A stretch of DNA of 64,000 nt from Geopsychrobacter electrodiphilus DSM 16401 (lineage in GTDB: Bacteria; Desulfobacterota; Desulfuromonadia; Desulfuromonadales; Geopsychrobacteraceae). This document shows, one piece after another, positions 1-64,000 of this stretch. Below the pieces are notes generated by a model, which made no database searches, was not told where the DNA came from, and saw only the letters and a list, made by a program, of their open reading frames with translations. The stretch lies in assembly GCF_000384395.1 (NCBI RefSeq), contig NZ_ARWE01000001.1:1116001-1180000 (forward strand). Direction: 5' to 3'. The first letter of the stretch is position 1. Each line of letters opens with the position of its first letter. A program made the position numbers and the translations under genes.

Positions 1-1
1 C

Positions 2-2656
2 TTCATGAACGCCATGACCGCCAGTGACTGGACGCTCTACCCCTTCTCCAGCCAGAATCACAAAGATTTTAATAATCTGCTGGATATCTATCTTGACGCC
101 GCCTTCTTCCCCAACCTGACCGAGCGTGACTTTTCCCAGGAAGGGCACCGGCTCGAATTTGAAGAGATGGAGAACCCCCTGTCGCCGCTGGTCTACAAGG
201 GGGTGGTTTACAATGAGATGAAGGGGGCGATGTCCGACCCCTCCTCGCTGCTTTCGCGCCGTCTGGGCCGGGCGCTCTATCCGACCACAACCTATCATCA
301 TAATTCGGGCGGTGAGCCGTCAGATATTCCTGATCTCAGCTGGCAGCAGCTGCGTGATTTTCACGCGCGCTTCTATCATCCCTCCAACGCCTGGTGCTTC
401 AGCTACGGTGACCTTGATCTGCCGGAACTGCTGCAAAAGGTCGCGGTACAGGCCCTTGACCGCTTTGACAGGATTCAACCGGACAGTGAGGTGCCCCCGG
501 AAACCCGCATCACCGCGCCCAAGCAGGTTCGAGAGTCTTATCCCCTCGACGCCGGGGAGGAGACGGCAGGTAAATCAATGGTCCAGATGGCCTGGCTAAC
601 CTGCGATATCGACGAAAGTGTCGAGCGTCTGGGGCTGTCGCTGCTTTCGACCCTGCTGCTCGGCAACCCCTCAACTCCACTCTACAAGGCGCTGATCGAC
701 TCAGGGCTGGGGGCGAATCTGGCCCCTGGGTGCGGCTTTCAGGATGACAACCGCACCACCTGCTTTTCCGTCGGCCTGCAGGGGACCGATCCCGATAAAT
801 TGTCGCAGATTGAGGCGTTGATCATTGAGACCCTGAAGCAGATTGCCGCTGCCGGGTTCAGTGACGAACGGGTTGAAGGGGCTATCCACCGTCTTGAATT
901 TTCCAATCGTGAAGTCACCGGTGACAGCTACCCCTATGGGCTGCAACTGCTGATGCGCATGTTCGGTCCCTGGTTGCATGGCGGCGACCCGCTGAGCGCG
1001 CTTGATTTTGATACCCAGTTGCAGGAGTTGCGCAAAAAACTGGCGGAAGGACCCTATCTACAAGTTTTGTTGCAGCGTTGGCTCATCGATAATCCGCATC
1101 GGGTGACGCTGTTGCTTGAGCCGGACCACCAGCTGCGCGGTCAGGAAGAACAGGCGTTGCAGAAAAAGCTGGCGGCGCTGGCCGCAAGCCTTGATGGCGG
1201 GCAGAAGCAGAAGATTATCGCTCAGGCCAAGGCCCTGCAGCAGTCGCAGGAGTCGGAGGAGAATCTCTCCTGCTTGCCGACCCTCGAGTTGACTGATATT
1301 GAAACCGAAGAAACGCCGGTAGAGGTCAGTGAGGAGACCGTTGCGGGGGTGCCGCTGATGTTGTGCGCCCAGCCGACCAACGGTATCGGGTTTCTGGCGC
1401 TGAACATGCCGATCGATTCTCTTTCGGCCGAACTGTTGCCGCTTTTGCCGATTTTTAGTGGTCTGTTGACCCAGGTCGGAACCACAGCCTCCAGTTACGT
1501 GCAGCTGGCACAAAAGATCGAAGCCGTGTCCGGCGGAATCAGTGCGCGCACTTCGTTGTTGGAGGATCCGCAGGACCATGCGGCCTTCACCGCCAGTTTC
1601 GTGGTCAAGGGCAAGGCTCTCACCCGGAACGCAGCCGCGATGTGTGAACTGCTCGGTGAAATCCTGACAGGGCTCGATTTCTCCGATATCGGCCGGATTC
1701 GGCAGGTCCTTGATCAAATCCGGATTTCACTGGCAAACTCGGTCCCGTCCTCCGGGCATTCCTATGCCGCCCGCGCCGCAGCTGCCTATCTGTCCCCGGC
1801 GGCGCGTCTGCGTGAACTCTGGTCGGGCCTCGAACAGGTTGCGCTGGTCCAGAAACTGGCCCAGCAGGATGATGAGCAGTTGCGGGAGACCGCCGAACGT
1901 CTGCAGCAGATCGCTGGGCTGCTCTTCAATCGCAGCGGAATGCAGGCCGCACTGACCGCCGAAGCCGGGCAATTCGAGGCATTTACCTCGCCCCTTGAAG
2001 CACTGCTGAAGGTTCTGCCGGGCAAAACGGCGGGCGGGCAGGGGCTCCCTCAGCTGGAGCCTGTCCCTCAACGGCAGGGGTGGGTCTTTTCGGTACCGGT
2101 CAACTATGTGACCCGGGTTTTCGCGGCGCCCGCCTTTACCCACCCGGATAGCGCGGCCTTGACAGTACTCTCTAAGCTGCTGCGTTCCGAATACCTGCAC
2201 CGTGAAATTCGCGAGAAGGGGGGAGCCTACGGCGGAATGGCGGGCTATAATGCGGAAGCCGGAATCTTCTCGCTGCTCTCTTATCGCGATCCGCATCTGG
2301 AGCGGACGCTTCAGGTCTACGAAGATGCGATCGCCTGGGTGGTCACGGCAAGCCTCAGCGATGAAGTGATCAAGGAGTCGATTCTGGCCGTTTTCAGTGA
2401 CCTTGATCGACCGCATTCACCCAGCGGGAACGGTGCGCGCGAATTCGCCAACCGACGCCAGGGGATGACCCTTGAACTGCGCAATCAGATGCGCCGGCGT
2501 TTACTGTCAGTCGACCGAAAACAACTGGTGGAGGTGGCGAAACGCTGGTTGATGGGGGAGGGTATCAGTGCCGTGTCGGTCTTGGCCGGTGAAGAGGCGC
2601 TGAAGGCGTACAATGCCGCTCATCCCGAACAGGCGCTGGAACTGAAGCGCTTGTGA
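2..2656 (+). CDS. M16C family zinc metallopeptidase (PreP-like), 5' end missing
   Basis: Large clamshell zinc peptidase that degrades free peptides. About 884 residues are visible. Full-length PreP relatives are roughly 970, and the frame is open at the left edge, so the first ~90 residues with the HxxEH zinc motif lie outside the window. The third zinc ligand is visible as the Glu of VVYNEMKG (codon 215-217). Near the C terminus, REKGGAYGG matches the Arg/Tyr substrate-binding motif of M16 enzymes. The first Met, at base 5, is internal and not a start. The gene ends 45 bp before the likely rlmKL start, so the two are probably co-transcribed. The family is clear; the natural substrate is not. 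Confidence 0.93.
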   Translation, partial: FMNAMTASDWTLYPFSSQNHKDFNNLLDIYLDAAFFPNLTERDFSQEGHRLEFEEMENPLSPLVYKGVVYNEMKGAMSDPSSLLSRRLGRALYPTTTYHHNSGGEPSDIPDLSWQQLRDFHARFYHPSNAWCFSYGDLDLPELLQKVAVQALDRFDRIQPDSEVPPETRITAPKQVRESYPLDAGEETAGKSMVQMAWLTCDIDESVERLGLSLLSTLLLGNPSTPLYKALIDSGLGANLAPGCGFQDDNRTTCFSVGLQGTDPDKLSQIEALIIETLKQIAAAGFSDERVEGAIHRLEFSNREVTGDSYPYGLQLLMRMFGPWLHGGDPLSALDFDTQLQELRKKLAEGPYLQVLLQRWLIDNPHRVTLLLEPDHQLRGQEEQALQKKLAALAASLDGGQKQKIIAQAKALQQSQESEENLSCLPTLELTDIETEETPVEVSEETVAGVPLMLCAQPTNGIGFLALNMPIDSLSAELLPLLPIFSGLLTQVGTTASSYVQLAQKIEAVSGGISARTSLLEDPQDHAAFTASFVVKGKALTRNAAAMCELLGEILTGLDFSDIGRIRQVLDQIRISLANSVPSSGHSYAARAAAAYLSPAARLRELWSGLEQVALVQKLAQQDDEQLRETAERLQQIAGLLFNRSGMQAALTAEAGQFEAFTSPLEALLKVLPGKTAGGQGLPQLEPVPQRQGWVFSVPVNYVTRVFAAPAFTHPDSAALTVLSKLLRSEYLHREIREKGGAYGGMAGYNAEAGIFSLLSYRDPHLERTLQVYEDAIAWVVTASLSDEVIKESILAVFSDLDRPHSPSGNGAREFANRRQGMTLELRNQMRRRLLSVDRKQLVEVAKRWLMGEGISAVSVLAGEEALKAYNAAHPEQALELKRL

Positions 2657-2701
2657 TTGTCCCTACCGGACCAACCTTTATTGAAAGTGTTTTCTTTAGC
2701 T

Positions 2702-4849
2702 ATGTCTGATCAATCCTATTTTGCGACCGCCGCGCGCGGACTCGAAACGCTGCTGGTTACGGAACTCGTCTCCTTCGGCGCCGTCGAAGTTGAGGAGGCG
2801 ATCGGAGGTGTCCACTTTCAGGGTCCGCTGCAGGTTGCCTTGCGGGCCTGTCTCTGGTCGCGGTTGGCGAGTCGGATTCTGGCGCCGATCGCCGAGTTCG
2901 CGGCCGATACCACTGATCAACTTTATGACGGTGTCAGGCAGATCGACTGGCGTCAACATCTGGATATCACCAGCAGTCTGGCGGTGGATGCCCATGTGTC
3001 GCAATCAAAAATCGACCATTCCCGCTATGCCCTGTTACGGGTCAAAGACGCGGTGGTCGACCAGCTGCGCGACAGCAACGGCCAGCGGCCCAATATCGAT
3101 CCTCTCGATCCCGATCTGCGACTGAATCTTTATCTTTTCCGTAATCGCGCGACCATCAGCATCGATCTCAGCGGCGCTGCTCTGCACAAGCGTGGTTACC
3201 GCAGCGACGGCCTGAGCGCACCGCTCAAAGAGAATCTGGCGGCCGCGATTCTGCTCAGCTGCGACTGGCCAGCAATCCATGCGGCCGGTGGGGCCTTTCT
3301 CGACCCGATGTGCGGTTCCGGCACTCTGCCGCTTGAGGCTGCGATGATCGCGACGGATTCCGCTCCCGGTCTCCATCGTGAGCACTTCGGTTTTCTGGGT
3401 TGGCGTCAGTTCGACGGTCAGCACTGGGATGAGCTGCTGGAGGAGGCCGAAGCACGCAAGATCGCAGGTCTCGAACGTCAGCATCCACCGCTGATCGGTT
3501 ACGATGAAAACACCCGCGCCATCCGTCAGGCCTGGGAGCATGCCCGGGCCGCCGGGGTGGATCGCTGGGTGCATTTCGAGCGGCGTGAGCTGGGGCAGGT
3601 TGAACCCCCGGCGACCGAGTCGGGGTTGCTGGTGACCAATCCCCCTTACGGTGAACGACTGGGAGAGGCTTCAGACTTGCCGCCCCTTTATAATCGGCTG
3701 GGGGAGAAGATGTGTGCCTTCGGCGGCTGGCAGGCGGGGGTGATCACAAGTGAAGTGGAACTGGGGCGGGCCATCGGCCTGCGCGCCCATCAGCGGACCC
3801 CGCTCTATAACGGGGCGCTCAAGTGCCAGTTGCTGCATTTTACCCTAGATGAAACCAACCACTGGAAATCACTGGCCGATGGCGCCGGACGTCCGGTGGC
3901 TCGCCGGCTGACCGCAGAAGCCGAGATGCTGGCCAACCGTCTGCGCAAGAACCGTAAAAAACTATCAAAGTGGCTGAAAGCTGAACGCCTGGAATGCTAC
4001 CGTTTGTATGACGCCGATCTGCCGGAATTCAACATGGCGATCGATATTTATGGCGACGAGGTTCATCTTCAGGAATATCAGGCGCCCAAAGATGTCCCCG
4101 AACAGAAGGCCGAACGGAGGGTACGTGACGCTGTCTCGGCGGTCATGCAGGTCCTGGAGGTGCCGAACGGAGCGGTACATACCAAACAGCGCCAGCGCCA
4201 GAAGGGGGTCAGCCAATATCAACGCCAGGATCGGCGTGGCGTACTCAAACAGGTCAACGAGGGGGATTTGCGGTTTCTGGTGAACTTGAGTGATTATATT
4301 GACACTGGGCTGTTTCTGGATCACCGTCCGACGCGCCAACTGTTGCGTTCGCTGGCAGCGGGGACGCGCTTTCTCAATCTGTTTGCCTATACCGGAACCG
4401 CCAGCGTTTATGCCGCTGCCGGCGGTGCGGCGGAAACTACCACCGTCGATATGTCCCGCACCTACACCGACTGGGCGCAAAAGAATATGCAGCTGAACGG
4501 TTTTGACGGGCCGCAGCATCAGTTCGTGCAGGCCGATTGTCTCAGCTGGCTGGAGCAGCCGCAAAAAAGCTATGATCTGATCTTTCTCGATCCGCCCTCT
4601 TTTTCCAATTCCAAGGGGATGGACGGCACCTTTGACATTCAGCGTGATCATGTGAGGATTCTGCAGTCAGTCATCAAATTCCTGGCGTCCGGAGGGATTC
4701 TGATTTTTTCCAACAATCTGCGCAGTTTCAAGCTGGACAGCGACCAGTTGCCTGGGCTGAAGATTGAAGAGCTGAGTAACCAGACCCTGCCGCCTGACTT
4801 TGCCCGCAACCCGCGGATTCACAACTGCTGGCGCATCGAAAGGGCTTAA
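2702..4849 (+). CDS. rlmKL: Bifunctional 23S rRNA methyltransferase RlmKL
   Basis: Two methyltransferases in one chain. The N-terminal half (THUMP domain, then a fold with TNPPYGERLG) makes m2G2445 and the C-terminal half (LDPPSFSNSKGMDG) makes m7G2069 of 23S rRNA in E. coli. The length of 715 aa fits the fused gammaproteobacterial-type enzyme. The frame is open back to a TTG at 2657, directly after the M16 stop. I chose the ATG at 2702 because MSDQSYFATAARGLETLL aligns with the usual RlmL N terminus, although no strong ribosome binding site precedes it. Cytoplasmic; acts on rRNA during ribosome assembly. Confidence 0.95.
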   Translation: MSDQSYFATAARGLETLLVTELVSFGAVEVEEAIGGVHFQGPLQVALRACLWSRLASRILAPIAEFAADTTDQLYDGVRQIDWRQHLDITSSLAVDAHVSQSKIDHSRYALLRVKDAVVDQLRDSNGQRPNIDPLDPDLRLNLYLFRNRATISIDLSGAALHKRGYRSDGLSAPLKENLAAAILLSCDWPAIHAAGGAFLDPMCGSGTLPLEAAMIATDSAPGLHREHFGFLGWRQFDGQHWDELLEEAEARKIAGLERQHPPLIGYDENTRAIRQAWEHARAAGVDRWVHFERRELGQVEPPATESGLLVTNPPYGERLGEASDLPPLYNRLGEKMCAFGGWQAGVITSEVELGRAIGLRAHQRTPLYNGALKCQLLHFTLDETNHWKSLADGAGRPVARRLTAEAEMLANRLRKNRKKLSKWLKAERLECYRLYDADLPEFNMAIDIYGDEVHLQEYQAPKDVPEQKAERRVRDAVSAVMQVLEVPNGAVHTKQRQRQKGVSQYQRQDRRGVLKQVNEGDLRFLVNLSDYIDTGLFLDHRPTRQLLRSLAAGTRFLNLFAYTGTASVYAAAGGAAETTTVDMSRTYTDWAQKNMQLNGFDGPQHQFVQADCLSWLEQPQKSYDLIFLDPPSFSNSKGMDGTFDIQRDHVRILQSVIKFLASGGILIFSNNLRSFKLDSDQLPGLKIEELSNQTLPPDFARNPRIHNCWRIERA

Positions 4850-4875
4850 CTCTTGTGCCTGAAAGAGGGGATGCC

Positions 4876-5697
4876 ATGCACTACCTGTTAGTTCTGATGG
4901 TCCTGTTGCTGTCGGGCTGCGGTCTCAGCAGTATGCCGCAGCACATGGCACAGGCGACGCTGGATCAGACCGATCCCGAAACCGTCGCTGCGGCGGCACC
5001 CGCCTATCTGCTGCTGTTCGACAGTTTGATTGATGCCGACCCTCAAGACGTTGATTATCTGCGGGATGCTGCTGGGCTTTACGCTCTTTTCGGTGACGTG
5101 TTGATTACGGATAAGGTGCGTTCAAAGCGGTTGAGTGAACGCTCTTTTGCTTACGCGAATCGCGCCATCTGCAATGAGGAGCATGAGCTTTGCGGTCTGA
5201 ATGCCCTGCCATTTGATCCCTTTGTAGCGAAAATGAAAACCTTCGCCGAGCTCGCTCCCGCCCTGCGACTGGTTTATCTGCAGAGCTGGCTGGTCTATTT
5301 GAAACATCATGCCGACGACTGGAATGAACTGGCGCGCCTGCCCCAGCTCGAAGCGCTGGTCGGTTACCTCCTGCACCATGAAGAAGGAGCAGAGAGCCCA
5401 CAGCTGCATCTCTATCTGGCTATTCTGCAGACCCTGCGTCCTGCGATGTATGGTGGCAAGCCGGAAGAGGGACGACTGAATTTTGAGAGAGCCATGAAGC
5501 TCGCCCCTGATGATCTCTCGATCAAGGTCGCCTTTGCGCGCTTTTATGCACGTGGAGTTTATGATAAGGAACTTCATGATCGCTTGCTGAATGAGGTGCT
5601 GACCGCCGACCCGGTGAAGCCCGGCTTCACCCTGCTGAATACTCTGGCCCAACGTGACGCGCGTGAACTTTTGGCTTCTGGACCTGACTTTTTCTAA
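4876..5697 (+). CDS. TRAP-associated TatT-like lipoprotein
   Basis: Resembles TatT (TRAP-associated extracytoplasmic T component), a helical TPR-like periplasmic lipoprotein that partners with TRAP substrate-binding proteins. A hydrophobic leader ends in the lipobox LLSGC, so it should be lipidated and anchored on the periplasmic side. The body is helix-rich with TPR-like repeats and contains the family-typical YGGKPEEGRLNFERAM stretch. I chose the ATG at 4876, which has GAGGGG just upstream, over the GTG at 4855. It lies 18 bp before dctP, which supports the TRAP link. 273 aa. Confidence 0.85.
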   Translation: MHYLLVLMVLLLSGCGLSSMPQHMAQATLDQTDPETVAAAAPAYLLLFDSLIDADPQDVDYLRDAAGLYALFGDVLITDKVRSKRLSERSFAYANRAICNEEHELCGLNALPFDPFVAKMKTFAELAPALRLVYLQSWLVYLKHHADDWNELARLPQLEALVGYLLHHEEGAESPQLHLYLAILQTLRPAMYGGKPEEGRLNFERAMKLAPDDLSIKVAFARFYARGVYDKELHDRLLNEVLTADPVKPGFTLLNTLAQRDARELLASGPDFF

Positions 5698-5715
5698 AAA
5701 ACGGAGATAATTAAT

Positions 5716-6717
5716 ATGCTGCGCAACCTGTCCCTTCTGTTCCTGCTTCTGCTCATACCCTTATCGGCCAGTGCCCTGACGCTCAAGCTGGCGACCGTCG
5801 TCCCTGAAGGCTCAAGCTGGATGGTGCAGATGCGTGACGGCGCCAAACAGGTCGAAGAGAAGACCGCCGGTCGGGTCAAGATCAAGCTCTACGGCGGTGG
5901 TGTCATGGGCAATGAAAAGGCGGTACTGCGCAAGATTCGTATCGGGCAGTTGCAGGGCGGTGCCTTTACCAGCGGAGCCATGGCCACGGTCGCTCCTGAC
6001 CTCAGTCTTTATAGTCTGCCGATGCTGTTCAACTCCCTTGAAGAGGTTGATTTCGTGCGTGCCAGCATGGATTCAATGATGATCAAGGCGCTCAAGGATG
6101 CACAGTTTACCTGTTTTGGTCTTGCCGGAGGGGGGATGGCGCTGATGTTCTCCAAGACGCCGATTGCTAATTTGGCCGATCTAGCGGGAAAAAAGGTCTG
6201 GGTGCCCGAGGGGGATCTCGCCAGTTATGCCGCGATGGAAGCCAACGGCCTGACCCCGGTTACCCTGCCGTTGACCGATGTGCTCACCGGTCTTCAGACT
6301 GGCCTGATCGACGTCATCGGTTCGTCGCCGCTGGCCGCTATCGCCTTTCAGTGGCACACCCAGGTCAAGTATTTCAGCCCGACGCCGCTCTCCTATATTT
6401 TCGCCATGCTGGTGCTTGATTCCAAGGTGATGGACAAGATGTCCAGCGCGGATCAGCAGGTGGTAAGCGCGGTATTTGAGGGGATTTATCAGCGGCTCGA
6501 TAAGGAAAATCGCCAGGAAAATGCCCAGGCCGAAGAGGCCTTGCGCAAACAGGGGCTTATCGAAGAGCAACCGCTGCAGCAACTCGCGCAGATGCGTGCG
6601 GCGACTGAAGCCGCCCTTTCAACCCGTGCCCAGGAAGGACTTTTCAGTGCCGATCGCTACGCTGAAATCAAGGCACTGTTACAGAAGTATCGTAGCCAGG
6701 GAAAGGGGACAAAGTGA
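5716..6717 (+). CDS. dctP: TRAP transporter substrate-binding protein, DctP family
   Basis: Periplasmic solute receptor of a tripartite ATP-independent transporter. An N-terminal signal peptide ends near SASA-LTLK. The DctP fold follows, with the conserved stretches LKLATVVPEGSSW, GGGVMGNEKAVLRKIRIGQLQGGAF and ADLAGKKVWVPEGD. 333 aa, normal length. RBS-like GGAG lies 9 nt upstream of the ATG. The ligand (often a C4-dicarboxylate or other organic acid) cannot be read from sequence. The start of dctQ overlaps its end by 4 bp, so the genes are translationally coupled. Confidence 0.93.
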   Translation: MLRNLSLLFLLLLIPLSASALTLKLATVVPEGSSWMVQMRDGAKQVEEKTAGRVKIKLYGGGVMGNEKAVLRKIRIGQLQGGAFTSGAMATVAPDLSLYSLPMLFNSLEEVDFVRASMDSMMIKALKDAQFTCFGLAGGGMALMFSKTPIANLADLAGKKVWVPEGDLASYAAMEANGLTPVTLPLTDVLTGLQTGLIDVIGSSPLAAIAFQWHTQVKYFSPTPLSYIFAMLVLDSKVMDKMSSADQQVVSAVFEGIYQRLDKENRQENAQAEEALRKQGLIEEQPLQQLAQMRAATEAALSTRAQEGLFSADRYAEIKALLQKYRSQGKGTK

Positions 6718-7214
6718 GTATTGGCGGGCTGCTAAAGCGTCTGGATGCGCTGGGTCGACGTATCGAAGATGTGCTGCTCGCAATCCTGCTGACCGGCATG
6801 ATTCTGCTGGCCGGCTGGCAGATTGTGCAGCGTAATTTTATTGGCGGCGGCATGAGTTGGGCGGACGAGTTTCTGCGCCTGCTGGTCTTGTGGCTCGGCC
6901 TGCTCGGAGCCATGGCCGCCAGTCGTGATGACCGTCATATCGCCATCGACTTGTTACTGCGTTTTATGCCGAAGAAAATCAAACCTCTGGTCCAGATCAT
7001 GTTGCACCTTTTTACTTCGACGGTCTGCGGCATGCTTGCCTTTTATTCGTTTAAATTCATCCAGATGGAACAGGAATATCAAACCAAAGTCATGACCGGG
7101 CTGCCCGCGTGGTGGTTTGAACTGATCCTGCCCCTCGGCTTCGGCATGATGTGCCTGCGCTACCTTGGCCATGTGCGTCGCACTATCTACCCACTCCCGG
7201 AAGAGGTCGTATGA
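6714..7214 (+). CDS. dctQ: TRAP transporter small permease, DctQ
   Basis: Small integral membrane subunit with four predicted helices (166 aa). The family motif is seen in WADEFLRLLVLWLGLLGAMAASRDDRHIAID. It pairs with the large permease DctM and the receptor DctP. The start is GTG at 6714, overlapping the dctP stop (GTGA). Its stop overlaps the dctM ATG in the same way. Confidence 0.93.
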   Translation: MSIGGLLKRLDALGRRIEDVLLAILLTGMILLAGWQIVQRNFIGGGMSWADEFLRLLVLWLGLLGAMAASRDDRHIAIDLLLRFMPKKIKPLVQIMLHLFTSTVCGMLAFYSFKFIQMEQEYQTKVMTGLPAWWFELILPLGFGMMCLRYLGHVRRTIYPLPEEVV

Positions 7215-8473
7215 GCGTGTTACTCCCACTTTTCGCCCTGTTCGGTGCGCCATTGTTCGCGATTATTGCGGCCAGCGCCATGTGGGGTTTTCATTCAAGT
7301 GGGATCGATCTGACCGTGATGCCGATCGAGATCTACCGCCTGGCCGAAATGCCGGTGCTGCTGGCGATTCCGCTGTTTACTTTTTCCGGCTATCTGCTCG
7401 GCGAAAGCGGCGCTCCGGGTCGCCTGATGCGGCTGTCACGCGCCTTTCTCGGTTGGTTTCCGGGTGGTCTCGGGGTGGTCGCCCTGATCGCCTGTGCCTT
7501 CTTTACCGCCTTCACCGGCGCCTCCGGGATCACGATCATTGCCCTGGGAGCGATTCTCTATCCTGCGCTGGAGCAGGCCGGCTACGAGAAAAATTTCAAC
7601 CTCGGCCTGATTACGACCTCCGGCAGTCTCGGTCTGCTCTTTGCGCCGTCACTCCCTCTGATTCTTTACGGCATTGTCGCGCAGCAGGCGGGTGGTGATA
7701 TCAGCGTCAATCTGGATGATCTCTTTCTGGCCGGCGCATTGCCGGGGATTTTGATGCTGGTTCTGCTCAGCGGCTACGTGGTCTACAAGCGCCGGGGAAA
7801 GAAACTTGGGGGGAAGATAACCCTTGGCGAGGTACGCAGTTCCCTGCGTGAATCGATCTGGGAACTGCCGCTCCCTTTTGTGGTACTGGGCGGAATCTAT
7901 AGTGGTTACTTTGCCGTCAGCGAAGCTGCCGCGGTTACCGCCTGCTATGTGCTTTTGGTCGAGGTTTTCATCCTGCGTGAAATCTCCCTGCGCCAGCTGC
8001 CGGTCATCATGCGTCAATCGATGGTGCTGGTGGGCGGTATCCTGCTGATCCTGGGGGTTTCTCTCGCCTCGACCAGCTACATGATCGACGCCGAAGTTCC
8101 GGCCAAACTGTTCCATTATGTCCAGTCGCATGTCGAAGGGCGCCTGACCTTTCTGCTGCTGCTCAATATCTTCCTGCTGTTGCTCGGCGCTCTGCTCGAT
8201 ATTTTCTCGGCGCTGGTGCTGGTCGTTCCGTTGATCCTGCCGGTCGCGCTCAGCTACGGCATTGACCCCCTGCATCTCGGGATCATCTTTCTTGCCAATA
8301 TGCAGATCGGCTACATCACCCCTCCCGTCGGGCTCAACCTGTTTATTGCCAGTTATCGTTTTGATGTGCCGGTGCTTACGCTCTATAAATCGACCTGGCC
8401 GTTCTTTTTACTGCTGCTCGCATCGGTACTGATTATTACCTATGTGCCTTTTTTGTCACTCTGGTTTCGTTAG
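7211..8473 (+). CDS. dctM: TRAP transporter large permease, DctM
   Basis: Channel-forming subunit with about 12 membrane helices (420 aa), using the sodium or proton gradient to import the solute delivered by DctP. Typical motifs are AFFTAFTGASGITIIALG, ITTSGSLGLLFAPSLPLILYG and the C-terminal NMQIGYITPPVGLNLF. I start it at the ATG at 7211, which overlaps the dctQ stop (ATGA); the open frame extends upstream to 7151. Last gene of the tatT-dctPQM unit. Confidence 0.94.
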   Translation: MSVLLPLFALFGAPLFAIIAASAMWGFHSSGIDLTVMPIEIYRLAEMPVLLAIPLFTFSGYLLGESGAPGRLMRLSRAFLGWFPGGLGVVALIACAFFTAFTGASGITIIALGAILYPALEQAGYEKNFNLGLITTSGSLGLLFAPSLPLILYGIVAQQAGGDISVNLDDLFLAGALPGILMLVLLSGYVVYKRRGKKLGGKITLGEVRSSLRESIWELPLPFVVLGGIYSGYFAVSEAAAVTACYVLLVEVFILREISLRQLPVIMRQSMVLVGGILLILGVSLASTSYMIDAEVPAKLFHYVQSHVEGRLTFLLLLNIFLLLLGALLDIFSALVLVVPLILPVALSYGIDPLHLGIIFLANMQIGYITPPVGLNLFIASYRFDVPVLTLYKSTWPFFLLLLASVLIITYVPFLSLWFR

Positions 8474-8629
8474 CATTTGCAAAAAGGGTGCTTCAGCCTG
8501 TTAGAATAAATCTATAAAGAACCCTGCCGGTCTTAACGACTGCTCTTAACTTAGATTGGTTGAAGAGGTTTTAAAAATATTCAGCTAAATACTTAAATCG
8601 ACTAGCTGTTACGCAAGGAGGGACACTTT

Positions 8630-9871
8630 ATGTATTCCATGGACGGTGTAGGGAGAAATACCATCGCGATGGTGCTGGCCGGGGGGAAGGGGGAGCGGCT
8701 CAGCCCGCTGACCTTGCGTCGGGCCAAACCGAGCGTAGCCTTCGGCGGGAAGTACAAGATCATCGATTTTGTGCTCTCCAATCTGTTTAATTCGGGGATC
8801 AAGAAGGTCTATATCCTCACCCAGTACCGGGCCTACTCACTCAACAAGCATATCCGCGAGTCCTGGGGGAAATGGACCGGACTCGGTGAGTTCTACGTCG
8901 ATATCTCGCCAGAGACCAGCAGCGAAAGCGAGGAGTGGTTCAAGGGGACCGCCGACGCCATTCTGCAATATCTGCGCTTTGTCGAATCCACCGACGCGGA
9001 ATATGTGGCGGTCTTCGGCGGTGATCATATTTACAAGATGGACGTCACCCAGATGATCAATTTCCACCGCATGAATCGTGCAGACATCACGATTGCCGCG
9101 CTGGAAGTCCCGGTCGAAGAAGCCAGCCGGTTTGGGGTTTTTTCCGTGGACGAAGAGTCGCAGGTCATCGGGTTCGATGAAAAGCCAGAGAAACCTGAAC
9201 GGATTCCGGGGCGCGAGACCTGTTTTGCCTCCATGGGCAACTATATTTTCCCCACCAAAAAGTTGATCGAAGTGCTGCTCGAGGGGAAGAAAAAGCATGC
9301 GGATCTTGATTTCGGCAAGCACGTGATCCCGATGATGCTGGCAAAGGGGGACCGGGTCTTTGCCTACAACTTCAATGATAACCTGATCTCCGGCATGCGG
9401 GCCGAGGAGCGTGGTTATTGGCGTGACGTGGGCACCCTTGACTCTTATTATGAGGCGAACATGGATCTGGTCAATGTGTCGCCGCAGCTGAACCTGTATA
9501 ACTACAAGTGGCCCATTTTGACCAATCAGGGGAATCTGCCGCCCGCCAAGACTGTTTTTGACGGTGATGACCGTCGCGGCCAGAATATTGATTCCTACGT
9601 CTGTGCCGGCTGTATCACCAGCGGCAGCACGGTGCGACGCTCGATTCTGGGACCGCGCTGTAAAATCAACAGCTACAGCCTGGTTGAAGACTCCATCCTC
9701 TTCGAAAATGTCACGGTCGGACGGCACGTCCAGATCCGCAAAGTGATTATCGACAAGAATGTCGCGATACCGGACGGGGCGATCATCGGCTATGATCCTG
9801 ACGCCGATCGGAGCAAGGGGTTCACGGTAACCGAATCCGGGATTGTCGTGGTGCCGCGACCCGATAAGTGA
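8630..9871 (+). CDS. glgC: Glucose-1-phosphate adenylyltransferase
   Basis: Makes ADP-glucose from ATP and glucose-1-phosphate, the committed step of bacterial glycogen synthesis. The nucleotidyltransferase signature GGKGERLSPLTLRRAKPSVAFGGKY is at residues ~15-40. The catalytic region GGDHIYKMD and a C-terminal left-handed beta-helix (hexapeptide-like repeats from ~residue 310) are present. 413 aa, as expected for GlgC. Start ATG with a strong AAGGAGG box. No other glycogen gene is in the window. A 156-bp leader with no obvious structure separates it from dctM. Confidence 0.95.
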   Translation: MYSMDGVGRNTIAMVLAGGKGERLSPLTLRRAKPSVAFGGKYKIIDFVLSNLFNSGIKKVYILTQYRAYSLNKHIRESWGKWTGLGEFYVDISPETSSESEEWFKGTADAILQYLRFVESTDAEYVAVFGGDHIYKMDVTQMINFHRMNRADITIAALEVPVEEASRFGVFSVDEESQVIGFDEKPEKPERIPGRETCFASMGNYIFPTKKLIEVLLEGKKKHADLDFGKHVIPMMLAKGDRVFAYNFNDNLISGMRAEERGYWRDVGTLDSYYEANMDLVNVSPQLNLYNYKWPILTNQGNLPPAKTVFDGDDRRGQNIDSYVCAGCITSGSTVRRSILGPRCKINSYSLVEDSILFENVTVGRHVQIRKVIIDKNVAIPDGAIIGYDPDADRSKGFTVTESGIVVVPRPDK

Positions 9872-10007
9872 TCTGTGACACCTGTGCATGAAGGAGGACT
9901 TTTTCCCGAGTCGATATTCTGGAAAAAACAGGTCGTGAAGCGACAGGACCAAACCCCGTGATCGCCCCTCTCTAGTCTGGCAATGACTTAGCCTGCGACT
10001 ATTTATC

Positions 10008-10054
10008 AAATAAAGAAAGGCCAACCCTGTGTCGAGGTTGGCCTTTCTTTATTT
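10008..10054. terminator. Bidirectional intrinsic terminator between glgC and ettA
   Basis: A perfect 19-bp stem (10008-10026 with 10036-10054) and a 9-nt loop. The A-rich 5' side and T-rich 3' side let it work on both strands. It separates the convergent glgC (+) and ettA (-). Confidence 0.9.
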
Positions 10055-10124
10055 GAACTGAACGATAGGTTGCAGTCCTTGTTTGTCCTGCAAGGTACCT
10101 GACCCTTTGGTATTTATCAGAATG

Positions 10125-11801
<1,677 letters not shown>

Positions 11802-12159
11802 GGTTTCAACCGGGTGGCTAGGGATTAAGAAACAGTGAAATAATCGAAGGGTCTGTATAGCATTGCCACTGCCCGGGGGGCAAGTGGGGCAGGCGCCGGA
11901 GCTGTCAGTTGCGATACTCATTTCATCACTAAGGCTGAATTGCTTCCGGGAGTCGAGATAGAGGCGGTTTTGTCGGGGGACGCACAGCATAACCATTTTG
12001 GAGGAGGGGCGCAGAGCTTGATCGAATTTTCAGTTGGATCGACCAGAAATCTGGTTCAGGTCGGCTTTTTTGGGACACGCTTCAGAGATTGCAAAAAGCG
12101 CAGTTTTGATGCTAGATTGCGCCAGTGAATAGATACTTACCTTCAGGTCCAGCCTCGCT
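11802..12159. promoter_or_regulatory. Divergent intergenic region ettA / phoH operon
   Basis: 358 bp without a convincing gene. It must hold the ettA promoter (-) and a promoter for the phoH operon (+). The best + candidate is TTGCAA at 12089-12094 and TAGATT at 12113-12118 with an 18-bp spacer, each matching 4 of 6 consensus bases. No riboswitch or repeat was recognised. Confidence 0.35.
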
Positions 12160-13170
12160 ATGAGTCGCACGCAGAAATTTATTGTTGCTGATGCTGATCT
12201 CGTCGGAGCACTTTTGGGCCGTCAGAATCGCTATGTAAAGCAGGTCGCGCTCGCGCTAGGGATACGTATTGGCAGCAAGGGACTTGAGCTGCATTTCTCC
12301 GGTGACGCCGCCCAGGCTGAAATCGGACGGCGGGTTTTCGAAGAACTGGAGCAACTCCTCAAAGAGGGGATGCCGCTCTATCCCCCCGATGTCGATTATG
12401 CAGTGCGGATTCTTTGTCAGGATTCCTCTACAAAATTACGCGACATCTTTCTTGATACTGTTTTTATTTCTGCCCGCAAAAAAATCATCGGTCCAAAAAG
12501 TCTGGCGCAAAAACACTACATCGACGCAATTCGGGCGCATCATGTGGTTTTTGGTGTCGGTCCGGCGGGTACCGGCAAGACTTACCTCGCCATGGCCATG
12601 GCTGTTGCCGCTTTAATGCGTAAAGAGGTCAGTCGTATTTTGCTGGTACGCCCGGCTGTGGAGGCGGGGGAAAAGCTGGGGTTTCTGCCGGGAGACCTGG
12701 CAGAAAAAATCAATCCCTATCTGCGGCCGCTCTATGATGCTCTGTTTGATATGCTTGAGCCAGAGCGTGGGAAAGAGCTGGTTGCAAACGGCATTATTGA
12801 GGTTGCTCCGTTGGCGTTCATGCGCGGGCGAACTCTGAACGACGCCTTTGTTATCCTGGATGAAGCACAGAACACCACCAGTGAACAAATGAAGATGTTT
12901 TTAACCCGCCTCGGGTTCGGCAGTCGCGCGGTGGTGACGGGTGATGTGACTCAGATTGACCTGCCAGCAAGCAGCAACTCCGGCTTGTTAAGTGCGATTG
13001 ATGTGCTCTCCAACGTCAGTGGTATCTGTTTTAATTATTTCAGCGATATCGATGTGGTCAGGCACCCGATCGTTCAGTCGATCGTTCAGGCCTACGAAGC
13101 GGCCGACAAGCGTTCACTGCGTCCCGGGCGCAATCTGAATCTCACGTCGGGCGAAGGAGCCAAAAACTAA
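12160..13170 (+). CDS. ybeZ: PhoH-like ATPase (YbeZ family)
   Basis: Cytoplasmic RNA-associated P-loop ATPase, genetically and physically linked to the endoribonuclease YbeY. An N-terminal KH-like part is followed by the PhoH domain with Walker A GPAGTGKT at residues 134-141 and Walker B FVILDEAQN near residue 230. 336 aa, normal. First gene of ybeZ - 7TM-HD - ybeY - ybeX - lnt, an order found in many proteobacteria. The next gene follows after 2 bp. Confidence 0.93.
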   Translation: MSRTQKFIVADADLVGALLGRQNRYVKQVALALGIRIGSKGLELHFSGDAAQAEIGRRVFEELEQLLKEGMPLYPPDVDYAVRILCQDSSTKLRDIFLDTVFISARKKIIGPKSLAQKHYIDAIRAHHVVFGVGPAGTGKTYLAMAMAVAALMRKEVSRILLVRPAVEAGEKLGFLPGDLAEKINPYLRPLYDALFDMLEPERGKELVANGIIEVAPLAFMRGRTLNDAFVILDEAQNTTSEQMKMFLTRLGFGSRAVVTGDVTQIDLPASSNSGLLSAIDVLSNVSGICFNYFSDIDVVRHPIVQSIVQAYEAADKRSLRPGRNLNLTSGEGAKN

Positions 13171-13172
13171 AT

Positions 13173-15635
13173 ATGGCAAAAAAAGTTCAGTCCGGCCCTC
13201 TCGATAAACGGCCAGATAAAAAAGTCGAAAAGAAGAGCGAGAAAAAGGGCGATAGAAAAAGTTTTGCCTCGGCCGAACAGGCGCGGCTCTGGTATCGGGA
13301 CAAAAATCAGGTAGCTAAGGTGCTGTTAATCGTCATTGCACTGCTCCTGACCCTGGTGATTATCCCCAAGGGCGGGTTTATCCCTGAATATCACGTGCCG
13401 GGTGAGATCGCCTCGCGGGACATTAAATCTCCGCGTGATCTGTTGATTGAAGATGAACCTTTGACCCTGACCAAGCGGGAAGAAGCTCGCCAGGCCATTC
13501 ATCCGTTATATGATTTTGATGCAGATGCGGGTCACAATAGCATCGCCCGCCTGAATCGTGGCCTGCGTGAGCTCACGCGTGCTGCTGCTCAACCAGAAAC
13601 AGCGAAGGCCGCAGACGCCACCGTCACTGCAGACGGGGACGAGGACAAACTGCGTGCTGCGGTTGAAACGGCCTTCGGCGTTGCGCTGACTGATGAGGAC
13701 TATAAGGTCCTGAAGACCCTTCCCGCCGACCTTGACGTCGCCGCACTCACTCTTAGTCTACAGCAAGAGGTGTTTGATCGACCCCTCGTGGCTAATCTCA
13801 AACTGTTTCTTGCCGATCAGGCCAAGGGTGTTGTCGTTCGCGATCTCTCAAGCCAGACCGAGAAGGTCTATACCGATTTACCTCGGGTGATGGGTCTTAC
13901 TGAGGCGCTTGCCGGGAGTGATCCTCTGCTCAAACAGACTCCGGGAATTAAACGTGCTCAGCGAAAGGTTCTCCTCGGGGTTTTTCAGCAGTTGCTTCGG
14001 CCCAGTTTGACCTACAATCAGCAAGAGACCGAGCTGCGTCGTCAGAGAGCATTCGATGATATCGCCCCCGTACTTTTTCAGGTTAAAAAAGGTGAGATGA
14101 TTGTGCGGGAGGGGGAGCGGGTGACCGCCGTTCAGATCGCCAAGTTACATGCTCTGAGCGAACTCGGACGCGACAATCGAACCCTGCAAATCGGGTTTGG
14201 TCTCCTCTTGTGCATCCTTATTTTTTATGCAACGGCCCATTGTTTTGTCCGGTCGAGTATCCGCAAATACAACCCTGATGTGCGTGCTCTCCTCTTTTTG
14301 GCCTGTACGACACTGGTCTTTTTTCTGGTGGTTAAAACCTGCATGGCGATCGCGACCGGGCTGGCGAGTACTGTCGGGTTTATCGACGCCAACAGTTTTT
14401 ACTATGCCATCCCCTTCGCCATGGGTGCCATGGTGGTGCGGATCATTCTAAACTCTGAGACCGCCCTGATCTTCTCTGTCTGCATCTCCTGGCTGGTTGG
14501 AGTCCTCTTCGGCAACAGCTTGTTTATTGCGCTTTATGTCCTGGCTTCGAGCCTGATGGGGGCGCATGGCGTGCGTCACTGTAAAGAACGCTCCAATCTT
14601 TACCGGGCTGGGGTCTGGGTTGCTCTGGTCAATGCTGGAATGTTGCTGGGCATCCACCTGCTGGCGGGTAAGCCGCTCGATTTGCAGTTGCTGTACAAGC
14701 TCGGTCTGGGGCTTTTTGGGGGCCTGCTCAGTGCGGTGGTGGTGAATGGTATTATCCCTCTTGCCGAAAGCATCTTTAAATACACCACCGATATCAAATT
14801 TCTTGAATTAGCCAACATGAATTCACCGGTTTTGCGCGAATTGATGGTTCAGGCCCCGGGGACTTATCACCATTCCATGATCGTCGGCAGCCTGGTTGAA
14901 TCTGCTGCTGAAGAGATCGGTGCCAATCCCCTGTTGGCACGGGTTGCTGCTTATTATCATGACATCGGCAAGATCAAAAAACCGCTCTATTTTTTCGAGA
15001 ATACCGGGGGACAGCGCAACAAACATGACAAGCTTGCGCCTTCGATGAGCGCCCTGATTTTAACGGCACATGTGAAAGAAGGTGTCGAACTGGCGCGTGA
15101 ACGCAAATTGGGTGCCCCTATTATCGACATTATTCAGCAGCATCACGGTACGGCGCTGATCAAGTTTTTTTATGAAAAGGCCAAACTGCAGGTCAAGCCC
15201 GGGATGGAGCAGATCGATGAGCGGGCTTATCGCTATCATGGGCCAAAGCCACAGACGCGTGAGGCTGCTTTGATTATGTTGGCCGATGCGGTTGAAGCCG
15301 CCAGTCGTACCCTGACCGACCCGACGTCGGCGCGCATTCAGGGGATGGTGAAAAAGTTGATCAACAATATTTTTATTGATGGCCAACTGGAAGAATGTGA
15401 TTTGACCTTGAAAGATCTGCACCTGATCGCTCGAAGCTTTAATCAGGTGCTTGGGGGGATTTTCCATAACCGGATTGACTATCCTGAGCCGGTTCATATA
15501 GTGCGTGAGAAAAAAATGGAGGCAGAGCCGACTAGTGAAAATCCAGATCGAGAACCACCAACGGAGCCAGAAGATCCTGATGCGGCCGCTGCGAAAGATA
15601 GCCACAAAGATCTTAAGCGCCTTGGGATTCCCTGA
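13173..15635 (+). CDS. 7TM receptor-HD phosphodiesterase (PgpH/YqfF type)
   Basis: Membrane protein of 820 aa. It has a basic N-terminal tail, one membrane helix near residues 48-66, an extracellular 7TMR-HDED domain, about seven helices from ~residue 340, and a cytoplasmic HD domain with HHSMIVG and the HD pair at residues 596-597 (YYHDIGK). Firmicute PgpH of this architecture hydrolyses c-di-AMP. Whether that holds here is an inference; some deltaproteobacteria use other cyclic dinucleotides. The last 101 bp overlap ybeY in another frame. The acidic, Pro-rich C-terminal tail is probably disordered. Confidence 0.9.
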   Translation: MAKKVQSGPLDKRPDKKVEKKSEKKGDRKSFASAEQARLWYRDKNQVAKVLLIVIALLLTLVIIPKGGFIPEYHVPGEIASRDIKSPRDLLIEDEPLTLTKREEARQAIHPLYDFDADAGHNSIARLNRGLRELTRAAAQPETAKAADATVTADGDEDKLRAAVETAFGVALTDEDYKVLKTLPADLDVAALTLSLQQEVFDRPLVANLKLFLADQAKGVVVRDLSSQTEKVYTDLPRVMGLTEALAGSDPLLKQTPGIKRAQRKVLLGVFQQLLRPSLTYNQQETELRRQRAFDDIAPVLFQVKKGEMIVREGERVTAVQIAKLHALSELGRDNRTLQIGFGLLLCILIFYATAHCFVRSSIRKYNPDVRALLFLACTTLVFFLVVKTCMAIATGLASTVGFIDANSFYYAIPFAMGAMVVRIILNSETALIFSVCISWLVGVLFGNSLFIALYVLASSLMGAHGVRHCKERSNLYRAGVWVALVNAGMLLGIHLLAGKPLDLQLLYKLGLGLFGGLLSAVVVNGIIPLAESIFKYTTDIKFLELANMNSPVLRELMVQAPGTYHHSMIVGSLVESAAEEIGANPLLARVAAYYHDIGKIKKPLYFFENTGGQRNKHDKLAPSMSALILTAHVKEGVELARERKLGAPIIDIIQQHHGTALIKFFYEKAKLQVKPGMEQIDERAYRYHGPKPQTREAALIMLADAVEAASRTLTDPTSARIQGMVKKLINNIFIDGQLEECDLTLKDLHLIARSFNQVLGGIFHNRIDYPEPVHIVREKKMEAEPTSENPDREPPTEPEDPDAAAAKDSHKDLKRLGIP

Positions 15636-16011
15636 TGGCGAGCTCTCACTGCTGATCGTCAATAACGACGAGATTCAACAAATTAATCGCGATTATCTGC
15701 AGCGGGACAGACCGACCAATGTCATCTCCTTTGCCATGCAGGAAGGAGAGGGGGCCGGCGTTCAGCCTCAGTTGCTGGGTGATGTGGTGATCAGCGCCGA
15801 GCGCGCGGCCGCAGACGCTGTTGACGCAGAGATCCCTTTTGAACATGAACTGGTGTTTCTGTTACTGCACGGAATTCTGCATCTGCTCGGCTTTGATCAT
15901 GAGCGGGGCACTGAAGAGCAGGCCATCGAAATGGAAGCGAAGGAACGTGAAATTTTTTCGTTGATACAACAGGAGTTTCTCGATGAGAATGGCTTTAAAG
16001 CAGCACTCTAG
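15535..16011 (+). CDS. ybeY: Endoribonuclease YbeY
   Basis: Zinc-dependent endoribonuclease for 16S rRNA 3'-end maturation and 70S quality control. The metal motif H-x3-H-x5-H is at residues 112, 116 and 122 (HGILHLLGFDHE). 158 aa from a GTG at 15535, whose product begins MKIQIENHQRSQ as usual in the family. GGAGG lies ~12 nt upstream, inside the preceding gene. The longer frame from 15505 adds an unlikely basic leader. Confidence 0.93.
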   Translation: MKIQIENHQRSQKILMRPLRKIATKILSALGFPDGELSLLIVNNDEIQQINRDYLQRDRPTNVISFAMQEGEGAGVQPQLLGDVVISAERAAADAVDAEIPFEHELVFLLLHGILHLLGFDHERGTEEQAIEMEAKEREIFSLIQQEFLDENGFKAAL

Positions 16012-16025
16012 ACAAGGGGGATTGG

Positions 16026-16868
16026 TTGCAGCCTGAACGATCTGAGCCGGGTTTTATCCGCGGTCTGAAAAAAATCTTCTCGACACGCCCGCTGGCCAGC
16101 ACTGAAGCTGACTTGCAGGAGATGATTGATGCCTCTGAGTTAGGGGGGATCATTGATGAAGAAGAAGGGGACATGCTCCAGTCGATTCTGGAACTGAATG
16201 ACACCATAGTGCGGGAGATTATGGTGCCGCGCACCTCGATGGTCTGTTGTGATCGTACTGCGCCCCTCGCGGATATTTTAAAGGCGATCAACGATTCCGG
16301 GCATTCGCGTATTCCTGTTTATGATAACAGCCGTGACAACATCTTCGGACTTGTTTATGCCAAGGATCTTTTACGTTTCTGGGGCACCCCGCTTGAAGAA
16401 CTGAATCTGAACCAGGTTTTGCGCCCTCCCTTTCTGGTCCCCGAGTCCAAAAAAGTCAGCGATCTACTGCAGGACTTCCGCCAGCGCCGTGTGCATATGG
16501 CCATTGTCATCGACGAATATGGTGGCACCTCAGGATTGGTCACAATAGAGGATCTGATCGAGGAGATTGTCGGCGATATTATGGATGAGTACGACCTTGA
16601 AGAGGATTGGTTGATTGTTGAGGAGACTGGTACGGTGCTGGTCGATGGACGTCTGAATATTGAGGAGTTTGAAGAGCATTTCTCGATCTCCGTAGCGCGA
16701 GAAAAATTCGATACCGTGGGTGGCTATGTCGTCGAAATGCTCGGTCGGGTACCCGCTCGCGGCGAGCGCCTTGAGTTCGACAAGCTGCAGATGCTGATTG
16801 TGGATGCCGACCCGCGGGCGGTGCGACAAATCAGGGTTTTCCCGGCCGGTCTCGTCGCTGAGGGATGA
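16026..16868 (+). CDS. ybeX: CorC/HlyC-type CBS domain protein (YbeX)
   Basis: Cytoplasmic protein with two CBS domains (residues ~60-180) and a C-terminal CorC/HlyC transporter-associated domain (~190-275). It lacks the N-terminal membrane domain of larger CNNM relatives, as in E. coli YbeX/CorC, which is linked to magnesium/cobalt efflux and to ribosome metabolism. The start is TTG at 16026, preceded by AAGGGGG; no ATG lies near. 280 aa. Its stop overlaps the lnt ATG (ATGA). Confidence 0.9.
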   Translation: MQPERSEPGFIRGLKKIFSTRPLASTEADLQEMIDASELGGIIDEEEGDMLQSILELNDTIVREIMVPRTSMVCCDRTAPLADILKAINDSGHSRIPVYDNSRDNIFGLVYAKDLLRFWGTPLEELNLNQVLRPPFLVPESKKVSDLLQDFRQRRVHMAIVIDEYGGTSGLVTIEDLIEEIVGDIMDEYDLEEDWLIVEETGTVLVDGRLNIEEFEEHFSISVAREKFDTVGGYVVEMLGRVPARGERLEFDKLQMLIVDADPRAVRQIRVFPAGLVAEG

Positions 16869-18400
16869 AGCCAGCTCTCCTTACATATTGCCGCAACCGA
16901 ATCGATGTTTATTTAGTCCCGGCGGCGCTCTCCGGCTTGTTGCTGGCGGGGGCCTTCCCGCCGGTCAGCCAGGGCTGGCTCGGTTTTCTCGCGCTGGTCC
17001 CCCTGCTGCTCGTTGCCGAGCGCCGGCCCTTTGCCAGTGGCCTGGTCTGCGGTCTCTTTTTCTTCGCTCCACTCCTCTACTGGCTGAATATTGTCATGAC
17101 CGACTATGGTGGACTGGCGCCTTTCTTCTCGGTGGTTGCCTGGCTGCTTTTGTGTCTCTACCTGTCCTTGTATTTTGGGGCTGCTCTCTGGTTGAGTTGC
17201 CGTGCTCAACATATGCTGCGTATCCCGTTACTGGTCTCCTTGCCGCTGGTCTGGGTGGCCTTCGAATATCTGCGTGGCATTCTGCTGAGTGGTTTCCCCT
17301 GGGGTCTTTTAGGCTATGCCGCCATCGACATGAATAATTTGCGGCAACTGGCCGATCTTTTCGGCGTTTATGGCCTATCCGCCCTGTTTATGATCTGCAA
17401 CCTGACTCTGACCCTCTTTTTGCAATATCGACAACCGCGTCTCATCTGCTGCGGACTCCTCCTCTGTGCCCTGTTGCTGGGGGGTGGTTTTTATTATGGT
17501 CGTTCAATTCTGTCCAGTTCGGGGAGTAGTGATCTGCCGCGTATGACCCTTGGCTTGATTCAGGGGAATATTGGACAACACCAGAAATGGGACAGTACCT
17601 ATCGTCAGCAGACTCTGGATGCGTATCAACGCCTCAGCCTGAAGGCAGCAAAACAGGGCGCCAGACTGTTGATCTGGCCGGAAGCTGCGACTCCTTTTTA
17701 TCTGCAGGAGAAGAGTCCCTCCAGTAGTCAGGTTTTGCGAATCCCCGCTCTAACCGACACCTCATTGCTGCTTGGTAGCCCCTCATATCAAGTGACTCCT
17801 GATAATGGTTACCGTTATTTTAACAGCGCCTTTCTGCTTGGGGGCGATGGTCGGGTGTTAGGTCGGAGTGATAAAATCCATCTGGTCCCTTTTGGAGAAT
17901 ATGTTCCATTTGCCAAGGTGCTGTTTTTTATAAATAAGCTTGTCTCCGGGGTGGGAGATTTTAGCCCAGGAACAGTCAGGCCTTTGGCCCTGAATGGTCA
18001 TGATCTTGGTGTCCTGATCTGCTACGAGGCGATCTTTCCGGCGCTGGCTCGTGAGTATGTGAATAACGGCAGTGATCTCTTGGTCAATATAACCAATGAT
18101 GCCTGGTTCGGGCGCTCTTCTGCGCCGCGTCAGTTGCTCGATATGACTCGTATGCGTGCCATAGAAAATCGGATCTGGATCGCCCGCGCAGCTAATACCG
18201 GCATCTCGGCGTTGATTGGCCCGGATGGCGCGACTCTCGGCGAGACGCCTTTATTTCATGAAGCCATCGTCACCGGTCAAGTGGAACTGGGGGCGAGGCC
18301 ATGCCTTTATCGCCATATCGGAGATCTTTTTTCCTACCTGTGTCTACTCCTCAGCGGCGGGCTTCTCCTGGGCTGCTTTATCCGGCGCCAAAAAGCCTGA
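16865..18400 (+). CDS. lnt: Apolipoprotein N-acyltransferase
   Basis: Inner-membrane enzyme adding the third acyl chain to the N terminus of lipoproteins, so the cell has a Gram-negative envelope. An N-terminal membrane domain (~residues 1-210) is followed by a nitrilase-like domain. The catalytic triad is readable: Glu273 (WPEAATPF), Lys337 (SDKIHLVPFGEY) and Cys386 (ICYEAIFP), close to E267/K335/C387 of E. coli. 511 aa, normal. Last gene of the ybeZ-lnt operon. Confidence 0.95.
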   Translation: MKPALLTYCRNRIDVYLVPAALSGLLLAGAFPPVSQGWLGFLALVPLLLVAERRPFASGLVCGLFFFAPLLYWLNIVMTDYGGLAPFFSVVAWLLLCLYLSLYFGAALWLSCRAQHMLRIPLLVSLPLVWVAFEYLRGILLSGFPWGLLGYAAIDMNNLRQLADLFGVYGLSALFMICNLTLTLFLQYRQPRLICCGLLLCALLLGGGFYYGRSILSSSGSSDLPRMTLGLIQGNIGQHQKWDSTYRQQTLDAYQRLSLKAAKQGARLLIWPEAATPFYLQEKSPSSSQVLRIPALTDTSLLLGSPSYQVTPDNGYRYFNSAFLLGGDGRVLGRSDKIHLVPFGEYVPFAKVLFFINKLVSGVGDFSPGTVRPLALNGHDLGVLICYEAIFPALAREYVNNGSDLLVNITNDAWFGRSSAPRQLLDMTRMRAIENRIWIARAANTGISALIGPDGATLGETPLFHEAIVTGQVELGARPCLYRHIGDLFSYLCLLLSGGLLLGCFIRRQKA

Positions 18401-18459
18401 AAATCGTTGGTCGTCTTCGCCTCCTGGTATTTTTTGAATAAAAATGTCTATTTAAGAGA

Positions 18460-18489
18460 TTGACAGCCCCCGGGACTCTAATCTATTTT
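18460..18489 (+). promoter_or_regulatory. Candidate sigma70 promoter for the aap operon
   Basis: A perfect TTGACA at 18460-18465 is followed by TATTTT at 18484-18489 with an 18-bp spacer. It is ~170 bp upstream of the aapJ start, in the only large gap between lnt and aapJ. The -10 is weak (4 of 6). Confidence 0.4.
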
Positions 18490-18658
18490 AATGGAACAGT
18501 GTTTTGTTAATATTGAACTCTGAGTTTTTCTCTCCTGATCTGACTGGCGATGCATTGAAATTATGCTAGGCTTTTAAGTGATGCTTTCCCGTGGGTCCCT
18601 GTGTCATTGGGACAAAAAACTATCTCACCACAAACTAACAGATAAAAGGAGAACGAAA

Positions 18659-19678
18659 ATGCGATTTTCGAGATTGATGGCCTTGGTTGCAGCAGTTTCG
18701 CTGCTTTGCAGCGGAATGGCTTTTGCCGGTAAGGATCTTGACGCGGTTCAGAAAAAGGGTTTTATTCAGGCCGGTGTCAACGGCGGGGTGTTCGGCTTTG
18801 GTATGCCTGATAAAAATGGCGTCTGGAGAGGTCTGGATGTTGATACTGCGCACGCTATTGCCGCTGCGATCTTTGGCGATGCAAATAAAGTTAAGTTCAC
18901 CCCACTGACCGCGCAGCAGCGTTTCACTGCCTTGCAATCGGGTGAAATCGACGTGCTCACCCGTAACGCAACTCGGACCCTGACTCGTGAAACTCAACTT
19001 GGTCTGAATTTTGTGGCGGTCAATTACTACGATGGCCAGGGCTTTCTGGTTCCGAAAAAACTTGGACTGAAGAGTGCGAAAGAGCTTGATGGGGCTACAG
19101 TCTGCGTCCTGCCTGGTACCACCACTGAGCAGAATGCTGCCGACTATTTCCGTACTAACAACATGAAATGGAAGCCGGTTGTCATCGAGAACACCACGGA
19201 ACTGGCCAAAACCTTTTTTGCTGGCCGCTGCGACGTGCTGACCTCGGACGCTTCACAGTTGGCGGGGACCCGCGCGGTTGCTCCGAATCCCAAAGACTAC
19301 GTTATCCTTCCTGAAATCATCTCCAAGGAGCCCTTGGCTCCAGCCGTCCGTCATGGCGATGACCAGTTCCGTGATGTCGTTGATTTTTCGGTACTTGCGA
19401 TGATCAATGCCGAAGAACTGGGGATTACCTCAAAGAACGTTGATGAAATGCTCAAGAGCAAAGATCCTGTCATTCAGCGTTTTCTCGGCGTTATCCCTGG
19501 CAATGGCGCGGCGCTCGGTCTTGATGAAGCCTGGGCCTACAATATCGTCAAGCAGGTTGGAAACTATGGTGAGGTGTTTGAGCGCAACGTTGGGGTCAAC
19601 ACGACCCTCGGGCTTGAGCGGGGGCTCAACGCCTTGTGGACACATGGTGGCTTGATGTATTCACCGCCTTTCAAGTAA
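18659..19678 (+). CDS. aapJ: Amino-acid ABC transporter substrate-binding protein (AapJ type)
   Basis: Periplasmic receptor of a general L-amino-acid ABC importer. Signal peptide residues 1-24 end at GMAFA. The mature domain contains GVNGGVFGFGMPD, GLDVDTAHAIAAAIFGD and the family stretch LTRNATRTLTRETQLGL. I chose the ATG at 18659, which has AAAAGGAG upstream; the frame is open to 18578. 339 aa. A hairpin directly downstream separates it from the permease genes and should let the receptor be made in excess. Confidence 0.93.
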   Translation: MRFSRLMALVAAVSLLCSGMAFAGKDLDAVQKKGFIQAGVNGGVFGFGMPDKNGVWRGLDVDTAHAIAAAIFGDANKVKFTPLTAQQRFTALQSGEIDVLTRNATRTLTRETQLGLNFVAVNYYDGQGFLVPKKLGLKSAKELDGATVCVLPGTTTEQNAADYFRTNNMKWKPVVIENTTELAKTFFAGRCDVLTSDASQLAGTRAVAPNPKDYVILPEIISKEPLAPAVRHGDDQFRDVVDFSVLAMINAEELGITSKNVDEMLKSKDPVIQRFLGVIPGNGAALGLDEAWAYNIVKQVGNYGEVFERNVGVNTTLGLERGLNALWTHGGLMYSPPFK

Positions 19679-19693
19679 TTTTTCTATGCGACC

Positions 19694-19726
19694 CGGGGGA
19701 CGTTTTAGCGAACGCCCCCCGTTTTT
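19694..19726 (+). terminator. Hairpin between aapJ and aapQ (attenuator)
   Basis: An 11-bp stem with one A-C mismatch (19694-19704 with 19711-19721), followed by a T run. It sits 16 bp after the aapJ stop, in the 66-bp gap to aapQ. Partial termination here would give more receptor than permease, a common arrangement in ABC importer operons. Confidence 0.75.
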
Positions 19727-19744
19727 TATCTGCACAGCCCCTGT

Positions 19745-20953
19745 ATGAAAAGAGCTACCTTGGACACTCAGACATCCGGCACAAATGGTGATCTGCCGCC
19801 AACCGTTCCATTCTGGCGCGATCCTGATAAAAGAGGAATGGTGTTTCAGATCGTGGTGCTGCTACTGGCTCTCAGCATCGGTTATGTTCTCTTCACCAAT
19901 ACCCAGGCCAACTTAAAAAGACAGTCGATTGCGACTGGCTTCGGTTTTTTACAGCGAGAAGCCGGTTTTGAGATCGGTGATCCCGCGATCGCATATACTG
20001 CGGCGGATACCTACTCACGGGCACTCCTTGTCGGTGCACTAAACACCCTCAAGGTTTCTTTTGTCGGCATTTTATTGACCCTGCTCCTGGGCGTCATCGT
20101 CGGAATTTCGCGTCTTTCTCGTAACTGGCTGGTGTCGCGCCTGTCAGGCGGGTTTATCGAGGTGATGCAGAATATTCCGATTCTGCTGCAGCTCTTTTTC
20201 TGGTACGCATTATTTTACGAAGCTTTTCCGGCGCCTCGACAAGCCCTCAACCCGCTGCCGGGTGTGTTTTTGTGTAATCGCGGGCTGATCTTTGGCGTAC
20301 TTGCTGATCATCCCGTGCATAGCCATATGCTTATTGCGTTACTGGTCGGCGTGTTCGGCTGGTGGTTGTTGGCGCGCTGGGGGCACAAGGTCCAGGATAA
20401 CACCGGGCGGATTTTGCCGATTCATCGCATGGGGATAGGGCTTTGTCTGCTGCTGCCCCTGCTGCTCTGGTTGTTTGCCGGGGCCCCAACCGCGCTCAAT
20501 ATACCGGTCCTCAAGGGCTTCAACTTCTCGGGCGGGGTGACGGTCAGTCCGGAGTTTAGTGCGTTGTTGTTGGGGTTGGTCCTTTATACCTCGGCTTTTG
20601 TTGCCGAAATCGTACGTGCCGGCATTCAAGCTGTCGACCGCGGTCAGGTCGAAGCGGCTATGGCGATTGGCCTTCGCCCTGGACAGGTCCTGCGCCTGGT
20701 GATTTTACCTCAGGCCTTGCGGGTCATTATTCCGCCGTTGACCAGCCAGATGCTTAACCTGACTAAAAACAGTTCGTTGGCGATTGCCATCGGTTATTCA
20801 GATTTTGTTTCTGTCGCCAATACTACGATTAACCAGACTGGTCAGGCGATCGAAGGTGTCGCATTGATCATGGCCATTTACCTTTGCTTCAGCCTGTCGA
20901 CCTCGGTCTTTATGAACTGGTACAACAAAAAAATGACTCTGGTGGAGAGGTAA
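19745..20953 (+). CDS. aapQ: Amino-acid ABC transporter permease (AapQ type)
   Basis: Inner-membrane permease of 402 aa in the enlarged AapQ/BztB class, with extra helices between the N-terminal and the conserved C-terminal part. The HisM-family EAA loop is visible as GQVEAAMAIGLRPGQVLRLVILPQALR. Pairs with AapM. The ribosome binding site at the chosen ATG is weak. Confidence 0.92.
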   Translation: MKRATLDTQTSGTNGDLPPTVPFWRDPDKRGMVFQIVVLLLALSIGYVLFTNTQANLKRQSIATGFGFLQREAGFEIGDPAIAYTAADTYSRALLVGALNTLKVSFVGILLTLLLGVIVGISRLSRNWLVSRLSGGFIEVMQNIPILLQLFFWYALFYEAFPAPRQALNPLPGVFLCNRGLIFGVLADHPVHSHMLIALLVGVFGWWLLARWGHKVQDNTGRILPIHRMGIGLCLLLPLLLWLFAGAPTALNIPVLKGFNFSGGVTVSPEFSALLLGLVLYTSAFVAEIVRAGIQAVDRGQVEAAMAIGLRPGQVLRLVILPQALRVIIPPLTSQMLNLTKNSSLAIAIGYSDFVSVANTTINQTGQAIEGVALIMAIYLCFSLSTSVFMNWYNKKMTLVER

Positions 20954-20954
20954 T

Positions 20955-22052
20955 ATGCTGAATTCACGGATTGCAAATGCCGCCAGAGAACAGATGAAGC
21001 CACCGATCCGCAACGTTGGTGTGATCGGCTGGCTGCGCGAAAACCTCTTTAATAACTGGTTTAATTCAATTCTGACTCTCCTGGTTCTTTATGGCCTTTG
21101 GCTGTTTGTCCCGCCGTTGTTCCGTTGGGCCTTCGTCGACAGCCTCTGGTTCAGCAGTGCTGAGGCCTGCCGCGATATTAATGGCGCCTGTTGGTCGATT
21201 ATTCCTGATAATGCCAGTTTTATCTTTTTCGGTTTCTTCCCCAAAGGGGAACACTGGCGACCGCTTTTAACCATGCTCTTGTTGTTCGGCCTGGTTTTCT
21301 ACTCAAAAGACAGCAAACATTGGAAACGTTCCCTTGGTATCTACTGGACTATTGGCTTGATCAGCATGGGTACCCTGATGTACGGCGGTGTGTTTGGTAT
21401 GCCGGTGGTTGAGACCGATCAGTGGAGTGGTTTTCCGCTGACCCTGATGCTGGCCCTCTTCGGGATGGTCTTCGCTTATCCTCTGGGGGTTTTGTTGGCC
21501 CTCGGGCGGCGCTCGAAGTTGACCGGAATCAAGTCGCTCTGTGTGGTCTACATCGAACTGATTCGGGGCGTACCGCTGATCAGTCTGCTATTCATGTCCT
21601 CGGTCATGTTTCCGCTCTTCCTCCCCGAAGGGATCAGCATCGACAAGGTGCTGCGTGCCCAGGTTGCAATCATTCTGTTTACCGCCGCCTACATCGCAGA
21701 GGTGGTGCGCGGTGGTTTGCAGGCCATCCCCAAGGGGCAGTATGAGGCGGCCGAGTCTCTTGGGCTGGGCTATGGCAAGACAATGCGCCTGATCATTTTA
21801 CCCCAGGCCCTGAAAATTGTGATTCCGCCATCCGTCGGGATTCTGATCTCGGCTTTTAAAGATACTTCTCTGGTGGTTATCATTGCTCTGTATGATGTCC
21901 TCAAAACCACTCAGGTCACCCTGTCGAATCCAACCTGGATGGGTTATTCCAGGGAGGCGTATCTGTTTCTGGCCGCGCTCTATTTTATCTGTTGTTATGC
22001 GATGTCCAGTTACAGCCGAAAACTCGAAAGAGCACTTCACACCGGTCGTTAG
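20955..22052 (+). CDS. aapM: Amino-acid ABC transporter permease (AapM type)
   Basis: Second permease, 365 aa, with the EAA loop GQYEAAESLGLGYGKTMRLIILPQALK. It begins 1 bp after the aapQ stop, with GGAGAGG upstream. The central insert (roughly residues 55-100) is typical of the AapM/BztC class. Confidence 0.92.
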   Translation: MLNSRIANAAREQMKPPIRNVGVIGWLRENLFNNWFNSILTLLVLYGLWLFVPPLFRWAFVDSLWFSSAEACRDINGACWSIIPDNASFIFFGFFPKGEHWRPLLTMLLLFGLVFYSKDSKHWKRSLGIYWTIGLISMGTLMYGGVFGMPVVETDQWSGFPLTLMLALFGMVFAYPLGVLLALGRRSKLTGIKSLCVVYIELIRGVPLISLLFMSSVMFPLFLPEGISIDKVLRAQVAIILFTAAYIAEVVRGGLQAIPKGQYEAAESLGLGYGKTMRLIILPQALKIVIPPSVGILISAFKDTSLVVIIALYDVLKTTQVTLSNPTWMGYSREAYLFLAALYFICCYAMSSYSRKLERALHTGR

Positions 22053-22055
22053 ATT

Positions 22056-22844
22056 ATGAATAAACGGGATAACCTTATGAATGAACAGTCGACAAGAGTT
22101 CAGGAAAAAAATGGGGAGCCGATCATCGAATTGATCGGCATGCACAAATGGTATGGTGATTTTCATGTCCTGCAGGATATTAATCTGCGGGTTGTCCACG
22201 GTGAGAGGATCGTGATCTGCGGCCCTTCGGGGTCAGGAAAATCGACCATGATTCGCTGTATCAATCGCTTGGAAGAGCACCAGAAGGGGCGGATTATTGT
22301 CGACGGGATCGAACTCACTAAAGACATTAAGAATATCGAAAAGGTTCGCGCCGAAGTCGGGATGGTGTTTCAGCACTTCAACCTCTTTCCCCATCTGAGC
22401 ATTCTCGAAAATCTGACCTTAGGGCCGATCTGGGTACGCAAGACCCCGAAAAAAGAAGCCGAAGAAGCGGCGATGATGTATCTGGAGAAAGTCCATATTG
22501 CCGAGCAGGCGCTTAAATTTCCCGGTCAACTCTCAGGGGGGCAGCAGCAGCGGGTGGCGATCGCGCGTAGTCTGTGCATGAACCCCAACGTTATGCTGTT
22601 TGATGAGCCCACTTCGGCGCTTGATCCCGAGATGATCAAAGAGGTGCTCGACGTTATGATCGATCTCGCTGAAGAGGGTATGACGATGCTGGTTGTCACC
22701 CACGAGATGGGCTTCGCCAAGAGTGTCGCCGACCGGGTGATGTTTATGGATGCCGGACAGATTGTTGAACAGAACACGCCGCATGAATTTTTTGACAATC
22801 CGCAGAATGAGCGGACGAAGCTGTTTTTAAGTCAGATATTGTAA
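22056..22844 (+). CDS. aapP: Amino-acid ABC transporter ATPase (AapP type)
   Basis: ATPase powering the AapQM permease. Walker [10 protein letters not shown], signature [13 protein letters not shown] and Walker [13 protein letters not shown] are all intact. 262 aa from 22056; a start at the ATG at 22077 (MNEQSTRV) is also possible, and neither has a strong RBS. Last gene of aapJQMP. Confidence 0.94.
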
Positions 22845-22876
22845 TAGTCGCGGCATGAGGCGTAAGGGACTGGAAT

Positions 22877-22905
22877 CCAAGGCTATCTATTGTAGATAGC
22901 CTTGG
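22877..22905. terminator. Bidirectional hairpin between aapP and the asparaginase gene
   Basis: A perfect 13-bp stem (22877-22889 with 22893-22905) with a 3-nt loop in the 75-bp gap between convergent genes. It lacks a long T run, so its efficiency is uncertain. Confidence 0.7.
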
Positions 22906-22919
22906 CCTTTTCTGAGGGC

Positions 22920-23402
22920 TTATTTTCGTAATTCAAAGCGATTCTCTTCCACATTTTTTATGGTATTTTGTGGGTCGAAAATTTGTCCGTTCATGGCGAT
23001 ATAGACCCCCGGGGGGAGCGTTTGTGCGGCGGTCAGTGCTGAGGCGACATTGAAAAGGGCATCCGTTGCACGAAAGCGTGCCGGCTGCATGGCCCCCGTA
23101 AGAACCAGGGTTTTTCCAGCAATCCCTTTTAGCGCTCGACCGGTTTGAACCATAGTGTCCGTCCCATGAGTGATGACCACCTGGGTGGAACCACTCGCTT
23201 CGATCGCCCGCCTGATCTGGGCGCGGTCCTCATCGGTCATATCGAGGCTGTCCTTGCGCATAACCTCGGTCACCTTGACGTCAATCGTCAGGTTGGCCTC
23301 GATGAGCAGATCCTGAATAGGGGATTCGCCTATCTGAAAATTGCTTTTGGCATCAAAGTAAACCTTGTCAATGGTGCCACCTGTTGTAAAAATTTCAATC
23401 AT
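22920..23402 (-). CDS. Single-domain asparaginase-like protein
   Basis: Only the N-terminal catalytic half of the L-asparaginase fold is present (160 aa against ~330 for full enzymes). Both active-site motifs remain: TGGTID at the N terminus and VITHGTDTM in the middle. Short proteins of this kind are a recognised group and may act as homo-oligomers, so this need not be a broken gene. Start ATG at 23402 (MIEIFTTGG); the frame is open to 23531. Converges on the amino-acid transporter operon. Substrate unproven. Confidence 0.85.
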   Translation of the reverse strand: MIEIFTTGGTIDKVYFDAKSNFQIGESPIQDLLIEANLTIDVKVTEVMRKDSLDMTDEDRAQIRRAIEASGSTQVVITHGTDTMVQTGRALKGIAGKTLVLTGAMQPARFRATDALFNVASALTAAQTLPPGVYIAMNGQIFDPQNTIKNVEENRFELRK

Positions 23403-23516
23403 TGGGTTACTCCCTGTCCAATGCTGGCAAAGTTGACCTCCGTGGCCCTTTTGCCCGGGCGAAAAAGAGGGGTAACCGTAGTGTATACAAAAAAAATCAC
23501 ATGAAAAGGAAAACTG

Positions 23517-23984
23517 ATGACAACAATCCAAAAAACAGAATTTGACCTTAACGGAGAGAAGACCTGGGAAGCATTTGATGCGCCTTCTCTGGTCGGGAAC
23601 TCTTTACGCTTTGTGTCTGGCGATCCCCAGGGACAAAGGTTTCGGGTCCGTTATTTTCGTGACGAAGAAAAGGCTCTTATGGCTCGCGTATGGTTTGGAC
23701 CTGAAACAGAAGGTCCTCCTGGACATGCTCACGGTGGCTCAATGGCGGCAGTACTGGATGAGGTGCTAGGCCTCGCAGCCTGGGCGGCGGGTCATCCGGT
23801 CGTGGTCGGCCGATTGAACATTCATTTCAGCTTGCTGCTGCCGCTTGAAACCGTGATGCAGGTTGAAAGCGAGGTCGTGTCGGTTGAGGGGCGAAAAGTT
23901 AAAGTGAAGGGACGGATTATCGGCGCCGAGGGAACCATTTACGCTTCAGCCGATTGCCTGTGTATTAACATCCTGAAGAGTTAA
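23517..23984 (+). CDS. Hotdog-fold thioesterase (PaaI family)
   Basis: Acyl-CoA thioesterase-like protein of 155 aa. The active-site motif HAHGGSMAAVLDEVLG (His-Gly-Gly followed by Asp) is at residues ~70-85. Start ATG with AAAAGGA upstream. The substrate cannot be assigned. Divergent from the asparaginase gene. Confidence 0.85.
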   Translation: MTTIQKTEFDLNGEKTWEAFDAPSLVGNSLRFVSGDPQGQRFRVRYFRDEEKALMARVWFGPETEGPPGHAHGGSMAAVLDEVLGLAAWAAGHPVVVGRLNIHFSLLLPLETVMQVESEVVSVEGRKVKVKGRIIGAEGTIYASADCLCINILKS

Positions 23985-24005
23985 AACGCCTGAAAAAAGC
24001 CAACA

Positions 24006-24038
24006 AAAACCCCCACTGCCATGGGCAGTGGGGGTTTT
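24006..24038. terminator. Bidirectional terminator, thioesterase / Bax1 gene
   Basis: A perfect 15-bp stem (24006-24020 with 24024-24038), loop ATG, with A-rich and T-rich flanks. It lies between two convergent genes. Confidence 0.9.
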
Positions 24039-24046
24039 AAACAGTT

Positions 24047-24748
24047 TCAGCGGCGATTGCCCATGATCCTTAACATCATTAAAAAGAGATTGATAAAGTC
24101 GAGATAAAGAGTCAACGCGCCGAGAATAGAGGCTTTTTTACTGGACTCGGCATCCGCGAAGCCAGCGGCTCCGATTCGTTTGATCTTCTGGGTGTCATAA
24201 GCGGTCAGGCCGATAAAGACGCCGACGCCGATGTAACTGATGACCCAGGTGAGCATGGCACTCTGCATGAAGATGTTAACCACCGAAGCGATTATAATGC
24301 CGATCAACCCCATAAAGAAGAAACTGCCCCATCCGGAGAGATCACGTTTGGTGACATAGCCGTAAAGGCTGACCGCACCAAAGGTTCCGGCGGCGATCAC
24401 GAAGGTGCTGGCAATGGAACTGCGGGTGTAGATGAGAAAGATCGAGGCGAAGGTCACCCCGCTTAAGGCGGAGTAGAGCAGAAACATCAAGGTTGCGGTG
24501 GTGGCGCTAATTCGATTGATCGCTGCTGAAAGGCCAATCACCAGGCCTAGTTCACCGAAGATCAGGGCGTAGAAGGCCAGCTTGTTGCCAAAAATCAGAT
24601 TGAGCAGAGCAGGGCTCGACAGGGTCATCGTTGCCGCCAGGGCGGTCAGGCCCAAACCGGCGGTCATCCAGCCATAGACTTTGGGGAGGAAGGTTGAAAC
24701 ACCTACAATTCCTGAGGCGTGTGAGAAGGTTTGTCTGTCATTAAGCAT
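24047..24748 (-). CDS. Bax inhibitor-1 / YccA family membrane protein
   Basis: Integral membrane protein of 233 aa with seven predicted helices. Family stretches include LMFLLYSALSGVTFASIFLIYT and VFIGLTAYDTQKIKR. Bacterial members are linked to calcium or proton leak and to FtsH-mediated proteolysis (YccA). The exact role here is unknown. Confidence 0.92.
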   Translation of the reverse strand: MLNDRQTFSHASGIVGVSTFLPKVYGWMTAGLGLTALAATMTLSSPALLNLIFGNKLAFYALIFGELGLVIGLSAAINRISATTATLMFLLYSALSGVTFASIFLIYTRSSIASTFVIAAGTFGAVSLYGYVTKRDLSGWGSFFFMGLIGIIIASVVNIFMQSAMLTWVISYIGVGVFIGLTAYDTQKIKRIGAAGFADAESSKKASILGALTLYLDFINLFLMMLRIMGNRR

Positions 24749-24933
24749 TTTTTGAAATCTCCATTTTAGTTAAGGTCCAGCTGAAATATAGCCGATTCCG
24801 GGTGTCGGTTGCAAACTTCTTGCAACTGAATGCGGCTAGGTTAAATCCGCCCATCGATTGCTCTGGAGCATCGGTCGGCGGCCTGTCAGTCCCGTTGCCC
24901 TTCGCAGCACCAACAGGCATTAAGCTGCGCCTG

Positions 24934-25206
24934 TCAGGTCTCACCACAGAACTGACAGGTCCAAGTCTCAGCAGCCTCCCCGTCAGGTTTCGCCAGCCAA
25001 CCATCAAGCAGGACGCGCACGTGCGGATAGGCTTCATCAGCGATGACCCATAGTTCGGGATAGCACTCGGTGAAGGGGGTTTCCCCCCAGAGCGGCGATG
25101 AGCTGCTCGTTACGCACCAGGCAACCAACCCCTCTGTTCGAAGTAACTCCTTGAATATTCCAGCCAGGGGGCGCCGCCATAAGTCGAAGGTGCGTAGCTT
25201 CTTCAC
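24934..25206 (-). CDS. DUF2007 family protein
   Basis: Small protein of 90 aa resembling the DUF2007 'putative prokaryotic signal transducing protein' domain (FKELLRTEGLVAWCVT ... ELWVIADEAYPHVRVLLDGWL). A C-terminal CQFCGE pair could bind metal. The start is taken as GTG at 25206. The upstream open frame to 25422 has no family similarity and crosses a promoter-like element. Confidence 0.75.
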   Translation of the reverse strand: MKKLRTFDLWRRPLAGIFKELLRTEGLVAWCVTSSSSPLWGETPFTECYPELWVIADEAYPHVRVLLDGWLAKPDGEAAETWTCQFCGET

Positions 25207-25212
25207 TCCATG

Positions 25213-25241
25213 ATTATAGCAATGAATGAAAGCCCGCGTAA
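25213..25241 (-). promoter_or_regulatory. Candidate promoter of the DUF2007 gene
   Basis: On the minus strand, TTACGC (25236-25241), a 17-bp spacer and a perfect TATAAT (25213-25218) end 6 bp before the GTG start. Transcription would begin at or next to the start codon, suggesting a leaderless mRNA. Confidence 0.45.
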
Positions 25242-25483
25242 TGGGGATTCTCTTTAAAAAACAGATGGAAAATCGATCCCGCTGTGCGTTTTTTAAGTAG
25301 TGGACTTCAAACCCGGCTGTCGAGTGATTTGGGATCTCGTCACATTTGGGCGGGGTGCTAATCTGGGGTAAAATAGGAAAATCTGTCAGAGCGCTATTCA
25401 ATAAAATGGGTTTTCCATCCATCTCGCCGCAATTGTGGGTTAATGTGGTAGCTTCTCGCAGGGGTTTTTCTATGGGGCAATGG

Positions 25484-25513
25484 GGTCAGATTTGCAAAGT
25501 CGCAAACCTGACC
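25484..25513. repeat. Imperfect inverted repeat (REP/MITE-like hairpin)
   Basis: 12-nt arms with one mismatch around a 6-nt loop, beginning GGTCAGATTTGC. The preceding TGGGG and the GTCAG-type arm resemble REP/RAYT-type termini recalled from this bacterial group. No transposase is nearby. The rest of the noncoding stretch 25207-25606 shows nothing else convincing. Confidence 0.45.
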
Positions 25514-25606
25514 ACCTCAAAGACAACCTGCTGAGTTTTTCTTCCATGGTGTTCGTGGGGTTGTACCTGAGAAGCAGAAGCATTGATTAATCTACTGGAG
25601 AGTTAA

Positions 25607-26239
25607 ATGAAACGGTTATGTAATTTTATAATAAGCTTTACCTTCATTGTCATTATGCTCCTTATCGCCTCACCTGCCATAGCTTTGGAATTTGATGATT
25701 TTCATACAGGCATGACTATGTCGGAAGTGGTAGCTATGGGCAGAAAAAAAGATGTCCCTTTAGTAATATCTGGGAGCCCAGCTGGAAATATAAAGGGCTT
25801 CAATGAGCGGTTAATCGACAAGAATTTTTTAAATGCTTCTGCTATTGAATATACTTCAAAGCTCCTGGGAGTAAACACACGCATCACTCTAAAAATGACC
25901 AGTGTAGAGCCACGAAAGTTGTACGAGATAGAGGCTCGATTTCCCAGCTCAAAGAAATCTGAACTTCTGGAGATACTTACAGGGAAATACTCTATACCAA
26001 GCACTCCATATTTTAAGGGCCTAAAAGCCTACCAATGGGGGTTCAAACCTGATAAAGGATCCAAAGAAGATATACTTCCAATAGAAAATACTCTCGTGAT
26101 TCTACTCCTAAATGACTCTTTTTATAATTATTTGACATATACAGATATAAAACTAAAAGAAATAGAACTAAAACAGAAATCTCATAATAACAAAATAGAA
26201 GAACGTAACTACACTCCTGAGGATACCAAGAGATTTTGA
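25607..26239 (+). CDS. Secreted protein of unknown function
   Basis: 210 aa, not recognised. A clear signal peptide (residues ~1-27, ending SPAIALE) suggests export to the periplasm. The mature part is basic, and the C-terminal ~50 residues are Lys/Glu/Asn-rich and probably disordered. Base composition is clearly more AT-rich than its neighbours, which suggests horizontal acquisition. GGAGAG precedes the ATG. Monocistronic. Confidence 0.65.
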   Translation: MKRLCNFIISFTFIVIMLLIASPAIALEFDDFHTGMTMSEVVAMGRKKDVPLVISGSPAGNIKGFNERLIDKNFLNASAIEYTSKLLGVNTRITLKMTSVEPRKLYEIEARFPSSKKSELLEILTGKYSIPSTPYFKGLKAYQWGFKPDKGSKEDILPIENTLVILLLNDSFYNYLTYTDIKLKEIELKQKSHNNKIEERNYTPEDTKRF

Positions 26240-26510
26240 AGAGGTGCAACACAATACTACAACTTAGGAATTTATGTCTTCTTGGATGAGTTGGATAGCT
26301 AACTAGAAGGTAGGATTATGCTAGTTGTAGACAAATAGGCCGAAGGAAAGGCACTCAATGGCGCTCTGTTCGCGCCACCAATCGCAAGCATGGTTCAGGA
26401 TAGTTTACAAAGTGCATTGCTTGTAAATCTTGCGATCCTCTTCATTTTTTATAGATCAGGCGAATCTAGGATTCCAGGGGTGATTCAGGTGTACCAAGGT
26501 GCGCGAATAT
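26240..26510. other. Noncoding stretch before tRNA-Leu terminator
   Basis: No open frame with coding character and no recognised repeat. A short GGCGCTCTGTTCGCGCC hairpin near 26354 may serve the upstream gene. Confidence 0.5.
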
Positions 26511-26553
26511 AAAAACAAAGGGCTCGGCCATTTCTGGCTAAGCCCTTGTTTTT
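26511..26553 (-). terminator. Terminator downstream of tRNA-Leu
   Basis: A long imperfect hairpin (GGGCT...AGCCC core, extended by GGCCA/TGGCT) with a T-rich tail on the minus strand. It lies just after the tRNA 3' end. Confidence 0.75.
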
Positions 26554-26558
26554 ATAGA

Positions 26559-26644
26559 TGGTACCGAAGGCCGGAATCGAACCGGCACGGCCAGAAGCCA
26601 TCGGTTTTTGAGACCGACGTGTCTACCAATTCCACCACTCCGGC
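26559..26644 (-). tRNA. tRNA-Leu (anticodon CAA)
   Basis: 86 nt on the minus strand with an encoded CCA (26559-26561). The acceptor stem GCCGGAG pairs with CTTCGGT. The anticodon loop CTCAAAA gives anticodon CAA, reading TTG. A long class II variable arm and the T-loop GGTTCGATTCC are present. It is intact and not used by the prophage. Confidence 0.95.
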
Positions 26645-26680
26645 ATGCGAAGGTCGATTATAGGCAGAAGTTCACCGATG

Positions 26681-27511
26681 TCAAGTCTCAGTTCGCAGTT
26701 TATACAGATGGTGAATTTCTTGCCAACGGGTGGCACGCTTAATTGGTTTGGCGTTGATGCTGGCGACCGGCAGCAGCTCGGTCATGGCATTGCTCAGCCA
26801 GACTTCATTCGCGGCATATAATCGTTCGAGCGGCAACGCTTCTTCTTTGAGTTTTAAGCCGTATTCAGTGGCGGTTGCGATCAAGGCTTTGCGGGTGACG
26901 CCGCCAAGGACCAGCTTGCCGAGGGGCGGGGTGAAGAGGGTTTCTCCGTAGAGCGCGAAAATATTGCTGCTGCTCCCTTCGATGATTAGCCCCTGGTCGA
27001 CAAACAGGGCTTCGCGGGCGTTATGTCTGCGGGCAAAATCCGCAGCATAAAGACAATCGGCATGGTTGCCACGTTTCATTTGGGGGAGATGGTCGAGGGG
27101 ATTACTGCGACTATTCGGCGCTAGCACGCAGGCGGCACCGGTCTCGCGCTCCTTGGCGCTGATCGAGGTCGCGGCAACCGCAGTCAGCGTGTACCAGCTG
27201 TCGTGGCCATCCGCGAGTTGAAAGCTGGTCGTCGTGCCGCGCCCCAGTGTCAGGCGCAGGCGTGAACATGGTTGATCGAGAGCCGCGGCCATCTGGGTTA
27301 ACGCATCTTCAAGTCTGGACCGGTCGCAGGGAAAATCGAGAAGCTGGGCCGAAAGGCAGAGGCGATCGAGGTGCTCGGTTTGCAGGAGCACGCGGTTTTC
27401 TTCGGCCCTGAAAGTTTCAAACAGGCTGTCCCCATAGAGCAGGGCCGCGTCATCTAGCGGCAGCCTGGCAGCTTCAGGCGTGATGATCTGACCATTCAGA
27501 CTAAGCAGCAT
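26681..27511 (-). CDS. pabC: Aminotransferase class IV, probable aminodeoxychorismate lyase
   Basis: PLP enzyme that releases pyruvate from 4-amino-4-deoxychorismate to give p-aminobenzoate for folate. Fold-type IV motifs are YGDSLFETFRAE near the N terminus, KRGNHADCLYA with the PLP lysine, and EGSSSNIFALYG. The start is the ATG at 27511, with GAGGT upstream, inside the pabB end; a GTG at 27523 is the alternative. The assignment over other class IV aminotransferases rests on the overlap with pabB. Confidence 0.85.
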   Translation of the reverse strand: MLLSLNGQIITPEAARLPLDDAALLYGDSLFETFRAEENRVLLQTEHLDRLCLSAQLLDFPCDRSRLEDALTQMAAALDQPCSRLRLTLGRGTTTSFQLADGHDSWYTLTAVAATSISAKERETGAACVLAPNSRSNPLDHLPQMKRGNHADCLYAADFARRHNAREALFVDQGLIIEGSSSNIFALYGETLFTPPLGKLVLGGVTRKALIATATEYGLKLKEEALPLERLYAANEVWLSNAMTELLPVASINAKPIKRATRWQEIHHLYKLRTET

Positions 27512-28883
27512 CAGCGACCTCACTGAGAACCTTTCTTAAAGCCTCACCCTTGGCCAGGCATTCCAGCCATTCACGTTGTGGATCAGAGTCGGCAACGATT
27601 CCTGCGCCGACCTGGTAGCTCAGGTGATTGCCAGCGCGCTGGAAACCGCGGATCAGTATATTCAGATCCATCTCACCGCCGGCCGATATATAGCCGGCGC
27701 TGCCAGTATAGCTGCCGCGGCCGGTCGGTTCCAGTTCATCGATAATCTCCATGCAGCGCTTTTTGGGTACCCCGGTAATGGTGCCGCCAGGAAAGGTCGC
27801 ACGCAGCAGGTCGAAAGGGGTCATACCAGCTTCGAGGCGGCCGCAGACATTGGAGACGATATGGGTCACATGGGAGTAGCGCTCCAGGGCCATCAATTCA
27901 TCGACCCTGACGCTGCCGGCGCGGCAGACTTTACCGAGGTCGTTGCGTTCCAGATCGAGCAGCATAATGTGTTCGGCGCGCTCCTTGGGATGATCGAGCA
28001 GTTCGGTAGCCAGCTGTTGATCTTCGACTCGATCTTTGCCGCGCGCGCGGGTGCCGGCAAGCGGACGGGTTTCGGCCAGATCGCCACGCAGGGAGACCAG
28101 ACGTTCGGGAGAACTGGAGATGATGCTGAAATCGCCCCATTGCAGCAGGCAGGCGAACGGCGACGGGTTGATCTCGCGCAGGCGGCGATAGAGTTCCGCG
28201 GAACTTCCCTGAATCTCACAGTCAAACCGGCAACTGAGATTCGCCTGGTAGATATCTCCGGCGGCGATATAGGCGCGCGTCTGTTCGACCATCGCCATGA
28301 AGCGGGTAGGGGTGATTCGCGACTGGGGGTGCAGGGGAATGTGCAGGTTTCCTGCAGGGAGTGGATATTGTTGGTGCTGAATAATATTCTCTGCGAGTTT
28401 TTTAAGATCATCAAGACGGGTGTCTTTGTTCAGGCTCGCGAGGGTCAGCATGCGTTGTTGATGATCGAAGACGGCGGTCAGATCGACCCAGTCAAGCTGA
28501 AGCTGCGGTATCGGCAGGTCGCGCTGAGCCTTTTGCGGCAGAGTCTCTATTTGCTGCGCCAGGTCGTAGCCGAAAAATCCGAAAAAGCCACCGGGGAAGG
28601 GGGTGTCTGTCGGTTGTTCAACGGCGCGGTGACTGAGGATATCCGCCAGTAGCCGCAGTGGGTCGCCGACCAGTTCACGTTGTTGTTTTCCCCGGGTCTG
28701 GAGGAGGTGCTGATGAGTCAGGCGGAACGAATCGACCACGCGCAGTGGGACAAGGGTATAGCGTCCGGTCTTTGCCTGCGGGTTCAGGGTTTCTAGAAAT
28801 CCCGGGCCCTGCGGGAAGAACTGCTGATGACAGAGCAGGGGGTCGAAGGTTGCAAGCGGAATGCTGAAGGTCGTCAGGGCCAT
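27501..28883 (-). CDS. pabB: Aminodeoxychorismate synthase component I
   Basis: Chorismate-binding enzyme of 460 aa that aminates chorismate for folate synthesis. Signatures are QANLSCRF, SSSPERLVS, RPLAGTRARG and TFPGGTITGVPKKRCMEIIDELE. It has PLAGT where E. coli PabB has the PIKGT lysine; many PabB/TrpE relatives carry Ala there. The 11-bp overlap with pabC supports PabB rather than TrpE. First gene of a two-gene operon, next to the prophage junction. Confidence 0.9.
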   Translation of the reverse strand: MALTTFSIPLATFDPLLCHQQFFPQGPGFLETLNPQAKTGRYTLVPLRVVDSFRLTHQHLLQTRGKQQRELVGDPLRLLADILSHRAVEQPTDTPFPGGFFGFFGYDLAQQIETLPQKAQRDLPIPQLQLDWVDLTAVFDHQQRMLTLASLNKDTRLDDLKKLAENIIQHQQYPLPAGNLHIPLHPQSRITPTRFMAMVEQTRAYIAAGDIYQANLSCRFDCEIQGSSAELYRRLREINPSPFACLLQWGDFSIISSSPERLVSLRGDLAETRPLAGTRARGKDRVEDQQLATELLDHPKERAEHIMLLDLERNDLGKVCRAGSVRVDELMALERYSHVTHIVSNVCGRLEAGMTPFDLLRATFPGGTITGVPKKRCMEIIDELEPTGRGSYTGSAGYISAGGEMDLNILIRGFQRAGNHLSYQVGAGIVADSDPQREWLECLAKGEALRKVLSEVADAA

Positions 28884-28914
28884 CGGTGTGTGTTACCCGG
28901 GAAAAGCAAAAAAA

Positions 28915-28945
28915 AAGAGGTTGACCCGCTGAAGGTCAACCTCTT
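28915..28945 (-). terminator. Terminator downstream of the tRNA-Ala remnant
   Basis: A perfect 12-bp stem (28915-28926 with 28934-28945) followed on the minus strand by a run of ten T. It was the terminator of the tRNA-Ala gene before the prophage split it. Confidence 0.88.
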
Positions 28946-28954
28946 GAATTTGTT

Positions 28955-29000
28955 TGGTGGAGCTACGCGGGATCGAACCGCGGACCTCTTGAATGCCATT
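28955..29000 (-). other. Prophage attachment site: 3' part of tRNA-Ala(GGC)
   Basis: 46 nt matching a tRNA-Ala from the anticodon loop (ATGGCAT, anticodon GGC) through the T arm (GGTTCGATCCC) to the CCA end at 28955. Upstream on the minus strand the sequence is not tRNA-like: no D arm and no acceptor 5' strand. The integrase stop codon is 45 bp away. This fits one attachment site of a prophage inserted in the tRNA 3' half, with the rebuilt tRNA expected at the other end, outside the window. Confidence 0.85.
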
Positions 29001-29045
29001 TATATGGCCCACCTTGCAAGGGGCTGAACTTGTTCAGGTTTATGC

Positions 29046-30092
29046 CTAGTCGAGCTGACCGGTGTGGTCAGACTGACGCTGTTGGCCGTCTCGGAGTCTG
29101 GCGAGGCTTATCTGGGTGTATTTCTCGGTTGTGCGGATCTGGGTGTGTCCGAGGGTCTCTTGTACCAGGCGCAGGTCGTTGGTGGCTTCGAGGGTGTATG
29201 TACCACAAATATGGCGGAGGGTGTGAGGGCCTTTTATGGGGACTCCGCTTTTTCGGCTGGCGGTGGCGAAGGCTTTTTTCATGCTGGCGTAAGGTTCGCC
29301 GGTTTTGGGGTTTGCGGCGATATAACCTGTGGGATATTTACCTTTGTTGGCTTTACGGACTATGGCGGCTTGGCCGGCAAGGATCTTAATGGCCTCTTCG
29401 GGGAGGATGCTGGCTCTCGTTTTGCCACGTTTGGCGATGTAATAGATGACGCCATCGATCAGGTTGACATCTTGCCATTTTAGGCGGCTGGCTTCGGCAT
29501 AGCGGAGTCCGGCACGCAGCATGATGTAGATGATGGCTTTTTTGGGGCCGTTATCGATGTGATCGAGCCATTTGTGCAGCTCTGCCGGGCTGGGTATTTT
29601 TGGTTGTGGGGCTTCGTAGGCGAGGCGCTGCACGCGGAAGGGGAGCGGGTCGCACATTTTGCGTTCGACCATCCAGCTGATGAGGCTTTTGAGGTAGTCA
29701 ATTTCCAGGTTGCAGGATCTGGGTGTGCTTTTGCGTTTGGTTTTGTATTTGTTGATGTGGATCTCGGTGATCTCTCCGATCGTGAGTGCGCCGAAGTGGG
29801 GCTTCAGGTTTTTTAGGGCCCACAGGATTGAATCATAGGTTTTGGGCGCACGGTGCAGGCTGACCCATTCGAGCCAATCGGGGAGCACGTCAACGATGCG
29901 GGGGTTGATGAGGTTTTTTATTCCGGATCGGCGGCGCCTGAGCTGCATCTCAATGGCGTGGACTTCTATTTCGCTGCAGTCGTTGACGATCTGCCGGGTG
30001 CGGCGGCCGTTGCGGCCTTCGGGGTAGTAATCAATAACCCAGCTACCGGGGATGATGTCGCCGTTTTTGGTTTTGTTGTGGCGGATCGCCAT
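29046..30092 (-). CDS. int: Phage tyrosine integrase
   Basis: 348 aa. N-terminal arm-binding and core-binding domains (~1-165) precede a catalytic domain with Arg in AGLRYAEA, Lys in KRGKT, HTLRH, GHTQ and the nucleophile Tyr in EKYTQIS. Stop codon 45 bp from the tRNA-Ala remnant, as usual for integrases that target tRNA genes. Last gene of the minus-strand lysogeny block. It should carry out integration and excision at the tRNA. Confidence 0.93.
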   Translation of the reverse strand: MAIRHNKTKNGDIIPGSWVIDYYPEGRNGRRTRQIVNDCSEIEVHAIEMQLRRRRSGIKNLINPRIVDVLPDWLEWVSLHRAPKTYDSILWALKNLKPHFGALTIGEITEIHINKYKTKRKSTPRSCNLEIDYLKSLISWMVERKMCDPLPFRVQRLAYEAPQPKIPSPAELHKWLDHIDNGPKKAIIYIMLRAGLRYAEASRLKWQDVNLIDGVIYYIAKRGKTRASILPEEAIKILAGQAAIVRKANKGKYPTGYIAANPKTGEPYASMKKAFATASRKSGVPIKGPHTLRHICGTYTLEATNDLRLVQETLGHTQIRTTEKYTQISLARLRDGQQRQSDHTGQLD

Positions 30093-30122
30093 GGGTACCT
30101 TTGTGGTGCTTCGCCAGAAGAG

Positions 30123-30437
30123 CTATGAAAGACGGAGAGTCTCACCGCATTTTGGGCAGGGTTTTATCTGCCCTGCATATTTTTCGGGATAAGATATTTT
30201 ATTTTTGCAAGCGGGGCAGAGGATGCTTCCCGCAAGTTGTTTTTGTGGTTGCGCAGGTTCGGTGTTGTTTTTGTTTATGAGAGAGATCAACGTTTCGAGG
30301 TTTTTGTTTATTTTACGTAATTCGTCGCGGCTTGATCCTGTATAAACGTTGATAAAATACAACCAGATCGGCGCCAGAAATGCGATGATTGCAAATATGA
30401 CGGCGGCTATTGTGCCGACAATACCGAAAGCTGCCAT
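30123..30437 (-). CDS. Small membrane protein with C-terminal zinc ribbon
   Basis: 104 aa, not recognised. One strong N-terminal helix (residues ~7-30), a coiled region, then a C-terminal CPACKNKISYPEKYAGQIK plus PCPKCGE ribbon. Probably anchored with the ribbon in the cytoplasm. Lies between the integrase and other accessory genes on the same strand. Confidence 0.6.
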   Translation of the reverse strand: MAAFGIVGTIAAVIFAIIAFLAPIWLYFINVYTGSSRDELRKINKNLETLISLINKNNTEPAQPQKQLAGSILCPACKNKISYPEKYAGQIKPCPKCGETLRLS

Positions 30438-30447
30438 GGATTATCCT

Positions 30448-30762
30448 TTATTCGTTGATGTAGATTTGTGTGAGGGGATATTTTGTTTGCCCCATGTCAA
30501 TCAATACGGATTCTCCTGATTTAAGATCAATATAAGTGCTGCCATTTCCGCAGGTGAGTTCATTTGTTTCAGACCTTGCACAGATATGGTTTGAGCGAAT
30601 GGAGATATTTTTCCATTTTTCACTGGTGATCCTGACGCGGACGGAGTTGTCACCTCTGGCGCTGCGGTAATATTTTACTACGGTGACTCTGTATCCGGCC
30701 CGACTGGCGAGGGCGGCGAGTGGTAATGTGATAAAGATCATCAGGATGATTGCTGTTTTCAT
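30448..30762 (-). CDS. Exported protein of unknown function
   Basis: 104 aa with a signal peptide ending near AALASRA. The mature part has two cysteines (HICARSE, LTCGNG) that could form a disulfide. I chose the ATG at 30762, preceded by GGGGG; an upstream ATG at 30780 adds only MINGGI. Possible lysogenic-conversion protein. No family recognised. Confidence 0.6.
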   Translation of the reverse strand: MKTAIILMIFITLPLAALASRAGYRVTVVKYYRSARGDNSVRVRITSEKWKNISIRSNHICARSETNELTCGNGSTYIDLKSGESVLIDMGQTKYPLTQIYINE

Positions 30763-30781
30763 AATTCCCCCGTTTATCATT

Positions 30782-31309
30782 TTATTTCCCCGCTACGCTG
30801 ATCCGCGCCATGCTGATGAGTCCATAGCCGCGATCGATCTTGACTGCGGTGAGGTCGATGATTCCACCTTCAAGCTGTGCCTGTTCTGGTGTAGCGTCTT
30901 TGAGGCCGAAACCGAAGGCGCCGATTCTGGTGATGGTGTGTGTTTTTAGATCTGTGTGGCGGTCCAGTCCGAAGAAATCGGGGACCTCTTCGTTAAACAG
31001 GACCGGGCCGCAGCCTGAGAGTACCGAGGTCAGTACCAGGGCAACCAGAATCGCTGAGGCGCGCTTGCTGAAGTGGGCTTGTTTTTTCCAGGCCAGGGTC
31101 AGGTAGATGATGGTGATGCTGAGGCTTATGATTGAAAAGAACGCGACCAACGTTTGAAACGGCAACATAGTGCCGATCAGCCCGAGGGCCAGAAAGGTCA
31201 AGAGGGTCAACTGGGGCTTCGATTGCTCGACAGCCGGCACGCTGGTGGCCTCGCTGAGGAGGCGGGCAATTCTGGTTTTTTTGGTGTTGATGTCTGTGAT
31301 GTCTTGCAC
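30782..31309 (-). CDS. Membrane protein of unknown function
   Basis: 175 aa from a GTG at 31309 with GGGGGG upstream. Two helices span ~residues 33-72 and a third hydrophobic segment ends in VLSGC, which looks like an internal lipobox. This suggests either a third helix or a fused lipoprotein-like tail. The C-terminal ~75 residues are soluble, with a glycine-rich GAFGFGLKD. Not recognised. Confidence 0.55.
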   Translation of the reverse strand: MQDITDINTKKTRIARLLSEATSVPAVEQSKPQLTLLTFLALGLIGTMLPFQTLVAFFSIISLSITIIYLTLAWKKQAHFSKRASAILVALVLTSVLSGCGPVLFNEEVPDFFGLDRHTDLKTHTITRIGAFGFGLKDATPEQAQLEGGIIDLTAVKIDRGYGLISMARISVAGK

Positions 31310-31346
31310 GTTACCCCCCTGCTGCCCTGATGTTTTTTGTCCTGTA

Positions 31347-31808
31347 TCAGGCCGCATCATTTTTCAATATAGTAGAAAAGAGCTTAATGATCCTATATGA
31401 AGAGGAAAAAGCGGTTGATGCCAGGAAAATCCACAATACTATAACCATGAAATGAAAATATGTAGGATTGTCATAATTGAAAAACAAACATATAGAACTG
31501 TAAATTGCGAAGGCGAAGCACCAATGGATTGAACACATACAATGGTCAACTATTGTCATGTAGTGACCGCCGTCTTTCAACCATTTCATTGTCTTTGAAT
31601 TTTTAATTGATATAAGTATTGCCTTTGTTGTAGCCAGAAAACCAACACCTATTGAGCTTATTGTGGTTGCTGATGACAAAAGCTCTTTAACTGAACCGTT
31701 AAATATTAACTTATAGTCAATAATAAAATTAAATACTGAAAAAAATAATAGCGTTATAAATAATCCACAAAGCCAATGGTATTTATATTCAACACTATTA
31801 GCACTCAT
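31347..31808 (-). CDS. Four-helix membrane protein, AT-rich
   Basis: 153 aa with about four membrane helices, rich in Phe, Ile, Cys and Ser, low GC. It starts 3 bp after the stop of the 297-aa gene, so the two form a pair. A membrane effector paired with a cytoplasmic sensor is a common layout of phage-exclusion systems, but no domain was recognised. Confidence 0.6.
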   Translation of the reverse strand: MSANSVEYKYHWLCGLFITLLFFSVFNFIIDYKLIFNGSVKELLSSATTISSIGVGFLATTKAILISIKNSKTMKWLKDGGHYMTIVDHCMCSIHWCFAFAIYSSICLFFNYDNPTYFHFMVIVLWIFLASTAFSSSYRIIKLFSTILKNDAA

Positions 31809-31811
31809 AAT

Positions 31812-32705
31812 TTACTCCTCTTTGAACATTACCTTAAGTTCTTTACTCCTCTTTCTCCAAGCAGCGAGTGCTGCATCTGTTAGAACCTTGTGGGGGACTA
31901 CTCTGTTTTCTCCAAGATCAATCTCAACAGTTTCTATCATTCTGTCGTTGAACAGATCAATATATTCTGTTTCAGAACCGATCTCTTCCTTCCCGGATAC
32001 AAGCAGTTTTATCTTTTCGTCAGCAGCTCCATGGTCGTGAACTCGTCCAAATAATTTTTTGCATAGCTTAACAACATCTTTTTTGAGGATTGAACCATCT
32101 CTTTTATGGCCCATGGAAAAAGTAAAGTTGGCGCTTATGGAAGGGGATGTATTCATAAGTTCAAGAAGTGTATCTGGTGAGATGCCCAACTCCTTAAAGA
32201 GTTGAGAGTTATTAGGGGCCGCCACCTGAAGCTCAAATCTCCTGATTATATCCATTTCAGCTAGCCTCTGTAGGGCCTCAGCCTCCAAAATAACATCAAA
32301 AACCACATCACCCTCATTGTCCTCTATCTCTGAAACATATGTACAGAAAGATGAGGCGGAAACGGCATCTCTGTTTTTTTGATAAATCAATATCTGTAGA
32401 TCTGGGACATACACGAACGCTGCAGTATCACCAATTCCCTGATCTTCATCGAGGTCAATTTGGTCGGTCACACCATTCAGCTTCATCTTTTCAGGGATGT
32501 CTGTCATCCGTATTTTGGCGGCTTCACCTATAATACGGCCATTTTTATTTCTTCTCAATGCATTAAGTCTTACGTGATAGCGTGTGCCCTCGTAGGTTCT
32601 CTCTTCGCCAGGCAAGGCGAAAATACTATCGAGAAGCGTCTCAAATGTGCCACCACCTTCAGGCATGTTCACTTTAAAAAAATCAAAATTTATTTTCTTA
32701 ATCAT
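31812..32705 (-). CDS. Uncharacterised ~300-aa protein (DUF6731-like)
   Basis: 297 aa, soluble, no membrane segment. The stretch DEDQGIGDTAAFVYVPDLQ followed by LIYQKNRDAVSASSFCTY resembles, from memory, proteins named DUF6731 that occur as accessory genes in bacteria and prophages. No catalytic motif is evident. It is more AT-rich than the structural genes. Paired with the downstream four-helix membrane protein and expressed from the lysogeny strand, so a resident-prophage trait such as superinfection exclusion is plausible but unproven. Confidence 0.6.
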   Translation of the reverse strand: MIKKINFDFFKVNMPEGGGTFETLLDSIFALPGEERTYEGTRYHVRLNALRRNKNGRIIGEAAKIRMTDIPEKMKLNGVTDQIDLDEDQGIGDTAAFVYVPDLQILIYQKNRDAVSASSFCTYVSEIEDNEGDVVFDVILEAEALQRLAEMDIIRRFELQVAAPNNSQLFKELGISPDTLLELMNTSPSISANFTFSMGHKRDGSILKKDVVKLCKKLFGRVHDHGAADEKIKLLVSGKEEIGSETEYIDLFNDRMIETVEIDLGENRVVPHKVLTDAALAAWRKRSKELKVMFKEE

Positions 32706-32814
32706 AATTCCCTCTTAATTTCATATTCGCATCGTATTGTGACTAATTACGTCACACATGCGCGATAACATCGGCAATGTTGTTTTGACTAACGCATAAA
32801 ACGCTAATCGGTAA

Positions 32815-33063
32815 TTATTTCCGACGATTTGGCTTCTGTGTCAGGGCAGAACCTGCAGCAGTTTTAGCGGGTTTAGCTGCGGAGCTGCGCAGGGTTTTAG
32901 ACGCAGCCGTGGCGGCTTTGGGTGATGTAACTTTGGTTGGAGCTTTTCGCTGAGAAAGCGCAGATCCGGCTGCCGACTTGGCTGCTTTGCTGGCAGTGGG
33001 ACTTTTGAGAGTTTTGGATGCTGCGCTTGCGGCTTTTTTGCCGGTGACTTCCTTGTTGGCCAT
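32815..33063 (-). CDS. Lys/Ala/Ser two-repeat small basic protein, copy 1
   Basis: 82 aa made of two copies of a ~35-residue unit whose core is SKTL(K/R)S...K(S/T)AAGSAL(S/T)Q. Strongly basic, no aromatic residues, predicted disordered or helical. A paralog with the same two-unit layout lies at 45827-46063. Similar small proteins are widespread in proteobacterial accessory DNA, but no function is known to me. RBS GGAGGGG-like upstream of the ATG. Confidence 0.7.
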   Translation of the reverse strand: MANKEVTGKKAASAASKTLKSPTASKAAKSAAGSALSQRKAPTKVTSPKAATAASKTLRSSAAKPAKTAAGSALTQKPNRRK

Positions 33064-33112
33064 GGACCCCTCCTGGTTGGTAGGCTTTATGTTTGTCTAG
33101 ATCAGCTCGGCT

Positions 33113-33421
33113 TTACTCTTTTCCTTTTCCAAAAATATACCCGAGTGCCAGAGTGATGATCGGCACAAAAATGGACCAAATCGTTGCAATGGAGGAAATT
33201 TCAAAATTTAACTTAGGATCAAAATAGGACCCAATGAAAACCAAAACTGTCAGGGTGCTGCCAGCCAGAAAGCTCCATTTGATAGTTTGCCAAACAATTG
33301 CAGCTTGGGCATGCTTCCCGGAACCAATAACTCTTGTAATAGTGCCAGCTACATCGCGATCGAAACTGTCACGAGACCTTGGTTTCACATTTTGGGGCGC
33401 GACATCAATCCTATCAACCAT
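33113..33421 (-). CDS. Two-helix membrane protein
   Basis: 102 aa. A soluble N-terminal ~45 residues is followed by two membrane helices (~48-68 and ~75-97) ending FGKGKE. Directly upstream of repeat protein copy 1. Overlaps the end of the 125-aa gene by 8 bp, so translation is coupled. Not recognised. Confidence 0.6.
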   Translation of the reverse strand: MVDRIDVAPQNVKPRSRDSFDRDVAGTITRVIGSGKHAQAAIVWQTIKWSFLAGSTLTVLVFIGSYFDPKLNFEISSIATIWSIFVPIITLALGYIFGKGKE

Positions 33422-33791
33422 CTACTTTCTCCCCAAGATAAAACGTGTATTCAATTTTCCTAAGATTCTCTTGCGGTTTGGCCTTACTGGTACTGATAAA
33501 CAAAAAAAGGACCCTACCGTCTAAAGAACCAACACGGAGTGCCTCCGTCATTGACATGCCAATGTTGGAGTTAAAGTTATAAAAATCAATCGACAACTCA
33601 GTTGCACTAACAGGGGTAGTATCGAACCTTGGACCATCGCTATCAGTGATGAAGGTACAGTTTATGGTAAGGCTTTGGATGAGAAATTTAACTTCTTCAG
33701 TGAAAGAATGGACTAAGCCATTTCTAATAACATCCTTACCGCCGGTGCTGATAGAAAGAGAAACACCAGTCACATCGTGGGATACAGACAC
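33414..33791 (-). CDS. Conserved-looking prophage protein of unknown function
   Basis: 125 aa, no membrane helix, mostly beta-strand by appearance. Lies between the repressor and the two-helix membrane protein in the lysogeny operon. Not recognised. Confidence 0.5.
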   Translation of the reverse strand: MSVSHDVTGVSLSISTGGKDVIRNGLVHSFTEEVKFLIQSLTINCTFITDSDGPRFDTTPVSATELSIDFYNFNSNIGMSMTEALRVGSLDGRVLFLFISTSKAKPQENLRKIEYTFYLGEKVDG

Positions 33792-33809
33792 TTTAAAATT
33801 CTCCTCATA

Positions 33810-34250
33810 TCAACTCGCCAGCCGAATCAGCTTGGCGACAGTTTTTTTGTCTACTTGCCTTCCTTCTTCTTCTGAAAACATTTCATAGAGCGTGGTGATC
33901 AGCTCGGCTTTTTTGGCCGGTGCCAGATTGCGTTTTTCGCCCTGCAGATATTCTTCAACTGCTTCGATCACTGCACGCAATGTGACCGTGTCGTCTATTT
34001 GGTAGGCGGTTTCGGTTTCGTTGGTGTGGCTGTGCTCGGTTCGCATTGGGCCTTCACCGGATTCCAGCCACTGTATCTTTATTCCAAAAACGTCTTCTAC
34101 TGAATGAAGGGTTCTTTCTGAGAGCTGACTTCTGCCTTTGAGAGCCTCTGTCATAAGTGAGGGAGATACATGGATTTTTTTAGCAAAAGCCGATTGGCTG
34201 AGACCAGTCTCTGCAACAACTTTTTTAAGTCTACTGGAAAAATTATCCAT
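33810..34250 (-). CDS. Phage repressor, XRE-type HTH
   Basis: 146 aa. The N-terminal helix-turn-helix (residues ~8-62) has LSQSAFAKKIHVSPSLMTEALKGRSQLSERTL, with the CI/Cro-like pattern. The C-terminal part is helical and lacks an Ala-Gly cleavage site and the Ser/Lys peptidase motif of LexA-like repressors, so it is probably not self-cleaving. Divergent from the early genes and facing the 34277-34289 palindrome. Expected to keep the lytic promoter off. Confidence 0.85.
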   Translation of the reverse strand: MDNFSSRLKKVVAETGLSQSAFAKKIHVSPSLMTEALKGRSQLSERTLHSVEDVFGIKIQWLESGEGPMRTEHSHTNETETAYQIDDTVTLRAVIEAVEEYLQGEKRNLAPAKKAELITTLYEMFSEEEGRQVDKKTVAKLIRLAS

Positions 34251-34267
34251 TCACTGTATTTTCCTGC

Positions 34268-34296
34268 TTGACTATGTACAGTCACTGTAATATGTT
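34268..34296 (+). promoter_or_regulatory. Early lytic promoter with operator in its spacer
   Basis: TTGACT (34268-34273), a 17-bp spacer and TATGTT (34291-34296). The spacer holds a perfect palindrome TACAGT-C-ACTGTA (34277-34289). A half site ACTGTA lies at 34253-34258 next to the repressor start. A 10-bp direct repeat CCAAGAACGA follows at 34301 and 34322, 21 bp apart. Repressor binding would block RNA polymerase directly. Confidence 0.7.
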
Positions 34297-34344
34297 TGTT
34301 CCAAGAACGATGCAAACAATACCAAGAACGAAGAGGTTACACAA

Positions 34345-34563
34345 ATGAAAATAGATAAAGACGCCACTAGAGACCGTTGTCGCAAGAAATATGGAAGTGT
34401 CTTTGCCTGCCATGAGGCCTTTGGGGTGCATGCTCGGGTGTTTTACGCCGCAACGGATGGTACGCGGGGGCTCTCTGGTCGTGATGGCGTTGCGAAGCGC
34501 ACCATCGATCGCCTTCGGACAGAGGGTTTGTTGGTTGAGATCCCTGAGACTGGTGTTCAGTAA
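34345..34563 (+). CDS. Cro-like early regulator
   Basis: 72 aa, basic, with a helical segment (GVAKRTIDRLRTEGLLVEIPE) that could be a DNA-recognition region. Position alone, first rightward gene opposite the repressor, suggests Cro. No clear family match. Confidence 0.5.
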   Translation: MKIDKDATRDRCRKKYGSVFACHEAFGVHARVFYAATDGTRGLSGRDGVAKRTIDRLRTEGLLVEIPETGVQ

Positions 34564-34591
34564 ATAGCTCATAGCGTGAGCATAACCACTG

Positions 34592-34606
34592 ATTCGAAAT
34601 TCGAAT
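34592..34606. promoter_or_regulatory. Perfect 15-bp palindrome upstream of the CII-like gene
   Basis: ATTCGAA-A-TTCGAAT, 20 bp before the ATG at 34627. Likely a binding site for a dimeric regulator. It does not match the repressor operator. Confidence 0.5.
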
Positions 34607-34626
34607 ATTACAAAGGGGCTTAGGCG

Positions 34627-35088
34627 ATGGAATCATACGAGGCAATGCGACGGGCGGTTGGTGGGGCGGCAGTAAAGGTGGCGAGACGTCTGGGCCGATC
34701 GAGCAGCATGGTTCAAAAATGGTGCGAACCATCAAACGACTTCACCACCAGTGGCGCCCTGAACCCGCTGGACCGCATAGAAGGTGTGATTGAGGTTGCG
34801 GTTCAAGAGCGGCGGCGTAGTTGTGATGCTTATGCTCCGATCTACTTCCTGGCACAACGTTTTGGTGGGCTGTTTCTGCCCCCTATCCCCATGACAATCA
34901 AAACCAGTGAGATCAGCGCTCAGTTGTGCCGCACGGTGAAAGAGGCTGGCGATGCTTTCAGCGTGGCAGCGAAGGCGTTGGAGGATGACAACCTGTCACC
35001 CAATGAGCGCCGCGAGATTTTGAAAGAGGCGCATGAGGCAATGGCGGCTTTTGCTGAGTTTACCCGCATGATCGAGTCGGAGGGCTGA
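34627..35088 (+). CDS. Phage regulatory CII-like protein
   Basis: 153 aa. The N-terminal AMRRAVGGAAVKVARRLGRSSSMVQKW with a following NPLDRIE resembles the phage CII/CP76-type regulators (P2-like Cox/CII group) that choose between lysis and lysogeny. The C-terminal half is helical. Preceded by the 34592 palindrome. Confidence 0.65.
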   Translation: MESYEAMRRAVGGAAVKVARRLGRSSSMVQKWCEPSNDFTTSGALNPLDRIEGVIEVAVQERRRSCDAYAPIYFLAQRFGGLFLPPIPMTIKTSEISAQLCRTVKEAGDAFSVAAKALEDDNLSPNERREILKEAHEAMAAFAEFTRMIESEG

Positions 35089-35091
35089 GCA

Positions 35092-35307
35092 ATGAATGTC
35101 ACTTTAAAGAAACTAAAGAGAACAATCGGCGCAATTATCAGCGACATAGACACCGCAGACTTCAATATGGCGCTTGATGTCAGAACGCGTGTTTCAGCAG
35201 TGCAACTTCTCTTAGATTCTAGCTCAACCCCGCAGTCGTTCCTTAAAGTCATGAGCGATGCCTATCTGGTCGCCGACAATAAAATCAAAAAGGAAATGGC
35301 TAAGTGA
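35092..35307 (+). CDS. Small early phage protein
   Basis: 71 aa, helical, not recognised. Starts 3 bp after the CII-like gene and its stop overlaps the next start by one base (TGATG), so it belongs to the same transcript. Confidence 0.5.
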   Translation: MNVTLKKLKRTIGAIISDIDTADFNMALDVRTRVSAVQLLLDSSSTPQSFLKVMSDAYLVADNKIKKEMAK

Positions 35308-35504
35308 TGAGCGTTGAGCAGCGCCTTGAGCGTATAGAGGCGCTCTTGCAGACACTTGTTAAGGCGCAGTCTCAGACTGTTTCATCATCCATCGATATCG
35401 ATTTGTGTTTGCGCGCTGATAACCCGCTGGCGGCTTTGCGGGAGCGAAACAAAAAGTTGAAGCAACAGAAGGGCAGGGCGCGCTCTGCAACTGGATCAAG
35501 CTAA
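35307..35504 (+). CDS. Small coiled-coil early phage protein
   Basis: 65 aa. The N-terminal MSVEQRLERIEALLQTLVKA heptads predict a short coiled coil and the C-terminal end is basic (RERNKKLKQQKGR). Not recognised. Followed by a strong terminator. Confidence 0.5.
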   Translation: MSVEQRLERIEALLQTLVKAQSQTVSSSIDIDLCLRADNPLAALRERNKKLKQQKGRARSATGSS

Positions 35505-35538
35505 TCAATTTTAGTCAGTCACCCACAGTGCTGGCTTT

Positions 35539-35581
35539 GATCGGGGGGCTTTACCCCTCCTTAAGCTCCCCGATCTTTTTT
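35539..35581 (+). terminator. Intrinsic terminator inside the early region
   Basis: A 13-bp stem with one G-U pair (35539-35551 with 35563-35575), 11-nt loop and a T6 tract. It separates the immediate-early genes (34345-35504) from the delayed-early genes. No promoter is obvious before 35606, so read-through or antitermination may be needed. Confidence 0.8.
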
Positions 35582-35605
35582 AAATTTTTGCCGTGGAGGT
35601 TTGAA

Positions 35606-35797
35606 ATGGAACTGGTTCCTGTTTGTGCCTGGTGCCCCGAAGTTGAGATCCCCGCTGGAAAACTTGCAACGCACACGATTTGCCGTGAACACCTGCTGGA
35701 GAAGTTTCCAAAGATGGCGCCTAAGGTTTTGGCCCGGCAGCAGGTTAAAACCCAGATCGAACTGGCCAACCCGTTTTTAGTTAACCAAACATTTTAA
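35606..35797 (+). CDS. Small Cys-containing phage protein
   Basis: 63 aa from the ATG at 35606, which has TGGAGG upstream; the frame is open to 35528 across the terminator. CAWCPEVEIPAGKLATHTICREH has a CxxC and a later Cys/His, so a small metal-binding fold is possible. Not recognised. Confidence 0.6.
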   Translation: MELVPVCAWCPEVEIPAGKLATHTICREHLLEKFPKMAPKVLARQQVKTQIELANPFLVNQTF

Positions 35798-35811
35798 TGG
35801 AGTGCGTCGCA

Positions 35812-35964
35812 ATGAGTCATAAGGCCAAGGTATTTGGTTATTTGTATGTGGTCTTTCTGCTGCTGGTGTTCTGCTGGACAGGGGACAGCGACTACCAAGA
35901 CGCAAAGCGGATGCAGTCGACCGGTGCTCAGGGATATCGAGTTCATAATTTAAGGGGTGAGTGA
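35812..35964 (+). CDS. Small single-helix membrane protein
   Basis: 50 aa: MSHKAKVFGYLYVVFLLLVF with one membrane helix at residues ~7-23, then a polar tail. GGAG lies 8 nt upstream. Its stop overlaps the next ATG by one base. Function unknown. Confidence 0.45.
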   Translation: MSHKAKVFGYLYVVFLLLVFCWTGDSDYQDAKRMQSTGAQGYRVHNLRGE

Positions 35965-36161
35965 TGGCTGACGGTGCGGTTGTCCTGGATTGTTTGCACT
36001 GCAAAAACCATGGTCGTTGCGGTGAGGTTGCCAATCGCTGCCGCACAACGCTGCGAGCCTGGGTGTATGACTTTATTCTGTTTGATTGCCCCCAGTTTGA
36101 GCCGCTGTATTACCGGGGGATTGAGGGTGTGATTGATCATTCCCAGCGGCAAGCTTTTTAA
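35964..36161 (+). CDS. Small Cys-rich phage protein
   Basis: 65 aa with CLHCKNHGRCGEVANRC near the N terminus, a likely zinc or iron-sulfur binding cluster. AAGGGG upstream. Not recognised. Confidence 0.5.
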   Translation: MADGAVVLDCLHCKNHGRCGEVANRCRTTLRAWVYDFILFDCPQFEPLYYRGIEGVIDHSQRQAF

Positions 36162-36183
36162 ACACTGAATAGGAGAAAGACAA

Positions 36184-36420
36184 ATGATGAGAGCAAAAAT
36201 GAAAGTTATTAAGGTCGATGCAAATGAGTACAACGAAACAATCAGCATGACCGCTGTTTGTAAGGCTGAAGGCTACCCGGAAGACGGTAGCGACGAGAAC
36301 AACACGTTTGCCAAGTTCACCCCTTCGGCGGACCTGACAATGCAGATTGCTAACCCTGATCTGCTCGGCAAGTTAAAGCCTGGCCAAGAGTTGTATCTCG
36401 ACTTCAGCCCTGCCGAGTAG
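36184..36420 (+). CDS. Small early phage protein
   Basis: 78 aa with AGGAGA upstream of the ATG; internal ATGs at 36187 and 36199 are alternatives. Beta-rich, with the ending LLGKLKPGQELYLDFSPAE. A familiar-looking small phage protein, but no function is known to me. Confidence 0.6.
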   Translation: MMRAKMKVIKVDANEYNETISMTAVCKAEGYPEDGSDENNTFAKFTPSADLTMQIANPDLLGKLKPGQELYLDFSPAE

Positions 36421-36511
36421 CAACCAAACTGCCGGGCTAGGGTAGCACCCGAAAAGCGGACGCCTCGCCGTCTGCCCGGTATTTCTTCGAGGCCAATGAT
36501 TGGAGGCAGTC

Positions 36512-37129
36512 ATGTTTGATACGAGCAAAACGCGAGCTGGCGAGAACTATCTGACCGAGGCGGAAGAGAAGCAGATGTTCGATTACCTTAAGCAACTCAA
36601 AATCCCCCAGGCTGAGCGCGATTATGTGCTGCTGAAGACCTATCGCCTGCTTGGCCTGCGCCGGGTTGAGGGTGTGCGGCTGAACGTGGGCGACGTGTAC
36701 GGCAAGGATCGTCTGGTGATCAGCCATTATATCGCCGCCAAGGGTGCGGTCGGCGAGTTGCCTATTCCTGCCGAATTAAAAAAGCTGTTTGTCGAGTTTA
36801 TGCGTTGGAAGCGCCAGGCGGGTGAATCGCTGGCTGAGGATGCGCCGTTATTTGTGAGCCGTAACGGGTCACGCCTGTCTATTCGCGCGGTCAACGACAT
36901 TATGGCCAAGTGGCTGAATGCTGCCGGGGTTGAGCACAAGGTGACCCCGCACGGACTGCGGCATACCAAAGCGCAGCGGATTATGCGCGACGATCGTTAC
37001 CTGACCCCGGGCCAACAAAAGAACGCTCTGCTGCTTGCGAACAAGCAACTGCGGCACAAGAGCATGAACAGCACCATGATTTATGTCGCGCCGGGACGGG
37101 AAGATATGGCCGCGGCGGCGGAGATTTAA
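36512..37129 (+). CDS. Tyrosine recombinase, catalytic domain with short N terminus
   Basis: 205 aa, against ~300 for XerC/D, with a reduced core-binding domain. Catalytic residues are in place: Arg in LGLRRVEGVRL, Lys in AAKGAVGELPIP, HGLRH, LRHKSM and Tyr in MIYVAPG. Start ATG with GGAGG. It sits in the early operon, far from the attachment site, so it is unlikely to be the integrase. Possible roles are resolution of phage multimers or an inversion switch; both are inferences. Confidence 0.8.
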   Translation: MFDTSKTRAGENYLTEAEEKQMFDYLKQLKIPQAERDYVLLKTYRLLGLRRVEGVRLNVGDVYGKDRLVISHYIAAKGAVGELPIPAELKKLFVEFMRWKRQAGESLAEDAPLFVSRNGSRLSIRAVNDIMAKWLNAAGVEHKVTPHGLRHTKAQRIMRDDRYLTPGQQKNALLLANKQLRHKSMNSTMIYVAPGREDMAAAAEI

Positions 37130-37132
37130 GTG

Positions 37133-37348
37133 ATGAGTACAGCGACGTGTGATGTGCGTGAAGCTGTGGCTCGGGTGGCTTGTGGCATGGCTGGCGTTCG
37201 TGAGGCACGGCTACTGGTTGGCAAGCTGCAGGATATCACCTGGCGGGTTGCGAATGTTGATGGGCAGCCGGTTGAGGTTTGCCGACACTGCCATGGTCGG
37301 CGTGAGGTTGGGCATGGGGCGCGATGTATTGCGGAGGATGTTGAGTGA
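37133..37348 (+). CDS. Small CxxC phage protein
   Basis: 71 aa with CRHCHGRREVGHGARC near the C terminus, a DksA/TraR- or DnaJ-like knuckle pattern. A GTG start 3 bp earlier is possible. Tightly packed in the early operon. Not recognised. Confidence 0.5.
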   Translation: MSTATCDVREAVARVACGMAGVREARLLVGKLQDITWRVANVDGQPVEVCRHCHGRREVGHGARCIAEDVE

Positions 37349-37551
37349 TGCTTTTCAGTGGAACGACGGCCAAAACATTAAACCCTGTACTGGCTCCGAG
37401 CGGTGCATGGATCGACCCAGGGACTGATTGTGTGGTGATGGGGACTATGCGCGATGCTGAGCCGGCGATTTATATGGTTGAGACGGCGGAGAACGATGAG
37501 TTTGAGTCGGAAGAGTTTTACTGCTTTGCGGATGATTTGGAGGTGGCTTGA
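37348..37551 (+). CDS. Small acidic phage protein
   Basis: 67 aa, acidic C terminus (ETAENDEFESEEFYCFADDLE). Overlaps both neighbours by one base (TGATG). Not recognised. Confidence 0.5.
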   Translation: MLFSGTTAKTLNPVLAPSGAWIDPGTDCVVMGTMRDAEPAIYMVETAENDEFESEEFYCFADDLEVA

Positions 37552-38153
37552 TGGGGGTTCAAAAAAGCACAGCAACAGTCTATCGAATCAGCGGCCACGA
37601 TCAGGGTTTTGGCTGGGCCAATATTACTATTGATCAGCTCGGCCCGCTGCGGGATCCCCGCTATCGCGAGCCCTTTTCAATCCATATCGAGAGTGACTAC
37701 GGTTCATGGTCTAACTATTGGTCACACCCCGGCGCCTGCTGGCGATCATTTCTTAACACCATTGATATCGGCTATGCCGCCAAAAAGTTTGGCGCGGCAA
37801 GTTATTACGACTCAGGTCTGACCGAAAAAGCCTACAAGCGTGACATCGTCGAGCTTAGAAAAGAGGTTGCCATAACCGCTGCTCAAGCTCGCGACATGTG
37901 GGACCAGATTGAGGCCGAGTTTATGGACTCTGACAGCAATGATCTGATCGCGCACCGTTTAATGGGCGGTGAATGGGGGGAGATTCTGTCCGAAATTGGG
38001 CACGAATCATGGGAATACCTGCAGAGGGTGACCACTATTTCCCCATCGTTCAGAGCCTTTTGGGAAGGCCCTTATCAAGAGTTTCTACGGGGCCTCAAGG
38101 CGGAGTCAGCCATAGCTGCTGAGTGTGAAGATCCCGAAGAGGTGATGGCGTGA
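37551..38153 (+). CDS. Early phage protein of unknown function
   Basis: 200 aa, aromatic-rich N-terminal half with SIHIESDYGSWSNYWSHPG. Reminiscent of uncharacterised phage proteins near replication genes. Overlaps the DUF5131 gene by 4 bp (GTGA). Confidence 0.55.
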   Translation: MGVQKSTATVYRISGHDQGFGWANITIDQLGPLRDPRYREPFSIHIESDYGSWSNYWSHPGACWRSFLNTIDIGYAAKKFGAASYYDSGLTEKAYKRDIVELRKEVAITAAQARDMWDQIEAEFMDSDSNDLIAHRLMGGEWGEILSEIGHESWEYLQRVTTISPSFRAFWEGPYQEFLRGLKAESAIAAECEDPEEVMA

Positions 38154-39082
38154 ATAGGGCTGATAGACGCGCCAAAGGACTGTATTGGGATCGGGCTTGG
38201 AAGTTGGTCGAAGGTTGCACCAAGGTTTCACCTGGCTGTGATAACTGCTGGAGCGAAACTAAGACGGCAATGCGCTGCTGGCATCCAAACGAGAAGATCA
38301 ATAACAGAGCCATACAAGTTATCCATCCAAATACTGACGAGGGCTTCAACGGATCAATCACCATGCGTGAAGACAACCTTGACCTTCCACTGCGCACCAA
38401 AAAGCCAACTGTCTTCTCGATCTGGAATGATCTTTATCACGAGGAGGTGACCGACGAATTCCGATTCAAGGCATACGATGTGATGAGCATGTGTCCGCAA
38501 CATACCTTCCTAATTCTCACTAAACGTGCCGCTTTAATGGCTGAGTTTTTCAACGAAATTTTTGGCTTCGGCATTGATAAAAATGTTTGGCATGGCATCT
38601 CAGCCGAGAACCAGCAGACCGCAGACGAGCGCATCCCTTATCTGCTGAAGTTTCCAGGAAAGCGGTTTCTCTCTATCGAACCGATGCTGGGATCGATCGA
38701 CTTCAACCTTGGCTGGAACCTTCACCTTATTGAGAAGATCAATGCAGTTTTACTCGGTGGAGAGTCCGGCAAGAATGCGCGGCCTATGCACCCTGATTGG
38801 GCTCGTACTGTACGCGATTTGTGTGCTGAGGCTGGTGTTCCATTCTTCTTCAAGCAATGGGGGGAGTGGGCACCTATCGAAGCGATCCTTACTGATTTGC
38901 GGGGGATGCGATCCGCAGCGACATGGTTTGCCGACCAATGGATATTTGAGAAGGAAGACATTGGAGGTGATGGGTCTTACGAGGAATTCGAGCCTGATGT
39001 GTGGCGGGTCGGGAAGAAAAAGGCCGGGCGACTGCTTGATGGGGTGATTCACGACGGGCTGCCATGGGGAGGGGCTGAGTGA
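38150..39082 (+). CDS. Phage Gp37/Gp68 family protein (DUF5131)
   Basis: 310 aa, GTG start. The N-terminal WKLVEGCTKVSPGCDNCW motif, with closely spaced cysteines, and the later ILTKRAALM, WHGISAENQQTADERIP and LLGGESGKNARPMHPDWAR match the Gp37/Gp68 family of phages and mobile elements. The family has a radical-SAM-like organisation, but its reaction is not established. Its place among early genes suggests a role in nucleotide or DNA metabolism, which is an inference. Confidence 0.88.
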   Translation: MNRADRRAKGLYWDRAWKLVEGCTKVSPGCDNCWSETKTAMRCWHPNEKINNRAIQVIHPNTDEGFNGSITMREDNLDLPLRTKKPTVFSIWNDLYHEEVTDEFRFKAYDVMSMCPQHTFLILTKRAALMAEFFNEIFGFGIDKNVWHGISAENQQTADERIPYLLKFPGKRFLSIEPMLGSIDFNLGWNLHLIEKINAVLLGGESGKNARPMHPDWARTVRDLCAEAGVPFFFKQWGEWAPIEAILTDLRGMRSAATWFADQWIFEKEDIGGDGSYEEFEPDVWRVGKKKAGRLLDGVIHDGLPWGGAE

Positions 39083-39528
39083 TGGCAAGGGCACCAAAGG
39101 ATATAGGTCCTTCAATTGGAGTGGTTTTTTACATCACAGCAAACCGTAGATCTCATTACGTGGCATTGATCGGGCATTGGCCTGCGCGAGCTGGGTTTGC
39201 CAGTACTTGTAGGTCAGGTATTCATCTTTTTTCGAGGCGTGTAACCGCTGAAGAGTTAAAGGAAGACCAAGCTTCACCACGGCATGTTGCTATTGTCTTC
39301 TCTTCATTCCACGCCATGGTTCGATACATCCTTGAGACAAGTGGAAATGATGCCAGGGAGGGGCTTCGCAAAAAGATATCTGATGATGCGTTCAGGGCCG
39401 GGTATTCGCTCACAGCAAAACAATTTGGGAGGAACCTGGCACGTTGGCAGAAAAAGAAGGCGAAAGAGCTGGCGGTTAAGGCTCTGAACCGAGAGTTGAG
39501 TAATCCACAGATGAAGTTGGCCATATAA
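39082..39528 (+). CDS. Early phage protein of unknown function
   Basis: 148 aa, basic C-terminal helix (WQKKKAKELAVKALNREL). Overlaps the DUF5131 stop by one base. Not recognised. Confidence 0.5.
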   Translation: MARAPKDIGPSIGVVFYITANRRSHYVALIGHWPARAGFASTCRSGIHLFSRRVTAEELKEDQASPRHVAIVFSSFHAMVRYILETSGNDAREGLRKKISDDAFRAGYSLTAKQFGRNLARWQKKKAKELAVKALNRELSNPQMKLAI

Positions 39529-39548
39529 GATTTTTTGTGAGGGTCCTG

Positions 39549-39713
39549 ATGCCATCCACCGATAAAACCTACTGCGTCGCCAGATGCGCAAATACCGACT
39601 GCGATTGCAACCGGGTTAACCATCCCGTTAATGGCCGGGGTGGGTACGGTTATTCCCAAGCTGATTTTTCTGACCGATGCAAAGAGTTTTTCGCGGAGAG
39701 GGATGACCGATGA
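39549..39713 (+). CDS. Small Cys-rich phage protein
   Basis: 54 aa with six cysteines (CVARCANTDCDCNR and a later DRCKEF), likely metal-binding. Overlaps the next start by 4 bp (ATGA). Supported by tight packing. Confidence 0.5.
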   Translation: MPSTDKTYCVARCANTDCDCNRVNHPVNGRGGYGYSQADFSDRCKEFFAERDDR

Positions 39714-40285
39714 GCAAGCATTTCAACATGGGCAACGTCTTCGGTCGGGTGGTTATCGAGTCGATCGAGCGCAAGCCGAGCAAAAACAGCGAATTCCTTA
39801 ATTTTCAAATAAATGTCGCTGGCCGTCACTGTGGATCGGTCAAGGCGTTTTGCCGGATGTGGCAGACGGAGCGGATTGATGCGTTTATGGCTCATGTTCG
39901 GGCGCGGCCGCATGATCCGCTCTGTTTGAAGGGATTTTTCGGCCAGTACTGGGATGAGCGAAATACAGTCTACAGCACGTTCACGATCCATAAATGGGAG
40001 GTTCGTGAGAGTGATCCGCGGGCGGCGTTCATCTTAAAAGGTCAGGTTGACGTGATCAGTGCGGTTAAAGGGGGCCATCGGTTGCTTTTAAACTACAGCC
40101 GCGAGGGACAGGAGACCGAGCGGCTTGAATTTTGGCTGCAGGATGAAACGTTGCTGGATACACCGCAGGCCGGGGATCTTCTCGAAATTAAGGGGTATCT
40201 GCGGCAAGAGCAGCCTGAGGATGATTTTGGGGGAAGCACTGGCCCGGTGAGGGCTTATCTCGAGAAGTTGAGGGTGATCTCATGA
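39710..40285 (+). CDS. Possible OB-fold single-stranded DNA-binding protein
   Basis: 191 aa, beta-rich, in two similar-sized halves. The N-terminal GRVVIESIERKPSKNSEFLNFQINV followed by CRMWQTERIDAF has the look of an SSB-type OB fold, and the gene lies two genes before the primase-helicase. The C-terminal GDLLEIKGYLRQEQ is also OB-like. The fold call is a judgement by eye; no search was made. Confidence 0.45.
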   Translation: MSKHFNMGNVFGRVVIESIERKPSKNSEFLNFQINVAGRHCGSVKAFCRMWQTERIDAFMAHVRARPHDPLCLKGFFGQYWDERNTVYSTFTIHKWEVRESDPRAAFILKGQVDVISAVKGGHRLLLNYSREGQETERLEFWLQDETLLDTPQAGDLLEIKGYLRQEQPEDDFGGSTGPVRAYLEKLRVIS

Positions 40286-40563
40286 GCATTGAGGCCTGTG
40301 ATAGCTATTTCAGGGAGACGATGACCAAAGTGGCGAATGTGGTTGAGGATCGTTATCTGGAGGCAGTGTCCGGGGCGATGGATTGGGGCCGTGCGTACTT
40401 GCCGAAGGTCGCTGAGCGTTGTGATGCAAGGGCCGATGAAGAGTTGACGGTTTTGCGCAACAACGGCCTGATCGCTGAATTTAAGGTTGCGGCGCTGGAT
40501 TTTTGCCGGGCCAGGCTTGAGCTGTACAAGGCACATGCTCTTGCGATGGAGGCGGCTGCTTAA
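40282..40563 (+). CDS. Small helical early phage protein
   Basis: 93 aa, mostly helical and Ala-rich. Overlaps the upstream gene by 4 bp and ends 3 bp before the primase-helicase. Not recognised. Confidence 0.5.
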   Translation: MSIEACDSYFRETMTKVANVVEDRYLEAVSGAMDWGRAYLPKVAERCDARADEELTVLRNNGLIAEFKVAALDFCRARLELYKAHALAMEAAA

Positions 40564-40566
40564 TTT

Positions 40567-43551
40567 ATGTCTGATTTTGCCACAATTAAAGAGGCGCTCA
40601 ATCTGCAAAAGGTCATCGAAAACGCGACCAGCCAGGTGATGGGCAAAACGCATCTTCCGGAGTGTCCGTTTTGCGGTGGGCATGACTGTTTTTCTATCCC
40701 GAAGGATAAGGATTATTTCAAGTGCTTTCAGTGTGAAGAAAAAGGCGATGTCTTCAACTTTTTGGAAAAATATCACCAGACAGACTCAGCCGAAGCCCTG
40801 AAGATTGGTGCGGAGCTGGCGGGGATTCCCCTGGAACAGAAAAAGAAGAGTTCGCCGAAATTGAGCGTGACCGACAAGATCAGGCTTGAGGCGGCGGAAT
40901 ATTATCATGCTCATATGCTGAAAAACGGTGGACGGACGTATCTGATTGATGAGCGTGGTCATGCGTTGAAGACGCTTGAGAAGGAAAGGGTTGGCTTTAG
41001 TGATGGCCACCTGGTTGATCATCTGCTGAGTAAAGAGTTTTCAGAGCGGGAGATCTTAGAGAGTGGTCTGGGCCGAGAGCGTGAGTTAGAGGGCGGCCGG
41101 CGGGTTGTTTATGATTTTTTTAGTAAAGACCTGGTGGTTTTTCCGCACTTTTCAGCGGGTAAAGTACTGCATTTTACCCAGAAGGATCCGACGAAGAAGC
41201 TGAAGTATCAGCTGACGGCAAAGCAGCGGGACAAGCGTTGGGCTTTTTATGGTCAGGACGCGATCGACAAATATGATGAGATCTTGCTGGTGGAGGGTGA
41301 GAACGACCGCCTGCAGGTGATAAATACCGGTGTCGGCTACGTGATGGCGATGATCGGGCAGATCAGCGATGATCAGATCAAGGTTTTAAAGAAGTTGTGT
41401 GGAAGCAAGAAGCTTTATCTGTGGGTTGATAACGATAAGGCGGGGCGTGATTACGTTCGCAAGATTTGCGGCGGTTTGAGGGGACAGAACGTCAGGATCG
41501 TGGTTTACGGTAAGGATGGGGATGATCCGGATTCTTACCTGAAGGGGTTTGAGGGCGATCGGCGCAAGGAGATCCGCCGGCTGCAGCTGGAGGCGGTGGG
41601 TTATATCAATTGGGAGCTGCAACAGTCGGCGGGGTTGTCATCGCTTGAAGAGAAGCTGCTGCACTTAAAAGAACAAAAAATTTTCCAGCGAATCGGCCAG
41701 GAGCAGGCGGTTCAGCAGGATATTTATCGTGAAAAGTTGTCGGTGCTGGGTTTTAGTGCGGCGGCGATCGAGCAGCAATTGGATTTTAGTCAGGACCTGT
41801 TGCAGCAGATTCGGCAGCAGTGCGAGATGGTCGAGAACCCGAAGGATATCGATCCGATCGCGATGGCGGAGACGATCTTTCGTTTTTTTGCTCACCATGG
41901 GCGTTTTTACTATGACGCCGATAACACGGTGTGGCTGATCTACCAGAACGAGACCTACGAGGTTCACAACAACACCAAGTTCAATGCGTTGATGTTGAAG
42001 ATGACGCGCATGATCATTAGTCAGGCGCCTGGTGGTCAGGTGTGGGATGCGTTGAGGCATACGGCGTATCTGAATGGTCGGCGGATCGATCGCTGCCGGT
42101 GGATCCACACTGACTCGGTTAAAGACACCATCTATCTCAATTTAAACGGCCCGAACAATACCATTCTGAAGGTTTCCCTCCAGCATATCGAAGAGATCCA
42201 GAACGGCATGAATGACGATCATGTTTTGCTTTCGTCCTCGCCCAAAATATCCCCAATGAACTGGCTTCCGGATGTGGATGTTCAGGAGGGGATGACGGCG
42301 CTGAAAGAGCTGGTTTTCGATAATCTGGCGATTAAGCATGAGCAGCGTTATCTGGTGTTGTGCTGGTTGATCAGTGGGCTTTGTCCGGATCTGGCGCCTT
42401 ATCAGTTTTTGATGAAGTTCGGCGGGTATGCGTCTTCGGGAAAATCGACGGCGGCGAAGCTTATTTCGACGGTCTTTTTTGGCAATGATGAGCTTTCGGA
42501 TCCGTCGGGCGCAGCGGCTTTTTCAAATGCTGCTCAAAACCCGCTGTTGGTCATCGACAACCTGGAGAACAAGGACTTGAACCGGGGTATGCAGAAGTTT
42601 TTGCTGCTGGCGGCCACCAGGGGGCAAAAGGAGAAGCGCAAAGGGGGTACAGACACCGGTACGGTCGATGAGAGTCCGCGGGCGCTTATCTGCGTGACGG
42701 CGATCGAGCCGTTCACTTTATCGGAGTTGATCACCAGGACCTTTGAGATTCCTTTTGATCGACGGGTGCATGGTGATGATTCTTTCTTCGAATCTGAGGT
42801 TTTGGAAAATCTGAAGAAGAAGCGCGATCTGATCATGTCGGCGATGATCCGCTTCATTCAAACGGAGATCCTGACCAACCTTGACCAACGTAAGCAGTAC
42901 ATGGCCATCCTCAATACGATGTTCAAGGGTCACTCCAAGGACCGCAGCAATGCCTATCTGGCGCTGCTGATGCTGATCAATTCGCGCATGCTGAAGTATA
43001 TCCCTTTCTATGAGCCTGATGATCTGATGTACGGATATGAATCAAGAGAAAAAGAGATCTACGAGGCCTGGATCGAGGAGCAGAACAATACGGCTAGGGA
43101 GACCGAGACCGGTTCGAATAACATCCTGCAGCTGCTGGGTGGATTGGTGCGGGAGTATATCCAGGCCAATAAGCATAAAAATGAAACGGAGGCTGTTGCC
43201 GACTATAGCGAGCCGGTTTTCACTCTGGATCATAAAGACTACGGTTTAAGGATGTTTAAAACGATGGCGCGTGAGCATCAGGATGATAACGGAGAAAAGT
43301 ATTTCATTTCGACCATTGAGTTTGTGGCTTCAAGTGCTGACGTGGTTGACGCTTTCGATATGTTGGCCAAGAACACTGGCAAGAATAATCCCTACGGCAC
43401 GGCAGCTATCTTTACGGCTCGGCTCAGAAACGATCGGAGTGTGTTGTCTAAGTCTGGTTGGGAGCTGATTGAAACACCAGGTAAGGAACCATATTTCAAG
43501 GTGCTGCACGGCAACAGGTTCTTCAAGTTCAGGCATGTTCTGGTGAAGTAG
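40567..43551 (+). CDS. Phage primase-helicase
   Basis: 994 aa. An N-terminal CHC2-type zinc finger has Cys33, Cys36, Cys53 and Cys56. A Toprim domain has Glu243 (LVEGEND) and Asp288/Asp290 (WVDNDKAG). A C-terminal ATPase region has Walker A GGYASSGKST at residues 619-628 and a later LLVIDNLEN Walker B. It should prime and unwind DNA at the phage origin. The iteron cluster begins at its stop codon, so gene and candidate origin are adjacent. Confidence 0.9.
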   Translation: MSDFATIKEALNLQKVIENATSQVMGKTHLPECPFCGGHDCFSIPKDKDYFKCFQCEEKGDVFNFLEKYHQTDSAEALKIGAELAGIPLEQKKKSSPKLSVTDKIRLEAAEYYHAHMLKNGGRTYLIDERGHALKTLEKERVGFSDGHLVDHLLSKEFSEREILESGLGRERELEGGRRVVYDFFSKDLVVFPHFSAGKVLHFTQKDPTKKLKYQLTAKQRDKRWAFYGQDAIDKYDEILLVEGENDRLQVINTGVGYVMAMIGQISDDQIKVLKKLCGSKKLYLWVDNDKAGRDYVRKICGGLRGQNVRIVVYGKDGDDPDSYLKGFEGDRRKEIRRLQLEAVGYINWELQQSAGLSSLEEKLLHLKEQKIFQRIGQEQAVQQDIYREKLSVLGFSAAAIEQQLDFSQDLLQQIRQQCEMVENPKDIDPIAMAETIFRFFAHHGRFYYDADNTVWLIYQNETYEVHNNTKFNALMLKMTRMIISQAPGGQVWDALRHTAYLNGRRIDRCRWIHTDSVKDTIYLNLNGPNNTILKVSLQHIEEIQNGMNDDHVLLSSSPKISPMNWLPDVDVQEGMTALKELVFDNLAIKHEQRYLVLCWLISGLCPDLAPYQFLMKFGGYASSGKSTAAKLISTVFFGNDELSDPSGAAAFSNAAQNPLLVIDNLENKDLNRGMQKFLLLAATRGQKEKRKGGTDTGTVDESPRALICVTAIEPFTLSELITRTFEIPFDRRVHGDDSFFESEVLENLKKKRDLIMSAMIRFIQTEILTNLDQRKQYMAILNTMFKGHSKDRSNAYLALLMLINSRMLKYIPFYEPDDLMYGYESREKEIYEAWIEEQNNTARETETGSNNILQLLGGLVREYIQANKHKNETEAVADYSEPVFTLDHKDYGLRMFKTMAREHQDDNGEKYFISTIEFVASSADVVDAFDMLAKNTGKNNPYGTAAIFTARLRNDRSVLSKSGWELIETPGKEPYFKVLHGNRFFKFRHVLVK

Positions 43552-43893
43552 GGGTGCAGTCGGTTTAAAGGGGTGCAGTTGTCATTTTGTCGGTGGGTGC
43601 AGTTGTCAAACGAAGTGGGGTGACGGAGAAGAAATGAGGGCAAAACGACCGGTTTTTTCTTCTTATATAAGTTCTCGCCCGCGCGTAGGGCACATTTTTG
43701 AAAGACTGCACCTCTGCACCCTTTTTAACTTAACTATTTAATTTTATTGATTATATCAGGGGTGCAGTTAGGGGTGCAGTCTGGGTGCAGTGGGGTGCAG
43801 TTGGGGTGCAGTTGGAGGTAGTTCTTTTGGACTGCACCCATGATCAAGCCCAGTAAACATGGGCCTTTATGGCAAAGGGTGCAGAGGTGCAGT
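43551..43893. repeat. GGTGCAGT iteron cluster, candidate phage replication origin
   Basis: Nine exact direct copies of GGTGCAGT (starting 43553, 43572, 43596, 43761, 43773, 43784, 43794, 43805, 43886), one 7/8 copy (43878), two exact inverted copies (43705, 43831) and one 7/8 inverted copy (43714). The copies flank an AT-rich stretch at about 43722-43757, the expected form of an unwinding element. It lies directly after the primase-helicase and contains no gene. Confidence 0.65.
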
Positions 43894-44119
43894 GATTTAA
43901 GCGCCCAGCTGGTTGGCTGGAAAGCTTATCAATTTCTCTGGATAAGCTGCCGCAGGCCTTATGGCCTTCTTAAAAAAAGGGTTTGAGGAAGTTTTTACAG
44001 GGGTTATATCAACGCCCTTATATGTAGGCCAGTAGCAGTTCTAAATCAACCCTGTGCTGGCTCGTTTCGGGTGGTGGATAAAAAACAGGCTGGAACGAAC
44101 CCAAAAAAGCTAAATGATC
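43894..44119. other. Noncoding segment with hairpins after the iterons
   Basis: A perfect 8-bp hairpin (43923-43930 with 43941-43948) and a 5-bp hairpin (43954-43958 with 43963-43967), the latter followed by an A-rich run. They may be a terminator for the replication genes or part of the origin. No gene seen. Confidence 0.4.
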
Positions 44120-44148
44120 AACTGCACACTCTTACAAACTGTGCAGTT
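44120..44148. promoter_or_regulatory. Inverted repeat AACTGCACA / TGTGCAGTT upstream of the recombinase
   Basis: Perfect 9-nt arms at 44120-44128 and 44140-44148, centres 20 bp apart. A related ACTGTGCAGT lies at 44203-44212. The arms share TGCAGT with the iterons, so the same protein might bind both. Confidence 0.4.
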
Positions 44149-44198
44149 CAATAGACTGACGGTAACCACATATCAACCACTTAGGAGATCAACCCATC

Positions 44199-44360
44199 AT
44201 GAACTGTGCAGTCCATCAGACAATGACCAGCATCCAAGCCCACCCCCCCCTCAAAAGCAATCAGACCAGCAACCAGGACTCCCCCCCATTGCTCTCCCAT
44301 ATCGAGAGCCCCTTTAAAAAGACTTTTTCCCAAAGCGGGGGGCGCGGGGGGAATGCTTGA
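44199..44360 (+). CDS. Possible small leader protein
   Basis: 53 codons from an ATG with AGGAG 12 nt upstream, overlapping the recombinase start by 8 bp. The product is Pro/Ser/Gln-rich with a glycine-rich end and looks little like a folded protein. It may serve translational coupling or be spurious. Confidence 0.3.
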   Translation: MNCAVHQTMTSIQAHPPLKSNQTSNQDSPPLLSHIESPFKKTFSQSGGRGGNA

Positions 44361-45324
44361 GTCCTGTTTGCTAGATTGGATGGAGCACTGCCTGATTCAG
44401 CGTGGCCAGCAGCCGCGAGGCGTGAAGCAGTACGAGCGTGTTGTCCGTGGTTTCTTTACCTGGATCACTGAGAAGGGGTTCACTCCTGACCCTGAACGGA
44501 TCGCCAAGGACCACATTACTGAATGGCAGCGCTCGATCTTCTTCGAGCATGGGAATATTTCGAACCGCACCCGGGCCAGCAAACTGTCGGCGCTTCGCTC
44601 TTTCTTTGGGTTTTTGTGCTATTCGGGGTTGATCGCTGCTGATCCGACAAAAGGGATCCCCTCGCCGAAGATTCAGCCCAGCCTCGCCAAAAAATTCAGC
44701 ACCGAAGAATTACGCATGCTGTTCGCCGCCCCAGACCTTTCCACCCATATGGGAATACGCGACCTCGCGATCTTAAAAACACTCTACGCCGCAGGGCCCC
44801 GCGTTGAAGAGTTGGTCAATCTGGATACCCATCACATCCACGATACCGGCGGATATATCCGGATTGAAATAATCGGCGGCAAGGGAGGCAAGAGCCGCAC
44901 CGTCACCCTGCGCACCCGAGCAAGCCGTACCCTGCGCGACTGGCTACTGATCCGCGACCAGATATCAAGCAAAACACCCGCTATCTTCATCGGACTGCAC
45001 CAGAAAAATAAAAAAGAACGGATCTCAACTCGGCAGATATTGAACATCATCAAAAAATACGCCGCCCTGATCGGAATAGAAAGCGCCGATGCCTTCTGCC
45101 ATAAAATGCGCTCCACATTCGCCAGCGACCTCTATGACAGCGGCAACGATCGCTGTCCCCACTGCAATCATCCCATCCACTATGTCGGGTTGCTCGAGGT
45201 ACAGGCCCAAATGGGCCACGAAGATCCAAAAACAACCCAGGGATATATCGCCATATCAGACCGAGTCTTACGCAAGACCGCCATTCCCGATCGCAGATTT
45301 CGTGAAATTGAGGAGGAACTCTGA
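44353..45324 (+). CDS. Xer-like tyrosine recombinase with zinc-knuckle insertion
   Basis: 323 aa: an N-terminal SAM-like core-binding domain (~1-105) and a catalytic domain with Arg150 (GPRVEEL), Lys in GGKGGKSR, His250/Arg253 (HKMR), His289 (MGHED) and Tyr298 (GYIAIS). Between HKMR and MGHED there is an extra Cys268-x2-Cys271-x-His273-x2-His276 cluster, likely to bind zinc. GGGGGG precedes the ATG. It overlaps the Mor gene start by one base. It sits between the candidate origin and the late activator, so genome resolution or a timing switch is more likely than integration. Confidence 0.85.
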   Translation: MLESCLLDWMEHCLIQRGQQPRGVKQYERVVRGFFTWITEKGFTPDPERIAKDHITEWQRSIFFEHGNISNRTRASKLSALRSFFGFLCYSGLIAADPTKGIPSPKIQPSLAKKFSTEELRMLFAAPDLSTHMGIRDLAILKTLYAAGPRVEELVNLDTHHIHDTGGYIRIEIIGGKGGKSRTVTLRTRASRTLRDWLLIRDQISSKTPAIFIGLHQKNKKERISTRQILNIIKKYAALIGIESADAFCHKMRSTFASDLYDSGNDRCPHCNHPIHYVGLLEVQAQMGHEDPKTTQGYIAISDRVLRKTAIPDRRFREIEEEL

Positions 45325-45599
45325 TGCCACGTGGAGAAAACAAAGAGGCCATCGCCGATCTATTCGATCAGCTGCACATCGAATTCGAGGATCTGGCCCC
45401 CAGGATCATCAAGGTGATGATTAGTTGCCTGGGTAAGACCCGTATCACCTTCCCTGATTTTGACTATATCTACCGCCAGGAGCGCAACCGCAGGATCAGA
45501 AACGAGTTCGATGGTGTTAATTATGAGGAGTTGGCGATCAAGTACCGCCTGAGAACGCGGCAAATCCGGAGTATTTTGAAAAACTGTGAAAATGCATGA
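45324..45599 (+). CDS. Mor-family transcription activator
   Basis: 91 aa. The C-terminal YRQERNRRIRNEF followed by NYEELAIKYRLRTRQIRSIL is the helix-turn-helix region of Mu Mor/C-type activators, and the N-terminal part is the dimerisation region. Mor proteins bind dyads just upstream of promoters lacking a -35 box. Two such promoters are found downstream, at 46786 and 52630. Translationally coupled to the recombinase gene. Confidence 0.85.
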   Translation: MPRGENKEAIADLFDQLHIEFEDLAPRIIKVMISCLGKTRITFPDFDYIYRQERNRRIRNEFDGVNYEELAIKYRLRTRQIRSILKNCENA

Positions 45600-45617
45600 T
45601 GTGTTGCAGATATAAAA

Positions 45618-45652
45618 AAGCCCGATCACGGAGGGGGTGTGTGACCGGGCTT
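45618..45652 (+). terminator. Hairpin after the Mor gene
   Basis: A 12-bp stem with one A-C mismatch (45618-45629 with 45641-45652), 11-nt loop, weak T tract. It probably ends the recombinase-mor transcript. The remaining 45653-45826 shows no gene. Confidence 0.5.
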
Positions 45653-45826
45653 AAAAGTGGGCTTATTCAGCCCCCTCAAAACAGATAGTAGTGATGGGGG
45701 CGGATGGTGTCAACCCGGGTAGAGATCAAAAATATACTTTTTTTTGGAGGGGTGGGGTAAATGATTTTAGCTAGGTGTCATTTCGGGACACCTGCTCATA
45801 TTAAAATCAATCTTGTCACACACTAG

Positions 45827-46063
45827 TTACTTGCGCTTGGCTCTCTGTGATAGCGCCGAACCAGCCGCAGATTTAGCGGATTTCGAGGCAGTCTTAGATC
45901 GTAGCGTCGCAGAGGCTTTGCTGGCAGTGGCTTTGACGGCTGTCTTGCGCTGGGATAGAGCAGACCCGGCTGCGGATTTGGCGGACTTAGTCGCGGTTTT
46001 GGATCGCAGTGTCGAAGAAGCTTTACTGGCAGCGGATTTGCCGTTTTTTATAAGGGGGGTCAT
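45827..46063 (-). CDS. Lys/Ala/Ser two-repeat small basic protein, copy 2
   Basis: 78 aa, two units with the core SK(S/A)...TLRSKTA(T/S)KSAKSAAGSALSQR, clearly paralogous to the product of 32815-33063. Very basic, no aromatic residues. It lies 15 bp downstream of a membrane-protein gene, on the strand opposite to the late genes, as a moron would. Confidence 0.7.
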   Translation of the reverse strand: MTPLIKNGKSAASKASSTLRSKTATKSAKSAAGSALSQRKTAVKATASKASATLRSKTASKSAKSAAGSALSQRAKRK

Positions 46064-46078
46064 CGTGGTCTCCTTAAC

Positions 46079-46672
46079 CTAGTCTTCATCGACTTCGTCA
46101 TTTTCGGGGCCAATTATTTCTTCGTCGACAATACTGACTACGTTATTAATGAATATGGCCTGCTCACCATCGTCTAATCCAGCAGTAGCAAGGAGAGAAC
46201 CTATCCTGGCCAGTGTAGCCTCATGATACCCCACCCAGTCGATGTATGGCTTGATGGCAATTCGCCGTTTATCCATAGTGTCGCTTGCCGCTTGCACACC
46301 TTGTAAGAATAACATCAATCCAACTGCAGAAGTTACCAGCAATTTACCGCCAGACAATGGAAAATAAAAATTTATGCCAAATATTAATATGAAGAAGCCA
46401 ACACCAAGAAACATCATAATACCAGCACTGATCAAGTTTGAGATGATCATGGTAGAAACGGCTTGAAAGCGTCGATCATCGTCTACCAAGTATAGAGCTT
46501 CACGATATTGTTTAACTAGGATTTCTGCTTTTTTCATTGCAGAATCTCGGTTTCGCTTAGCCCACAGATCTGACAACTTCCATCGCCATAAATATCTAGC
46601 GATACTCCACAATACTACTGTGGGAGCCAATATTGTGACTATCCATTGGAGCCAATTGGGTACGTCAGGCAT
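46079..46672 (-). CDS. Membrane protein of a moron cassette
   Basis: 197 aa. One N-terminal helix (~8-28), a basic linker, two closely spaced helices (~78-125), then an acidic C-terminal tail ending NDEVDED. Not recognised. Co-transcribed with repeat protein copy 2 from a minus-strand promoter in the gap before the terminase genes. Confidence 0.6.
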   Translation of the reverse strand: MPDVPNWLQWIVTILAPTVVLWSIARYLWRWKLSDLWAKRNRDSAMKKAEILVKQYREALYLVDDDRRFQAVSTMIISNLISAGIMMFLGVGFFILIFGINFYFPLSGGKLLVTSAVGLMLFLQGVQAASDTMDKRRIAIKPYIDWVGYHEATLARIGSLLATAGLDDGEQAIFINNVVSIVDEEIIGPENDEVDED

Positions 46673-46724
46673 ATTTAATATCTCTCTATGTTTAAAATTG
46701 AACCAGCCAGTTGAATATTCCGAC

Positions 46725-46752
46725 TGTATACCACTTAATTAGGTGGGGTTAA
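46725..46752 (-). promoter_or_regulatory. Moron promoter with palindromic operator
   Basis: On the minus strand, TTAACC (46747-46752), a 16-bp spacer and TATACA (46725-46730). The whole spacer, CCACTTAATTAGGTGG, is a palindrome with one mismatched pair, a likely repressor site. Confidence 0.4.
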
Positions 46753-46785
46753 ATATATTTTTACCCCCTCAACCGCCATCATTAA

Positions 46786-46827
46786 TGCAGTGATCTGCCA
46801 GATCACCGCTTGAATATTTGCTATGTA
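46786..46827 (+). promoter_or_regulatory. Late promoter 1 (Mor-type dyad), terminase operon
   Basis: The dyad TGATCTG-C-CAGATCA (46791-46805) is followed, after a fixed spacing, by an extended -10 TGCTATGTA (46819-46827). There is no -35 box. It shares 24 of 25 bases (46786-46810) with late promoter 2. The predicted start of transcription falls at the ATG at 46835, which has no Shine-Dalgarno sequence. Confidence 0.7.
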
Positions 46828-46834
46828 GCCTTCT

Positions 46835-47710
46835 ATGAGCTGGAATTTATCCGGTTTATGGGAGGCTTTTTTGAATCTGGATGATAAACAGACCACGCTA
46901 GAGGTGCTATCTGCTGAGATCGAAGATCTTAAGCGCCGTATCGATATCGGTGAAACTGGCCTTTCCGGGCCGTTTTCCCGCCGTCTGCAGCTTCAGTACG
47001 CGCTGCGCGCCGAGCTCGAAGCCGCAGAAGATAAAGATGCCGACGAAGACCCACTGCTGAAGCGTCTGCGGGTCAAACGCTCCTACCGCATGTCACCAGC
47101 CGCGCTCGAAGCCCGCCAGCAAAACGCCCAAAAATCAACCGGACCTCAAACCTCCGAAGGTAAAGACGCCAGCGCGCGTAATAGCTGGAAGCATGGCCAG
47201 CATGCCCGCCGCCGGGTGATCGGTTTCGGCAAGCCCTGCAAATCAACCTGCCCGCAATACCCTTGCTCACTGGTCGAAGATGGCGCTGTTCAGCCTGGCC
47301 AAGATTGCCAGGACAAAGCCTATTTCGCCGCAACTTTAAATGCCATCTCAAAAGCCCTGAACGATGGCGATCTAACCGACATGAAAGAGGTTGTCACCTT
47401 GCAGCTGGGCGGCACCCTTCAGGTGATTGAAGAGCTTCAGGCCTCCATCCTTGAAAATGGCGTTTTCATGAAGAGCGAAAAGCTGGGCAAAGAAGGCCAG
47501 GTTCTCGGCTATGAGCTAAAACCGAACCCTTCGTTGTTGCCGCTCTCCAACCTGCTTAAGGCCGCTGGCGTAACCCTGCCGGACTTTATGATTACCCCCG
47601 CCGCGATCGAGCGGAAAAAAACCGACGACGACACCCGCGAAGGTTTGGCCGATATCTTCAGGGTTGCCAGTGAAGGGCTGACCCGCGCCCGTGAAAAGAA
47701 AGATGAATGA
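46835..47710 (+). CDS. Putative terminase small subunit
   Basis: 291 aa. Placed directly before the large terminase with a 4-bp overlap. An N-terminal coiled region is followed by a basic ARQQNAQKSTGPQTSEGKDA segment. A cysteine group (CKSTCPQYPC) and a helical C-terminal half are also present. The function is inferred from position; no DNA-binding motif is certain. First gene after late promoter 1, with no ribosome binding site. Confidence 0.6.
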   Translation: MSWNLSGLWEAFLNLDDKQTTLEVLSAEIEDLKRRIDIGETGLSGPFSRRLQLQYALRAELEAAEDKDADEDPLLKRLRVKRSYRMSPAALEARQQNAQKSTGPQTSEGKDASARNSWKHGQHARRRVIGFGKPCKSTCPQYPCSLVEDGAVQPGQDCQDKAYFAATLNAISKALNDGDLTDMKEVVTLQLGGTLQVIEELQASILENGVFMKSEKLGKEGQVLGYELKPNPSLLPLSNLLKAAGVTLPDFMITPAAIERKKTDDDTREGLADIFRVASEGLTRAREKKDE

Positions 47711-49614
47711 CCTCCGCGCCGATCGAGACAATACCCCCGGTTGAATACCCGGGGTTAATCGTCCCGCCGCCAATGGCGCCGCTGAATGCTGAGTCCGATT
47801 TAGGCAAAGGCATCCTTGTTCCACACGCCACCTTTGAGCGAATTCTCGAAAACCTCGATTGGACCTGGCAGCAACTGACCCGCGGCGAATTTCCCCCCGC
47901 AATCTACAAGCTCGGAAAAGATACCCACGAACGCCTGCAGCTGTTGCAGCTGGCCATCATCTGCGAAGACCCGCTGCTCTGGTGCACGGCTTTTTTGCGT
48001 GAGCCCGAAGATATCGACCACAAAGATCCGTACCAGTTTTTTGATTATCAGGTCGCGTCCCTGCGCTGTGAAACCAGCGTCGTACACCAGGATGGCGCCG
48101 AGGTTGGCAAAACCCGCGAGATTGTCGCCTGGTCAACCTGGAAAAACCACACCTGCCCAAGCGGATCCGGATTGATCGGCGCGCCGCTGCAGGTGCACCT
48201 GGATGAGATCATCGACGCCAAGCTCGAACAGCTGTCATACAACCCGCTGCTCGAAAGACGCCTGGTCAAACATAAAAAACAGCCATACACCCAGTTTAAA
48301 TTCAGTAACGGATTCAAAGAAGATTACCGCCCCGCCGGGTTCGATGGTAACGCCTACCGCGGCGTGCACGCCAAAACCTACGGTATTGTCGACGAGGCCG
48401 CAAAAAAGAAAAACCCCAAGCAATGGTCAGAGTTCTGGCGATCGCTCAAGCCATCCGCCACCGGCCGGGTGTATTCCGTACCCGATGGCGATCGCGAATC
48501 AGGCTACTACAAGCTCACGCAGCGTGCGACAAGTAACACCGACGAAACCGCAGGAGGACAAGAAGATGCCGGAAAATCCGACTTCAAAGATTTCGATAAT
48601 TATGTCTGGACGCTCTTCCGTTGGGGCAAAGATCTTATGCCCGCTCCTTACTGGACGCCAGAGCGTAAGCGCTTTTACGTCGACCAGTACGGTGGCGAAG
48701 ATTCACCAGATTATCGACACAACGTCCTCGGCGAACACGGCGATCCAGAAAATTCTGTCTTCCCCTGGGCGCAGCTGAAGCACTGCATCCGCGATGTGCC
48801 TGAATACCGCGTGCTCAAGGTGCTGGTCGATACCGCCAAACAAGAGGTCATCGTCAAAGGTTCTCGCTGTGATTACGTCATCGGTACTGATGGCCCCCAG
48901 CCCAGCGAAATCATTCTGCGCGAAGAACTGTTTGACCAAACCCAGCTGTTCGAAGTGGATGAATCAGGTGACAGCCAGTTTAAACGCTTGATCCGCGAGT
49001 TTTTTGTTTCTGTCCCGGGCTTAAGGCGGGGCGGTGGTGACTTCGGTTTTGCCCCCGATCCGACCGAGCTGACTATCTGGAATATTATCGGCAAGCGCGA
49101 TCGCCTGGTCTCGCGCCTGCAGCTGAAGCAGGTCACCTATGATCAGCAGTGTCAGGCCTTAGATGCCATGGATGACCTGTGCGGTGGCGTAGCCGATACC
49201 GCAACCTGGGGCACTGACTACGGCAACGCCGGCAGCGCCGTTGCACACGATCTGCAAGGCCTGCAGATTTACCAGCACAAAAGCTACGAAGACCGCCTGC
49301 GCGGCTTCATGTTCCAAAGTACCACCGATAATGTCGACGAAAGCGGCGAACCACTCACCGACGCCAAAACCGGCAAACCCGCCAAGATCACCCTTAAAGA
49401 GTTAGCCACCGACCTCATCGTCAAGCAGATGCAACGCCAGCTGCTCGAGCTACCGGCAGATCCCGACATTATCAGCGACTACACCAATCACACCTGCCGA
49501 ATCGGTGAACGGCAGCGCATCTACAACAAACAAAAAGATCACCTGATCGATTCGCATCGCACCCAAAAGCTGGCCGGGGTGCTTGGCCAAGAGGTGGAGG
49601 ATATTTTCGCATGA
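47707..49614 (+). CDS. Terminase large subunit
   Basis: 635 aa DNA-packaging motor. The degenerate ATPase region has SVVHQDGAEVGKTREIVAW as Walker A and YGIVDEAAKKK as Walker B. A nuclease domain follows at ~residues 440-560 (RRGGGDFGFAPDPTELTIW, DTATWGTDYGNAG). ATGA overlaps at both ends. Confidence 0.85.
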   Translation: MTSAPIETIPPVEYPGLIVPPPMAPLNAESDLGKGILVPHATFERILENLDWTWQQLTRGEFPPAIYKLGKDTHERLQLLQLAIICEDPLLWCTAFLREPEDIDHKDPYQFFDYQVASLRCETSVVHQDGAEVGKTREIVAWSTWKNHTCPSGSGLIGAPLQVHLDEIIDAKLEQLSYNPLLERRLVKHKKQPYTQFKFSNGFKEDYRPAGFDGNAYRGVHAKTYGIVDEAAKKKNPKQWSEFWRSLKPSATGRVYSVPDGDRESGYYKLTQRATSNTDETAGGQEDAGKSDFKDFDNYVWTLFRWGKDLMPAPYWTPERKRFYVDQYGGEDSPDYRHNVLGEHGDPENSVFPWAQLKHCIRDVPEYRVLKVLVDTAKQEVIVKGSRCDYVIGTDGPQPSEIILREELFDQTQLFEVDESGDSQFKRLIREFFVSVPGLRRGGGDFGFAPDPTELTIWNIIGKRDRLVSRLQLKQVTYDQQCQALDAMDDLCGGVADTATWGTDYGNAGSAVAHDLQGLQIYQHKSYEDRLRGFMFQSTTDNVDESGEPLTDAKTGKPAKITLKELATDLIVKQMQRQLLELPADPDIISDYTNHTCRIGERQRIYNKQKDHLIDSHRTQKLAGVLGQEVEDIFA

Positions 49615-50834
49615 ACATTTTAGGGCTCAACATCTCACGCAGCAAAGCGCCGTCAGAATCACACACCGTGCAGCTCCGTCCGAACAACGGTCAAGGGCCC
49701 TACACCGCCGGGTTTCGCAAGTTCATCGCGCAAAAGCTGGATCCAACTTTCTTTGAGTTTATGCGTGAAGCCATCCCGGTGATGGATACGGCGATCTGGC
49801 GGTTGGTCTCTCTGGATGGTCACCTGGTGGTAAAAGGGAATAAGGCGGCGCTGGTCGAAGAGATTCAGGAGTGGATGGATAATGTGCAGGTCAATGACTT
49901 TCAAACCGGCATGCACGCTTTTCATCAGAACCTGACCAACGAAGGGTTTGAGCAAGGTTTTGCGATTGGTGAGTTCATCCCCAACAAACAACGCAATGAC
50001 ATTGTTGGTTTGAAGGTCGCCGATTCAAAATTCATCCGCTTCAACCGCAAGCCGAATTTGCTTGAGATTCTGCAGCGCGCCGACGGTGATCAGGACTGGC
50101 GAGTGCTTAAAATGGATCCGCTGCTCTACTGGTCCATCCATAACGAAAATCAAAACCCCTATGGTACCCCCCTGTTTCGTTCTTGCGAGTTTATGGCCCA
50201 AACCCTGGCGACCATGCACAACTCGCTGGCCAACGTCTGGGAACGCTTCGGGGATCCATCATATTCGGTCGTCTACAAAACCAGCAAAAAAGACGGTACC
50301 AACCATCAAGAACGTCGTGACGCCATGGTCACCGATCTTAACGACGCCGTGCGGGCCAAACGCGCCGGCAAGTCCGCCGACTTTGTCCATGCTATTGATA
50401 CCAACAGCGAAATCGAAATCAAAATTATTGGAGCAGAAGGTAAAATCTTAAATCTTGAAGTCCCGGCTCGGCATGTCCTTGAGCAGATCGTCGCTAAATC
50501 AACTTTACCAGCCTGGATGCTCGGCATGCACTGGAGCACCACCGAGCGCCTGTCGGTGATGGAAAGTGAAATGGTCTTGGCCGATGCTAAAACCCGTCAA
50601 TCAGCCAAGCTTCCCATGTTCAACCGCACCGTCTCTACCCTGCTGCAGATGCGCGGCCGCACCTGGAAAAAGGGCGACTGGTGGCTCGAGTTTGAACAGG
50701 TCAACCTGCACGATATCGAAAAACAAGCTCGCGCCAGATTCTTGAATGCCCAGGCCGATATGATGGGAGCCGATCCGGTAGCAACAGACACGACGCAAAA
50801 GAAGGAGGCCCAGTTCGTCGGAAAAAAGCTATAG
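49611..50834 (+). CDS. Portal protein, DUF935 (Mu gp29-like)
   Basis: 407 aa. Motifs of Mu-like portals are DTAIWRLVSLDGHL, GFAIGEFIP, DPLLYWSIHNENQNPYGTPLFRSC and LPAWMLGMHWSTTERLS. It forms the dodecameric DNA gate of the head. The stop TAG comes 3 nt after an in-frame A AAA AAG heptamer. A -1 shift there would extend the protein by 515 residues into the next reading frame. The unshifted protein is near the lower end of the family length. Confidence 0.9.
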   Translation: MNILGLNISRSKAPSESHTVQLRPNNGQGPYTAGFRKFIAQKLDPTFFEFMREAIPVMDTAIWRLVSLDGHLVVKGNKAALVEEIQEWMDNVQVNDFQTGMHAFHQNLTNEGFEQGFAIGEFIPNKQRNDIVGLKVADSKFIRFNRKPNLLEILQRADGDQDWRVLKMDPLLYWSIHNENQNPYGTPLFRSCEFMAQTLATMHNSLANVWERFGDPSYSVVYKTSKKDGTNHQERRDAMVTDLNDAVRAKRAGKSADFVHAIDTNSEIEIKIIGAEGKILNLEVPARHVLEQIVAKSTLPAWMLGMHWSTTERLSVMESEMVLADAKTRQSAKLPMFNRTVSTLLQMRGRTWKKGDWWLEFEQVNLHDIEKQARARFLNAQADMMGADPVATDTTQKKEAQFVGKKL

Positions 50835-50861
50835 CTGCTGATTGCCTTTGCGGTCAGCAGC
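50802..50861 (+). other. Candidate programmed -1 ribosomal frameshift site
   Basis: Three elements in dnaX order. AAGGAGG is at 50802-50808. The slippery heptamer A AAA AAG, in the portal frame, is at 50822-50828. After 5 nt comes a stem 50834-50844 with 50851-50861 (8 perfect Watson-Crick pairs, then two G-U and one G-C) and a 6-nt loop. The zero-frame TAG is at 50832-50834. The -1 frame is open from well upstream of the site through to 52375. Confidence 0.8.
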
Positions 50862-50965
50862 ACACCAAAGAGATTCACCGCACGGATCCATGGCCCGATC
50901 TTGACCGGTTAGAAAACAGTTTCGAAAGACGGCTGAAATCTGACTGGATTGCGCTGCGAGACAAG

Positions 50966-52375
50966 GTGCATGAAATCCTAACACTTGGCGTCGTTGTTCC
51001 TGAAAAGGGCGTCAGCCGGGAAAACTTTACCTTTTCGCTGGAAGAACGCGGCCAAGTGTTAGCCGAAATGCGCAATTGGATCGGCACCTACAAGGTTGAC
51101 GCTGAAGATTCCCCTATCCGTTGGTATTACGGCGAATCATATAGCCTCGGTTTGATCCAGGCCGTCGAATTGATCGGCAAGGGGCGGCCGATTCTGGATA
51201 TCCTCAAAAATCAAGAGATCCTCGACAAGCTTAAGAAAACCGGTTTCGACCTGGTAAAGGATAACGCCACCAAACGGATACAGAACCAGATTCTGTCCGA
51301 GATGGAGGCACATGCTTTGGCTGGGAGTAACCCGCGCGAAGTTGCCGCCAGGCTGGATAAGCTGTTTGAAGATGGCAACAGCGATTGGGAGCGGTTGGCG
51401 CGCAGCGAGCTGAGTATGGCGGCAGAACGCGCCAAGGAGGCAGAGTGGACTGCCTGGGGCGTTGAGACGATGGATTTTGTGCCAGCGCCTGACGCCTGTC
51501 AGCAGTGCACCGGCTTAGCTGGTGAGTACAAGATTAACGAATGTCCTCTTCCAGTTGAAGACACCCACCCACGTTGCCGTTGTGCAAGACGTCCTGGGGC
51601 AGGTGTTGATTCACTCAACCTGCAACGCCCGCCAGAACCAAAACCAGATGCCACAACATTTGTCGAAGCGAAGAGTTTGAAAGACGCCGAAGAGTGGGCC
51701 AGAAAAAACGGTCTGGCTGATCTGATCTCATACAAAGGCGCAACTGTCGAGGTTGCCAATGAATGGAACCGTTCGGTGTTTGATCATGTCACCCGTTTCC
51801 CCGAGCTGCGGCAGAACTTGAAATTTATCGGAACCACCCAGGAGCGGCAGAGGACATTCGTGCGGTTATATGTTGCCGAACTGCGCGATCGCTACCCGGG
51901 TTACAGTGAAGAGTCGTTGATCCGGTTGGCCAGAAAACAGGCCGGAAAAACTCCATCCAGTGTGTATGCTTATTCGATCAATGACCCATACACCAGCGGT
52001 ATAAGTGTCAATTCCATCTGGGGCAAGGCACCAGACAAATTCAAAAGCAATCTTGCCTCAGATGTCGCATCCGGGTTCCATCCGAACGGGTGCGATTCGG
52101 TGCGTTCGGTTGTTGACCACGAGATGGCTCACCAGTTGGATAGTCTGCTTGACTTAAGACGTAGTGACGAATTTAAAGAAGTGATGCAGGGATTCTTAGC
52201 AGAGGGTGGAAATATCCCGAGCGAACTGTCAAGGTATGCCCTGAAAAGCCCGTCCGAAACCATCGCCGAGGCATGGGCCGAATACTTGAATAATGAAAGT
52301 CCACGAGCTCTCGCGAAAAAAATTGGTGAGCTGATAGAATCAAAATACAAGCTTAAGTTCGGAGGTGAATCATGA
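50966..52375 (+). CDS. Head morphogenesis protein (gpF/SPP1 gp7-like) with C-terminal metalloprotease domain
   Basis: The head domain (residues ~60-215) ends in the conserved [30 protein letters not shown] second domain (~250-469) has HEMAHQLD (HExxH) followed ~45 residues later by [13 protein letters not shown], the layout of a gluzincin-type zinc protease. A GTG at 50966 with no good RBS is the only in-frame start, and the frame is open 46 codons further back to the frameshift site. The protein is therefore probably made mainly as a 921-aa portal fusion. Confidence 0.8.
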
Positions 52376-52551
52376 TCGGACCAGAACCACTCTGCATGAA
52401 GTGCAAACATCTGCTTGAGAATGAGCCTGGTCAGTGGGGTTTTCGCTGTGCAGCTTTTCCAGAAGGCATCCCTGAAGAGATTATCAGCGGAGAGATCGAG
52501 CACCGCCAGCCGTATGTAGGGGATAATGGGATTCAGTTTGAAGAGATTTAG
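52372..52551 (+). CDS. Small zinc-finger-like protein next to the metalloprotease domain
   Basis: 59 aa with CMKCKHL and a later Cys, and the ending [31 protein letters not shown], a pattern I recall from small proteins beside phage and bacterial toxin domains. ATGA overlap with the head gene and a perfect GGAGGTG. Its position suggests a partner or inhibitor of the metalloprotease domain, which is an inference. Confidence 0.7.
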
Positions 52552-52577
52552 CAGATAGTAAGCTGAAAGATTTGATC

Positions 52578-52610
52578 AGGCCCCGGCAGAAATGTCGGGG
52601 CCTTTTTTTG
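52578..52610 (+). terminator. Terminator after the first head operon
   Basis: A 10-bp GC-rich stem with one G-U pair (52578-52587 with 52594-52603), 6-nt loop, and a run of seven T. It ends the transcript from late promoter 1. Confidence 0.88.
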
Positions 52611-52629
52611 TTTATTCCCTGCAAGTTTG

Positions 52630-52671
52630 TGCAGTGATCTGCCAGATCGCCGCTGGATTTTCTGTTATTCC
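52630..52671 (+). promoter_or_regulatory. Late promoter 2 (Mor-type dyad), second head operon
   Basis: Shares TGCAGTGATCTGCCAGATC with late promoter 1, then CCGCT, and has an extended -10 TGTTATTCC (52663-52671) at exactly the same distance. No -35 box. The ATG at 52678 lies 6 bp after the -10 and has no Shine-Dalgarno. It follows directly after a strong terminator. Confidence 0.7.
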
Positions 52672-52677
52672 GACTGC

Positions 52678-52833
52678 ATGAGTAAAAAAGACGCCAACCG
52701 GTTGAAGCAGGGCCAGGTCAAAAAGATTGGTCATGTCGCCGACGAAGATGAGTGTGAATTCAAGGGGAAGGGCGTCGAAGTAACCAAGTCAACCCAACCT
52801 GAATCCAAGGAGAAACATCGTGGAAAAGATTAG
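52678..52833 (+). CDS. Small highly charged phage protein
   Basis: 51 aa, Lys/Glu-rich, no hydrophobic core, probably disordered. First gene after late promoter 2. Overlaps the next gene by 14 bp. An upstream in-frame extension to 52627 runs through the promoter and is rejected. Confidence 0.5.
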   Translation: MSKKDANRLKQGQVKKIGHVADEDECEFKGKGVEVTKSTQPESKEKHRGKD

Positions 52834-53248
52834 TCTGCTGGTCACATTGATCGCCACTATCGCCGGATTTATGGATATCCCCGAAAAGGCAGACGCTAAG
52901 GCAAAACTGGCTGAGGCTTTCGAAGGTGAATTTACTGACGATGAGTTTGATCAGGCCGTTGCCCTTTTTGAGGAACAGCAAAAACAAGCTGCCATCGTCG
53001 CCGAAATCGGCAAGCTTAACCCTGCCGATAAAGCCCATTACACCAATGGGAAAAACCCCAAGCCGCATGCTGGCGTGTTGGGCGAGCGCCTCGGGTTCTC
53101 CATTTCGGCCAAAGAGCGCGATGCCGCCTTTGCTGTTTTTCTGAAAGAAAATCCCCCCGCAGAAGCCCCACCGGTTAAAGCAGAAACCGGCATGGTCACT
53201 GGTGAAGATGTCCTCAGAAATATGCGCAAGCAGGGGAAGCGGATCTGA
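52820..53248 (+). CDS. Phage head-region protein of unknown function
   Basis: 142 aa, GTG start with AAGGAG upstream, helical, acidic. Lies before the protease-scaffold gene and overlaps its start by one base. Not recognised. Confidence 0.55.
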   Translation: MEKISLLVTLIATIAGFMDIPEKADAKAKLAEAFEGEFTDDEFDQAVALFEEQQKQAAIVAEIGKLNPADKAHYTNGKNPKPHAGVLGERLGFSISAKERDAAFAVFLKENPPAEAPPVKAETGMVTGEDVLRNMRKQGKRI

Positions 53249-54351
53249 TGTTTATTAAGGGTAAGGGCAAAGGCCCACTGACCGACCAGGTGAAAACAGT
53301 TTCATCGCAGAAGAGCGCATCTTCTGCAGTCGCTATTACTGCCGAAATCCTGGCACAGGTCAACGTCTACGCGCTGCAGCCCTTAACCGCCGAACAGATC
53401 TTTGTCGGCAAGCAGCTGTTGGCCCATAACGGCATCGATCGCGACAACGAAAGGTTCCCCGTCGCCGTGCTGAATGATTTCGCTCAAACCATCCCCGGTA
53501 AATCTGCCCTGTACAGTCATGAAAAACGCGCTTTTCTTCCCCTTGGTCTGTATTTCGCCGCCAAGGTTGAAGATATGTCCGTTGAGCAGTTCAAAGCATT
53601 AACCGGTGATGATCCCAACCTGCCAACGGGTGAAACCGTCGTAAAGACCATGTGGGCCTGGTACTACGTTGTCAAAACGCCTGACGTTGAGCATGTGCTG
53701 CAAAACATCCTTGGTGGCACCTATCGTTATTGGTCTATCGGTTTTCGGGCTGCTGATCTTGCTCCAGTTAAAAGCGACATCAACGGCCCCACCCTTTACT
53801 GGGAATACGCCGCCCCGGCAGAAGCAACCGAAGGTTCTCTGGTCTGGCTCGGCGCTCAACAAGGCGCAACCTCACAAAAATCAGCTGGCAAATCGCCGGA
53901 AGATACCGACTCTAAAGAGGAGATTGAAAACATGAAAACTCTGATCGTGTTGCTTGGCGCAATGCTGGGTAAATCGTTTGGTGACAACACCACCGAAGAT
54001 CAACTGGCCACCGCCGTTAAGACCGCCCTCGGCGAAAAAGACGCCCAGATTCTGGCCCTTGAAACACAGGTCACGGGTCTCAAGTCCGATGCCGAACTTG
54101 GCAAAAAGTACCTGGATAGCCAAGCCGCCGAGTACACCCGGCTTAAGGCGCTGCTGGGTGAGTGTGAAAGTACCGATGAGGCCAAAACCAAATCGGTCAA
54201 TTTCGCCAAGAGCATGGGCGTTGATTTTTTGCTCACCGAGCTGAAAAACCTGACCACCCGGGTAAACGAAAAGTTCCCGGAAGGCGGTCAGCTTGCCGGA
54301 CAGCAGGATCACGAAAAGTCTGCCGATAAAAATCCGCTGGTCGTCGAGTAA
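53248..54351 (+). CDS. Prohead protease with C-terminal scaffold domain
   Basis: 367 aa. The N-terminal ~215 residues have LAHNGIDRDNERFP, a catalytic His in LYSHEKRAFLPLG and a catalytic Ser in RYWSIGF, the pattern of serine prohead proteases. The C-terminal part is a coiled-coil scaffold (EKDAQILALETQVTGLKSDAEL). An internal RBS and ATG allow the scaffold to be made alone, as with Mu gpI/gpZ and lambda C/Nu3. Confidence 0.8.
   Translation: MFIKGKGKGPLTDQVKTVSSQKSASSAVAITAEILAQVNVYALQPLTAEQIFVGKQLLAHNGIDRDNERFPVAVLNDFAQTIPGKSALYSHEKRAFLPLGLYFAAKVEDMSVEQFKALTGDDPNLPTGETVVKTMWAWYYVVKTPDVEHVLQNILGGTYRYWSIGFRAADLAPVKSDINGPTLYWEYAAPAEATEGSLVWLGAQQGATSQKSAGKSPEDTDSKEEIENMKTLIVLLGAMLGKSFGDNTTEDQLATAVKTALGEKDAQILALETQVTGLKSDAELGKKYLDSQAAEYTRLKALLGECESTDEAKTKSVNFAKSMGVDFLLTELKNLTTRVNEKFPEGGQLAGQQDHEKSADKNPLVVE
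53932..54351 (+). CDS. Nested scaffold protein (internal start)
   Basis: 139 aa from an in-frame ATG with AGAGGAGA 8 nt upstream (53916-53923). It covers only the coiled-coil region (MKTLIVLLGAMLGKSFGD to the end). Free scaffold would assemble inside the procapsid and be cleaved by the full-length protease. The internal start is inferred from the strong RBS and the phage precedent. Confidence 0.6.
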   Translation: MKTLIVLLGAMLGKSFGDNTTEDQLATAVKTALGEKDAQILALETQVTGLKSDAELGKKYLDSQAAEYTRLKALLGECESTDEAKTKSVNFAKSMGVDFLLTELKNLTTRVNEKFPEGGQLAGQQDHEKSADKNPLVVE

Positions 54352-54388
54352 TCGGCCCCGCATCAATTCTGAATAAAGGAGCACGAAC

Positions 54389-54736
54389 ATGGCCAACGAA
54401 ATCGCAACAATCAGAGCCTCACTCAGCATGCTGCTGACTTTAATCCTGGCACACACCGCCGCCGTTCTTGATGGCGAAATTATCGTATCGGCCGGGCAGG
54501 TCCTGGTTGCCGGTAACGCCGCAGATGCCAACGCTGAAACGTCCTATGTTTTCAGAGGGCCGGTCGAATTTCCCAAGGTTGCTGCCCAGGCCCAACCTGC
54601 CGGAACAGTCGTTTACTGGGACGCCACTGCAGGCAATATCACCACCACTGCCACGGCTAACACGCGGGCCGGTATCGTCAGAGAAGCAGCGCTTGCTGCC
54701 GACACCACGGTATTGGTTGAGTTGCACGAAAATTAA
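54389..54736 (+). CDS. Capsid cement protein, DUF2190-like
   Basis: 115 aa, beta-rich. AGTVVYWDATAGNITTTATANTRAGIV followed by LVELHEN is typical of DUF2190 decoration proteins, which sit next to the major capsid gene. AAAGGAG precedes the ATG. A GGGGC-TTGC-GCCCC hairpin (54758-54771) lies between it and the capsid gene and may adjust expression. Confidence 0.8.
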   Translation: MANEIATIRASLSMLLTLILAHTAAVLDGEIIVSAGQVLVAGNAADANAETSYVFRGPVEFPKVAAQAQPAGTVVYWDATAGNITTTATANTRAGIVREAALAADTTVLVELHEN

Positions 54737-54812
54737 TCGTGTGGAGTGAGGAGTCCAGGGGCTTGCGCCCCAGCCCTCGCCTCTGACACTCACTTTTTCA
54801 CGGAGGATAGAC

Positions 54813-55796
54813 ATGAAGCTTTTCGGAAAAAAAGTTATTGATTGGTCAAAGCTGAGCCAGGTTCCCGAAGCTGATCAAAAGGCTATGATCCTTGGTGCCA
54901 TCAGCGTCGCGCTTAAGGCGTTGTCCGAGCAACCGCTGGGGGCCAAGGCCGCAACCGACGTGCTGGGTACCAAGGCGCTTGGTGCTGATCCGACCATGGT
55001 CGTCAGTGCGCCCCCAATCATCGTCTCCGGCAGCGACACGATCGACGCTCCCGACCGCGGCTATGAGGCGCTGTTTAAAGAGATCGACATGCGTCAATCA
55101 ACCAGTAAGACCTTCGAGATGAATGACATCACCGGTGGTGTCACCTTCTATCAGCAGGTCCCTGGTGAAGAAGCCAAGCTGAGCAAGTTGCCAAAATCAG
55201 CACAAACAAACGTATCCATGCTGCGTTTCACTGGTGGTTTCCCGATTCTGGACGACTGGATCCGCTTTAACGAGCTCTACAAGATGGACGCCCTGACCGA
55301 GGATACCGTCAAGCGCTGGTACGACCAGAAGGCTAACTTGTTCTACGGCATGTTGACCGCCCTTGGCGCCGGCATCAACCAGGCCTTCGCCACCGACGAT
55401 GTCACAACCATCAACAACGCCTGTGCCCAGATCATGGTCGATCTCGAAGCCGCGGGTGCAGCTATCAGCTCCGGCAGCAAGTTTTATATCACCTGCCACC
55501 CCAACCTGATGGCTCGTATTTACAAAGCCCTGGCGGCGGTCTTCACCAATCCCAATACCAACAACAACCAGATTGTCTGGATGATCGCCGGGGTTATCCC
55601 CACCACCAAGATCGCGGCAACTTCCTACTATGTGTCACTGCCTGGTTACAAATCGGTGCGTGGCGAGTGGGATGATCTGAACACCCGCGAACCACAACGC
55701 AACGAGCTGAAGCTTGGTGCTGATCATGTCTGGACCGGCGCTTACAACGGCGCGATCGCCAGCACCTTGCAACATCGTCGCTGCGCATTGTCCTAA
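54813..55796 (+). CDS. Major capsid protein
   Basis: 327 aa, placed after protease/scaffold and cement protein and directly before a strong terminator, as usual for this abundant protein. An N-terminal helical arm is followed by a long extended loop region (MRQSTSKTFEMNDITGGVTFY) in HK97 style. Strong GGAGGA ribosome binding site. The fold call is inferred from position and size. Confidence 0.8.
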   Translation: MKLFGKKVIDWSKLSQVPEADQKAMILGAISVALKALSEQPLGAKAATDVLGTKALGADPTMVVSAPPIIVSGSDTIDAPDRGYEALFKEIDMRQSTSKTFEMNDITGGVTFYQQVPGEEAKLSKLPKSAQTNVSMLRFTGGFPILDDWIRFNELYKMDALTEDTVKRWYDQKANLFYGMLTALGAGINQAFATDDVTTINNACAQIMVDLEAAGAAISSGSKFYITCHPNLMARIYKALAAVFTNPNTNNNQIVWMIAGVIPTTKIAATSYYVSLPGYKSVRGEWDDLNTREPQRNELKLGADHVWTGAYNGAIASTLQHRRCALS

Positions 55797-55823
55797 ACCG
55801 CCCCAGCACAGACTCTCTATCTG

Positions 55824-55862
55824 AAATAGGGCGGGCTTGATCGCCCGCCCTATTTTTTTAAA
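55824..55862 (+). terminator. Terminator after the major capsid gene
   Basis: A perfect 13-bp stem (55824-55836 with 55843-55855), loop of 6, and T7 tail. The downstream genes need read-through, since no further promoter was seen in the short gap to 55881. Confidence 0.92.
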
Positions 55863-55880
55863 CCCCAACGGAGAAAACCC

Positions 55881-56303
55881 ATGCCCGCCAAAGTTACAGC
55901 CACCGAAATAATAGAAATGGGTTTCTCCCCAGAAATGTTCGGCAGCAATACTGCCGGGTTTCCTGCTTTTCTCACCAGTGTCATCACCGAACAATCCGAA
56001 ATATTAGCCGGCCGCGTTGGCGCAACCGCTTATGACAGCACCACCGCACCAACCAGAACTTATGTGAAACGCGCCGAAAAATGCCTGATCTGTGCCGAGC
56101 TTTTTCAGCGTCGCTTTGTCCGGATCGCTCAGGATATCAAGCTGGGTGATGGCATAGACGCTTTTAAGCTGCGCCGTACACAAGAAAAGTTCGAAGCCGA
56201 TGCCGAAATGTGGATCAGTAAAATCGCCTCCGGAACAACCACCGACGGCACTGGATTTTCCAGCGGGGTCGCCATCTCCAGCCACTTCGATGGGGATGCT
56301 TGA
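55881..56303 (+). CDS. Putative head-tail connector
   Basis: 140 aa, helical N-terminal half. By position after the capsid it should be an adaptor or head-completion protein; no family recognised with certainty. Overlaps the next ATG by one base. Confidence 0.55.
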   Translation: MPAKVTATEIIEMGFSPEMFGSNTAGFPAFLTSVITEQSEILAGRVGATAYDSTTAPTRTYVKRAEKCLICAELFQRRFVRIAQDIKLGDGIDAFKLRRTQEKFEADAEMWISKIASGTTTDGTGFSSGVAISSHFDGDA

Positions 56304-56764
56304 TGCTTGGCCTTAACGTCACAGTGCAGGGCGACAAGATCATCCTCAGCGGCCTGCGCCTGTTAACCAACGATATTGATCCGGCTGCCGCGCGCGGGTT
56401 GGCTAAAGCCGCCAAAGGCAGCATGCGTGAAGCCCATAAGTTTCTCAGTGGCGCAGGTGGAAAACCGGGGTCCTACCCCGTCCCGGTCGAAACCGGGCAC
56501 CTGCGCCGCATGCTCAACTGGTTAAAGCCCGGAGTCAGCAAAACCGCAGACGGAGAAACCTTCACCACCGGCAAGCTTGAAGCCATGGTCTACGATTCGG
56601 CCATCTATTCAAACGTTATCCATGACGGCACCGGATCGTCCAGCAAATTTGGGGCCCGCCCGTTTATTACCGATGGGTTTGAGCGCTTCAACCAGACCGT
56701 CGGGGTCGCCAATGTGATCGAGGATGAAATTGCAAAAGCTATAGCGAAGAGGGGGTTTAAGTGA
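56303..56764 (+). CDS. HK97 gp10-like head-tail joining protein
   Basis: 153 aa. PVPVETGHLRRMLNW and the late GARPFITDGFE resemble the HK97-gp10 / phage virion morphogenesis family acting at the head-tail interface. Overlaps both neighbours by one base. Confidence 0.65.
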   Translation: MLGLNVTVQGDKIILSGLRLLTNDIDPAAARGLAKAAKGSMREAHKFLSGAGGKPGSYPVPVETGHLRRMLNWLKPGVSKTADGETFTTGKLEAMVYDSAIYSNVIHDGTGSSSKFGARPFITDGFERFNQTVGVANVIEDEIAKAIAKRGFK

Positions 56765-57045
56765 TGACTGTTGATATTGGAACCGCCTTTTTGCTTATCG
56801 CAGGATATGCGGGGCTCACATTGATTTCTGAACTTATCAAGATGTTCATGCAACGCATGCGGTCTGCTGACTATGTCACAAAAAAAGACTGCGAAAAGTG
56901 CTCACAAAAGGGCATTAAGGCAGAACAATCCCTTGAGCGAAAGCTCGATGCCATTACCAAGTTGGTCGTTGCCCTGGCGTATGCAATGAAGGTCGATGTT
57001 AAAGAAATTCAGCAACTCGTCGGAAACGGAAACGGTAATGGATAA
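56764..57045 (+). CDS. Small membrane protein of the lysis region
   Basis: 93 aa with one N-terminal helix (~6-28), a CEKC pair and an amphipathic C-terminal half ending GNGNGNG. Its position before the endolysin suggests a holin-like or antiholin protein. Overlaps the amidase start by 8 bp. Confidence 0.5.
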   Translation: MTVDIGTAFLLIAGYAGLTLISELIKMFMQRMRSADYVTKKDCEKCSQKGIKAEQSLERKLDAITKLVVALAYAMKVDVKEIQQLVGNGNGNG

Positions 57046-57490
57046 ATTCAAAAAACCACCGATCGGGATCTGTATCCACCACAGCGCGACAACTGACGGA
57101 TCGCACCTCGATGCAGATGCAATCCGCCGTTATCACATCCAAACCAATGGCTGGGACGATATCGGGTATCACGCCCTTGTTGAGCGAGTTAACGGGCAGA
57201 TTCGGGTTGTCCCCGGGCGATCAATAGAAATGCAGGGCGCGCATTGCCCGGCCCTTAACGCATCGTATTTGGGATTGTGCATTGTCGGCAACTTTGATCT
57301 GACGACACCCGATAACGATCTGCTTGATGTCGCCGCGGCCTGGTGCCGGCAGCAGATGGAACATTACAAGATGGATCTGAGGCGCATCGTTTATCACTGC
57401 GACTACTCGAGTAAAACCTGCCCAGGGATGAACTTCCCCAAGGGCGGGTTTTTGCTGCAGTTGGCTGGGGAAGAAAGGCCGGGGCTGTGA
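57038..57490 (+). CDS. Endolysin, N-acetylmuramoyl-L-alanine amidase
   Basis: 150 aa amidase_2/PGRP fold that cuts peptidoglycan at lysis. Zinc ligands are His in GICIHHSA and the late YHCDYSSKTCPG; DDIGYHALVE carries a catalytic-side His. No signal peptide, so it needs the holin. The ATG at 57038 is chosen; the open frame to 56996 overlaps the upstream gene too deeply. Confidence 0.9.
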   Translation: MDKFKKPPIGICIHHSATTDGSHLDADAIRRYHIQTNGWDDIGYHALVERVNGQIRVVPGRSIEMQGAHCPALNASYLGLCIVGNFDLTTPDNDLLDVAAAWCRQQMEHYKMDLRRIVYHCDYSSKTCPGMNFPKGGFLLQLAGEERPGL

Positions 57491-57705
57491 AGATTTCCGA
57501 TCTATTCGAAAAGCACAAGCTGGTTCGCCGTCTGTCGCTGCTGTGGGCAGTACTGCTGATCTCATGGGTCGTTATTCAAGTCTTTACACATATCAACTTG
57601 ATCAACTCGGCAGTAGCTACGGCACTTGGCATCGTGGTCGGTCTACTTACTACCGTTCTCGGGCTTTACCAGCACCACCGGCACAAGGAGGATAAAAATG
57701 CTTAG
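57487..57705 (+). CDS. Holin
   Basis: 72 aa, GTG start overlapping the amidase stop. Two membrane helices (~19-38 and ~44-60) and a His/Lys-rich tail (YQHHRHKEDKN). Class II holin layout. Confidence 0.75.
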   Translation: MKISDLFEKHKLVRRLSLLWAVLLISWVVIQVFTHINLINSAVATALGIVVGLLTTVLGLYQHHRHKEDKNA

Positions 57706-58183
57706 CCTCTTAGCACTCAAGGCCGGTTTGGCAACCCGCAAACTTTGGGGCCCTGCCATCCTTGGATTTATCATTCTGGCGGTTGTTGCCGGTGGTTATT
57801 TTTACATCTCGCACCTCAACAGCAAGGTGACCCGCCTGACCGGCGAACGGAACACCGCGATCGAGGGCATGCAACGCGCCAAGCTTGAAACCACGGAACT
57901 GCGCAAGGGGATTGAAAATGCAAAGCAAAACATCACCACCATCAATCGAGATCTGGCCGCAGCCCGAGAAGAAGCGCAGCAGTATCGCAAAAAGTTTGAT
58001 GATCACGACCTGCGCAAACTGGCCGCCGCCAAGCCCGGTCTTATTACTCGTTTTGCTCGTCGCGCTACTGAGCGGGTGCTCAGCGATATTGAGTCCGCCA
58101 TCAATCGTAAAGGTGATGGTTTGTCCGGATCCGCCGACAGTAGACCGGGCACAGCTAAGGCCGCACCCGCCGACAGTAATTGA
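57698..58183 (+). CDS. Inner-membrane spanin (Rz-like)
   Basis: 161 aa from an ATG with a perfect AAGGAGG. One N-terminal membrane helix (~19-40) is followed by a long periplasmic coiled coil. It bridges to the outer-membrane spanin encoded in an overlapping frame and fuses the membranes at the end of lysis. Confidence 0.8.
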   Translation: MLSLLALKAGLATRKLWGPAILGFIILAVVAGGYFYISHLNSKVTRLTGERNTAIEGMQRAKLETTELRKGIENAKQNITTINRDLAAAREEAQQYRKKFDDHDLRKLAAAKPGLITRFARRATERVLSDIESAINRKGDGLSGSADSRPGTAKAAPADSN

Positions 58184-58343
58184 TATCGACGGCGAGCCGA
58201 TGTTTGTTTTCGACTCTAAGGGATATGAAGCGATGGCCGAAAATCATCAAACATATCTGAAGGCGATCAGGCAACAACGGGCTGTGATTGATTATTACCA
58301 GCGCTGCCTCGACCAGGCCGAAAATGGCCCAGGGCAACCATAG
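57999..58343 (+). CDS. Outer-membrane spanin (Rz1-like lipoprotein), overlapping Rz
   Basis: 114 aa, in a different frame from Rz with 185 bp of overlap. The signal peptide ends in the lipobox ALLSGCSA, followed by a proline-containing stretch (PDPPTVDRAQLRPHPPTV). The overlapping-gene layout is the classic Rz/Rz1 arrangement. The exact start (57999 or upstream) is uncertain; the upstream frame extends to 57885. Confidence 0.75.
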   Translation: MITTCANWPPPSPVLLLVLLVALLSGCSAILSPPSIVKVMVCPDPPTVDRAQLRPHPPTVIDIDGEPMFVFDSKGYEAMAENHQTYLKAIRQQRAVIDYYQRCLDQAENGPGQP

Positions 58344-58403
58344 CACCACCCAAAGTTCGTCAATTCTACGGCCAATCAGAAGGCCACTTTTTACGGAGAA
58401 CCA

Positions 58404-58856
58404 ATGTCCATACTCGCCGCCATCCTCGATCTAAAAAGCACCCTTGAAAGCGATAGTGCTCTTGATGCTTTTTGCCAGGCGAGGTTCGGGAAAAGCATCA
58501 CCGTTAAAACCAGTTATCGCAACCGCGAAGAAATCAGCATGGGTGAGTGTCCCGTTGTTTTAATGACCCGCCCGCGGGTAACCCGTGAAAACGGTCTCAA
58601 CCGTCGCGCCCGGGGGAACCACACCGTCCGGCTTTATTTTGGATTTTACCAGGCTGATACCGCAGGTGATCCCCGTGACACCGCCAATCAGACAGCCATT
58701 GAATTTGAAGAAGCGATCGAGGACGCAGTCTCCGCAGATACCACCCGTGGAGGTAATGCCAGCAGCACCGTACCTAAAGATTCCGTTAACGACGAAGGGA
58801 TCCTTCACCCGGTTTATTTCGGGGTGATGGAGATCGAGATAACTAAACGCCTGTAA
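58404..58856 (+). CDS. Putative tail completion/terminator protein
   Basis: 150 aa. It lies just before the tail tube gene, where siphoviruses encode the tail terminator. Stretches such as GECPVVLMTRPRV and the ending YFGVMEIEITKRL fit a small alpha/beta protein of that kind. The family is not certain. Confidence 0.55.
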   Translation: MSILAAILDLKSTLESDSALDAFCQARFGKSITVKTSYRNREEISMGECPVVLMTRPRVTRENGLNRRARGNHTVRLYFGFYQADTAGDPRDTANQTAIEFEEAIEDAVSADTTRGGNASSTVPKDSVNDEGILHPVYFGVMEIEITKRL

Positions 58857-58868
58857 AGGAGATTTGCC

Positions 58869-59978
58869 ATGTTCGGAAAGTCGAACGTTACCGCTTACGC
58901 AAAAATGCAAGGGGCCAAAGGGGCCGCGGCCAGCATCGCCAATACGGATGCCGTTGATTTTAACCGGGATTCCACCCTGGTTTTCCCAAAAGGCCGCCAG
59001 ATCCAGCGCGGTCTTAACCGTTTTGGCCGCTTTCCCAGCAAGCAGTCTGTCGCGGGTCGCTACGGTGAAGGCGGATACAACATGGAACTGCGCGGCAGCG
59101 GAACCGCCGGAACCCCTCCCAACGGCTTATCACCTTTTTTAGAAACGCTCTTCGGTACCAAGGCCGTGAATGCTGCAGATACGGTTGATATCGGATCTGG
59201 TACCACCACCGGGTTTGATTGCGCTGCCTCTTTAACCGTCGGTCAGCTGGTGCGCGTGGCGATCGGTGCAGGGTTTGAGATTCGCATTGTCGACAGCAAA
59301 ACCGGGGCCGGTCCCTATACCTACACGGTTTCAAAAGCGTTTAGTCTGGCCCCCGCCGATGGGGCCGAAATAAGCGCTGGTGTCAGTTTTTTTCACCTGG
59401 GCACCGAGGCCGCCAACTTTTTCACCCTTGAGCAATATATCAAGTCGATCCGCTACCTGTGTGTCGATGCTGTTTGCGAATCGATGGCGGTCAGCATCAG
59501 CGATGAAGATGTTATCAAATCAACCTTTGCCCTGCGCACATCCAGCTGTACCGATACCGCCGCCACGGTTGACCCTTATACCCCAGTCTATGACGACTCA
59601 CCCGAGCTGGTCGGGCTTGAGTGCAATCTTATTCTCGGCTCAACCGCCACCAATATGAAGCAGGCCGAGTTCAGCCTTAAGACCCGCCGCGAGATCGGCG
59701 GCATCAACTCATCCGGAATCTCTGATCTGCCCTTCGCAAATAACTTTGAAGCCACCGGAAAAATAACCCCCTGGATGGAAGATGCCGCGCCCTTCACCGC
59801 ATTTTTCGCCGGCACTGTCGCCGACATCGAAATCACCAAAGGGGTCGCCGGGAATCAGCTTTACATCCTGCAGCAAGATGTCCAGTACAACGGCCCGGAA
59901 GTCAGCGACGACAACGGCGATTTTCAGTGGAACCTGCCCTACAACATCACTGGCGGCGTGTGGTTGGGGCTGTTCTGA
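58869..59978 (+). CDS. Major tail tube protein
   Basis: 369 aa, beta-rich, with Thr/Gly-rich loops. In the usual tail tube position before the tape measure. RBS AAAGGAG. No sheath gene precedes it, which argues for a non-contractile tail. Confidence 0.7.
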   Translation: MFGKSNVTAYAKMQGAKGAAASIANTDAVDFNRDSTLVFPKGRQIQRGLNRFGRFPSKQSVAGRYGEGGYNMELRGSGTAGTPPNGLSPFLETLFGTKAVNAADTVDIGSGTTTGFDCAASLTVGQLVRVAIGAGFEIRIVDSKTGAGPYTYTVSKAFSLAPADGAEISAGVSFFHLGTEAANFFTLEQYIKSIRYLCVDAVCESMAVSISDEDVIKSTFALRTSSCTDTAATVDPYTPVYDDSPELVGLECNLILGSTATNMKQAEFSLKTRREIGGINSSGISDLPFANNFEATGKITPWMEDAAPFTAFFAGTVADIEITKGVAGNQLYILQQDVQYNGPEVSDDNGDFQWNLPYNITGGVWLGLF

Positions 59979-60076
59979 TGCGGCCGTTTATCGGGTTAAT
60001 TCTACGCGGTTTGGGCTGGGTGTATTCAACCTGGTGCAAGCATGTCCGCATGGTTAAGCAGGAGGCTTGGCGATGA
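59978..60076 (+). CDS. Tiny protein between tail tube and tape measure (1)
   Basis: 32 aa, MRPFIGLILRGLGWVYSTWC then a basic end. The start overlaps the tail tube stop (TGATG), and the stop overlaps the next start (ATGA). It sits where tail assembly chaperones are normally found but is far too short for one. Not recognised. Confidence 0.4.
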   Translation: MRPFIGLILRGLGWVYSTWCKHVRMVKQEAWR

Positions 60077-60189
60077 TCTTGTTTTTCAAGGGGTGCTGGC
60101 TGTTGGTCCGGAACCCGCGCTTTTTCCTAAAGGTTTGGCGTGACGCTTATCAAAAGCTGAAAGATCAGCAGGCGCAAAAAAATGGCTAA
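60073..60189 (+). CDS. Tiny protein between tail tube and tape measure (2)
   Basis: 38 aa, with AGGAGG 8 nt upstream and an 8-bp overlap with the tape measure start. Hydrophobic N terminus and charged C terminus (AYQKLKDQQAQKNG). The strong RBS supports translation. Function unknown. Confidence 0.45.
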   Translation: MILFFKGCWLLVRNPRFFLKVWRDAYQKLKDQQAQKNG

Positions 60190-61603
60190 AAACCGCGCCC
60201 AAATCATCATAACCGGAAGCGCCAAGGGCGCGCTCAGCGCTATTAAAAGCGTTGCTGGTGGCATCAAGGGGTTTGGCTCTTCAGTCCTAAATCTGAAAAC
60301 CCTTATTGGTGGTGCTATCGCCGGTGGTGGGATTGGTCTGCTTGGTAAATCATTTCTTGATGCAGCCCGTACCAGTGAAAATTATCGCATCCGTTTAAAC
60401 CATTTACTCGGGTCGCAAAAAGAAGGCAACAAGCTCTTTAAGGCAATGGCAGATTATGCCGGCAGGGTGCCTTTTGCTTATGACCAGGTCATGGGCAGCG
60501 CTACACAGCTGGCAGGTATCCTCAAGGGCGGCGTCAGCGAGATTAAACAGTGGATGCCGCTGATCGGCGATCTTGCTGCCGTCTCTGGTTTAGGCATTCA
60601 AGAGGCTACCGAGCAGGTCAGTCGCATGCTCTCAGCGGGTGCCGCCAGCGCCGATATGTTCCGCGAGCGCGGCATTCTTGCCATGCTCGGATTTCAGGCG
60701 GGGGTTACCTACTCGGTTGACGAAACCCGCAAAAAACTGATGGAAGCCTGGAACGACCCAAAGAGTAAATTCAAAGACGCCACCAAAGATATGGCCAGCA
60801 CCTGGGATGGTTTAATCTCCATGCTGAGTGATGCCTGGTTCAGCTTCCGTAACGCGGTGATGGATACGGGCGTCTTTGATGGCCTTAAAAAGATGGTCCA
60901 GGGAGTCATCGATAAGATCGCCGAATTAAAAAAATCCGGCAAGTTTGATGAGCTGGCCAAAGACTTCGGCGCCAAGATCATGGCTGGCATCATCGCCACC
61001 CTCAACGCTCTGCCGGGTATCGTACGCGGCGTTATTAAAGCCGCCGAAATGTTGCTTCTTGCGGTGAGCGGCTTCAAGCAGATCCGTGGGCTGTTTGATG
61101 TCTTTTTAGGCCAGGTGCAGATCTGGTCGCTGGAATTCATAAACAACCTGCGCCTGGTGTTTATCCGCCTGCTCGAAGGGATAGGGCGTATTCCGGGGGT
61201 CAATACCAGTGTCGCTGTCAAAGAGACCTATAACGATATCGGCACCACCAACGGCAACCTTGATGCGCTTGAGGCCCAGCTTGAAAAAACCAAAGTCAAC
61301 CTCGGCAAGGTCCAGATCGAGCAGGATGCGACCAGCGCCGCCTTCGCGAAAATGGCTGAAAACGCCAGCGCATCAGTCAAGATGATCACCGATGGCGCTC
61401 TCAAGAGTTTGAGCGAAAGCCAGAAACAGTTGGCGGTTGATACCAAGGTCTCAGCCGATTCACAGATCAGCGATCTTGATCGCGTAGTGCAAAAATATAA
61501 CGAACTGAACACCAAACAGCTTAAGGGCACCGGCTACGTCAGCCCCGGAGCCAGCGGTCTCGAGCAGATGGCGGCGGCAATCGATAAGGGTGACAACACA
61601 TGA
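60182..61603 (+). CDS. Tape measure protein (short)
   Basis: 473 aa. N-terminal repeats and glycine-rich hydrophobic stretch (LIGGAIAGGGIGLLGKS), then ADYAGRVPFAYDQVMGSATQLAGIL and the MFRERGILAMLGF motif of TP901/lambda-like tape measure proteins. Two hydrophobic segments lie in the middle and a coiled coil near the C terminus. At ~0.15 nm per residue the tail would be only about 70 nm long. Confidence 0.85.
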   Translation: MAKNRAQIIITGSAKGALSAIKSVAGGIKGFGSSVLNLKTLIGGAIAGGGIGLLGKSFLDAARTSENYRIRLNHLLGSQKEGNKLFKAMADYAGRVPFAYDQVMGSATQLAGILKGGVSEIKQWMPLIGDLAAVSGLGIQEATEQVSRMLSAGAASADMFRERGILAMLGFQAGVTYSVDETRKKLMEAWNDPKSKFKDATKDMASTWDGLISMLSDAWFSFRNAVMDTGVFDGLKKMVQGVIDKIAELKKSGKFDELAKDFGAKIMAGIIATLNALPGIVRGVIKAAEMLLLAVSGFKQIRGLFDVFLGQVQIWSLEFINNLRLVFIRLLEGIGRIPGVNTSVAVKETYNDIGTTNGNLDALEAQLEKTKVNLGKVQIEQDATSAAFAKMAENASASVKMITDGALKSLSESQKQLAVDTKVSADSQISDLDRVVQKYNELNTKQLKGTGYVSPGASGLEQMAAAIDKGDNT

Positions 61604-63945
61604 TGCCCTGGCAGATTGGAATAGAAGATAGCTCTCTTGTCTGGCAGGCTCTTGATAATGGTCAGGTGCGTGAGGTGTCAAGTGGCACCGGCAGCGAGTC
61701 GCAGGTGATCCCTGATGTGTCACTAACTTTCGCCGCAAATATCGATCTTCCGGCCGGACTGCTCGATCCAGAGACCAACCGCGATCGCGCGCGCCTGCGC
61801 CTGAGCGACGGCACCAGCCTGCGCTTTTTTAGAATAGAAGAGTTGTCTGGCAGCGTCTCTAAAGCACACGATTATCCGCGCATCAGCGGCCGCGCCTGGG
61901 CGGGTATTATCACAGACTGGCCGCCTATCTCTTATGATTTTAGCGCCGACATCTTAGCCAGCGACATGGCCCGCCTGATTTGCACCCGTTACGTCGATAG
62001 TGGCAGCGGCGACGCCGTAGGTGTGATCTGGCTGGCCAGTCAAGATCCAGTCATACCCGGTGGGCGCTTTCTGGTAAGTCGCAGTGAGCGCTGGGCGCTG
62101 CTGAAAGAGCTGGTCGATAAGTGCGGCGCCAAGCTGCGTGTCTCGACAGATGGCCTCAACTTTGAGGTCTATGACCACCCAAGTATGTCACTCAGCGAGT
62201 CTGTGACCCGCACCTATATTGATGCGCAGAGCCTTAACTATCAGCTGTTGAGGGTTAAACAACCAGGCAATGCCGTCCGGGTGCAAGGTGAGCAGGCTAA
62301 CTACACGCGGCCCCAACTGCCGGTTATTTTGTGCGGTGTTTATCCGACAAGCATTACCGCCGATGGCGTCAGCACCGCAGTAGCTATAGCTAAAGTTTAT
62401 GATTCTAACGGCGCTCTGGTGCAACAGCGGGCAATAGTCGAAGAGGCGATCACAGCCGGAAGTTACACCGAAATACCCGTCTCCGGTTGTTATGCGGTGC
62501 AGGCTGTCTGGATAAACACCGGCACCACCGCAAGCCCAACCAAGGGATCGCGGATTGATTGGTCGGCTTTTAATTCAAGCAGCATCACCGTCCCGGATAA
62601 CGGCACCCAACTGTTTATCGTCAGTTATACCCAGGCAGAGGAGGTCAGTTTTACGCTCACCGACCAGGCCGATGAAATCCTGGGCGAAGCGCAAAGCACC
62701 ACGGGAGCGCTGGCCGTATCGACCAGCGCCGCTCTCGGCCGGGTGATCGGCGTTTATCGCAGCACCGACAGCAACCGCAGCGGCGTGAATTATTACACCG
62801 GCGGTTCAGCTACGCCCAATACAACAAGTATCACCTTGGGGATCACTCCGGGACCAATCGGCACGGCCGTGATAATCGACTATGAAACCTATAACGGCAG
62901 CCCCCTGTCAGCCAGCATCAGCCCGGCTTCTGTGCTGTGCGATGCTAACGGCATGGCACAAGCCACGATAGGCAGCGGAACTACAGTTGGTACGGCCAAG
63001 ATAATCGCGCGAGCCTTAAGTCAGGAGGGTAGCACCTGGTTATCATTGCTTGGTTCTGCCGTGGCCAGCATCGACCTTGCAAGTGACAAGGCGCAAATCC
63101 TTGTTGGCAGCAGTATTGTGGGGCAAACGCAGGTTGCAGAAACAAACCTGGTGGTGCACTCAGATACCTATGCAGACGGCACAATCGGGTTTGATGGCTA
63201 TGTCGTGGTAGCAAACGCGGTCGCGGGGAGTGTCGCCATTTCCAGTATCCTCACGGTTAAATATATTACGCGCAAGGTTGTCAGCGGTGAAAATCGGGTT
63301 TACCTGCGGGTCACTGGAGCTGGCCAGTATTTCACTTTCGGCTCAACCACAATTGATATCAATTACAACACGACCGCCGATATCAGCAACGATGCCGGCA
63401 CCGCAACGATAACCGCCACCGTCACGCAGGCCGACTTAAGCCCTGTCTCTGATGGCACCCCGGTCGTATTTAGTTTTTATGGGCAGTCCAATGGCCGCTT
63501 GTCCAGCACCCGCTCTTATACCAGCGGCGGAGTGGCCACTACTGTGCTCACCGCCGGGGCATCTATCGGCCGCGCCCGCATCTCTGCCGTCTGTGGCAGC
63601 CAACGCGCCGATATTAGTATTGAGGTCGTGCGGGTTATTACTGATGACAGCGCCATTGGAACGGTCAGCTACCCAGCGGGTGCCAACCCTCCGGGCGGCA
63701 CTACAGATGCCGTCGCCGATAGTGGAACCGATGGCGATATCAGCGGCAAGCGGCGCCTGATTTGCGACAATCAACCCCACGCCGGGGTCTGGGTCTCATT
63801 ATGTAACGGCCAGATTAACCGGCAGACCGATAGCAGTGGATATTTTACGTTTGACTGCGGCGTCATCGGCACCAACAACGGCACCGCAACGATTGATGGT
63901 GAGGTTTATCCGTTCAGCTGGACCATTACTGCGCCGGCGGTTTAA
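61600..63945 (+). CDS. Tail hub / baseplate protein with Ig-like domains
   Basis: 781 aa (or 780 from the second ATG). The N-terminal ~250 residues resemble tail hub proteins (SERWALLKELVDKCGAKLRVSTDGLNFEVYDHP). The rest is a chain of Thr/Ser/Gly-rich Ig-like (Big_1-type) domains, e.g. ISPASVLCDANGMAQATIGSG and SDGTPVVFSFYGQSNGRLSS. Such domains often decorate virions and bind surface glycans. ATGA overlap with the tape measure gene. Confidence 0.7.
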   Translation: MMPWQIGIEDSSLVWQALDNGQVREVSSGTGSESQVIPDVSLTFAANIDLPAGLLDPETNRDRARLRLSDGTSLRFFRIEELSGSVSKAHDYPRISGRAWAGIITDWPPISYDFSADILASDMARLICTRYVDSGSGDAVGVIWLASQDPVIPGGRFLVSRSERWALLKELVDKCGAKLRVSTDGLNFEVYDHPSMSLSESVTRTYIDAQSLNYQLLRVKQPGNAVRVQGEQANYTRPQLPVILCGVYPTSITADGVSTAVAIAKVYDSNGALVQQRAIVEEAITAGSYTEIPVSGCYAVQAVWINTGTTASPTKGSRIDWSAFNSSSITVPDNGTQLFIVSYTQAEEVSFTLTDQADEILGEAQSTTGALAVSTSAALGRVIGVYRSTDSNRSGVNYYTGGSATPNTTSITLGITPGPIGTAVIIDYETYNGSPLSASISPASVLCDANGMAQATIGSGTTVGTAKIIARALSQEGSTWLSLLGSAVASIDLASDKAQILVGSSIVGQTQVAETNLVVHSDTYADGTIGFDGYVVVANAVAGSVAISSILTVKYITRKVVSGENRVYLRVTGAGQYFTFGSTTIDINYNTTADISNDAGTATITATVTQADLSPVSDGTPVVFSFYGQSNGRLSSTRSYTSGGVATTVLTAGASIGRARISAVCGSQRADISIEVVRVITDDSAIGTVSYPAGANPPGGTTDAVADSGTDGDISGKRRLICDNQPHAGVWVSLCNGQINRQTDSSGYFTFDCGVIGTNNGTATIDGEVYPFSWTITAPAV

Positions 63946-64000
63946 ATGGATATCTTTCTCTGCACCAGTGAAAAAATATCGGCACCATCATCAGATATTT
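63946..64000 (+). CDS. Next tail gene, cut by the window edge
   Basis: An ATG immediately after the tail hub stop opens a frame (MDIFLCTSEKISAPSSDI) that runs off the window. Only 18 codons are visible, so no function can be given. Support comes from the tight packing of this operon. Confidence 0.55.
   Translation, partial: MDIFLCTSEKISAPSSDI

Follow-up and report, generated by a model that had tools for sequence, protein, structure and literature searches.

How does a phage make a head protein whose reading frame offers no ATG, GTG or TTG ahead of its conserved N-terminal part? The question is raised by the window, by which we mean the whole stretch of 64,000 nucleotides analysed here (Geopsychrobacter electrodiphilus DSM 16401, contig NZ_ARWE01000001.1, positions 1,116,001 to 1,180,000 of the forward strand), where the stop codon of a portal gene lies within a long -1 frame that encodes a MuF-like minor head protein. 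A first-pass annotation had proposed a programmed -1 frameshift fusing the portal to this gpF/MuF-like protein, and that proposal is supported as the best reading of the locus. Specifically, we consider it highly probable that frameshifting yields both a portal and a portal-MuF-HExxH fusion, although in the absence of expression data the occurrence of the shift, its rate and the existence of mixed portal rings are inferences. The signal itself, its conservation, the MuF coding frame with the selection acting on it, and the fused homologues are established at the level of sequence.

The junction between the two frames

The features on which the argument rests are listed below. Relatives are denoted by locus numbers; L038 and L031 (in G006, a genome from the genus of the window host) are one and the same sequence.

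49611-50834, + strand: portal protein gene, 407 aa (PHROG portal, E 8.8e-58; Pfam Portal_Mu)
50803-50808, + strand: Shine-Dalgarno-like AGGAGG, a possible stimulator, 13 nt 5′ of the heptamer
50820-50834, + strand: portal stop region GGA AAA AAG CTA TAG in the zero frame, with TAG at 50832-50834
50822-50828, + strand: A AAA AAG, slippery heptamer read in the portal frame (L038, L057 and L179 have it in the same phase, L128 has G GGA AAG)
50828-52375, + strand: predicted MuF-like (SPP1 gp7/Mu gpF) minor head protein, -1 frame, 515 codons (PHROG matches; selection versus L038)
50834-50861, + strand: 12-bp stem-loop, arms 50834-50845 and 50850-50861, beginning 5 nt 3′ of the heptamer
50966-50968, + strand: GTG, the first ATG/GTG/TTG of the MuF frame; a start there would drop 46 conserved codons
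51611-52372, + strand: C-terminal domain 3′ of the MuF part, likely a zincin metalloprotease, limits approximate (PHROG matches to residues 311-511 and 373-485)
52118-52132, + strand: HEMAH (HExxH) motif in the MuF frame, with HEMAH also in L038

The AGGAGG, the 13-nt spacing and the zero-frame heptamer at the portal 3′ end are all found where the first-pass annotation had placed them. Its spacing of 5 nt to the stem holds as well, but the stem is not of the 11 bp given there: it comprises 12 bp, including two G.U pairs, closed by a 4-nt loop. The zero-frame TAG, which had been set between heptamer and stem, is indeed present, but its G is also the first paired base. As claimed, no stop interrupts the -1 frame over the 515 codons from 50828 to a TGA at 52373-52375, and the proposed products of 407 aa (portal) and 921 aa (fusion) are correct, as the 406 codons that run through the heptamer and the 515 of the -1 frame add up to 921. 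The same annotation was also right that the MuF frame by itself has only a GTG start, without a ribosome-binding site and with the N-terminal part missing; no Shine-Dalgarno motif is visible on inspection of the sequence 5′ of the GTG at 50966.

With respect to stability, the window stem has a predicted energy of -21 kcal/mol (z -3.3), and only 1 of 200 shuffled sequences was equally stable, as were 18 of 2000 synonymous-codon permutations within the MuF gene. The frequency of the heptamer by chance was estimated from the gene-like ORFs of the window and 400 kb of the same genome, in which A AAA AAG in the slippery phase occurs 17 times in 395 ORFs (135,292 codons). The portal heptamer is the sole one of the 17 that lies three codons or fewer from a stop codon, and none of the others is followed by so stable a fold. 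Avoidance of the slippery phase in these 395 ORFs is unsupported: 17 occurrences compare with 11.3 expected from codon shuffles, and there is therefore no sign that the host purges it, which is a point against frameshifting.

Judged by three criteria for programmed -1 frameshifting, the window has a zero-frame X XXY YYZ heptamer inside an ORF overlap (as do all four loci at which portal and MuF are split), a downstream structure a few nucleotides away that exceeds coding constraint (a criterion that L179, taken by itself, does not satisfy), and, from the shift site onward, a conserved ORF in -1 that shows coding selection in the comparison with L038.

The proteins encoded by the two frames

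The window portal passes the model for Mu-type portals, PF06074 (30.6 bits; cut-off 23.9), and its predicted structure is of low confidence (pLDDT 65.4). The MuF frame matches PHROG families for head morphogenesis (3e-26) and minor head protein (8.2e-17). Against TIGR01641 (MuF/SPP1 gp7), the window (27.2 bits, 3.9e-6) and L038 (35.8 bits) both fall below the cut-off of 39.65, which is passed by the homologues L179 (40.6) and L003 (40.7). No Pfam match to the window MuF frame was obtained at 0.001, and the predicted MuF structure gave no match to solved structures at E ≤ 0.001. This structure does include a confidently modelled helix (residues 23-50) that precedes the GTG at 50966.

The C-terminal domain of the window protein matches a PHROG named zinc-finger protease (4.2e-9), and the L038 frame has a Pfam match, below cut-off, only to another zincin-type family (E 0.033). 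The domain is likely a zincin metalloprotease as judged from such matches; activity of the HExxH motif has not been shown. This C-terminal region is variable, in that some relatives stop after MuF and others carry different domains. An HExxH motif stands behind MuF in the window, L031/L038, L003, L009 and L128, and the fused portal-MuF genes of L057 (2151-4757) and L008 (4557-7256) carry a PBECR2 nuclease-like and a methyltransferase C-terminal domain, respectively. The variable C-terminal domain that marks MuF polymorphic effectors is present, as judged from sequence alone. The first-pass description of the phage as Mu-like is appropriate for portal and MuF and has to be limited to them, because the phage also encodes a tyrosine integrase, a primase, and tail-tube and tape-measure genes.

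Two neighbouring frames may be mentioned here. The gene 5′ of the portal (47707-49614, 635 aa) would be the terminase large subunit by position; its product has no match at E ≤ 0.001 in either Pfam or PHROG, and relatives of it were found at 15 distinct loci in viral contigs. A small ORF (52820-53248), flanked by the MuF gene and the one at 53248, has no Pfam match and has a counterpart in L038 (9048-9470), as judged by eye.

Conservation of the split and alternative explanations

The arrangement was placed in context by a profile-based survey of loci L002-L066, L097, L118, L119 and L121-L199, of which 75 distinct loci were kept. Thirteen were dropped with one part missing, and the remaining excluded ones were copies with the same portal end; loci that are near-identical without being identical, such as L063 and L065, were counted apart, and row L002 corresponds to the window itself, in its IMG/VR copy. 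Portal and MuF form one continuous frame in 71 of the 75 loci, and it is this that establishes the identity of the fused product. The two are split at four loci (the window, L031/L038, L128 and L179), in every case by -1, and such rarity counts against frameshifting. All four have a slippery heptamer, exactly one sense codon and then the portal stop (CTA TAG in the window, CTC TAA in L038, GAG TAG in L128, CCC TGA in L179). The first ATG/GTG/TTG of the MuF frame lies 134 nt past the portal stop in the window and in L038, 218 nt past it in L128 and 215 nt past it in L179. Folds as stable as the observed one were rare among 2000 synonymous permutations for L038 (1), L057 (4) and L128 (9) but not for L179 (890). 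A Shine-Dalgarno-like motif at fixed spacing is not supported in the relatives, with AGGAGG at 13 nt in the window, AGGAGT at 19 nt in L038 and weak motifs elsewhere.

Searches of genomes, in which the host's own genome is counted throughout, found the portal in 5 of 195 relatives and 1 of 395 genomes of the phylum, and MuF in 8 of 277 genomes of the class, 2 of 9 of the genus and, with a profile, 3 of 395 of the phylum; a portal profile of the L128 group found 7 of 277 genomes of the class. Among annotated records, the portal was found in 6 phage records, MuF in 13 and the L057 protein in 8 plasmid records. Only the junctions L118 and L119 entered the survey from these records, and both are fused. 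The fused gene of L119 (KY697807.1, 4296-6467, Microcystis phage MACPNOA1) is labelled 'glycerone kinase', apparently wrongly. Separately, L018, a fused relative, has an internal TAG at 4155 in its MuF part that is open in the near-copies L017 and L019, and which may be an assembly error.

The first-pass annotation had proposed relatives as a check on the signal, and heptamer, stop and stem do recur in L038, with the same layout in other letters in L128 and L179. L038 is 74% identical to the window in the portal (residues 19-388) and 83% in MuF; its portal ends ATA AAA AAA AAG CTC TAA, an A9G run, and is followed by a 10-bp stem. Synonymous sites are nearly saturated between the two, both frames are under purifying selection, and the arrangement has been retained. 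Strong purifying selection is evident in the MuF frame as a whole (dN 0.12, dS 1.95), and the 46 codons 5′ of the first GTG (dN 0.22, dS 1.11) are therefore inferred to be translated. Synonymous difference in the first 15 codons 3′ of the heptamer is 0.21 versus 0.69 overall, the lowest of any MuF stretch. One portal stretch shows an equally low value, which counts against frameshifting.

L128 and L179 are more distant phages. L128 (TerL 63%, portal 47% and MuF 54% identical to the window) ends its portal with CCG GGA AAG GAG TAG, with a strong stem beginning 5 nt after the heptamer G GGA AAG and no homopolymer run above 3 at the slippery site. The L179 portal ends GGA AAA AAA AAG CCC TGA, with the site inside an A9 run, and its G+C-rich hairpin is no better than permuted codons, a further point against frameshifting. 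Two other sequences contribute little at the junction: L178 is 99.97% identical to L179 over 3801 bases and diverges 5′ of the junction, and L122 (TerL 86%) ends before it.

The runs at these sites bear on the possibility that the fusion arises by transcriptional slippage, in which RNA polymerase inserts or skips an A within the run and ribosomes then translate the altered mRNA normally. A9G runs are long enough for such slippage, and they are present at the L038 and L179 sites; however, the window run is only A6, and L128 has GGGAAAG without a long run. Moreover, slippage would not need a stem at such a distance or the phase of the heptamer, and we regard it as improbable.

A separate MuF protein, made by re-initiation past the portal stop or from a non-standard start codon there, would agree with the gene order of most MuF phages, in which muf is described as just downstream of the portal (PMC5576092, consulted in part), and the GTG at 50966 has a counterpart in L038. 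Such a protein would nonetheless lack the 46 conserved codons and the modelled helix that precede this GTG, for which no Shine-Dalgarno motif is visible, and the first starts in L128 and L179 lie still farther from the portal stop. In addition, the other 71 loci are fused. With only ATG, GTG and TTG considered, no start was found before the conserved N-terminal part, and we hold out very little prospect for a separate protein.

That the gene is an ordinary fused one, split only by a sequencing error or by a recent inactivating indel, can be set aside almost entirely: fusion is the family norm (71/75) and the window site is a 6-A run without read-level evidence, yet L038 is split alike in a different genome with nearly saturated synonymous sites and purifying selection on both frames, homopolymer error cannot explain the L128 split because the heptamer there differs, and all four splits are in -1, a single codon separating heptamer from stop in each. 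A simple broken gene is ruled out by the same kind of split in L038 and L128.

A proposed frameshift and its bearing on head composition

Programmed -1 frameshifting would allow a single start codon to serve for two proteins. The majority of ribosomes would terminate at the TAG at 50832 to give the 407-aa portal, and a fraction would slip back one base on A AAA AAG, aided by the stem 5 nt 3′ and perhaps by the upstream AGGAGG, and read 515 further codons to give a 921-aa portal-MuF-HExxH fusion. A host tRNA-Lys with anticodon UUU was found and a CUU gene was not, in a possibly incomplete tRNA list for which 150 of the 167 candidates were scored and 30 of 42 places accepted as loci. The bacterial UUU Lys-tRNA is described as highly shifty on AAG (PMC4066793, partial text).

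Portal rings consist of 12 subunits and are generally treated as assemblies of identical ones. As the predicted fusion shares the portal assembly domain, a few copies should join the ring, and MuF and the HExxH part would enter the head with them; both the minority status of the fusion and its place in the ring are inferred. Its low number, such as has been reported for SPP1 gp7, would then be set by translation rather than by binding. If this is true, frameshifting fixes the ratio of portal to fusion both genetically and covalently, and the portal ring is heterogeneous.

Comparison with E. coli dnaX, to which the first-pass annotation had likened the signal, is instructive. The dnaX shift makes a short product, whereas that of the window would make the long one, so the output is opposite; the genes differ as well. 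The likeness does extend to the individual elements, namely A AAA AAG, an upstream Shine-Dalgarno-like sequence and a downstream hairpin, with the reservation that the Shine-Dalgarno-like motif of the relatives is not at fixed spacing. The dnaX direction is found in L057, one fused frame whose linker has GGA AAA AAG in the same phase, followed by a fold of -31.7 kcal/mol. The -1 frame ends there after 4 codons, and a shift would free bare portal; in the window, L038, L128 and L179 the predicted shift makes the fusion. In dnaX the heptamer follows the Shine-Dalgarno sequence by 10 nt and the hairpin lies 6 nt downstream, against 13 and 5 nt in the window (PMC11162774, text available in part).

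Other known systems share some of these features. In frameshifting of the phage lambda gpG/gpGT type the products are tail assembly chaperones absent from mature virions, whereas portal and MuF are head proteins, and -1 frameshifts have been described for tail genes of phages as well as for a gene encoding a major head protein (PMC5009743, seen in part). SPP1 gp7 and other MuF proteins resemble the window protein in their position beside the portal, low copy number, binding to the portal and variable C-terminal domains (PMC5576092, PMC6316719; both in part), but their muf is its own gene directly downstream of the portal (accessible text of PMC5576092). The low-copy SPP1 gp7 reaches the procapsid by binding the portal and is dispensable for assembly, although only about 25% of virions are infectious without it (available portion of PMC6316719). 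Single-gene fusions of portal and MuF are reported for Microbacterium phage subclusters EA3, EA5 and EA8 and cluster EB (PMC7302621, in part), which are like 71 of our 75 loci. Unlike the window, these fusions occupy a single frame, and every portal would therefore carry MuF; the frameshift passages seen in that source concern tail chaperones.

Single-frame portal-MuF fusions are thus known, and we found no earlier description of a frameshift at the junction in the openly licensed literature, to which this search was confined; the first-pass annotation, for its part, knew of none in Mu-like phages. The sources, each consulted in part, included PMC8008677, PMC7302621, PMC13313380, PMC3483164, PMC6316719, PMC10299305, PMC7911831, PMC5009743, PMC3711429 and PMC4066793. 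The term 'portal' is absent from PMC3711429 and from 300,000 of the 475,107 characters of PMC5009743, and 'frameshift' and 'fusion' are absent from the main text of PMC5576092.

A broader hypothesis is that frameshifting acts as a dosing switch for head cargo, setting the number of portal subunits in a mixed ring that carry MuF and its C-terminal domain, and that it originated or was exchanged repeatedly, involves different heptamers and can run in either direction. We consider the case for it evenly balanced. The four split loci do not cluster together in a portal tree built from 74 rows. One clade (support 100/99) unites the window with L031 and with L030, which is fused; L030 and L031 are nearest each other there, and this grouping of a fused locus with split ones is a point against frameshifting as deduced for the window. 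Given the scatter of split loci and the fused state of L030, the arrangement arose several times or was lost or swapped by recombination. Comparing split loci with nine fused loci that have A6 linker runs, and leaving out the other 61 rows, the tree requires 3 changes, and 153 of 500 label shuffles were as low.

Cargo, defined as more than 60 residues beyond the MuF end, is present at 7 of the 67 loci with a recognisable, complete MuF end; of the 8 loci of 75 left out, L031 and L164 are cut at a contig end and six have no recognisable MuF end. Strong linker heptamers (A6N or GGGAAAG) occur at 5 of 7 loci with cargo versus 7 of 60 without (p 0.0014), and splits at 2 of 7 versus 1 of 60 (p 0.027). 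There is a hint in these sequences that frameshifting and cargo go together, but the association is only suggestive because the sequences are related. Were a phage to use recoding to set the dose of a domain in its head, this would provide a useful handle on MuF effectors.

Where other portal-MuF pairs show a change of frame without explanation, or fused genes have a slippery linker, the model suggests two products. As a separate observation, the linkers of L003, L010, L030 and L192, all fused, contain A runs of at least 7, with a -1 frame that stops within 4-10 codons and with weaker folds; these are possible further two-product genes, to judge from their linkers.
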